A stretch of 28,705 bases of DNA, from the IMG/VR virus record IMGVR_UViG_3300048591_000387, positions 1 to 28,705 of that record; one strand, given 5' to 3'. Positions 1 to 28,705 of this stretch are shown one piece after another. Made by a program: the position numbers and the translations under genes. The notes beneath the pieces are model-generated. The model worked only from the letters and a program-made list of their open reading frames with translations, did not search any database and was not told the DNA's origin. Numbering within the stretch: position 1 is the first letter of the stretch; every line of letters begins with the position of its first letter. Origin of the DNA: a virus.

Positions 1-202
1 CTTGGAACCCATAGAACTTCGCAGCGCACCGCACCAGCTTCTTCACACTGCCGGGCTGGAGGCGTTCGGTCGGGATGCCGGCGCAGGCTTTCACGCAGGC
101 GAAGAGTCTCTCACGATCCTGTGGGATGTATGCACCACGATCAATCTCATTTGCGATGTCCTTATCCACAAAGTCGACGAAGTCGGGGGTGGGGGTGGGC
201 AT
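1..202 (-). CDS. hypothetical phage protein, partial (runs off left edge)
   Basis: The first 67 codons are present and the 3' end lies outside the window. The ATG at 202-200 shares one base with the TGA of the gene before it (TGATG), so translation is probably coupled. The readable part begins MPTPTPDFVDFVDKDI and contains a stretch with the pattern ACVKACAGIPTERL followed by GSVKKLV. That pattern (Ala/Cys-rich helix, GIPTE, then a short helix) is common in small uncharacterised phage proteins, and a looser version occurs in the protein at 8323-8676 of this window. No catalytic motif is seen and the function is unknown. Confidence 0.75.
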   Translation of the reverse strand, partial: MPTPTPDFVDFVDKDIANEIDRGAYIPQDRERLFACVKACAGIPTERLQPGSVKKLVRCAAKFYGFQ

Positions 203-498
203 CACTTCGCCTTTCTCTTGGGCATGGGGTACGGCTTGCCGGTCGGCTTCGCGGAGGGGTCGGTGGCGAGGATGAATCGGTTGAATGCGTCGGCGTTCTG
301 GGTGGGCGTCTCGGCGTCCAGAAATCCACTTTCTATGCGAAAGCATGAATCTTCAATCGAGTCCCAACCGAATACGAAGTCCTCCCACCGATAGCACCCA
401 GGAGCGTGCGAGCACGGCAGCCCCACGCTGTCCATGTATTCCCGCGTGCAGTGCTCGGGCTTGAGGATCGGGACGACGTACCGCTTCTTCTTCGCCAT
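202..498 (-). CDS. hypothetical protein, about 98 aa
   Basis: I do not recognise this protein. It begins MAKKKRYVV, with a basic N-terminus, and has one CSHAPGCY segment whose two cysteines and histidine could bind a metal. A Trp/Phe-rich stretch (YRWEDFVFGWDS) follows, and the tail is Lys/Pro-rich. I chose the ATG at 498-496 over the GTG one codon earlier. It sits about 8 bases after AAAGGA and shares one base with the TGA of the upstream gene (TGATG), the junction seen repeatedly in this operon. Its position late in the leftward transcript suggests an accessory early protein. Confidence 0.75.
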   Translation of the reverse strand: MAKKKRYVVPILKPEHCTREYMDSVGLPCSHAPGCYRWEDFVFGWDSIEDSCFRIESGFLDAETPTQNADAFNRFILATDPSAKPTGKPYPMPKRKAK

Positions 499-803
499 CA
501 CGGGGTTCCTTTCTGGGCTGCGGCGATTTCGTCAATAGCCGCGTTGCAGCAACAGGGAACGCCATCGTCGTCGAGTTCCCAATCGAGACCGCACAGCGAG
601 CAGACTTCCTTCGACCTGCAAACAACGGACGACCCGATGACGTTTGACGAAATAGCCATCGCCGCGCCGATGATGCCGCGACGAACCTCGTCCGCCACAT
701 CCCGCACCGCCGACACTCGGTTGCCGGGCTCCCAGAGAAACCTAATGTCTGGATTCATTTCGATGACCACTTCCAAGTCGGTGACGACGGTTTTCTTCGC
801 CAT
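498..803 (-). CDS. small Cys-rich hypothetical protein, about 101 aa
   Basis: The function is not recognised. The N-terminal half (MAKKTVVTDLEVVIEMNPD) looks like a strand-helix fold. The C-terminal third has CSLCGLDW followed, after a DDDG turn, by CCC, a possible zinc-ribbon-like knuckle. The ATG at 803-801 overlaps the preceding TGA by one base; an in-frame GTG lies one codon upstream. The N-terminal MAKK resembles that of the next gene downstream (202-498), but the rest does not match, so a shared origin is only a possibility. Confidence 0.75.
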   Translation of the reverse strand: MAKKTVVTDLEVVIEMNPDIRFLWEPGNRVSAVRDVADEVRRGIIGAAMAISSNVIGSSVVCRSKEVCSLCGLDWELDDDGVPCCCNAAIDEIAAAQKGTP

Positions 804-1072
804 CACCGCACCGCCTTCGAGCGGTCGAGGTGCAGCGTCACGTCAACCGTGCCGACGTGGGTGAAGGGGCCATAACCAAGAACACCCGTTGCGGCGGTGA
901 GAGCGTTCAGCCTCGTGTCGAGGATGGAGGTGCATACGAGAAGCACGCATTCGCCTCCGCGGTTATCCCGATACAGCCCCTCCGGTGCGGTGCCGTTCTC
1001 CAGTTCCTCCCGCGTCCAGGTGCGGGGCTTGGCCGGTGCGGGCGGGTTCACTTCGACGATCTTGCAGTTCAT
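803..1072 (-). CDS. hypothetical protein, 89 aa
   Basis: An unrecognised small protein beginning MNCKIVEVNPPAPAKPRTWTREEL. The start is well supported: AAGGAGG lies about 5 bases before the ATG at 1072-1070. The first half resembles short phage proteins with a TWTREEL or similar helix start. The second half has strands around ECVLLVC and GTVDVTLHL. The stop TGA shares a base with the next gene's ATG. No enzyme motif is visible. Confidence 0.75.
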   Translation of the reverse strand: MNCKIVEVNPPAPAKPRTWTREELENGTAPEGLYRDNRGGECVLLVCTSILDTRLNALTAATGVLGYGPFTHVGTVDVTLHLDRSKAVR

Positions 1073-1085
1073 GGGGCCTCCTTGG

Positions 1086-1373
1086 TCACGGTGCGATTCC
1101 GCACTTCTCGTAGAACTCGATTTCGGTGACTATTTTTGTGGCTACAACTCCGGCTTGCGAAATCGTCATGGTGTCTCGACCACGGCGAGATGCGGCAAGG
1201 GCCTCAAGTAGCATGCTCCGGTTCTCGAATGACGCGAACGCAAGGGCATCTCGCACGAGCTTTCGTACCGTCGATGCGCTGTGCCCCATGTCTCTTGCAC
1301 ACTCGCGTATCGGCTCCCCGCTCAGTATCGCGGTCAGTGCTTCCTCGCGGCGTTCTCGCGGCAACTGGTTCAT
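1086..1373 (-). CDS. small helix-turn-helix protein, 95 aa
   Basis: Residues 15-45 form a clear helix-turn-helix: GEPIRECARDMGHSAST then VRKLVRD. It is of the type found in resolvase/transposase N-termini and small phage regulators. The remainder (DTMTISQAGVVATKIVTEIEF) is predicted helical, with no catalytic residues, so a stand-alone DNA-binding protein is likely. The ATG at 1373 has only a weak upstream GCGGGAA sequence, and the gene starts about 20 bases after the previous stop. Its target is unknown; it could regulate the early promoters in this block. Confidence 0.75.
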   Translation of the reverse strand: MNQLPRERREEALTAILSGEPIRECARDMGHSASTVRKLVRDALAFASFENRSMLLEALAASRRGRDTMTISQAGVVATKIVTEIEFYEKCGIAP

Positions 1374-1393
1374 GGCGTTCCCGCTTCACATCA

Positions 1394-1693
1394 TCACCCC
1401 TTCGGCAGCAGCCCGACCTTGCGGGCGATGCGGTTGAGTTCGGCAGCCACGATCTCCGGGTCGGTGGAGTCGTTCCAGTTGACGAACGCGCCGCCATTGA
1501 TCTTGCAAATCTCGCGCGAGAACGCCACGGCATTGTGGTGTTTGCCGCCGATGCGTTCCTCAACCCACCACTCCCAACCAGAAATGCAGCACGGGCCACC
1601 AACCTCGGAGTGGCAGTTACCGTCCCTGCCTTGACAGATATCCCGCGCCTCGAACGGGCGCGACAGGTGCGGTCGGTCAACGGTCGTCGTCAT
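1394..1693 (-). CDS. hypothetical protein, 99 aa
   Basis: The function is unknown. The protein starts MTTTVDRPHLSRPFEARD and contains four cysteines in its first half (ICQGRDGNCHSEVGG, then PCC), with neighbouring histidines, consistent with metal binding. A Trp-rich stretch (GWEWWVEERI) follows, then a C-terminal helix (EIVAAELNRIARKVGLL). The ATG at 1693 is preceded by AAAGGAAG at good spacing, which fixes the start. It is followed closely by the HTH gene in the same operon. Confidence 0.75.
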   Translation of the reverse strand: MTTTVDRPHLSRPFEARDICQGRDGNCHSEVGGPCCISGWEWWVEERIGGKHHNAVAFSREICKINGGAFVNWNDSTDPEIVAAELNRIARKVGLLPKG

Positions 1694-1775
1694 CGCTCAC
1701 TTCCTTTCGCTTGAATCCGCCCGCCGATGAATGTCCAGCGTCGGACGGAAGGCCCGCAACACGCGGGGCCGTGGG

Positions 1776-2006
1776 CTATCGGTCGTCGGCGTTGTGGTCC
1801 TTGAACTCCGCAGCAACGCCCGGGCTGTTCCCTCTCCGCCCGATCTCGCCGGTTCCGGTGCGGCTCATGGTTCGCACACTGGCGTTCTCCCAATACTGCT
1901 GGCGAATCGGTTTCAGGACTTCCTTCTTGCACGCCGGGCAATACCTTTCGCCGTCTATGCGGTTTTGCCCATCGCAACGCTCGCACTTCTTTGGTGTCGC
2001 GTCCAT
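1776..2006 (-). CDS. zinc-ribbon-like small protein, 76 aa
   Basis: The N-terminal 30 residues carry two CxxC knuckles, CERC and CPAC, separated by about 15 residues: a treble-clef or zinc-ribbon layout. The rest is basic and low in structure (TGTGEIGRRGNSPG). No enzyme signature is present; a nucleic-acid or protein adaptor role is plausible. The ATG at 2006 has no convincing Shine-Dalgarno sequence. Instead a TTGACA-17-TAAGTT promoter ends six bases before the ATG (see 2013-2041), so this gene could be read from a leaderless transcript as well as from the operon. Confidence 0.7.
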   Translation of the reverse strand: MDATPKKCERCDGQNRIDGERYCPACKKEVLKPIRQQYWENASVRTMSRTGTGEIGRRGNSPGVAAEFKDHNADDR

Positions 2007-2012
2007 GATGTC

Positions 2013-2041
2013 AACTTACCCCGAGTTCTTGAGCCTGTCAA
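2013..2041 (-). promoter_or_regulatory. minus-strand sigma-70-type promoter, predicted leaderless start
   Basis: On the minus strand TTGACA (2041-2036) is followed by exactly 17 bases and TAAGTT (2018-2013), then GACATC and the ATG of the zinc-ribbon gene. The -35 is a perfect consensus; the -10 keeps TA...T. The expected start of transcription is at or next to the ATG. The promoter overlaps the last codons of the upstream nuclease gene. The call rests on the -35, the spacing and the lack of another ribosome site. Confidence 0.5.
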
Positions 2042-2375
2042 CCCTACGGCAGTTGTCCACAATGGCCTCCGAGAATGCCCGAAGGTCACGATACCGTACC
2101 GTCACCAGCCACTCGTCGCGGTTACGGCGGTGCCACACGGACGGGATCGCCCCGACAGCATCCCGAACGGCCTGGGACATCGCCTTCCAAATGTTCAGCT
2201 TCTCGGTCCGCTTGACCTCAATGTGAACGCCGTGTAGGCCCACCACGTCAGCCGTACCACCCTTGCCGCATCGCTGGGCCGTGCGCTCGGCGTGCTCACA
2301 GAAACCGTCGTCCACAAGCATGTGCGAAACTTCGCGTTCGCCTACACCACCCTTGTCCCGGCTATTGATCGCCAT
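2016..2375 (-). CDS. PDDEXK nuclease, Holliday-junction-resolvase-like
   Basis: A 119-residue protein with a compact PD-(D/E)XK nuclease core. It has an N-terminal GGVGEREV motif (acidic E13/E15), an HAERTAQRCGKGG loop, TADVVG (D43) and HIEVKR (E53 and K55, the ExK pair). A helix and a WLVTV strand follow. This order matches small phage resolvase-like nucleases that cut recombination or replication intermediates; the exact substrate is an inference. The start chosen is the ATG at 2375, where AGGGAGAA stands at correct distance and the gene overlaps the upstream stop; an upstream in-frame Met at 2438 would bury 76 bases in the neighbouring gene. It sits in the replication and recombination cluster after SSB. 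Confidence 0.8.
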   Translation of the reverse strand: MAINSRDKGGVGEREVSHMLVDDGFCEHAERTAQRCGKGGTADVVGLHGVHIEVKRTEKLNIWKAMSQAVRDAVGAIPSVWHRRNRDEWLVTVRYRDLRAFSEAIVDNCRRVDRLKNSG

Positions 2376-2673
2376 CTGGGTTCTCCCTATCCCATTCACG
2401 CATCTTGCGGAACGCCGATGCCTCCAGTTGGCTTGCACGCTGCACCGATATCCCCATGATCGACGCCGCCTGCGCCAGCCTCATCCTCGGCTCCAGCTTC
2501 CACTCCCATTCGTCCCCCTCGATCGGCATGCACGCCTTCCGGTCGGTGTTACCGTCGCCGAGTTCGGGATCGTCTCCGAATACTCCGTAGTAGTCGATAG
2601 CATGCAAATAGGGGGCATCTTGCAAGTATGCAATCCGGTTGTCCCAGAACTCGCGCGCAGTACCAATCACCAT
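2362..2673 (-). CDS. sigma-70 region-4-like HTH protein, 103 aa
   Basis: The C-terminal third (LAQAASIMGISVQRASQLE then ASAFRKMREW) reads like sigma-70 region 4: a helix, a GIS turn, a recognition helix ending in QLE, and the A(F/L)RKMR helix that usually follows. The N-terminal 65 residues (Tyr- and acid-rich) have no sigma region 2, so it is not a full sigma factor. It may bind -35-like DNA or act as a small transcription regulator. A second protein with the same C-terminal pattern lies at 3056-3373, on the other side of ssb. The start is an ATG with GGAGAAGC just upstream. Confidence 0.75.
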   Translation of the reverse strand: MVIGTAREFWDNRIAYLQDAPYLHAIDYYGVFGDDPELGDGNTDRKACMPIEGDEWEWKLEPRMRLAQAASIMGISVQRASQLEASAFRKMREWDRENPDGDQ

Positions 2674-2700
2674 GCTTCTCCAGTGTTGTGGGTTTGACGG

Positions 2701-3183
2701 TCAGAATGGGATGTCCTCCTCGGTCACGGTGTGCGCCGGCGTGACCTTCTTGTGGTTGATCACGTCTCGGAGGTTGGGACTAGGCTCCACGATCCTGCCC
2801 CGTCGAGCCGGTCCATGATCGCTAGCACCATCTCCGCCGTCAGCACCCCCGTCCGACTTTCCTCCGAGAAACTGAAACTCGCGGATGTTCACGATCGTCT
2901 TTGATCGCCGCCCACCCCCGTTCTTGTCCTCCCACGTCTGGACATCCAGCTCGCCTTCAACGTAGATCGGGTTGCCCTTCTTGGCGTACCGCGCGATGAT
3001 CTCGGCGGCCCCACCCCACGCCTCGCAGTCGATAAACGTCACCTTTTCCTTCTGCTCACCATCCTTCGTCGTCCATTTCTTGTTGATCGCCAAAGAGAAT
3101 CCGGTCTTCGACGTGTTGCCCACGCCCACGATCTCCGGGTCTTTCGTCAACCGGCCAATCAGCATCGCCTTGTTCAGATTCAT
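2701..3183 (-). CDS. ssb: single-stranded DNA-binding protein
   Basis: A 160-residue SSB. The OB fold spans about residues 1-110: NLNKAMLIGRLTKDPE, FSLAINKKW, FIDCEAWGGAAEIIARYAKKG, IYVEGELDVQTWEDKNG, then a strand ending REFQFLG. A Gly/Asp-rich linker follows, and the acidic tip ends EEDIPF, the classical SSB tail that recruits partner proteins. It coats ssDNA during phage replication and recombination and should work with the DnaB helicase and the RecE/RecT pair upstream. The ATG at 3183 is preceded by AAAAGGAATC. The start lies inside the overlapping HTH gene (3056-3373). Confidence 0.97.
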   Translation of the reverse strand: MNLNKAMLIGRLTKDPEIVGVGNTSKTGFSLAINKKWTTKDGEQKEKVTFIDCEAWGGAAEIIARYAKKGNPIYVEGELDVQTWEDKNGGGRRSKTIVNIREFQFLGGKSDGGADGGDGASDHGPARRGRIVEPSPNLRDVINHKKVTPAHTVTEEDIPF

Positions 3184-3373
3184 CCGTTGATTCCTTTTCG
3201 TCTTCCAAATCCAGACACGCCACCATCAACCCACGCAACTCCGGGTCACGCAGGCACCCGACGCAAATCTTGACAAACGCCGCCTCTTCAATCTGCAATA
3301 CCGCCTTCGCGCTGATCCCCATGATATCGGCAACCTGCCTCACCGACAGAACGAAATCCCCGGTCACTATCAC
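3056..3373 (-). CDS. second sigma-70 region-4-like HTH protein, overlaps ssb
   Basis: The GTG start at 3373-3371 overlaps the TGA of dnaB (GTGA), a coupled start; the in-frame ATG at 3415 would lie inside dnaB. Residues about 8-40 (LSVRQVADIMGISAKAVLQIE then EAAFVKI) match the HTH in the protein at 2362-2673 almost position by position and resemble sigma-70 region 4. After VACLDLEDEKEST the frame stays open for 128 bases inside ssb and stops at 3056, giving a polar tail. Either the gene truly overlaps ssb in another frame, or a frameshift removed an earlier stop. DNA binding is likely; the role is unknown. Confidence 0.7.
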   Translation of the reverse strand: MIVTGDFVLSVRQVADIMGISAKAVLQIEEAAFVKICVGCLRDPELRGLMVACLDLEDEKESTDESEQGDADWPVDERPGDRGRGQHVEDRILFGDQQEMDDEGW

Positions 3374-4764
3374 GACGACACCCCCGCCATGAACCGGACG
3401 TTCTCGCCCTTCCATTGCGTATGCACGATCCCTGTGCCTCCGTTGCGGTTCTTCGCCACGATGATATCGACGGCGTTACGGTCCGATCCGTCTTCCTGAT
3501 GCCACGGGTCGGAATCATCCGGGTGATAGTAACCCTCGCGGTGCAGAAGGATCACAGCGTCGGCATCCTGTTCGATCGCGCCCGAGTCCCGCAGGTCGGA
3601 AATCCTCGGCACGTTCGTCTTCTGCCCCTTGTTCGACTTACGACCCTCATTCTCGCGGTTCAACTGGGCCAACGCCACCACAGGAATCTGCAATGACTTC
3701 GCCATCATCTTGAGGCTGCGAGAGATCAGCGTCACTTCCTCGTACCGCCTCACGCCGGGGATGCCGCCAGCAAGCAACTGGAGGTAGTCAATCACCACTA
3801 TGCCGATCCCCTTGCGCCGGGACATCCGCCGCGCAATCGCCCGCACCTGGGCCATGTTGCAATCGGCCCGGTCAAAGACGTACACCGACTCAGCCTCGGG
3901 CGACTCACGCAGCTCGTACACCCGGCGCATCCCATCCTCCGACAGCGTACCAAGCAGCACACTCGGCAGGCTCGCCGGACCCAGCATGGCAATCGCCCTT
4001 TGTGCCAGCGATCGCGCCGACATCTCCAGCGACACAAACAGCACGGGCACTCCGGCACGACTGGCGCTGAAACACCAATCCAGCCCGAACGATGTCTTTC
4101 CCATGCCCGGTCTACCCGCGACCACGATGAACTCGCCCGGCTTGCAGCCGCCCGTGAGCAGCGTATCCATCCCCGGCCAGTGCGACGGCACCGCGTGGTT
4201 CGCCTTCTCGTCCCCGTTCTTCACCGCCTCGATACGCTCGGCCTCGGAGGCGATCAGCTCCGACATCGGAACAATATTGTCCACGCCCCGCGTCCCGCAC
4301 GCGAGGAACATCCGCTCTTCGCACGCAGCGATCACCTTGTCAACGTCCGCCGAGTCTCCCGCGTTCTTGCACTCGTGGTCGATGGACGCCGCCGCGTCGA
4401 TGACCTTGCGAAGTCGGTGCTTGTTGCGAACGATGCGGGCATAGTGGACCGCGTTCACCCCGGACGGCGTGCCCACCGCAAGCCGTTCGAGGTAGTCCAT
4501 CCCGCCGATCGCCGTGAGCGATAGATCGTCCTTCAATCGCTCAGCAATCAACACAAGGTCGCCGGTCCGCCGTTCCTCGTACACCGACCGCAGCGCGAGG
4601 TAGACGGCCTGGTGGGCCGGTGCGTAGAACGCATCCGGCCCGGAGATCAGATACGACACGGTATCTATCTCGTCGGGCTTGAGGATAAGCGAGCCGAGCA
4701 GGGCCATCTCAGCTTCTACTGAATGCGGCGGCAACATGTCTTCTGGGTACTTCGCGGAACTCAC
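3370..4764 (-). CDS. dnaB: replicative DNA helicase, DnaB family
   Basis: A full-length 464-residue DnaB. The N-terminal helical domain (about 1-115) contains the LPPHSVEAEMALLGSLIL hallmark. The RecA-like motor (about 190-464) has Walker A GRPGMGKTS (217-225), FVSLEMS (243-249), Walker B VIDYLQL (324-330), ALAQLNR (364-370), DLRDSGAIEQDAD (390-402) and KNRNGGTG (438-445). It forms the hexameric 5'-3' helicase that opens the phage fork. The start is a GTG at 4764 overlapping the previous TGA (GTGA). The gene directly upstream encodes a likely loader. No primase or polymerase is seen in the window, so host enzymes probably supply them. Confidence 0.97.
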   Translation of the reverse strand: MSSAKYPEDMLPPHSVEAEMALLGSLILKPDEIDTVSYLISGPDAFYAPAHQAVYLALRSVYEERRTGDLVLIAERLKDDLSLTAIGGMDYLERLAVGTPSGVNAVHYARIVRNKHRLRKVIDAAASIDHECKNAGDSADVDKVIAACEERMFLACGTRGVDNIVPMSELIASEAERIEAVKNGDEKANHAVPSHWPGMDTLLTGGCKPGEFIVVAGRPGMGKTSFGLDWCFSASRAGVPVLFVSLEMSARSLAQRAIAMLGPASLPSVLLGTLSEDGMRRVYELRESPEAESVYVFDRADCNMAQVRAIARRMSRRKGIGIVVIDYLQLLAGGIPGVRRYEEVTLISRSLKMMAKSLQIPVVALAQLNRENEGRKSNKGQKTNVPRISDLRDSGAIEQDADAVILLHREGYYHPDDSDPWHQEDGSDRNAVDIIVAKNRNGGTGIVHTQWKGENVRFMAGVSS

Positions 4765-5321
4765 GGATTACACCACTTCCCGTCGTCGCCCTTGCGCCAG
4801 CCCTGCGATTCGAGGTAGTCCGCCGACGCCTCTTTGTCGCCCAGCCATCCCCAGGTCCGCATCTGGGCGTCGGTGTACCCCTTCTCAATCTTCGCCACCA
4901 TCCGCTCCGGCGTCCGCTCCACCGGGCCACGCTTGCGCCAGTCCTGCATCTTCTCGCGCTTGCTCTCCCTCGCCTCTTCCGTCGCCTTCTTTCGCTCAGC
5001 AACCGTGCGATGGTCGGGGACGTGCCGGAGCAGCTTCGGGAAGATCATCATGCCGGGCTTTGTCGGGTGGGCCTCGATCCACCCATACGCCTTCAACTCG
5101 TCATAGAACTTGGCGTGACCGAACAGGGTGTTGATATCGCTCGGCCTGCACTGGACCTCGATATCCTCGTCACCGCTCCGCTCGCCGTGCTGGTGGGCGT
5201 AGAGCCAAAGGTGACAGAGAATCCCGATGACGTGGTATCGCGTGATACCCAGGGCGTCTGCGATGAACTGCACGCGCGGGTCGGCGAAGAGGTCCGACCG
5301 CATGATGATCCACGATTGCAC
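4761..5321 (-). CDS. winged-helix replication protein, probable helicase loader/organiser
   Basis: A 186-residue protein. The first about 100 residues (MQSWIIMRSDLFADPRVQFIADALGIT then VIGILCHLWLYAHQHG) match the winged-helix N-terminus of phage replisome-organiser/DnaD-like proteins: WIxMRxDL, a short helix, and a VxGxLxxLWxxA helix. A charged coiled stretch (ERKKATEEARESKREK) and a Trp-rich C-terminus (RTWGWLG, SQGWRKGDDGKW) follow. Its place immediately before dnaB with a 4-base overlap makes a helicase-loading or origin-binding job likely, by inference from context. The GTG start has GGGAGG about 4 bases upstream. No Walker motif is present, so it is not a DnaC-type ATPase loader. Confidence 0.8.
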   Translation of the reverse strand: MQSWIIMRSDLFADPRVQFIADALGITRYHVIGILCHLWLYAHQHGERSGDEDIEVQCRPSDINTLFGHAKFYDELKAYGWIEAHPTKPGMMIFPKLLRHVPDHRTVAERKKATEEARESKREKMQDWRKRGPVERTPERMVAKIEKGYTDAQMRTWGWLGDKEASADYLESQGWRKGDDGKWCNP

Positions 5322-5342
5322 GCGGCCTCCCTGCCGATGGCG

Positions 5343-6089
5343 TCACTCCGACCACAACCCAGACTCGACCACCGACAGCGAATCCAACAGCGACACCAGC
5401 GCCGGGTTCGGCAACTCAGACACCCTGCCCTCGACGCCGAGCGATCGGGCGACCTCGACGCACCGGGCACCAAAGCCGTCGTCGGATCGCTTCATCCCCG
5501 TCACCCGCTCCATGTGCCCCATGATCCCGCCCAGGACCGCCGAGCGTGATGGGGCATCCGTGGTGGGGGCATCAGCCTTCGACGTGTCGGCAATCTCTAC
5601 CGGCTCGTACAGACCACTGACCTCGGGGCACGCCTTACGGAGCGCAATGGCCTCGGCGCACTTCGCGCTCTGGTTGCGAGGCATCTTCTTCCACATTGGA
5701 TTCGTTTGCGCGTACTCGTCGAAGTGTACCACACCCCAAGTTGGCTCGGGGCAGTCGCGCATCCACACGCCAACCCGTGCGGCTACCGGCGTCTTGTTCG
5801 CGGGCCACACATCGCACCACTCGCCGTCGTCACCAGCCCATTGCGGAGCCGTGATACCCAAGAACCTCGGATTGCGAGCCGCCTTCGCTCGCAGGCCGTC
5901 GATCCCAACCATCGGGATGATTCTTCCATCGCGCAGTTGGGGGTAGATTTGCCGCGTGAATGGCGACAGGTCGTATTCCCGGCATAGCGTCTCGAACTGG
6001 TCAACCTGATCAGCGTTGAGGCTTGGCCTTGTCATTGCCGCCACCATAGCCCGTGCCGACGAATCCCACGGCTCACGATCACTTACCAT
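5343..6089 (-). CDS. bet: ssDNA annealing recombinase, RecT/Bet family
   Basis: A 248-residue single-strand annealing protein of the Bet (lambda Beta/RecT) superfamily. Family landmarks in order: LSPFTRQIYP (about 41-50), PMVGIDGLRAKAARNPRFLG (59-78), a Trp-rich strand, PVAARVGVWMRDCPEPTW (101-118), FDEYAQ (123-128), WKKMPRNQSAKCAEAIALRKACPEVSGLYEPVE (133-165). The C-terminal about 75 residues are variable. It pairs complementary single strands made by the exonuclease encoded just upstream, whose gene overlaps it by seven bases. The ATG at 6089 has GGAAGGAAG upstream. Host SSB/DnaB-type partners are encoded nearby. Confidence 0.93.
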   Translation of the reverse strand: MVSDREPWDSSARAMVAAMTRPSLNADQVDQFETLCREYDLSPFTRQIYPQLRDGRIIPMVGIDGLRAKAARNPRFLGITAPQWAGDDGEWCDVWPANKTPVAARVGVWMRDCPEPTWGVVHFDEYAQTNPMWKKMPRNQSAKCAEAIALRKACPEVSGLYEPVEIADTSKADAPTTDAPSRSAVLGGIMGHMERVTGMKRSDDGFGARCVEVARSLGVEGRVSELPNPALVSLLDSLSVVESGLWSE

Positions 6090-6985
6090 TCGCCACTTCC
6101 TTCCTCAGTCGTGTCAAAGTCCACCGAAACTTGCGGCACCTCGAACACCTTCCCGGCGTACTTCTCCGGGTATTCGCCCGTCAACTGAGCCCCGGTCAGC
6201 ATCCGCGCCGCCTTCAACCGCTGCGCCGCCGCATAGTGCAACGCCCACTCGCCGAACCGGAACACCGCGACCTCGTGCGGGGCCTCGCTGCACACCAGCA
6301 CAAACCAGAAGTCACGCCGTCCCATACCCGCAGCGTCAACCGCATCCGTGTAGTGGTCCGCCTGGATGTGGTAGCCAAACCCAAGCGCCTTGTACGCCCA
6401 CGCTCGCGGGGATGGCGGCAGCGACCCGACCACCTTCACGTCGATGATCGGCGCGTCGGTGCGATCGGCCAGCCAGTCGATCCGTGCCCGGCAGTCCACG
6501 CCGAGCGCCGCGTCGGGCCACACTATCGTCAACTCGCCATTGCCGGGCTCGTCGAGGATCGGGCCGACGATGGGATTGTTGAGCACAACCGCCGCAATGC
6601 CAATCGCCCTATCGTAGTCACTCACCTTGATGAGCGTCTTTCGCTCATTGACAGCGACGGCCACAGCCTCCGCGTGCTCTTCCTTCCCGGCCTTTGTGCG
6701 CCGGTCGGCACCAGACCACACATGCACCTCGCGGCTCACATCGCCGAACAGCAGCGAATGAACCACCGTGCCCAAGTCCATCGCCTCGGTCGTGGTTCTC
6801 GGCTGCGTCCGCTCACGCCGGTACGCCGCCAACCCCCGCGCGTTGATCGCGTGAATCTGCGAGGCCGAGAGTTCCGGCATCGCGTGGTACTCGTGCGAGG
6901 GTAGGCCCTTGTAGACAGTTGCAGCTTTCCCAGCGAGACATGGTTCAAAGCCGCACAGCCGCGCGGCAAGGTCGGGCATGTTCAT
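6083..6985 (-). CDS. RecE-like / PD-(D/E)XK exonuclease
   Basis: A 300-residue PD-(D/E)XK exonuclease of the RecE C-terminal (exodeoxyribonuclease VIII-like) type. It shows MPELSASQIHAI (about 36-47), MDLGTVVHSLLF (69-80, His76), VDCRARIDWLA (163-173, acidic D164/D170) and IIDVKV (180-185, with D182 and K184 as the D-x-K pair). A helix-rich C-terminus with a QADHY-type segment follows. It should degrade one strand of linear duplex DNA and hand the ssDNA to the RecT/Bet protein encoded next. The start is the ATG at 6985, sharing a base with the preceding TGA and following AGGAGG; the frame stays open upstream, but that would run through two membrane-protein genes. Confidence 0.88.
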   Translation of the reverse strand: MNMPDLAARLCGFEPCLAGKAATVYKGLPSHEYHAMPELSASQIHAINARGLAAYRRERTQPRTTTEAMDLGTVVHSLLFGDVSREVHVWSGADRRTKAGKEEHAEAVAVAVNERKTLIKVSDYDRAIGIAAVVLNNPIVGPILDEPGNGELTIVWPDAALGVDCRARIDWLADRTDAPIIDVKVVGSLPPSPRAWAYKALGFGYHIQADHYTDAVDAAGMGRRDFWFVLVCSEAPHEVAVFRFGEWALHYAAAQRLKAARMLTGAQLTGEYPEKYAGKVFEVPQVSVDFDTTEEGSGEW

Positions 6986-7164
6986 CAATAATCCTCCTGA
7001 ACGTAACGGACCAGATACCCAAACACACCCGACGTAAGAGCCGCGACGGCGAACGGAACCCAAGAGGGAACTTCCGGGCGACACAGTGTCACAACCAGAA
7101 GAACGCTTGACGCGATGTAGCAAAGAAACTGGAAGAACAAAACAATCCAATATGCACGTTCCAT
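6985..7164 (-). CDS. small membrane protein, 59 aa, two TM segments
   Basis: It begins MERAYWIVLFFQFLCYIASS. One transmembrane helix covers about residues 5-25 and a second about 33-50 (PFAVAALTSGVFGYLV), with a short polar loop between and an acidic tail QEDY. The ATG at 7164 is preceded by GGAAGGAAGAG. It lies in the recombination operon between another tiny membrane protein and the exonuclease. A role in exclusion, holin-like leakage or anchoring cannot be told apart from sequence. Confidence 0.75.
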   Translation of the reverse strand: MERAYWIVLFFQFLCYIASSVLLVVTLCRPEVPSWVPFAVAALTSGVFGYLVRYVQEDY

Positions 7165-7165
7165 C

Positions 7166-7255
7166 TCACTCTTCCTTCCCAGCAGCGTGCGCCGCCGCAA
7201 TCGTCGCCATGATTCCGAACAACATCGAGAACGTCAAGCCGAGAATCGGTGTCAC
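7166..7255 (-). CDS. 29-residue membrane micro-protein
   Basis: The GTG start at 7255-7253 overlaps the TGA of the previous gene (GTGA), and the TGA ends one base before the next ATG region. The product (TPILGLTFSMLFGIMATIAAA, ending AGKEE) is a single hydrophobic helix with a charged tail. There is no gap between its neighbours without it, which supports its being translated by coupling. A small membrane regulator is plausible, but the function is unknown. Confidence 0.5.
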   Translation of the reverse strand: MTPILGLTFSMLFGIMATIAAAHAAGKEE

Positions 7256-7518
7256 TCGTCCACCTCCGGCTTGGGATACATACCCAACGTCTGGCCCATC
7301 TCGGCCAGGCCGTCGAGCACCATCGCGCGAAGGTCGGCGAGTTCCTTCTCGGCACGTTCCGCACGGGCACGCCAACGCAACTCACTCTCGGCGCTGATCC
7401 CGAGAAGGCGGGCTTGTTCGAGGCATTCGGTGGTGGCAATAAAGCGTTCGTCATTTGCTCGCCGAAGTTCAACCATCACTTCGTCGTACCAATCACGAGG
7501 CACCGTGTCTCCACTCAC
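7252..7518 (-). CDS. coiled-coil hypothetical protein, 88 aa
   Basis: An entirely helical, charged protein. Heptad-like stretches run from DEVMVELRRANDERF to RAERAEKELADLRAMVLDGL, consistent with a coiled-coil dimer, and the tail is acidic (PEVDE). The GTG start at 7518 overlaps the upstream TGA by the GTGA arrangement. No known family is recognised. It shares its operon position with two tiny membrane proteins, which may be partners. Confidence 0.7.
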   Translation of the reverse strand: MSGDTVPRDWYDEVMVELRRANDERFIATTECLEQARLLGISAESELRWRARAERAEKELADLRAMVLDGLAEMGQTLGMYPKPEVDE

Positions 7519-7844
7519 CCCCCACCCCCGTTCGGCTTCACCTCGAACATTGCCGGGTTTGTCCCGATCGTCTTCGCAGCAAGGTCACACCCAGCCGTCA
7601 CGTCCTCGTGCATGCTGTCGATCAGCCGACACGCATCCGCAGCGTCACGCCAGAACCGGCGATCCTCCGGCACCATCCCGTTGTTGATGTTCCGCCACTC
7701 GGCGAGAATCTTGTCGAACTGCCGACCATTCACCGCGTGGCGCTTGAACCACACGCCGACGATCGTGAACAGTTCCAACCGCTCAGGGGCAACCGCCGGT
7801 CGAGGCTCACGCAACGGCACCAGGTCATCCATGTGAGATGTCAT
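7515..7844 (-). CDS. hypothetical protein, 109 aa
   Basis: I do not recognise a domain. The start chosen is the ATG at 7844 (MTSHMDDLVPL), about 10 bases after AGGAAGG. This is the first gene after the hairpin-rich stretch 7845-8322. Longer in-frame extensions run into that stretch and are not supported. The centre is helical (ERLELFTIVGVWFKRHAV, RRFWRDAADACRLIDSM) and the tail is glycine-rich (KPNGGGG). Its ribosome site lies at the edge of the structured region, so RNA folding could affect its translation. Confidence 0.7.
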   Translation of the reverse strand: MTSHMDDLVPLREPRPAVAPERLELFTIVGVWFKRHAVNGRQFDKILAEWRNINNGMVPEDRRFWRDAADACRLIDSMHEDVTAGCDLAAKTIGTNPAMFEVKPNGGGG

Positions 7845-7860
7845 CGGGGGCAACCCTTCC

Positions 7861-8320
7861 TGCCCGATAGGGCAAACCCGCCCAAGCGTGGCAACACCAT
7901 GGAGAGCACGAATAGAACCAGCCGCCAAACCCCGGGCGGTGGGATGGTCCCACCACCCAGAGGAACTAGGAAGGAGCGTTGCACCAAACTCCCGCGCAGG
8001 CGTGGGGGCCGACACGGGCCGCGACCCGATGAATCAAACCCCCAAATGGCCCGTCGGCCAAATGGGGCTGCGGCGTCCCGCACAGTCTGAAAACCCACGC
8101 AACCACACTCCGAAGAGCGACGGTCTGGTTGCGTGAGCGAGGGCCAGGCACCACAGGTGTCGCTGGCTGAGGCAAGGCACTGAAACCCGGCGGCTCGCGT
8201 GAGCGTCACCGCCGAGCGGAAGTGAGAGAGCATGGAAACCCGGTCACGACCACACGCGGACCAGGGATGCAATAGGCGAGGTAGGGGGAGGGTGTGGGTT
8301 TCGGATCATCCGTGATACGG
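7861..8320 (-). ncRNA. candidate large structured RNA (left copy)
   Basis: About 480 bases without a convincing gene. Hairpins: 8310-8320; 8239-8266 (CCCGGTC with GACC-A-GGG); 8188-8214 (CGGCGG/CCGCCG with an inner three-base-pair stem); 8143-8167 (GCCAG/CTGGC plus CACC/GGTG); 8096-8135 (10-bp CACGCAACCA/TGGTTGCGTG enclosing, on the minus strand, a UUCG loop); 8069-8082; 8040-8067 (CCCC/GGGG, symmetric AAAT loop, GGCC/GGCC); 7991-8006; 7934-7958; 7861-7874. On the minus strand GGGTTT recurs six times at about 53-base steps, missing one beat between 8096 and 8183, with one AAACCC at the 5' end. Wobble pairs do not settle the strand; motifs shared with 17580-18058 favour minus, the sense of the operon. 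Confidence 0.55.
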
Positions 8321-8322
8321 AA

Positions 8323-8676
8323 TCAGGCAGGCTTGGTGAAGGGGACGAGGGTTGAGGGTAAGCCCATTGCCGGAAGCCCGACGTTCGCGCGCATTGCATC
8401 TAGTTTCTTGTCGGCAGTAAATGCGTCCGCCACCAACTTCTGCACGCACCCATCCTCGATGTCCTCAGTGGATAGGCCCAGCTCGTCGGCCATGTTCCAG
8501 AGTGCGGCAAGGCGGCGCGCGTTGGCGATGGCAAGGTCGCGGCGGTCATCGCGGATGCCGCGAATCTCCACCGAATACAGAATGTCGCCGATCTTGGGTG
8601 AGCCTGGTCGTTCCTGCCCAACCCATACGTTGCAGTCGCCGACTTCAACGCCGATCCGTCCCGGTGTGTTGGTCAT
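8323..8676 (-). CDS. hypothetical phage protein, 117 aa
   Basis: It starts MTNTPGRIGVEVGDCNVWV at the ATG 8676, which overlaps the previous stop (ATGA). The N-terminal half is strand-rich (YSVEIRGIRDD). The middle has the pattern NARRLAALWNMADELGLSTEDIEDGCVQKLV in two short helices, similar in layout to the GIPTE-type segment of the partial protein at the left edge. Such proteins are common and uncharacterised in phage early regions. It ends just before the structured region; a short hairpin (8310-8320) directly follows its stop. Confidence 0.75.
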   Translation of the reverse strand: MTNTPGRIGVEVGDCNVWVGQERPGSPKIGDILYSVEIRGIRDDRRDLAIANARRLAALWNMADELGLSTEDIEDGCVQKLVADAFTADKKLDAMRANVGLPAMGLPSTLVPFTKPA

Positions 8677-9209
8677 GAGGCACCGCCGATCTTGTTGTAA
8701 AGCCCGACCTTGTTCTGCACGTTGATCATGCCGCACATCTCGCGGAACAGCCGATCAAACGCCTTTCCGTTGCGCGTCGCCATCGCATGTCCAGCGCGCA
8801 TCATCCAGTTCTCGTAGTCGGCCATCCTTGCGGCCGCAGCCCTGATAACGGCAACATCGGCGTCGGTAGTTCCCGCGTCGTCCACGATTTGCTGCACACA
8901 AGACATCACAACCGGATACTCGGCACCGAACCGATCCCAATAATCTTCCTCGCCGCGTTTGAGAAGGAAGATCGTACCGATCCAGTTCGTCTTTTCAATG
9001 CGTCCACACTCATACGCACACTGGCACGCAGGCTCCGACTCGGGATTGTTCATCACAATGCGGTACTTCGTGCCGCTACTGCGATCCATCATGCTGTGCA
9101 TGTGGTCTTCGGCCTGTCGCCTGCTCATCCCTTCGGGCAGATTCGGAACCTTGGTCCATCTGTCCGAAATCCACGGCGACTGCGACTCGATTGTGTACGT
9201 TCCGGTCAT
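8673..9209 (-). CDS. hypothetical protein, 178 aa
   Basis: The family is not recognised. The N-terminus (TYTIESQSPWISDRW, then EGMSRRQAEDHMHSMM) suggests a small alpha/beta domain, followed by KYRIVMNNPESEPACQCAYECG with three cysteines. The C-terminal 90 residues are helical (VVMSCVQQIVDDAG, DVAVIRAAAARMADYENWMM, FDRLFREMCGMI). The start is the ATG at 9209 with GGAAGGAACG upstream. It is the first gene after a strong promoter (9253-9281) and an inverted repeat, so it may be made early and under repressor control. Confidence 0.75.
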   Translation of the reverse strand: MTGTYTIESQSPWISDRWTKVPNLPEGMSRRQAEDHMHSMMDRSSGTKYRIVMNNPESEPACQCAYECGRIEKTNWIGTIFLLKRGEEDYWDRFGAEYPVVMSCVQQIVDDAGTTDADVAVIRAAAARMADYENWMMRAGHAMATRNGKAFDRLFREMCGMINVQNKVGLYNKIGGAS

Positions 9210-9224
9210 CGTCTCGTTCCTTCC

Positions 9225-9238
9225 GCCTCGGTCGAGGC
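9225..9238. promoter_or_regulatory. inverted repeat, candidate operator
   Basis: GCCTCG (9225-9230), GT, CGAGGC (9233-9238) is a perfect 6+6 inverted repeat with a two-base centre. The gap is too short for a hairpin loop but right for a dimeric DNA-binding protein. It lies between the predicted transcription start (about 9246) and the ribosome site of the gene at 8673-9209. The double-HTH proteins encoded just upstream are candidate ligands. Confidence 0.4.
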
Positions 9239-9252
9239 CACCAGTTCCCCCG

Positions 9253-9281
9253 AAGATACTTCATCGGTTTCCCGGTGTCAA
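9253..9281 (-). promoter_or_regulatory. minus-strand sigma-70-type promoter
   Basis: TTGACA (9281-9276), 17 bases, TATCTT (9258-9253) on the minus strand, in the 77-base gap between the genes at 9287-9655 and 8673-9209. Transcription should start near 9246 and give a short leader with a good ribosome site. Together with the junction promoter this would let the downstream early genes be read separately from the two regulators. Confidence 0.7.
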
Positions 9282-9286
9282 ACGCT

Positions 9287-9655
9287 TTAAGGAGAATCCG
9301 AGTTATCCACAAAGAGATTGCCCTGGCGGTGGATTCGCACGATTTCCCGGACCCGGCGGTCCGAAAGCCCGAACGAAACCGCAACATCCTCGCACCGACC
9401 ACCAGCGGCCACCGCCGCGACAATTTCCGCGTTCCGGTCGCCGTGCGGCTTCCGCCTCCACGGGGCACCACGCTTCGCCCTAGCCATCGCGGCGATCCCG
9501 CTGTCGCGGCCTGCGTACACCGCCCGGGCCACAGCGACAAGCCCCAACCGCTCACAGTGCAGGTACACCGCAAGGGCTGATTCGCCGAGGGCCTCGGCTG
9601 TCTCGCTGATCGTGCGGCCGGAACAGATCAGGTCTGCGATGGGGTCAGTTTGCAT
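9287..9655 (-). CDS. double helix-turn-helix regulator, 122 aa
   Basis: Two HTH units are visible: residues about 5-40 (IADLICSGRTISETAEALG then VYLHCERLGL) and about 74-110 (AEIVAAVAAGGRCEDVAVSFG then VREIVRIHRQG). They are joined by a basic linker with KPHGDRN. The gene at 9645-9980 has the same HTH-basic linker-HTH plan, so the two are probably duplicates. The ATG at 9655 overlaps the upstream stop by 11 bases. It is likely an early transcription regulator of the phage; no ligand domain is present. Confidence 0.75.
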   Translation of the reverse strand: MQTDPIADLICSGRTISETAEALGESALAVYLHCERLGLVAVARAVYAGRDSGIAAMARAKRGAPWRRKPHGDRNAEIVAAVAAGGRCEDVAVSFGLSDRRVREIVRIHRQGNLFVDNSDSP

Positions 9656-9980
9656 CGGGTTTCCTCATCCCGCATCGCGGGAACGAAATGCCAAGCCGCT
9701 TCCCACGGCGTATCACGGTCGTCTTATCCACGCCGAGCACACGCGCGATCTCCCGCGCGCGCATGCCCCGGCCCAACATCCACACGATCGCCTCGTTGGT
9801 GATGTGCGGTTTGCGCTTGCCGTGCGGCGCTCGCATGGTCACGCCCGACACCCTGACCGAGTAGTTCGCGGTGCTGTAGGCGACCCTGTGCTTGCGGCAA
9901 ATCGCGTTGAGCGATAGCCCATCGGCGTAGTCGGAAGCGATGGCGGACCGCTCCGCTTGGGTCAAGAAACGCCTGGGCAT
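9645..9980 (-). CDS. double helix-turn-helix regulator, first gene of leftward block
   Basis: A 111-residue basic protein with an N-terminal HTH (AERSAIASDYADGLSLNAICRKH, about 9-31) and a C-terminal HTH (AIVWMLGRGMRAREIARVLGVD then TVIRRGKRLGI, about 64-97), linked by PHGKRKPH. The start is the ATG at 9980, six bases after the -10 box of a consensus promoter and without a Shine-Dalgarno sequence, so a leaderless mRNA is predicted, as known for lambda cI from PRM. The longer frame to 10103 would translate the promoter itself. It is likely a repressor or early regulator acting on the palindromes near its own promoter. Confidence 0.75.
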   Translation of the reverse strand: MPRRFLTQAERSAIASDYADGLSLNAICRKHRVAYSTANYSVRVSGVTMRAPHGKRKPHITNEAIVWMLGRGMRAREIARVLGVDKTTVIRRGKRLGISFPRCGMRKPDAN

Positions 9981-9986
9981 GGGGTC

Positions 9987-10015
9987 AGGATACCATGTAC
10001 CGATCGGTCTGTCAA
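9987..10015 (-). promoter_or_regulatory. main leftward promoter, predicted leaderless start
   Basis: On the minus strand TTGACA (10015-10010), exactly 17 bases, TATCCT (9992-9987) with an extended TGG in front, then GACCCC and the ATG at 9980. The A of the ATG falls at the expected +1. This is the only clear promoter at the head of the leftward block. A palindrome sits in the spacer. Confidence 0.75.
9999..10008. promoter_or_regulatory. palindrome in promoter spacer, candidate operator
   Basis: ACCGATCGGT is a perfect 10-bp palindrome lying entirely between the -35 and -10 boxes of the leftward promoter. A protein bound there would block RNA polymerase. The first gene, a double-HTH protein, is the obvious candidate for autoregulation. 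Confidence 0.45.
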
Positions 10016-10045
10016 ACCCGCGATTTTGTGGCAAGTGTTGCATGG

Positions 10046-10130
10046 ATGTCGAACTAGAAGAAAATCTCAAATATTGTGGGACACGCAAGAAAACTTTACA
10101 CAAAAACCCATGATTTTAGGGAATAGCGGT
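10046..10130. other. AT-rich tract, possible DNA unwinding element
   Basis: In an otherwise GC-rich window this stretch is rich in A and T runs (GAAGAAAATCTCAAATATTG, AAAACTTTACACAAAAACCC, ATTTTAGGG). It contains no gene and lies directly beside the direct-repeat array at 10153-10228, the arrangement typical of iteron origins. It could also simply be promoter DNA for the divergent transcripts. Confidence 0.4.
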
Positions 10131-10152
10131 TTGGACGCTGGAAACGCCGTTT

Positions 10153-10228
10153 GTAGCGTGGTCTGTAGCGTACCCCGTAACGACCCCGTAGCGTGGTCTG
10201 TAACGACCCTGTAGCGTACCCAGTAAGA
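10153..10228 (+). repeat. six tandem 11-12 bp direct repeats (iteron-like)
   Basis: Units start at 10153, 10165, 10177, 10188, 10200 and 10211, each beginning GTAGCG or GTAACG, with a degenerate seventh start at 10223 (GTAAGAG). Three forms occur: GTAGCGTGGTCT (twice), GTAGCGTACCC-C/A (twice) and GTAACGACCC-C/T (twice). The period is close to one helical turn, so bound proteins would lie on one face of the DNA. The location is between divergent blocks, next to an AT-rich tract. Origin iterons or a multi-site operator are the two likely uses. It is too short and has no spacers for CRISPR. Confidence 0.75.
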
Positions 10229-10253
10229 GTGAGAGGGAAATGACCCCCCCCGG

Positions 10254-10271
10254 CCCCCCCTGGCGGGGGGG
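10254..10271. other. very strong G/C hairpin between the blocks
   Basis: Seven C, TGGC, seven G form a perfect hairpin. A further C run stands just before it. On the plus strand it is followed by TGTGTTGTGG rather than a clean T run, so a classical terminator is doubtful. It may insulate the two transcription blocks or act on supercoiled DNA near the candidate origin. Confidence 0.5.
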
Positions 10272-10278
10272 TGTGTTG

Positions 10279-10287
10279 TGGTAAGAT
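10279..10287 (+). promoter_or_regulatory. possible rightward extended -10 promoter
   Basis: TG-G-TAAGAT is an extended -10 sequence on the plus strand, about 50 bases before the first rightward gene. No -35 box lies at 17 bases (that position is inside the G/C hairpin). It is the best rightward candidate in the junction, but weak. Confidence 0.3.
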
Positions 10288-10335
10288 CACGCGAGTCACC
10301 GGATCGTTTTGTGTACGCCGATGACACGGGGGAAC

Positions 10336-10845
10336 ATGAACACGGACAGCAAGTGGACGCACGTCATCTTTGGGCTCATCGCTATCGCAATGATCGGCGG
10401 GGCAACATTCATCTCTGGATGCTCGCTCGGTGACATCGTGAAGTCTCGCGTACCCAACGGCGCGCGCGGCTTCGAGGGCGGTAACGCTTTGCCGCAGACG
10501 CCATCGCACAATGAGTCGCTTGAGGCGTACGCGCAGTTCCGCTCTTCGGTCGAGGTCATCGACGAGCAATGGCGCGAGAACCTTGCCGCGTCGGGCGAGG
10601 TCATCGGCGCTATCACCGCGTTCGGCAACACGGCCATCTCACAACTCGGCGAGTCGCCCATTGCGATGACGCCGATCGGTGGCGTTGCGATCGGCGGGCT
10701 CGGCATGTTGTGGGGCCTGTTCATCCGCAAGCCGGGTGACGGCAAGAAGATTGACGAGTCGTATGATGATGGCTTGAAGGCTGGGCGCGAGGCTGTGGCG
10801 CAGGGTGTGCTGGCGGCTACGGCGAAGGTGGTGCCCGGTGTCTGA
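10336..10845 (+). CDS. lipoprotein with C-terminal TM segment, first rightward gene
   Basis: A 169-residue protein. The N-terminal hydrophobic helix (residues 9-25) ends in a lipobox, ISGC, with Cys29 as the lipidation site. A soluble helical middle (about 40-105) follows, then a glycine-rich hydrophobic segment (108-130, TPIGGVAIGGLGMLWGLFI) and a charged C-terminus. Signal peptidase II processing and lipid anchoring are expected if exported. The ATG at 10336 has GGGGGAA upstream; another ATG at 10321 is in frame without a ribosome site. A lipoprotein at the head of a virion operon could be a superinfection-exclusion or spanin-type protein; I cannot assign it. Confidence 0.7.
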   Translation: MNTDSKWTHVIFGLIAIAMIGGATFISGCSLGDIVKSRVPNGARGFEGGNALPQTPSHNESLEAYAQFRSSVEVIDEQWRENLAASGEVIGAITAFGNTAISQLGESPIAMTPIGGVAIGGLGMLWGLFIRKPGDGKKIDESYDDGLKAGREAVAQGVLAATAKVVPGV

Positions 10846-11074
10846 TCCGAACCGCAAAGACCCGCTCAAGAATGCCGTCGATTGGTGCGGCGTGTGCATG
10901 GGCGACCCTGATGTGTGCCCGTGTATCGACTTCGGCGACAAGCCGACTGATAGCACGATCACGTTCATCGAGTGCCATCGCGGCGAGGGTCGGTGTCAGG
11001 CTATCGCGTTCGGCTTCGGATTCCTCATCGGGTGCGTGCCGTTCGCGGCGTACCTGTTCCTGGTGATTCGGTGA
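10838..11074 (+). CDS. Cys-rich small membrane protein, 78 aa
   Basis: The GTG start at 10838 overlaps the end of the lipoprotein gene by eight bases. The N-terminal half has WCGVCMGDPDVCPC, four cysteines in two CxxC/CxC pairs, probably binding zinc or forming disulphides. The C-terminus is a transmembrane helix (IAFGFGFLIGCVPFAAYLFLV). A smaller protein with a CxxC-like head and a TM tail occurs at 16788-16937. The function is unknown; membrane location is predicted. Confidence 0.65.
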   Translation: MSDPNRKDPLKNAVDWCGVCMGDPDVCPCIDFGDKPTDSTITFIECHRGEGRCQAIAFGFGFLIGCVPFAAYLFLVIR

Positions 11075-11187
11075 GCGACTTCTGGACCGGGTTCATCGCG
11101 GGCGTGTTCGCTATGCTGTGCGTCGCGTTCCTCGTGGCGTCGGTGTTCGCGGACGTGTCGGAGCTGGGGAAGCACAACAGGGACTAA
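11071..11187 (+). CDS. 38-residue membrane micro-protein
   Basis: The GTG at 11071 overlaps the TGA of the previous gene (GTGA). The product begins SDFWTGFIAGVFAMLCVAFL, a single transmembrane helix, and ends with a charged tail (ELGKHNRD). The tight coupling supports translation. It forms a membrane-protein cluster with the two genes before it. Confidence 0.5.
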   Translation: MSDFWTGFIAGVFAMLCVAFLVASVFADVSELGKHNRD

Positions 11188-11220
11188 GCATCGCCGCCAC
11201 GGATGGCGGCTGGGGGATTG

Positions 11221-12165
11221 GTGGCGCTCGACCTACAACCGACGTTCGTATGGGACTTCAACTCGCTTTCGCAGGTACACCCGCGCGGGCGAGGGTATGC
11301 CGCCGACCTCACGCCGATCCGCATCGCTGGCGCGTTGCCGACCGTCAACCGCACCACAACCTCGCAGCTCTTCAACCACCGATTCGGTCGGGCCGATTGC
11401 CCCGAGCACGCGGCGTCAGCCGAGAACCCCGCCGGTGGGTTCTTCATCGGTATCGGCTACACGAACTGGATGCTGTCGGAGATGGCGCAGGGCCGGGCCG
11501 TGTGGGCGTACGTTGCCCAGATGTGCCCATACTCGGCACCAGCAGCGCCCAGCAACGGTGTTGCCCCCGTGCTCCAGAACGGGCACCTTGCACCCGACCA
11601 GTCGATTTTCCGCGTGCGATTCCAGGCGACGACCAGGTTGCTCGCCACCGCGATGGGCGAGAGCGATAATGGAGACGGCGTGACGAATGTTGTCATCACG
11701 AACGTTACCTATGAGCCGACATCGTATGACGCCGACGCCGATCCTGATACGGCGCAGATTGGGCTCGTGGACAATCGACTCGTCGAATGGCTGGTGCAGG
11801 TCACGCCGAACGATCCAGCACTCTCGGCCGATACGCACAAGCACAACCTGTACGTTGCAGCCCGCACCACAAACACCGATGGAACGTCGTACTTCCCACT
11901 GACCCAGTACGCGCAGTACGCGACGGGATCGGCTGGGGCGAAGTCCCGGAACCTCGTGAGCAATCAGCGGTTCACGCTGGCGCGGTCCGAGGTGACGACT
12001 GTCAACGGCGGCTATCAGGGGTACTACCTCGGGCTCGCGTCGGGTTCGCTTCCGACGAATGCCGTTGTGACGAATACGACAGACCTTGGGCGATGGATGG
12101 ACGAGATGAAGTCGATGGACCCGACCGGGTTGTATTCGGGTCGTGGGCGAGGTCGCGGGCGCTGA
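11221..12165 (+). CDS. unknown protein before terminase, about 314 aa, possibly structural
   Basis: The sequence is rich in Thr, Asn and beta-type patterns (VVITNVTYEP, NLYVAARTTNTDGTSYFPL, RLVEWLVQVTP) and has a repetitive basic C-terminus (GRGRGRGR). No known domain is recognised. The beta-rich look and the position next to terminase suggest a virion or fibre-like protein. The GTG at 11221 follows GGGGGA closely; an ATG at 11203 is in frame but has no ribosome site. Either start leaves the protein nearly the same. Confidence 0.65.
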   Translation: MALDLQPTFVWDFNSLSQVHPRGRGYAADLTPIRIAGALPTVNRTTTSQLFNHRFGRADCPEHAASAENPAGGFFIGIGYTNWMLSEMAQGRAVWAYVAQMCPYSAPAAPSNGVAPVLQNGHLAPDQSIFRVRFQATTRLLATAMGESDNGDGVTNVVITNVTYEPTSYDADADPDTAQIGLVDNRLVEWLVQVTPNDPALSADTHKHNLYVAARTTNTDGTSYFPLTQYAQYATGSAGAKSRNLVSNQRFTLARSEVTTVNGGYQGYYLGLASGSLPTNAVVTNTTDLGRWMDEMKSMDPTGLYSGRGRGRGR

Positions 12166-12186
12166 TTGCTCTACGGGGGCTTTGAC

Positions 12187-12390
12187 GTGAGTGGGGTTGT
12201 TGACAAGTCGCTGTGTTCCGAGCGAGCGGTAGCCGTCCGCGTGGGCAACGTCATCTACGACGTGCCGCGCACGAGCGATGCCCGGCGGTGGGTGACGTAC
12301 AACGCGCCCGAAGTGTTCTGGGATCGCATCCTGCGAGCGGTGGAAGAGTTCGAGCGGTGGGAGAGAGAGAGGGGGACGGCGAGTGACTGA
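12187..12390 (+). CDS. hypothetical protein, 67 aa
   Basis: It starts at GTG 12187, after GGGGGC at good spacing. A beta segment (AVAVRVGNVIYDVPR) is followed by a long charged helix (FWDRILRAVEEFERWERERG). It overlaps the next gene by eight bases. No family is recognised; it could be a small partner of the terminase genes that follow. Confidence 0.6.
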   Translation: MSGVVDKSLCSERAVAVRVGNVIYDVPRTSDARRWVTYNAPEVFWDRILRAVEEFERWERERGTASD

Positions 12391-12850
12391 CCCCACCTAC
12401 CAGCAAGGCACCGACATCGTGCCCACGCCTACGGGCGTGGACCTGGTGGCGCAGTCGCCCGTGCCCGACGCCGACCCGCTCGCCGAGTTCAAGGACGACC
12501 GGAAGTACCGTGCGAAGTACCTGACACCACGCGCGGCCCTTCGGCGTGCGCAACAGCGGTTGTCGAAGCTTGACAACGAATCGCAAGGGCTCGCGCCCGG
12601 CGTTGCGCAGGTGTTGAAGGAATGGGACGAGGCATATGGCGCGGGCAATCGCCGGATCGTTGACGATCTCGCGTGCATGCTGGAAGCGATGCTCCGGCGT
12701 GGTGATATCTCGGCGAAAGACTTCCGTGAGATATGGCGCGAGATCACCGACCAGACGGATGGACCGCCTACCCAGTCGATGAACCACGAGGTCAATCTGC
12801 TCAGCATAAAGCAAATTGAAGTGCCGGAAGGGACGGCGGAGCGGCTGTAG
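12383..12850 (+). CDS. probable terminase small subunit
   Basis: A 155-residue protein directly in front of the large terminase. It has a charged N-terminus, then helices (AALRRAQQRLSKLDN; VAQVLKEWDEAY; IVDDLACMLEAMLRRGDIS; FREIWREITDQ). No clear HTH motif is visible, so the call rests on position, size and helical content. Small terminases recognise phage DNA ends and regulate the ATPase subunit. The start is a GTG at 12383 overlapping the previous stop. The next gene begins one base after its TAG. Confidence 0.55.
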   Translation: MTDPTYQQGTDIVPTPTGVDLVAQSPVPDADPLAEFKDDRKYRAKYLTPRAALRRAQQRLSKLDNESQGLAPGVAQVLKEWDEAYGAGNRRIVDDLACMLEAMLRRGDISAKDFREIWREITDQTDGPPTQSMNHEVNLLSIKQIEVPEGTAERL

Positions 12851-12851
12851 C

Positions 12852-14126
12852 GTGTCACACGTCTACCGCCCGCTCGGCGCGGCGCTCCAGTTGTTCGGCT
12901 GCCGTGACCGCGAGGTGGTCATCGAAGGCCCCGCCGGCACAGGCAAGTCTCGCGGCGTGTGCGAGAAGGTGTTCGCGGTTGCGGCGAAGTATCCCCGGTC
13001 GCGGCATCTCATGTGCCGCAAGACCAGAGTATCCATGACGCAAAGCGTGCTGCCGATCCTAGAGGGCGACGTGTTCGGGCCGCATGCGTTCCTGCGTGCG
13101 GGTGCCTCGCGTTCGCACCGGACGCGGTACGAGCTGCCCAACGGTGCGGAGATCGTGATAGGCGGGCTCGACAACGCCGACCGGATCATGTCGTCTCAGT
13201 ACGACACGATCAGCGTATTCGAGGCGACCGAGGTCACGCTCGACGATTGGGAGAAGCTGCTATCGCGGTTGCGGAACGGTGCGATGCCGTACCAGCAAGC
13301 GGTCGCGGATTGCAACCCGAGCACGCCGACGCACTTCCTGAATCAGCGCGCGAATGAGGGCAAGATGACGCGGCTTCTCTCGCGCCACCAAGACAACCCG
13401 ATCTGGTATCGGGACGGGCAGTTGACCGAGCGCGGCAAGTTCTACATCGGTGAGGTGCTGGGGTCGCTGACAGGTCCGCGCCGTGAGCGGCTGTTGCATG
13501 GGCGGTGGTGCCAGGCCGAGGGGCTGGTGTACGAGCGGTGGGACGCGGCGGTCCATGTGGTGCCGGGGTTTGCGATCCCGTCCGACTGGCAGCGGTTGCG
13601 GTCGATCGACTTCGGGTTTGTGCATCCGGCGGTGTGCCAGTGGTGGGCGATCGACCCCGATGGGCGTATGTACCTGTACCGGGAGTTGTACGTCAGCAAG
13701 TGGACGACCGATCAGCTCGCCCGCGAGATCATCAAGCTGTCGGGGAGTGAGCGGTACATCGGGACGGTGGCGGACCACGACGCGGGCGACCGCGAGATTC
13801 TTCGGCAGGCGGGCATCCAGACGTTCCCGGCGAAGAAGGACGTGCGCGAGGGGATCAACCGGGTGCAGGAGCGGCTGACCGTGCAAGGCGACGGCAAGGC
13901 GCGGCTGTATGTGCTGGCCGATGCGCTGGTGTTCCGTGACCCTGTGTGCGTCGAGGCGAAGCGCCCGTGCGGGCTGGTGGAAGAGGTCGAGGGGTATGTG
14001 TGGCGTGATAAGCCGAGGCCGGACGCACCAGACAAAGATGAACCCGTGAAGGCGGACGACCATGCGTGCGATGCTGCTCGCTATGGTATTATGTTCGCGG
14101 AGCAGCCTAAGGTGTTTGTGGTCTGA
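12852..14126 (+). CDS. terL: terminase large subunit
   Basis: The 424-residue packaging motor. The ATPase domain has Walker A GPAGTGKS (26-33), a RHLMCRKTRVSM segment (51-62), and Walker B with catalytic glutamate in TISVFEATEV (119-128). The C-terminal RNase-H-like nuclease shows SIDFGF (251-256, D253), VADHDAGDRE (307-315, D308) and KADDHACDAARYG (400-412). It docks on the portal, cuts concatemeric DNA and pumps it into the prohead. The GTG at 12852 begins one base after the previous stop; longer starts would overlap that gene. The length is normal for the family. Confidence 0.95.
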   Translation: MSHVYRPLGAALQLFGCRDREVVIEGPAGTGKSRGVCEKVFAVAAKYPRSRHLMCRKTRVSMTQSVLPILEGDVFGPHAFLRAGASRSHRTRYELPNGAEIVIGGLDNADRIMSSQYDTISVFEATEVTLDDWEKLLSRLRNGAMPYQQAVADCNPSTPTHFLNQRANEGKMTRLLSRHQDNPIWYRDGQLTERGKFYIGEVLGSLTGPRRERLLHGRWCQAEGLVYERWDAAVHVVPGFAIPSDWQRLRSIDFGFVHPAVCQWWAIDPDGRMYLYRELYVSKWTTDQLAREIIKLSGSERYIGTVADHDAGDREILRQAGIQTFPAKKDVREGINRVQERLTVQGDGKARLYVLADALVFRDPVCVEAKRPCGLVEEVEGYVWRDKPRPDAPDKDEPVKADDHACDAARYGIMFAEQPKVFVV

Positions 14127-14141
14127 GGACCAGGGGAAACG

Positions 14142-16571
14142 ATGGGCCTTCTCGACTGGATCACAAGCAAGCGCCGACAGCCCGCGACGGGCAATATGTC
14201 GCAGGTCTACGTTGACTCGACCATCCGCACGGGTGAGCGGCAGGTCTACTCGGCGCAGAATCCGGACGCGGCGCTCGCCGTCTCGCAATGCTTCGGCATG
14301 GTGCAGGTGGCGGTGCAGCGTGTGGCCCGCGACGTTGCGGCGGTGCCGTTGCGGCTGTACCGGCCCGCCGGGGAGCAGGGCGGCAAGGGGTCGCGCGTCG
14401 ATCGTGCGGTCAAGCGGTACCTCGCGTCGGGTGCAGCCGGGAGCAAGGCCGCGACGTTCCGCGCGGACGACGAGCTCGAGATGGTGACGGAACACCCGAT
14501 CCTCGATTGGCTGTCGAGGCCGAATGCCTATATGTCGGGTGTGGAGTTCCGCCAGATTCAGGCCGCGTTCAAGCTGCTCACGGGCTCGGCGTATGTGCTC
14601 GCGGACGCGGACAAGTTCGCCATGCACCCGCTCTATCCGCAATACACGCGGGTCATCGGTGGCACGGATGGCGTGGTCGGCGGGTTTGTCTATGGGCGGT
14701 CGGAAAACGATGTGGTTCTCGCGCCGGATCAGGTCTGGTGGTCGCGGTACATGCCGTCGCCGTTCAGCCCATTGGAGGGGTTGTCCCCGCTTCGGGCCGT
14801 ATTCACCGAGCAGCAGGTCTACGCGGCGGCGAGTCAGATGGAGTTAGCACTGTTCGACAACAGTGGGCGTCCCGACTACATCGCCAGCGTCGAGGGCAAC
14901 GCGGGGCCGGAGCTTATCGAGGCGATCAAGAACAAGTTTGAGGCCCGGCATCGTGGGGCGGCAAAGACCGGGCGCGGGGCGTTCATCGGCAACGGCAAGG
15001 TGACGGTTCAGCCGATCGGGTGGGCACCCAAAGACCTGGGCAACATCGAAACCCAGCGCCACATGGTCACACTGATCCTCGCGGCGCTCGGTGTGCCCGA
15101 GTCGGAGGTGTTCCTCAACGACGCCAACCTCGCGTCTTCGGTGACGGGGAACAAACAGTATCTACGCCAAACGGTGATGCCGATGGCGGTGCATGACGGC
15201 GAGGATTTGACGCGGTGGGTGGTCGAGGGCGTGTTCGGGCTGGACGGGTGGTGCCTCGCGCCCGAGAACATGGTCGGCACGGACTACGCGCAGGAGACGC
15301 TTGTGCTGCAATCACAGCTCGCGTCGGGCGTGGTGTCGATCAATGAGGCCCGGCTCGCGCTTGGGTTTGAGGAAGTCGAGGACGAGCAGGCCGACGTGCT
15401 GCGGATCAATGGGACGCCGCTGGGGCAGCAGCCGCAGGCGTTGAGCCCGTTCGGGCTTTCGGGGGAGGCCGATGGAGCGAAGTCTGCCGATAGCGTTCGT
15501 GGTGACGTTCAACCCGAACGGGATGATGACGGTGGGGCCGTACAGGCCGCCCCAGCCGCCCCCGAGCGAGAGCCCGACCCAGAGCCGGTCGTCGTCCGAG
15601 AAGCCCCCACTGGCGACGCTGGACCCGGCTGCGTGGGCTGCGATTGTGGATCGTGCAAAGCTCAACTGACCAGCGCCCGCAAGGCGTGGCTGGACGACGC
15701 GGCGGCGTGGGCGAAGACGGTGGACCCGATCGGTGACAACGCCGAAGAGGAAGCCGACACCCCAACTATCCGGCTTTACCGGAAGGTTCGCAAGGCACTG
15801 GAGGAACGCCGCGATGCCATTCTTCGTGCCTCGGAAGAGAAGCCGTTCGGGCTGGATCAAAGGGCCTTCGGGATGCGCCAGAAGGCGGATGCGTCCGAGG
15901 AACTTATCCGCCGTCTGCTCTCGGCATGGGGCATCACCGATCAGGCCGCTCGGTTTGCCGATGAGACAGAGGCTGCCACGCGGGCTGAGGCGCAGGCTCT
16001 CTTTGATGCGGGCGTCGAGACGGGGCTGGGGCAGGTGGCGGAGATCACCGAACTGCCGACGCTGGACAACTCACGATCGGTCGCGTTCTTCGAGAACTTC
16101 CAATCGACGTACATTCGTGGGCTCGCGGAGGTCGATAAGACGACTGCCACGCGGGTAGAGGCGGCGTTGCGTGACGCAATGGCCGGGGGCGAGAACCTTC
16201 GGGGCGTGCAGGCGCGTATCCGCGAGGTGTTCGATGGCGAGACGCCGGACGGGCAGCGTGCGAGCGATGCAAGGGCGGCGATGGTGGCGCGGTCCGAGTC
16301 GGCGCGAGCGGTGACGCAGGGGCGCTTTGGTGGGTACGCGGCTGCGGGCGTGACCAAGTATGCGTTCAAGCTGGCCCCGAATGCGTGCGAGTTCTGCGAG
16401 GCGGTCGCGCGCGAGTACGAGGGCAAGGTGGTTACGATCGGCGAGCCGCTGTATAAGCAGGGCTCGGTGTTGCAAGGTGTCGATGGTGGTACAATGAATC
16501 TCGACTTTGACGATACGATCGTGCCGATCCACCCGAACTGTGGGTGCGCGACGACGCCGGTTGTGGAGTGA
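14142..16571 (+). CDS. portal protein fused to MuF head-morphogenesis domain
   Basis: An 809-residue fusion. Residues about 1-440 are an HK97-type portal: an early ALAVSQCFGMVQVAVQRVARDVAAVP-type helix and LYRPAG, LDWLSRPN, then FKLLTGSAYV and the RHMVTLILAALGVPESEVF region near 305-330. A disordered acidic/Pro linker (about 445-495) ends in a tight cysteine cluster, C497, C500, C502, C505. The C-terminal about 250 residues form a MuF-type domain with CEFC (749-752) and HPNCGC (797-802). The portal is the dodecameric DNA gate; MuF proteins are minor internal head proteins. The start ATG follows AGGGGAAACG. Confidence 0.92.
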   Translation: MGLLDWITSKRRQPATGNMSQVYVDSTIRTGERQVYSAQNPDAALAVSQCFGMVQVAVQRVARDVAAVPLRLYRPAGEQGGKGSRVDRAVKRYLASGAAGSKAATFRADDELEMVTEHPILDWLSRPNAYMSGVEFRQIQAAFKLLTGSAYVLADADKFAMHPLYPQYTRVIGGTDGVVGGFVYGRSENDVVLAPDQVWWSRYMPSPFSPLEGLSPLRAVFTEQQVYAAASQMELALFDNSGRPDYIASVEGNAGPELIEAIKNKFEARHRGAAKTGRGAFIGNGKVTVQPIGWAPKDLGNIETQRHMVTLILAALGVPESEVFLNDANLASSVTGNKQYLRQTVMPMAVHDGEDLTRWVVEGVFGLDGWCLAPENMVGTDYAQETLVLQSQLASGVVSINEARLALGFEEVEDEQADVLRINGTPLGQQPQALSPFGLSGEADGAKSADSVRGDVQPERDDDGGAVQAAPAAPEREPDPEPVVVREAPTGDAGPGCVGCDCGSCKAQLTSARKAWLDDAAAWAKTVDPIGDNAEEEADTPTIRLYRKVRKALEERRDAILRASEEKPFGLDQRAFGMRQKADASEELIRRLLSAWGITDQAARFADETEAATRAEAQALFDAGVETGLGQVAEITELPTLDNSRSVAFFENFQSTYIRGLAEVDKTTATRVEAALRDAMAGGENLRGVQARIREVFDGETPDGQRASDARAAMVARSESARAVTQGRFGGYAAAGVTKYAFKLAPNACEFCEAVAREYEGKVVTIGEPLYKQGSVLQGVDGGTMNLDFDDTIVPIHPNCGCATTPVVE

Positions 16572-16576
16572 TTGCT

Positions 16577-16804
16577 ATGGCTATTGAGTTCATCTTTGTG
16601 GGGATTCCTGCCATGCTCGCGCAGTTCATCGGTGGGCCATTCGACGGTGGGGTGATTGCACTCGGGCCGGGGCAGTCGTTCGTCGAGGTGGCGAGCGATG
16701 CTGGCAGTTGGACGCACTACTACATTCTGTCCGAGGGTGCCCTTCGGTACGAGGGGCGGTCGGACGGGATTGAAAGAGAGATGGTCAATGGTACTGGCAT
16801 GTGA
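16577..16804 (+). CDS. hypothetical protein, 75 aa
   Basis: It starts MAIEFIFVGIPAMLAQFIGGPFDGGVIAL at the ATG 16577, after GGAGTG. The segment FIGGPFDGG followed by strands and HYYILSEGALRYEG resembles a small beta-rich protein common in phage virion operons. The role is unknown. It overlaps the next small gene by 17 bases. Confidence 0.65.
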   Translation: MAIEFIFVGIPAMLAQFIGGPFDGGVIALGPGQSFVEVASDAGSWTHYYILSEGALRYEGRSDGIEREMVNGTGM

Positions 16805-16937
16805 ACAATGCGCCCGTGTTGGATGTCAACACGATTTCTACACGATGGGTATTATCGCTCTGGCGTGTCTGATCGCCGGGCTGGGGGTTGTCGTATGGCG
16901 TCGATCGCGGACAGGCTGCGCGAACGGTATGGGCTGA
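16788..16937 (+). CDS. small Cys-rich membrane protein, 49 aa
   Basis: It begins MVLACEQCARVGCQHDFY: two CxxC-like pairs with a histidine. A transmembrane helix (MGIIALACLIAGLGVVVWRR) and a short basic tail follow. GAAAGAGAG lies before the ATG. Its end overlaps the protease start by 43 bases, which is unusual and lowers confidence. Its cysteine head plus TM tail resembles the protein at 10838-11074. Confidence 0.45.
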   Translation: MVLACEQCARVGCQHDFYTMGIIALACLIAGLGVVVWRRSRTGCANGMG

Positions 16938-17569
16938 AGGCGGATACCGATGTCGGCGTGCGCCCCGCGTTCGCCGAGATCAAAGAGTCGTCGCCGGGAA
17001 TGGTCACGGCCATCGCCAACACGGCGGCGATTGATCTGGTCGATGAGGTTGTGGTGCCCGAGGGTGCCGAGCGGGACGAGAAGGGCCAGCCGGTCTACTT
17101 CGGCACGGCGAAAGCCATCTTCTACAACCACAACTACGACCTGCCGCCCATCGGGACGTTCCGCAACGCCCGGCTGACCCCGAAGGGCTGGGTTTCGCAG
17201 TTCTCGCTCAGCAAGGCCACCCAGTTCGCCCGGGACATCGGGGCGCTGATCGGCGAGGGCGCGATCAACGGGGTGTCGATCGGGTTCATCCGGCTGATGG
17301 GAGGGAAGCTCACAGACGATGAGGTGGCCCGGTACGGCATGGCCGAGTTCATCACGCGGTCCTGGCGTTGGCTTGAACTGTCGGTGACGCCCCAGCCGTG
17401 CAACCCCGAGGCGTGGATCACGGGGGCGAAGTCGGTGCCCGATGAGGCGTTCGCTGAGAAGGTAAGGAAGGCTATGGAGCGGCGGGTGGTGGGCGAGGAT
17501 ACGGCGCGGGCGCTGGGCGTTCCGGCACGAAAGAAGATCATTGTGATGGGTGTGCGGACACCGGGATGA
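16895..17569 (+). CDS. HK97-type prohead protease (S78-like)
   Basis: A 224-residue head maturation protease. The catalytic His lies in NHNYDLPPIG (His79), the serine in GVSIGF (Ser128), and the third conserved segment is WRWLELSVTPQPCNPEA (157-173), in which the acidic residue and SVT/PxNPxA close the fold. It should cleave the capsid N-terminal scaffold region. The ATG at 16895 follows GGGGG at seven bases; the longer frame runs through the small membrane protein. Unlike most HK97-type operons, about 500 gene-free bases separate it from the capsid gene. Confidence 0.93.
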   Translation: MASIADRLRERYGLKADTDVGVRPAFAEIKESSPGMVTAIANTAAIDLVDEVVVPEGAERDEKGQPVYFGTAKAIFYNHNYDLPPIGTFRNARLTPKGWVSQFSLSKATQFARDIGALIGEGAINGVSIGFIRLMGGKLTDDEVARYGMAEFITRSWRWLELSVTPQPCNPEAWITGAKSVPDEAFAEKVRKAMERRVVGEDTARALGVPARKKIIVMGVRTPG

Positions 17570-17579
17570 GAGATTTGCG

Positions 17580-17603
17580 TATGTGGTATACTGTGTGGCA
17601 TAC
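17580..17603 (+). repeat. 12-bp tandem repeat with extended -10 element
   Basis: TATGTGGTATAC and TGTGTGGCATAC stand head to tail (10 of 12 identical). The pair contains TG-G-TATACT (17584-17592), an extended -10 sequence without a -35. It could start transcription of the structured region and capsid gene; alternatively GGTAT (17585-17589) pairs with ATACC (17600-17604) as the first hairpin of the RNA, with GUGUGG in its loop. Confidence 0.45.
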
Positions 17604-18058
17604 CTGACCGGGTTTCCGGTTTGACTCCTAGATGGAGTCCGCCCACCGTCGATCGCTACCCGACGCTGGGCATTGCAAACCAAGTGGGGCGTCGTGTCTC
17701 CGAGCGGCGATCCAGTGACGGTATCGGGTGATGAGCATGGATATACACATGCAGCCGTGCGGTTTGTAGTGGGATGGCCGACCCCAAGCGGCCCTCCCGC
17801 ATTCTGGTGGCACTTGTCCGAACGGACCTGCCACCCATCGGCCGCGACTTGGTTCATCCGGTCGCGGTTGATTGGCGAGAGTACGGGGGAGTGCCCGCAT
17901 CCGCAAGGGTGACGGGCGCATTGGGCGGGGTGTTCCCGCTCGACATGATGGGACAGGCTAAGAACAGCCGACTCCATCGGCGGCGCTAGTGCAATGCTAG
18001 CCCACGTCGAGCAGGCGAGCGATCGGGCCTACGTTGCTCGGGCGCTGACCTTGCGCCC
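17580..18058 (+). ncRNA. candidate large structured RNA (right copy), protease-capsid gap
   Basis: About 480 bases without a gene, folded almost end to end. Helices: GACTCC/GGAGTC 17623-17639; 17641-17671 (GCCCA-C-CGTCG/CGACG-C-TGGGC); 17735-17752; 17769-17800; 17806-17835 (GGTGGCA/TGCCACC enclosing GTCC-GAAC-GGAC); 17837-17872 (12 bp, two G-U); 17891-17919 (7 bp plus ATCC-GCAA-GGGT, a GNRA loop); 17921-17943 (9 bp, two G-U); 17956-17969; 17982-18003; 18016-18040 (7 bp, one G-U); 18040-18058. GATGGAGTC (17631-17639) can pair with GACTCCATC (17970-17978), closing the whole. The G-U pairs would be A-C mismatches on the other strand, so the RNA is plus-strand. It may act as RNA or as a very long capsid leader. 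Confidence 0.7.
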
Positions 18059-18069
18059 ACGGGGGCAGA

Positions 18070-19539
18070 ATGAATCAGATTGCGCAGGCCCTGCGTCGGC
18101 AGGGATACAAGGGCGCGCTCAGCGACCCGAACGCCGTTCGCGCGTTCATCACGACTGAGTGCCCGATGGAGTTCACCGATCAGGACGGCAAGACTCTTAC
18201 GACCGATCAGGCCGTTGAGTATGCCGCGAAGAAGGTGACGATCTCTGTTGCCGCGGACGCGGGCGAAGAGGTTGAGGTGTCCGGCGCGAAGGCCGGTGGC
18301 ATGGACGACGAGGCACCCGAGGGCGAAGAGCCCATGCCCAAGTCCGCACCCAAGCCGAAGGCAAAGGCCAAGACGATCGAGAGCGTGATTGTTGCTCCGT
18401 TCGTCGGCTTCTCGCCCCAGGCGTCAGCACGCCGGGCCGAGGCCAAGGCGTACAACCGCAAGGCTGCCGAGGGCAAGGCGGCGTTCTCCGATGCCGACAC
18501 CGCCGAGGCGTTCCGCGCGTGGTTCAAGACCACCGCGTTCCGCAACTTCGACTACTCGGGCAAGTCGCTTGATCGGGAGATCGTGAGCAAGGCTCAGATT
18601 TCGACCACGTTCACCGCTGGCGGTGCCTTGGTCCCCGACGAGTTCCTGCCCGATCTGGTCCGCTTGCGTGAAATCTACAACGTGGCAGACGGCCTCGCCC
18701 GCGAGGTCAAGATGTCCAACGGCACCATCTCCCTGCCCCGGCGTACCGGCGGTCTGACCGTCTACGCTCCCGGCGAGGGTGGTGCGAGCACGGCGTCCGA
18801 GGCGTCGTACGACACATACAACATCAACGCCGTCAAGCGTACGGTGCTTGCCGAGTATTCGAGCGAGCTTCTGAACGATGGTGACATCAGCATCGCCGAC
18901 GAGCTGGCGAATGAGATCGTCTACGCATTCGAGAAGAACATCGCCGAGTGCCTGATCAAGGGCGATGGAACCACGACCTACCAGGGTGCGATCGGGTACC
19001 AGCAGGCCATCCTTGGTCTGTCGGCGACCCGCGCGAACATCGCTGGTGCGGTGGTGGGCACGGGCAACCTCTACAGCGAGCTTGCCATCGCCGATTTCCA
19101 GAAGGTTGCCGGTCGCTTGCCCGACTTCGACTCCATCTCTGGTGAGCCTTCTTGGTACGTCAATAAGCGTTTCTACTACGAGGTGATGGTCCGCATCACG
19201 TTGGCTGTGGGTGGCGTGACGGCTGCCGAGGTCAACGGGAAGATGGTTCCCATGTTCCTCGGATCGCCCGTCAAGTTCGTTCGCTCGATGCCCCGCACCG
19301 AGGCGAACGATCAGGTGTGTGCCCTGTACGGCTGGGGCTACGAGGCCGCGTCGATCGGTCGCGTGAACGGTTCTATGGAGATCGCCACGTCTGCTGATTT
19401 CAACTTCGACAATGACCTGTTCACCGTTCGCGGCATCCACCGCGCCGGCGTGACGGTCCACAGCGTCGGCAACGCGAGCGGCACCGAGTCCGCCCGCGAG
19501 CCGGGTCCGATCGTGGCACTTCTCACCGCCGCGTCCTAA
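18070..19539 (+). CDS. major capsid protein, HK97 fold, with N-terminal scaffold region
   Basis: A 489-residue protein. Residues 1-120 are a charged, low-complexity region (Glu, Lys, Pro and Ala rich) that should act as a delta/scaffold domain removed by the protease. The HK97 core starts around 140-180: EAFRAWFK, then TAGGALVPDEFLPDLV, ISLPRRTGG, TVLAEYSSELLNDGDISIADELANEIVYAFEKNIAECLIKGDG, YVNKRFYYEVM, and FLGSPVKFVRSMPRTE, the usual order of N-arm, spine helix, A-domain and P-domain. The start ATG follows GGGGGCAG, only 12 bases after the last hairpin of the structured region. It assembles the icosahedral shell. Confidence 0.95.
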   Translation: MNQIAQALRRQGYKGALSDPNAVRAFITTECPMEFTDQDGKTLTTDQAVEYAAKKVTISVAADAGEEVEVSGAKAGGMDDEAPEGEEPMPKSAPKPKAKAKTIESVIVAPFVGFSPQASARRAEAKAYNRKAAEGKAAFSDADTAEAFRAWFKTTAFRNFDYSGKSLDREIVSKAQISTTFTAGGALVPDEFLPDLVRLREIYNVADGLAREVKMSNGTISLPRRTGGLTVYAPGEGGASTASEASYDTYNINAVKRTVLAEYSSELLNDGDISIADELANEIVYAFEKNIAECLIKGDGTTTYQGAIGYQQAILGLSATRANIAGAVVGTGNLYSELAIADFQKVAGRLPDFDSISGEPSWYVNKRFYYEVMVRITLAVGGVTAAEVNGKMVPMFLGSPVKFVRSMPRTEANDQVCALYGWGYEAASIGRVNGSMEIATSADFNFDNDLFTVRGIHRAGVTVHSVGNASGTESAREPGPIVALLTAAS

Positions 19540-19556
19540 CAGGGAGGAAACCCACA

Positions 19557-19997
19557 ATGAATCGTGACTCACTACAGCGGGTTGCACACTTCAACTTCGG
19601 CGGGGCGTCACTGGACACCGCCGATATGACCTCTGTCGAGGTGGACGTGTCCCGCTTCTCGTCTGTGACAGTGGCGTGTGGCGTCGGTACGACCGATGGC
19701 GGCTCCGATCCGACCGTGTTCTCTGTCCATATGTCGGACACCGCGACGTTCACGCCCGCTGCTGGCAACCTTGTTGCCACAGCGACCGTGTTCCCGGCGG
19801 CAGCGAATGAGCTGACCCTCATCGACATCCCCGACGTTGACCGTCGCGGGAAGTACATGGAGGTCATCGTCACCGCTGGCAACGGCGGCTCGGCGTCTGT
19901 CATTTACTGCCACGGCATCGGCATCCTCAAGGGCAACTGCCTTGGGACCGCCGCTGATCGTGGTGCAGTGGGCGTCGTGGTGGCCGAGCCTTCCTAA
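19557..19997 (+). CDS. candidate capsid decoration protein, 146 aa
   Basis: A beta-rich, Thr/Val/Ala-rich protein (SVEVDVSRFSSVTVACGV, TATFTPAAGNLVATATVF, YMEVIVTAGNGGSASVIY) with no enzyme motif. It lies directly after the capsid with AGGGAGGAAA upstream, strong ribosome binding that suits a high-copy product, and is followed by a terminator, so capsid and this protein form a high-output unit. Position and composition suggest a decoration or cement protein; the family is not recognised. Confidence 0.65.
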   Translation: MNRDSLQRVAHFNFGGASLDTADMTSVEVDVSRFSSVTVACGVGTTDGGSDPTVFSVHMSDTATFTPAAGNLVATATVFPAAANELTLIDIPDVDRRGKYMEVIVTAGNGGSASVIYCHGIGILKGNCLGTAADRGAVGVVVAEPS

Positions 19998-20012
19998 CTC
20001 TAGATACCAGGG

Positions 20013-20044
20013 CCGGGCGGGTGAAACACCCCTCCCGGTTATTT
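20013..20044 (+). terminator. rho-independent terminator after capsid unit
   Basis: CCGGGCGGGTG, loop AAA, CACCCCTCCCGG form a strong imperfect stem, followed by TTATTT. It ends the capsid/decoration unit and should reduce transcription into the connector and tail genes. No other clean terminator is visible in the rightward block. Confidence 0.8.
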
Positions 20045-20069
20045 ACAACGCGACACGCGGGGGGTACGC

Positions 20070-20591
20070 ATGGGATTCGCTGACACAAAGAACGTCAATA
20101 TCCAGACGGGCCACGGGCAGCTCGTCATCTCCGGCTCAGCGCTGGCGGATTGGGAGCTTGCCCACAGCTCGCTCCAGACCGTGAGCACGAATGCCCTACT
20201 GAATCTCGGCACGGCGACGGCGTATCTGAACGTCATCCCGATCGCGGTCCCGCAGGGCTGCACGCGGATGTGGTTGCGCGGCGCGGTGAGCACGGACGCG
20301 ACCACGATGACAACCGACCCGATCGTGGTCATCGTCGGAGCGGACGGCAACGGCATCCCAGAGCGACTTGACTCTGCGGACAGCAACGCAACGGGTGTGA
20401 CGATCGACTTCCAGGTTGCCGCGACCACGTTTACCGCAGACTCGAAACTCTGGACCGACGTTCTCGGCGGTGACGCCGGGTACGACCTCAAGGGCAACCG
20501 GACGGTTTACATCCTCGTGGCGACCGCCGCTGTTATCACCGATGGAACCGACCCCGTGACGGCATCCGCATACGTCAAGTTCGGGAACTGA
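20070..20591 (+). CDS. hypothetical virion protein, 173 aa
   Basis: Beta-rich, with alternating Val/Thr/Ile strands (AYLNVIPIAVPQGCTRMWLRG, PIVVIVGADGNGIP, TVYILVATAAVITDG), no signal peptide and no catalytic motif. The ATG follows GGGGGG by five bases. Between the capsid unit and the first connector it could be a second head-surface protein or a fibre-like head appendage. Its general composition resembles the gene before it, but no sequence repeat is evident. Confidence 0.65.
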   Translation: MGFADTKNVNIQTGHGQLVISGSALADWELAHSSLQTVSTNALLNLGTATAYLNVIPIAVPQGCTRMWLRGAVSTDATTMTTDPIVVIVGADGNGIPERLDSADSNATGVTIDFQVAATTFTADSKLWTDVLGGDAGYDLKGNRTVYILVATAAVITDGTDPVTASAYVKFGN

Positions 20592-20595
20592 TACC

Positions 20596-21564
20596 GTGGC
20601 AATCTGCACCCGCAACCAAGTCCTGCAATACATCGGGCTCTCGGACACATCATCTGAGGAGCCCGCGATCATTGTGCAGGCCGTGACGCCGAGCGGATCG
20701 TCTACGGTGTCGCAGGTCACGCTGTCGATCGCGTCCTTTGTGCTGACCGTTACTCCAAACGTGACGGCTGGTGCGGCCATTTCCCCCGCGACGTTCGATC
20801 TGCTCGACGAGGACTATGACACACTCTCGGAGTTGACGACGGCACTCAACGCGCTCGGGTATCTCAACGCGATTCGAGCGACAGAGGACGCTACGGTTCC
20901 ATCGTCCCTGATCTCGGTGGACGCTACGCCGATTGCCGCTAACACGCTGGGCACGATCACCTACGACAACCCGACGACCGATAGCACGGTCGGGCTAATC
21001 GACACACTGATACCGGCGGTGGAACTGGAGTTTGAGCGGTTCACGGGGCGGAAGGTGGACGCCGAGGCGCTGGACGAGCGGTACGACGGGGACGGGGCGG
21101 AGGTCATCGTGTTGCGGTCGGCACCAGCGACGGTGACGGCGGTTTCGCTGATCGACGCGGACGGGTCGGCAACTACTGTTGCGTCCACGGAATACTACGC
21201 GGACACGGAGCGGGGCTTCCTGTACGCCCGGAGCGGATCGACGCACACCTACGGCTTTGTGCCCGATGGGTACGGCGACGGGCCCGCGCGGAACCGTGCG
21301 CCGCTGTACCGCTGGCCCGAGGGCACGCGGAACGTGCGGGTGCAATACACGGGTGGGTGGTCCACTGATTCCAACGATCCCAACTTTGTGCCGGCGGACC
21401 TGTCGCTTGCGGCGTGTCGCCGGATCGCGGACCTGATCGCGGATCGGCGGAACAATCGGATGATGACAACAGACTCTATGCAGGGCCGAATGTTGGTCCG
21501 CAACGTGGCGTCTGAATACGCCACGCTAATGAACTACTTCGGCCCTTGGCGGCGGGAGGCGTAG
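20596..21564 (+). CDS. head-tail connector (gp6-like) with extra inserted domain
   Basis: A 322-residue adaptor. The N-terminal QVLQYIGLSD and the core from about 137 on (LIDTLIPAVELEFERFTGRKVD, AVSLIDADG, STEYYADTERGFLYARSG, NVRVQYTGGWS, VPADLSLAACRRIADLIADRRN) match the HK97 gp6/Phage_connect_1 layout, which usually totals about 100-200 residues. Residues about 25-130 (repeated Thr/Ser/Val strands with a TLSELTTALNALGYLNA helix) are an additional domain. It sits as a ring under the portal. The start is a GTG four bases after the previous stop. Confidence 0.8.
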   Translation: MAICTRNQVLQYIGLSDTSSEEPAIIVQAVTPSGSSTVSQVTLSIASFVLTVTPNVTAGAAISPATFDLLDEDYDTLSELTTALNALGYLNAIRATEDATVPSSLISVDATPIAANTLGTITYDNPTTDSTVGLIDTLIPAVELEFERFTGRKVDAEALDERYDGDGAEVIVLRSAPATVTAVSLIDADGSATTVASTEYYADTERGFLYARSGSTHTYGFVPDGYGDGPARNRAPLYRWPEGTRNVRVQYTGGWSTDSNDPNFVPADLSLAACRRIADLIADRRNNRMMTTDSMQGRMLVRNVASEYATLMNYFGPWRREA

Positions 21565-21902
21565 TGCTTTCCAACGCCAACGCCGAGGTATCTGTGTTCG
21601 TGCGGCAGCAATCGCGCGATGTGTCCGGCGCGCTCATTACCAAATGGGCTTGCTCGGCACACAAGGCGGCGTGCTACATCCAGACGAATACGGCTGCCGA
21701 GAACGTGCGTGCGGGCGGGGAGCGTTCGGTGTTCGCAGGCATTGCCGAGTTCCCCATCTATATCGACGTGACGCAGGGTGATCGGCTTGTGTGGGATACC
21801 AGAACGCTCCAGGTGGACGCCAGCCACCGCGTATATCGCAATGGTGACTTCGCGGACAGGTATCGGGTCGAGTGGTCGGAGGTGCGCAATGCCGGTGCTT
21901 AG
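21564..21902 (+). CDS. head closure / head-tail joining protein, 112 aa
   Basis: The GTG start shares a base with the TAG of the connector gene (TAGTG). The C-terminal half (AEFPIYIDVTQGDRLVWDTRTLQVDA, then RYRVEWSEV) has the small beta-barrel pattern of phage head-tail joining proteins (SPP1 gp16/HK97 gp9 type), in which a strand ending GDRL precedes further strands. It should close the portal channel after packaging. Position between gp6-like and gp10-like genes agrees. Confidence 0.7.
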   Translation: MLSNANAEVSVFVRQQSRDVSGALITKWACSAHKAACYIQTNTAAENVRAGGERSVFAGIAEFPIYIDVTQGDRLVWDTRTLQVDASHRVYRNGDFADRYRVEWSEVRNAGA

Positions 21903-22470
21903 TTGGAACGCTCCCGACATCCTCGACACCACAAAGAACGCCGTGGACAAGGGGTTGCAAGCGTCGGCGGCGGTGCTGGTCGCGTCGGTGCAGAACAAAC
22001 TTGGGCTGCGTGGTGCCCCGTACAAGACGCTAAGCAAGGGCCGGGCGATCCTGAAACAGGTCGAGAAGGATGGGTACTTCAAGTTGGGCACAAAAGGAAA
22101 GGGGGCTTTCCGAGCAAACTCGGCTAGGAAGCGGGCGTATCTCGCGGCGATTGAGGAGCGGGACAACTCGACCAAAGACACTTGGGGGTATGACCGTGTT
22201 GACCCGCCGGGTGGGTATCCGCGTCGGCGCACGGGCGACCTTCTGCGATCGGCTGGATTCGAGAAGGCCGGAGACCTGCGATACGAGGCCGGGTACGGCA
22301 CGGAAAACAAGGCGTACATCTACGGCGCATACCACGAGTTCGGATCGCCGGGCGGGCTGATCCCACCCCGTCCCGTGTGGAACCCGTCGTGGAAGGGCGA
22401 GCAGGCGAACATGCTTGAAGCGTTCATGCGGCAGGCGTCGATCGAGTTCCGGGGGAACGTTGGGCAATGA
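21889..22470 (+). CDS. neck / tail-completion protein, HK97 gp10-like
   Basis: A 193-residue protein beginning MPVLSWNAPD at the ATG 21889, 14 bases inside the previous gene. The pattern ATKNAVDKGLQASAAVLVASVQNKLGL, RRRTGDLLRSAG, then YGAYHEFGSPGG and PPRPVWNP is typical of gp10-like minor tail/neck proteins (TGxLxxS ... EFG ... PxRP). A basic middle insertion (GKGKGAFRAN region) enlarges it. It should join the head-closure ring to the tail tube. Confidence 0.8.
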   Translation: MPVLSWNAPDILDTTKNAVDKGLQASAAVLVASVQNKLGLRGAPYKTLSKGRAILKQVEKDGYFKLGTKGKGAFRANSARKRAYLAAIEERDNSTKDTWGYDRVDPPGGYPRRRTGDLLRSAGFEKAGDLRYEAGYGTENKAYIYGAYHEFGSPGGLIPPRPVWNPSWKGEQANMLEAFMRQASIEFRGNVGQ

Positions 22471-22898
22471 GCTGGGGTGAAGTCGCCAAATCGCTGTATA
22501 CGCTTCTCGACGGCGACACCGGAGCTGGTGGCCTGCGCAACTCTTCCAGCACCGCCTACGTCAACTCCATCTCGCAGGGCCTGTCGATCAAGAACGCCAC
22601 CCTTCCGATTGTGACGTTCTTCGGCATCTCGGGCACGCCGGATAACGTCTTCGACCCGAACAACAAGGTCATGGACTACGGCTTTCAGGTGGACGTGTTT
22701 ACGCTCGCCAATCTCGGCGCGTACGCCCACGAGCCCATCGTGGCGCGGGTCAAGTCGAAGCTCGACCGACAAACGTTGTCGGTGACGGGATGGGTCAATG
22801 GTGCCATGTTTCTCGATTCCGAACAACCCGTGCAGATTGAGGGCGACTACCTCCGCACGGTGCTCCAGTTCTCAGTGTTCATCAACGATCCGTCTTAG
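22467..22898 (+). CDS. tail terminator protein, 143 aa
   Basis: It begins MSWGEVAKSLYTLLDGD, overlapping the previous stop (ATGA). The order helix, TLPIVTFFGISGT, DYGFQVDVFT, a long helix (EPIVARVKSKLDRQTLSV) and YLRTVLQFSVFIND matches the alpha/beta tail-terminator fold (DUF3168/gpU type). The ring of this protein caps the tail tube and sets its end. Its place before the tube gene supports the call. Confidence 0.8.
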   Translation: MSWGEVAKSLYTLLDGDTGAGGLRNSSSTAYVNSISQGLSIKNATLPIVTFFGISGTPDNVFDPNNKVMDYGFQVDVFTLANLGAYAHEPIVARVKSKLDRQTLSVTGWVNGAMFLDSEQPVQIEGDYLRTVLQFSVFINDPS

Positions 22899-22912
22899 AC
22901 GGTGGGGGCGGT

Positions 22913-23755
22913 ATGGCTGTCTTTGTGGTCAATGGTGTGGTCCCCACTTCCTGGGCGGGGAACAATAACGGCATCCTGATCGGCGTGGGAACGGGCGCTG
23001 GCGTCAAGCACCGCGAGGCTTCGCTGTCGATTGATGCGGGCTCGAACGATACGACCGCGTTCTCGGCTGCGGCCGCGTTCACGTCGTCGATCACGGGGCT
23101 GCGCGGGTCGTCGGTGCAGTTCTCCGGCCGCTGGGAACCCGCGAACAACTCCAACTCCATCGCCATCACCTACACGAACGGGTACATCGCCAACCTTCGC
23201 CGGTTGACCATGAACATCTCGTATGCGGTGCAGGAGTCTACGGTGTCGGATGGCTCTGGTGTCGTGGCCCGATCGTATCTGCCGGGGCTCTACACGGTCC
23301 GAGGGCAGTACGAGTGCTTTGTCGATGACACCACGGCGATCGTGCTGCCTGGTAGTTCCACGTCGGGCTCGGCGACGTTCAAGTTCATCGAAAACTCCAG
23401 CGACGACCATACCGCTGCGGGCACGATCCGATCAACGGTCGCCAATATCGGCATGGCCGTGGGCAACATCCCGACGATCACCTACGACTACGAGTTTGAG
23501 TCTGCGGTGACGTTCGCCGGTGAGACCGACGGCTCTACCGGGACGTACCACAGCTCGCCGTTCAAGTATTGGATCGACTCGGCCTCTGGCGTGCTCGGCA
23601 CGTCGGCGACTGGATCGCTGGTGCTGACGGCGGCGACGGGTCGGACGTACACGGCAAACGCATTCCCGGCCGCGATCAACATTGAAGCGGTGGTGGGGCA
23701 GCCTCTCGGGATCACGGTCAACGCGCAGATTTCCGGCAACGTGACAGTGGGATAA
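22913..23755 (+). CDS. major tail tube protein
   Basis: A 280-residue beta-rich protein: HREASLSIDAGSNDTTAFS, GLRGSSVQFSGRWEP, LTMNISYAVQEST, then a second set of strands. The order of a short strand pair, D-x-S-x-D-T-T and a GxxxxSGRW-type turn is typical of siphovirus tail tubes. The C-terminal part (FVDDTTAIVLPGSS, NIPTITYDYEFES, FPAAINIEAVVGQPL) repeats a similar beta plan and may be a second tube-like or Ig-like domain. It should polymerise around the tape measure. Confidence 0.75.
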   Translation: MAVFVVNGVVPTSWAGNNNGILIGVGTGAGVKHREASLSIDAGSNDTTAFSAAAAFTSSITGLRGSSVQFSGRWEPANNSNSIAITYTNGYIANLRRLTMNISYAVQESTVSDGSGVVARSYLPGLYTVRGQYECFVDDTTAIVLPGSSTSGSATFKFIENSSDDHTAAGTIRSTVANIGMAVGNIPTITYDYEFESAVTFAGETDGSTGTYHSSPFKYWIDSASGVLGTSATGSLVLTAATGRTYTANAFPAAINIEAVVGQPLGITVNAQISGNVTVG

Positions 23756-23759
23756 GTCT

Positions 23760-25019
23760 ATGGCTGGTGGCGTTCGCAAACTTGGCACTTCGATGGTCGA
23801 GATTTCGGCGGACATCGCTCCGCTGGAGGCTCGCCTTGCCGAAGCAAAGCGCCTTGTAGAGCAGTACGAGATGGACGTGGAGGCCGCGAAGGCGCAGGCC
23901 AATATGTCTGACGAGGACCGCTATCAGGCGACGTTGCAACGGTTCGCGGTGGAGGCCGAGCAGAAGCGGCGTGCGATTGCTATGGAGCAGGAACACGCCG
24001 ATGCCATTCGTCGATCGGCGTCCCAGGTTGCTACAGCAACCAAAGAGGTTGAGCAGAAGGGTGCCGCCGGATTCGCCGCCGCAGATGGTTTTACCGACAG
24101 GATAAAGAACGCCACTGCACCAGCCCGTGGTTTCATCACGGCGCTTTCCGGCGTTGTTCGCATTCTTGGTGTTGCTGGAGTTGCAATCGGCGCGGCTGGG
24201 CTGGCGTTTGGAAAACTCCGAGACTTCATCTTTGGTTCTCGTCGAGAGATCGAAGCCTACAACGCTCGGATTGCAGAAACCAACAAGCTGCACGCCGAGT
24301 TTACAAAGATAGCCGAGAGGCTTCGTGGAGAGGCGAGAACGGCGCTTGGTTTGGAGTTCTTTGGAGAAGATACAGACAGATCGGAACTCATTGCACAAAT
24401 CAGGTCGATTCAGGAGGAGATTCAGAAGCTAGAGGAAAGGCGAGATGGTGGTCGGTTCACCGGAGTCGGCCTGCTATCCACGCTTATCTTTGGCGGAAGA
24501 GAGAAGCGGATTCAGGATGAGATACGAGAGGAGATGGCCGGACTTGAAAAGGCGCTGTCTTCCGCCGGCGCAGCAGCATCCGCCGCGCTCGACAGAACAG
24601 CAGCACAAGGTGAGGCGTTTGTACGCAACCAGAGGGCGGCTTATCAGGAAATGATGGCCGAAAGGGTGGCCGCGCTAAAGGATGTCGAGGAATCAGAAAA
24701 GCGAATCTCTCGAATGGTCGAGGATTCTTTGCGAGCGATTTCCGACAAGCCGAGATATATCGAGGAAGCCAAGCGAGCGGCGGTCGATGCGGTGAAGGCC
24801 AGGGCGGAAGCAGACGCGGAGTTGGCGGCGCAAGAGAAGGCGGACGCCGCCGTCGCCCACGCCGCCCGCATGGACAATATCGCCCGCGAACACGAGGCCA
24901 TGATGCGGGCAATCGAGGAATACAAGGCGAAGATCGTGGGGGCGAACACGGCATTCGGTGGCATTCGCAATCTGGAAGCGATCCCCGGCATCCTCGAAAA
25001 GTTGGTCAACCGAATCTAG
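23760..25019 (+). CDS. short tape measure protein
   Basis: A 419-residue protein, mostly coiled coil (APLEARLAEAKRLVEQYEMD; DADAELAAQ-type Ala/Glu/Lys helices), with a Gly/Ala hydrophobic segment (122-152, GFITALSGVVRILGVAG and on). At about 1.5 angstrom per residue, the usual rule for tape measures, it would set a tail of roughly 60 nm, short for a siphovirus. Bases 24200-24760 have more A/T and many AGA/AGG codons compared with flanking genes, suggesting a recently swapped central segment. The ATG at 23760 comes directly after the tube gene. Confidence 0.8.
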   Translation: MAGGVRKLGTSMVEISADIAPLEARLAEAKRLVEQYEMDVEAAKAQANMSDEDRYQATLQRFAVEAEQKRRAIAMEQEHADAIRRSASQVATATKEVEQKGAAGFAAADGFTDRIKNATAPARGFITALSGVVRILGVAGVAIGAAGLAFGKLRDFIFGSRREIEAYNARIAETNKLHAEFTKIAERLRGEARTALGLEFFGEDTDRSELIAQIRSIQEEIQKLEERRDGGRFTGVGLLSTLIFGGREKRIQDEIREEMAGLEKALSSAGAAASAALDRTAAQGEAFVRNQRAAYQEMMAERVAALKDVEESEKRISRMVEDSLRAISDKPRYIEEAKRAAVDAVKARAEADAELAAQEKADAAVAHAARMDNIAREHEAMMRAIEEYKAKIVGANTAFGGIRNLEAIPGILEKLVNRI

Positions 25020-25028
25020 GGGGTGGGT

Positions 25029-25889
25029 GTGGCGCTGACGTTCAGCCGACAATACGCCGAGGGGTCGATGGGCACGGGGGCCGTGTTCGGCGGGGTGTCT
25101 GTTGATTCCGACACGATCCGCTATCTGGTGCCCGGTGCGACAAAGGCCGACGCGCTTGCCAACGTGGACTTGCAGGCGCTGATCGCTGCGGGCACGCACC
25201 CAGACGGAATCTCGGGCCTGTTCCTCCAGGCGACAAACCCGACCGAGCGTGTGGGTGCCGGAACGGATGTCGGGTGGTACGTGGACGTGGTGTACGGCAA
25301 GAACCGCATGAGCGGTTCCGACGTGCGTGTGACGCCGCCCGATCGCACGTCACCAGACTACCGCCTCGATAGCACGTCATCGCGGATCGAGACGATCACA
25401 GTGCCGGTACTCGCCGAGTTCGAGCTTGTCGGACCTCCCGACCCGTTCGGAACAGATTTCGAGGTGGTGTCTTACGAGCGGCACGATATCAAGATCGCGC
25501 TGCCGATGACGCAATACACGCTCAAGATCAACACAAGCACATTCGGATCAACGCAGGTATCCGCGATCGCGGGGCAGATTGGTAAGATACACTCATTCGG
25601 TGGGCGGAAGTGGTTGTTTCAGAACGGGTCGATGGACGAGATCGAAGAGGGCGTCTACTCGCTCGCGTACACATGGCTCAACGATCCCGGAACGCCAGAG
25701 GTGACAATCCCCGCGCCGGGCTCCGGTCAGCAGTACCTCGTGACACCGGAGAGGGAAGCGTTTCAGGAATACGTTGTTCGGCCCTACGTCGATGGCTTCG
25801 GGCTCCAGCGGTTCGAGGTCATTGTGGTTGATACCTATGAGGAAGATTTGACAGGATGGACAGGGCTCCCCGGCAATCCGACACCATAA
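25029..25889 (+). CDS. distal tail protein, about 286 aa
   Basis: It starts near GTG 25029 (MALTFSRQYAEGSMG), five bases after GGGGG; GTG 25023 is an alternative. It is beta-rich with TDVGWYVDVVYGKNRMSGSD, IETITVPVLAEFELVG, KIALPMTQYTLKINTS and SFGGRKWLFQNGSMDEI. By order it occupies the place of the distal tail (Dit-like) or tail-tip protein after the tape measure, but I do not see a defining motif. It probably forms the hub to which fibres attach. Confidence 0.6.
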   Translation: MALTFSRQYAEGSMGTGAVFGGVSVDSDTIRYLVPGATKADALANVDLQALIAAGTHPDGISGLFLQATNPTERVGAGTDVGWYVDVVYGKNRMSGSDVRVTPPDRTSPDYRLDSTSSRIETITVPVLAEFELVGPPDPFGTDFEVVSYERHDIKIALPMTQYTLKINTSTFGSTQVSAIAGQIGKIHSFGGRKWLFQNGSMDEIEEGVYSLAYTWLNDPGTPEVTIPAPGSGQQYLVTPEREAFQEYVVRPYVDGFGLQRFEVIVVDTYEEDLTGWTGLPGNPTP

Positions 25890-25894
25890 CGCCG

Positions 25895-26197
25895 ATGATC
25901 CAGACCGGGGTGTACCTGTACCCCGGCGTGGTCGAGAGCGTGACGGGAACCGATGGGTCCAATGAGGCCCCGCCGGAGCAGTTGTCATTCGTCATCACCT
26001 ATTGGGTCAACGGCAAGCCGTACAGGGCGACGGCGGTACAGAACGCTTGGCGACTGCACGATGACACGATCGACGGGGTATCGGTGAAGGTGTACCCGAT
26101 CAAGCCGGGTACGCCGGTTCTGGTGTGGAAGTCGCCCCAGAAGGTCTATGCGTTGTTCCCCGAGCGTATCGCGCTTCGGGCGTGCCCGGAGGCGTAA
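25895..26197 (+). CDS. hypothetical tail-associated protein, 100 aa
   Basis: A small beta protein (TGVYLYPGVVESVTGTD, SFVITYWVNGKPYRATAV, VKVYPIKPGTPVLVW). The start at ATG 25895 keeps it clear of the previous gene; an in-frame ATG at 25856 has a better ribosome site (AGGAAG) but overlaps by 34 bases. It could be a small tail-tip or baseplate component. No known family is recognised. Confidence 0.6.
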   Translation: MIQTGVYLYPGVVESVTGTDGSNEAPPEQLSFVITYWVNGKPYRATAVQNAWRLHDDTIDGVSVKVYPIKPGTPVLVWKSPQKVYALFPERIALRACPEA

Positions 26198-26535
26198 TGG
26201 CGATCAAGCGGACATATACCGAGCGGTTGTACCTCAAGGCGTCGGAGGCGGCGGTGGTCTTCGACGTGTCGGAGCTGACCGAGGCCACGGTCTATCTCGA
26301 CTACGACTCGGCATCTGGGGCGGCGCTGTCTACGGCGGTTGTGACGGTCGAGCGTTCACCGGACGGCGAGGCGTGGTACGCGATGCAGTCGGCGACCACG
26401 CTTTCATCCGAGGCGGCAACCGCCGACCTCGACGTATCGAACACAAACAGGCTCCGCGTGCGGGTGTCCACCGCACAGGCGGACGCGGGGTATGCAAACA
26501 TTCACGTCGTCGGCGTAGTGGACGCCGGGCAATAA
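26197..26535 (+). CDS. hypothetical tail-region protein, 112 aa
   Basis: TAATG overlap with the previous gene; GGAGG just upstream. It begins MAIKRTYTERLYLKASE and consists of strands (AAVVFDVSELTEATVYLDYD, AVVTVERSPDGEAWYAM, LRVRVSTAQADAGYANIHVVGVVD). The alternation suggests a small beta-sandwich, carbohydrate-binding-like or adaptor fold in the tail tip. The specific role is unknown. Confidence 0.65.
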   Translation: MAIKRTYTERLYLKASEAAVVFDVSELTEATVYLDYDSASGAALSTAVVTVERSPDGEAWYAMQSATTLSSEAATADLDVSNTNRLRVRVSTAQADAGYANIHVVGVVDAGQ

Positions 26536-26544
26536 GGGGGAATC

Positions 26545-27399
26545 ATGGCGACTATCTACGCATTGGAAGGCGATCGTGACTGGTCGAATACCGGGTCATT
26601 CAATACCGCGATCGACGGGTCTGGTTCGGCTGGGCTCCCGACCACCGGCGACACGCTCATCGTGTTCGGTGAGACGCGGGTCACGGCGGGACACAACGGG
26701 CTCGCGGCGGTGGACCTTGCGGCGTGCTACGTTCAGGGACGGGGGAATCTGTCCGGCACGGCGGCGATCACGCTCCAGGTGTCGGACGGCGGCGCAGGGA
26801 TCGCGGCCATCTCGAACGGGTCCGGTCGGCTCCAGATCATCTCGGGCACGGCTGGCATCGACACGCTGGTCTGGAACCCGCGATCGGGCGGCGCGATCCT
26901 GTCGCTGGAGTCGGGCACAGTGCCCGATCTCCGCTGGCAGAATGGCGTGTTCGAGCAGCAGTCGGCGGCGGTGGTCACGACGATGACAAAGACATCGCCC
27001 AGCCGGGGGATCATCTACGACGGGTCCACAGCAATCACGACGCTCTACAACCTCGCGGGGAATCTGGAGTGTTGGCGGTCGGTGACGACGTGCTGGAACT
27101 CCGCACCGCTTCTAGTGCAGGGTGACGCGGCGCTGGCGACCATCAACAACTTCTCGCGGCTCAACGATCGGTCGAGCGCGGCCCCGACGACACTGAACCA
27201 ATACGCGGGCGTGTATTCGCCAGCGGGCTCGCCCGTGTCGCGGCAGATCACCACGATCAATCGTCGCGGTGGGCAGGTGGTGACGCACGTACAGGGCCGG
27301 GAGATTCTGACGGCGGGGACGTACAACAACTTCACCGGCCAGCCGAATACGCTCGCTCAGGAATCGTTGAGCGATGCGTCTGGTATCTTCAACGCCTAA
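26545..27399 (+). CDS. probable tail fibre / receptor-binding protein, 284 aa
   Basis: A Gly/Ser/Thr/Ala-rich beta-solenoid-like sequence: short strands separated by turns (YVQGRGNLSGTAAITLQVSDGG, GIAAISNGSGRLQIISG, LSLESGTVPDLRWQNG, LYNLAGNLECW). It has no catalytic motif. AAGGGGGAA lies before the ATG. Placement near the end of the tail genes and the repeat-like beta pattern fit a fibre or spike protein. Two cysteines stand close together (LECW, TTCWN). Confidence 0.65.
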   Translation: MATIYALEGDRDWSNTGSFNTAIDGSGSAGLPTTGDTLIVFGETRVTAGHNGLAAVDLAACYVQGRGNLSGTAAITLQVSDGGAGIAAISNGSGRLQIISGTAGIDTLVWNPRSGGAILSLESGTVPDLRWQNGVFEQQSAAVVTTMTKTSPSRGIIYDGSTAITTLYNLAGNLECWRSVTTCWNSAPLLVQGDAALATINNFSRLNDRSSAAPTTLNQYAGVYSPAGSPVSRQITTINRRGGQVVTHVQGREILTAGTYNNFTGQPNTLAQESLSDASGIFNA

Positions 27400-28289
27400 T
27401 GGGATCGGCATGGCTGACAAGTGACGGTGCGGCTCGGGTGTGCAGCGATGGGCTGTATATCTCCGACGAGCCGTGCGCGGCGGTGTGTGGGGGTGGTGCC
27501 GCCGCGAACTGCTGCACGGGCACGCAGCTATACAACTCTACCGGCGCTTGCCAGAACAATGAGGCGGCGTATGTCGGAGGAACAGGGACCGAGTTGGGGC
27601 AGCCTGACCCGCGGATATATCAATATCGAATGCAGGTTTCCGCAACGATTAGAACTCAGGAGGTTCGTTTTCGAGGAACAGATGTTTATACGCAGACTGG
27701 CGCGACGTTTGATATCCAGTATCAGATTAGGTGCGTCAATGCTGTATCTCCTCAGCCGTTTGCGATATCTGGTTCGACAAATCTTTTTCCCGCAACTGGG
27801 GTGCAGGTGTCGCTGCCATCAAACATCGTCTTACATCAGGTTGCCCAGTGTAGCGTTCAGTTCTTTTTTGGCAATAACATAGCCGGTACGGGTTTTTCCG
27901 GCATGAGAGAAATGCTTCTCAACTGGAACGCCCCTCCAGTTGGAGGAGCGATTACTGGTGGAGGCTTGGCATTTTCGCACTACGTTTTTTCTGGAGTCGG
28001 AGTGCCGAATACAAAGTGCCCGGTTGATAGACAGTGCCAAACAGGTTCGTACTCATACGAGGAAATCACGAGTTCTACAAACCCGATCGCGCTGGATAGA
28101 TACGTTGAAACGTCGTGCATTATCACGCCGGGATTCTTGAAGTGTGGTCCGGGTGCCCTCGCCGCACTTGCCAAGAAAAGCGGCGTCTCCCCCGAGATCG
28201 TTGCCGCCGTCCAGTCCCCCGATCCCGCCGTCGCTGCGGCAGCCGCCGCCCAGATTCGTGCTATGGGTATTTCCTGCTGTGGAGGCTAG
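27399..28289 (+). CDS. cysteine-rich tail protein, 296 aa
   Basis: TAATG overlap with the previous gene. The first 55 residues are very cysteine-rich (RVCSD, EPCAAVCGG, NCCTG, GACQNN), the middle is a beta-rich domain with further cysteines (IRCVN, VAQCSVQFFFGNN), and the C-terminus has PVDRQCQTG, ETSCIITPGFLKCGPG and ends ISCCGG. It is probably disulphide- or metal-stabilised and extracellular on the virion. Bases about 27600-28120 are clearly richer in A/T than all flanking genes, a sign of recent acquisition. A receptor-binding tip is a plausible role. Confidence 0.7.
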   Translation: MGSAWLTSDGAARVCSDGLYISDEPCAAVCGGGAAANCCTGTQLYNSTGACQNNEAAYVGGTGTELGQPDPRIYQYRMQVSATIRTQEVRFRGTDVYTQTGATFDIQYQIRCVNAVSPQPFAISGSTNLFPATGVQVSLPSNIVLHQVAQCSVQFFFGNNIAGTGFSGMREMLLNWNAPPVGGAITGGGLAFSHYVFSGVGVPNTKCPVDRQCQTGSYSYEEITSSTNPIALDRYVETSCIITPGFLKCGPGALAALAKKSGVSPEIVAAVQSPDPAVAAAAAAQIRAMGISCCGG

Positions 28290-28295
28290 CCGCCA

Positions 28296-28607
28296 ATGGC
28301 CCCGTCATTTACCGACCCCCAGAACGAAAGAGAGTGGATCGCCCAGATCGGGCGCGACCTCGCACACCTTCGAGGCGATGTCTCGGACTTCCGGGCCGAC
28401 GTGAGCGCCCGCATGGAGCGGGTAGAAACGCGCGTCGGTGACGCCCTGCCCGATCTCGCGCACCGCGTCCACAACCTGGAGCAAGAAAACGCAAAGACCG
28501 TCACACGCCGAGAGGCGTGGATCGTGTCTTTCATCGGGGCGATGGCGGCTGGCGCTGCGGGATGGCTCATAGCCGCATTCACCGGAAACCACCCGCCGAA
28601 CCCGTAA
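28296..28607 (+). CDS. holin-like / XhlA-like protein, 103 aa
   Basis: The N-terminal about 70 residues form a charged coiled coil (DLAHLRGDVSDFRADVSARME; HRVHNLEQENAK). It is followed by a linker with RREAWIVSF and one transmembrane helix (IGAMAAGAAGWLIAAF, about 79-95), then a short polar tail. This coiled coil plus single TM is the XhlA/holin-accessory pattern. The ATG lies 10 bases after GGAGG. No lysin is in the window, so the lysis cassette probably continues to the right. Confidence 0.65.
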   Translation: MAPSFTDPQNEREWIAQIGRDLAHLRGDVSDFRADVSARMERVETRVGDALPDLAHRVHNLEQENAKTVTRREAWIVSFIGAMAAGAAGWLIAAFTGNHPPNP

Positions 28608-28626
28608 GTTCTCATCATCATCGGCA

Positions 28627-28635
28627 TGGTACAAT
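28627..28635 (+). promoter_or_regulatory. possible extended -10 promoter
   Basis: TG-G-TACAAT in the gap after the holin-like gene, about 35 bases before the next start. No clear -35 is present. It may drive genes beyond the right edge. Confidence 0.3.
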
Positions 28636-28671
28636 ATGCCCAACCTATGCGCGATCCGCGCGGGAGGGCCG

Positions 28672-28705
28672 ATGTACCGATGGGTATGGATATCGGATTC
28701 ACACG
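28672..28705 (+). CDS. start of a further gene, cut by right edge
   Basis: Eleven codons are visible (MYRWVWISDSH). GGAGGG lies five bases upstream of the ATG, which is good support for a real start. Nothing can be said about the product. A small hairpin (CGCG-ATC-CGCG) lies just upstream. Confidence 0.55.
   Translation, partial: MYRWVWISDSH

Follow-up and report, generated by a model that had tools for sequence, protein, structure and literature searches.

What occupies the stretch between the protease and capsid genes of this phage? The window analyzed here, i.e., a 28.7-kb virus record from IMG/VR, carries its head genes in the order large terminase (12816–14126), portal (14142–16571), head maturation protease of the S78 family (16808–17569, + strand; Pfam PF04586, PHROG 80), and HK97-type major capsid protein (18070–19539, + strand; Pfam PF05065, PHROG 10). 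An apparent second gap, between portal and protease, is filled by a small ORF of ~75 aa (16579–16804). From protease stop to capsid start, 500 bases (17570–18069, + strand) are free of genes; they lie directly upstream of the capsid gene and on its strand, and both flanking genes are complete with normal domains. An earlier note, made from the sequence alone, had proposed a large structured RNA of unrecognized class for this gap, which we here consider as a putative leader RNA or non-coding RNA.

The gap is non-coding. Codon-use log-odds for 17570–18069 fell below zero in every one of the six frames (about −0.19 to −0.38 bits/codon), compared to +0.26 to +0.48 bits/codon in 12 of 13 reference genes and 0.04 in the last. 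GC content was flat over the codon positions, no frame showed coding periodicity, and ORFs within the gap, on either strand, had no meaningful match in Pfam. These three results bear out the claim that no gene is present. A decayed gene was rejected given the absent coding signal and the lack of similarity to the cargo gene found at this position in the closest relative (L165, see below).

Folding of the + strand of 17580–18058 yielded a minimum free energy (MFE) of −236.1 kcal/mol, which is far below that of dinucleotide-shuffled controls: the z-score was −4.8 against 100 shuffles, none of which reached this energy, −4.1 against a separate set of 150, and −5.3 in a tiling of the contig (16 shuffles). 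The minus strand of the gap reached −2.6 to −3.2. When the + strand of the contig was tiled in 479-nt windows, the gap topped the ranking for excess energy per base (−0.065 kcal/mol per nt), and the runner-up among non-overlapping windows followed with −0.037 kcal/mol per nt. A tiling of both strands at 240 nt placed 17761–18000 (+ strand) first with a z-score of −5.2, compared to −1.6 on the minus strand. Since some coding windows reach z-scores of about −4 to −4.8 in this noisier scan, energy alone is not unique to the gap; the hairpin count is. The MFE structure of 17580–18058 contains 16 hairpins, compared to 8.9 ± 1.9 in shuffles and 8.7 ± 1.7 (maximum 13) in the other 479-nt windows of the contig. 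The gap therefore folds beyond chance by both energy and hairpin number, and the two tests are best read as a structured RNA lying between the protease and capsid genes. As for individual coding windows, 21361–21600 nearly matches the gap, with z-scores of −4.1 and −4.8 on its two strands (20 shuffles).

The argument that G–U pairs reveal selection on the plus-strand RNA found no such backing. G–U pairs make up 12.7% of all pairs, compared to 13.8 ± 2.2% in shuffles, i.e., they are not enriched, and the energy difference between plus and minus strand was reached by 6.7% of the shuffles, which is marginal (p about 0.07). The strand asymmetry mostly reflects base composition.

The predicted architecture (all + strand) begins with two adjacent 5′ hairpins (17606–17621 and 17623–17639; pair probabilities 0.95 and 0.99). 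These are followed in the MFE structure by a multibranched domain (17642–17889), closed by 17642–17650/17881–17889 plus 17653–17658/17873–17878 (P about 0.7). Its arms are 17659–17670, the branched 17674–17768, and 17769–17800, 17806–17835, and 17837–17872, the last three with P of 0.94–1.0. Further downstream lie a 12-bp hairpin with a bulged A and a GCAA (GNRA) tetraloop at 17903–17906 (17891–17919, P 1.00), a 9-bp hairpin (17921–17943, P 0.93), a hairpin with an inner GGCU-AAGAAC-AGCC arm (17947–17978, P 0.96–0.98; inverted repeat I2), a long imperfect hairpin of 22 bp (17979–18050, P 0.65), and a small hairpin, GCCC-ACGG-GGGC, that includes the capsid Shine–Dalgarno sequence GGGGG (18055–18066, P 0.69). 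An alternative pairing of 18040–18045 with 18053–18058 (GGGCGC/GCGCCC) would be predicted to free this Shine–Dalgarno sequence. Most helices named in the earlier note reappear here: the GNRA loop is part of the MFE structure, as are the hairpins 17769–17800, 17837–17872, 17891–17919, and 17921–17943 (pair probabilities of at least 0.93). Hairpin 18016–18040 forms when 17580–18058 is folded alone and is replaced by 17979–18050 in longer context. The 9-bp pair proposed to close a multibranched domain (17631–17639 with 17970–17978) is indeed complementary, but its probability as a closing helix is about 0, and forcing it costs 5.9 kcal/mol. It competes with the stronger local hairpins 17623–17639 (P 0.99) and 17947–17978 (P 0.96) and is shut out of the ensemble because of them; 17642–17658 with 17873–17889 is the better closure of the central domain.

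We searched for relatives of this RNA at several levels. Rfam at the gathering score gave no match for the gap RNA in the window, and at E-values up to 10 the region 17400–18200 returned chance matches only, e.g., HgcF with 19 bits compared to a cut-off of 70. No Rfam family was thus found, including GOLLD and ROOL. There was likewise no match to the Rfam model of phi29-type prohead RNA (pRNA) or to group I or group II intron models, and no interrupted gene was found. By these sequence-based tests, the gap RNA is not GOLLD, ROOL, an intron, or pRNA. Protein-guided scans covered 80 terminase relatives and two sets of 80 capsid relatives, in none of which the gap sequence occurs. Comparison with phage and plasmid collections by blastn found nothing, and 242 loci, related ones among them, yielded nothing beyond chance with blastn at word size 7 or with nhmmer. 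A single-sequence covariance model of the core (R1; 17769–17945, + strand) revealed no credible homologue in 100 related virus records, and its three weak matches in 595 actinobacterial and pseudomonad genomes, all actinobacterial, were judged to be chance: the best one (L314) begins inside a tRNA gene, and the second and third are poor alignments in G+C-rich DNA. An exact 25-mer pattern had no match in IMG/VR. Two 16-mer patterns matched 64 and 4 stretches there, with no credible nhmmer or R1 match around them, and an 18-mer pattern matched three times in genome_contigs; all of these were judged to be chance. The contig holds no second copy of the gap sequence. Within the collections searched, the gap RNA thus appears to be an orphan.

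Whereas the head genes had been presumed to be packed tightly, related phages usually keep 79–260 nt between protease and capsid (24 distinct pairs); spacing is therefore normal at this slot, and only the size of 500 nt is unusual. In 19 related leaders, the mean folding z-score was −1.84, compared to −0.31 in 114 control windows of the same records (p = 1e-4), and the minus strand was likewise more structured (p = 1e-6), although kinship among some of the records makes these p-values optimistic. The agreement between the strands arises because hairpins are palindromes. In related phages, the slot holds a structured leader. The capsid leaders of L003, L082/L083, and the clade of L016, L027, L029, and L038 resemble the gap in slot, strand, hairpin richness, and lack of coding capacity, and the L016–L045 clade also carries a −10-like box at the 5′ edge, as does the window. 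They differ from the 500-nt gap in length (79–260 nt) and share no sequence similarity with it. In the L003 leader (6565–6714), we observed three strong hairpins (z about −6 on the + strand and −1.8 on the − strand), the 3′ one of which takes in the Shine–Dalgarno sequence GGGAA.

The slot is also a cargo site in relatives. The closest relative, L165 (43% over nearly the full capsid), carries there a 155-aa ORF (L165:1870–2337) without a Pfam match, of which a 48% homologue occurs upstream of the protease in L187 (800–1237); it has the appearance of a small mobile gene carried as cargo. A promoter, TTGACA-17-TGG.TAGTAT, is found ~148 nt before the capsid start of L165. In L236, the gap (1566–2155) is filled by long inverted repeats with a folding z-score of −12 on both strands, perhaps a MITE-like element inserted into a phage head operon; translations of these repeats show TTESRRHGG/HEGTK-like peptides. 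In the next closest relatives over the full length, L082/L083, gaps measure 87–89 nt.

Regarding transcription, a TG-extended −10-like box, TGGTATACT (17584–17592, + strand), is a putative promoter from which the RNA would start near 17599. It is the only TGNTATAMT of the contig (0.10 expected) and scores best of the boxes close to the protease stop (p = 0.007, taking a 45-nt window). No good −35 element was found for it and a simple two-hexamer scan found no promoter at this site, i.e., the box is a consensus match only. Across these phages, boxes score higher near the protease stop than at the ends of other genes (p = 2e-5). About seven relatives have a matching box that coincides with conserved C-terminal codons of the protease, and therefore only the window and the L016–L045 clade count as promoter support. 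As the + strand contains no terminator-like site within 17000–19000, transcription should run into the capsid gene. Concerning translation, the capsid Shine–Dalgarno sequences of related phages are slightly less accessible than those of control genes (mean unpaired 0.33 vs. 0.40, p = 0.02). A specially hidden capsid Shine–Dalgarno sequence in the window was considered and rejected, its occlusion being ordinary.

Taken as a strongly structured, non-coding, orphan stretch, the gap is most likely a capsid leader. Stated in full, we see about an even chance that the capsid mRNA carries it as a 5′ untranslated leader, which has grown to about 470 nt in this phage. It is non-coding, lies on the same strand and directly upstream of the capsid gene with no terminator between, and is structured above chance, all of which is expected of a leader. 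Transcription would start near 17599, from the TG-extended −10 promoter behind the protease stop that the consensus match suggests, and the RNA is predicted to fold into the two 5′ hairpins, the multibranched domain, and the 3′ hairpin row, ending in a weak hairpin over the capsid Shine–Dalgarno sequence (18055–18066), which the pairing 18040–18045/18053–18058 could release. Such a leader would most likely act in cis, shielding the very abundant capsid message from 5′-end and RNase E-type decay, and would pace ribosome access to provide the right amount of capsid relative to protease and portal. The slight Shine–Dalgarno occlusion in relatives leads us to prefer protection and pacing of the message to tight switching.

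Several findings count against the capsid leader. A comparable leader is absent from the relatives, L165 carrying a small gene and L082/L083 only 87–89 nt, and the promoter box lacks a −35 element. Furthermore, ~470 nt and 16 hairpins would go far beyond the needs of stabilization or Shine–Dalgarno control. Capsid mRNA leaders of the T7 gene 10 type contain 5′ stabilizing hairpins or RNase III sites. They are like the gap in that a structure immediately precedes a capsid gene with high expression, but they are short (tens of nucleotides) and have no multibranched domain. The excess of capsid over portal and protease in tailed phages is usually credited to promoters and ribosome-binding sites; if a structured leader does occupy the slot across this broad group of uncultivated phages, and one of them has ballooned to ~470 nt, the leader would be a control element as well. 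Otherwise, the gap RNA would join, as an orphan, the small number of large phage RNAs without a known role.

The main rival to the capsid leader is a stand-alone RNA, trans-acting or structural and of the GOLLD, ROOL, or ICP1 type, which would sit in the slot as cargo and be processed from the capsid message. We regard this as possible but rather unlikely. Its main argument is size, ~470 nt compared to leaders of 80–200 nt in relatives, and the multibranched domain, the GNRA loop, and a promoter-like box of its own fit it too, as does the unrelated cargo that the slot accepts elsewhere (the 155-aa ORF of L165 and the inverted-repeat DNA of L236). A precedent is found in phage ICP1, among whose transcripts an orf-less RNA of ~800 nt, to which no role has been assigned, is the most abundant; it is located between gp139 and gp140 and was demonstrated by RNA-seq (PMC7567579). 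Both RNAs occupy a gene-free gap and have no assigned function, and they differ in that the ICP1 RNA adjoins the lysis cluster and was seen by RNA-seq. GOLLD and ROOL are comparable as large, ornate, gene-free phage RNAs; the gap RNA differs in that it measures roughly 470 nt, lies between head genes and not in a tRNA cluster, and matches neither covariance model, even at an E-value of 10. GOLLD and ROOL usually occur near tRNA genes (PMC7567579), but at the gap no such neighborhood was found, with a single ARAGORN tRNA 5 kb away and none by cmscan. Also against a stand-alone RNA, no copy was found in the other phages, plasmids, and genomes searched, and no terminator or processing site was recognized before the capsid gene. 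On balance, the setting (promoter-like box, strand, missing terminator, structured leaders in relatives) speaks for a capsid leader no less than for a free GOLLD/ROOL-like RNA. The one ARAGORN prediction of the window, a tRNA-Arg (cct) at 22918–22998 inside the ORF 22913–23755, is probably a false positive because cmscan finds no tRNA in the window.

Two further readings seem improbable to a similar degree. The first is a large multibranched phage RNA (~470 nt) of a new class, inserted between the protease and capsid genes and acting in capsid assembly as a scaffold, packaged RNA, or trans-regulator and not simply as an mRNA leader. The second is that the gap has no present function and is what is left of a decayed gene or of a mobile or palindromic insert, with hairpins as leftover inverted repeats. 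The acceptance of inserts by the slot in relatives would suit a remnant, and so would the marginal strand asymmetry and the mostly local hairpins, which the minus strand forms too (z −2.6 to −3.2). However, neither terminal inverted repeats nor a target-site duplication is conspicuous, each hairpin differs from the others, coding periodicity is absent from every frame, similarity to the L165 cargo protein does not exceed chance, and the contig has no second copy. A DNA-level element, e.g., a protein-binding array or a replication or packaging site whose palindromes fold as RNA by accident, is very unlikely. The hairpins are near-palindromic on both strands, but they share no repeated sequence of the kind found in binding arrays, and the + strand folds better than the − strand, though this is largely a matter of composition. 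The least credible reading is a self-cleaving or self-splicing RNA of a known type (group I or II intron, ribozyme, or pRNA) that is too diverged for Rfam: size and multibranched fold are within the range of group I introns, but no such family is among the matches up to an E-value of 10, the gap interrupts neither of the two complete genes it separates, and inspection by eye revealed no core motifs of group I or II introns.

The capsid leaders of the sister clade (L016, L021, L024, L027, L029/L031, L038, L045, L066, and L161) share a motif, which applies to L016:4284–4469, L027:8211–8401, L029:8366–8562, L038:11792–11980, and L045:11149–11336. Its layout comprises the −10-like box (gggTAyAmTg, 7–10 nt behind the protease stop), CTCCTcc, hairpin 1, an invariant TTCAA(C/G)(C/T)GAATA segment, and hairpin 2 (CCTGC..GCAGG). 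The invariant TTCAACCGAATA motif of the clade, between hairpins 1 and 2, is absent from the window: the TTCAA(C/G)(C/T)GAATA segment has no match within three mismatches in or near the gap. Comparison of L027 (8150–8450) to Rfam gave no credible match. The stems of hairpin 1 are unrelated in the L016, L027, L029, and L038 types (CCUGCCAGCG/CGCUGGCGGG, GGGCUGCACG/CGUGCAGCCU, GCGGCAGG/CCUGCCGC, and CCCGGCA/UGCCGGG), with place and length being kept; by inspection, without a formal count, hairpin 1 thus seems to show compensatory change. RNAalifold on a sequence alignment of the clade leaders, which does not register hairpin 1, reported two-sided changes in 12 of 30 pairs. This layout may itself be a new cis-regulatory RNA motif, and its CTCCTcc segment is anti-Shine–Dalgarno-like.
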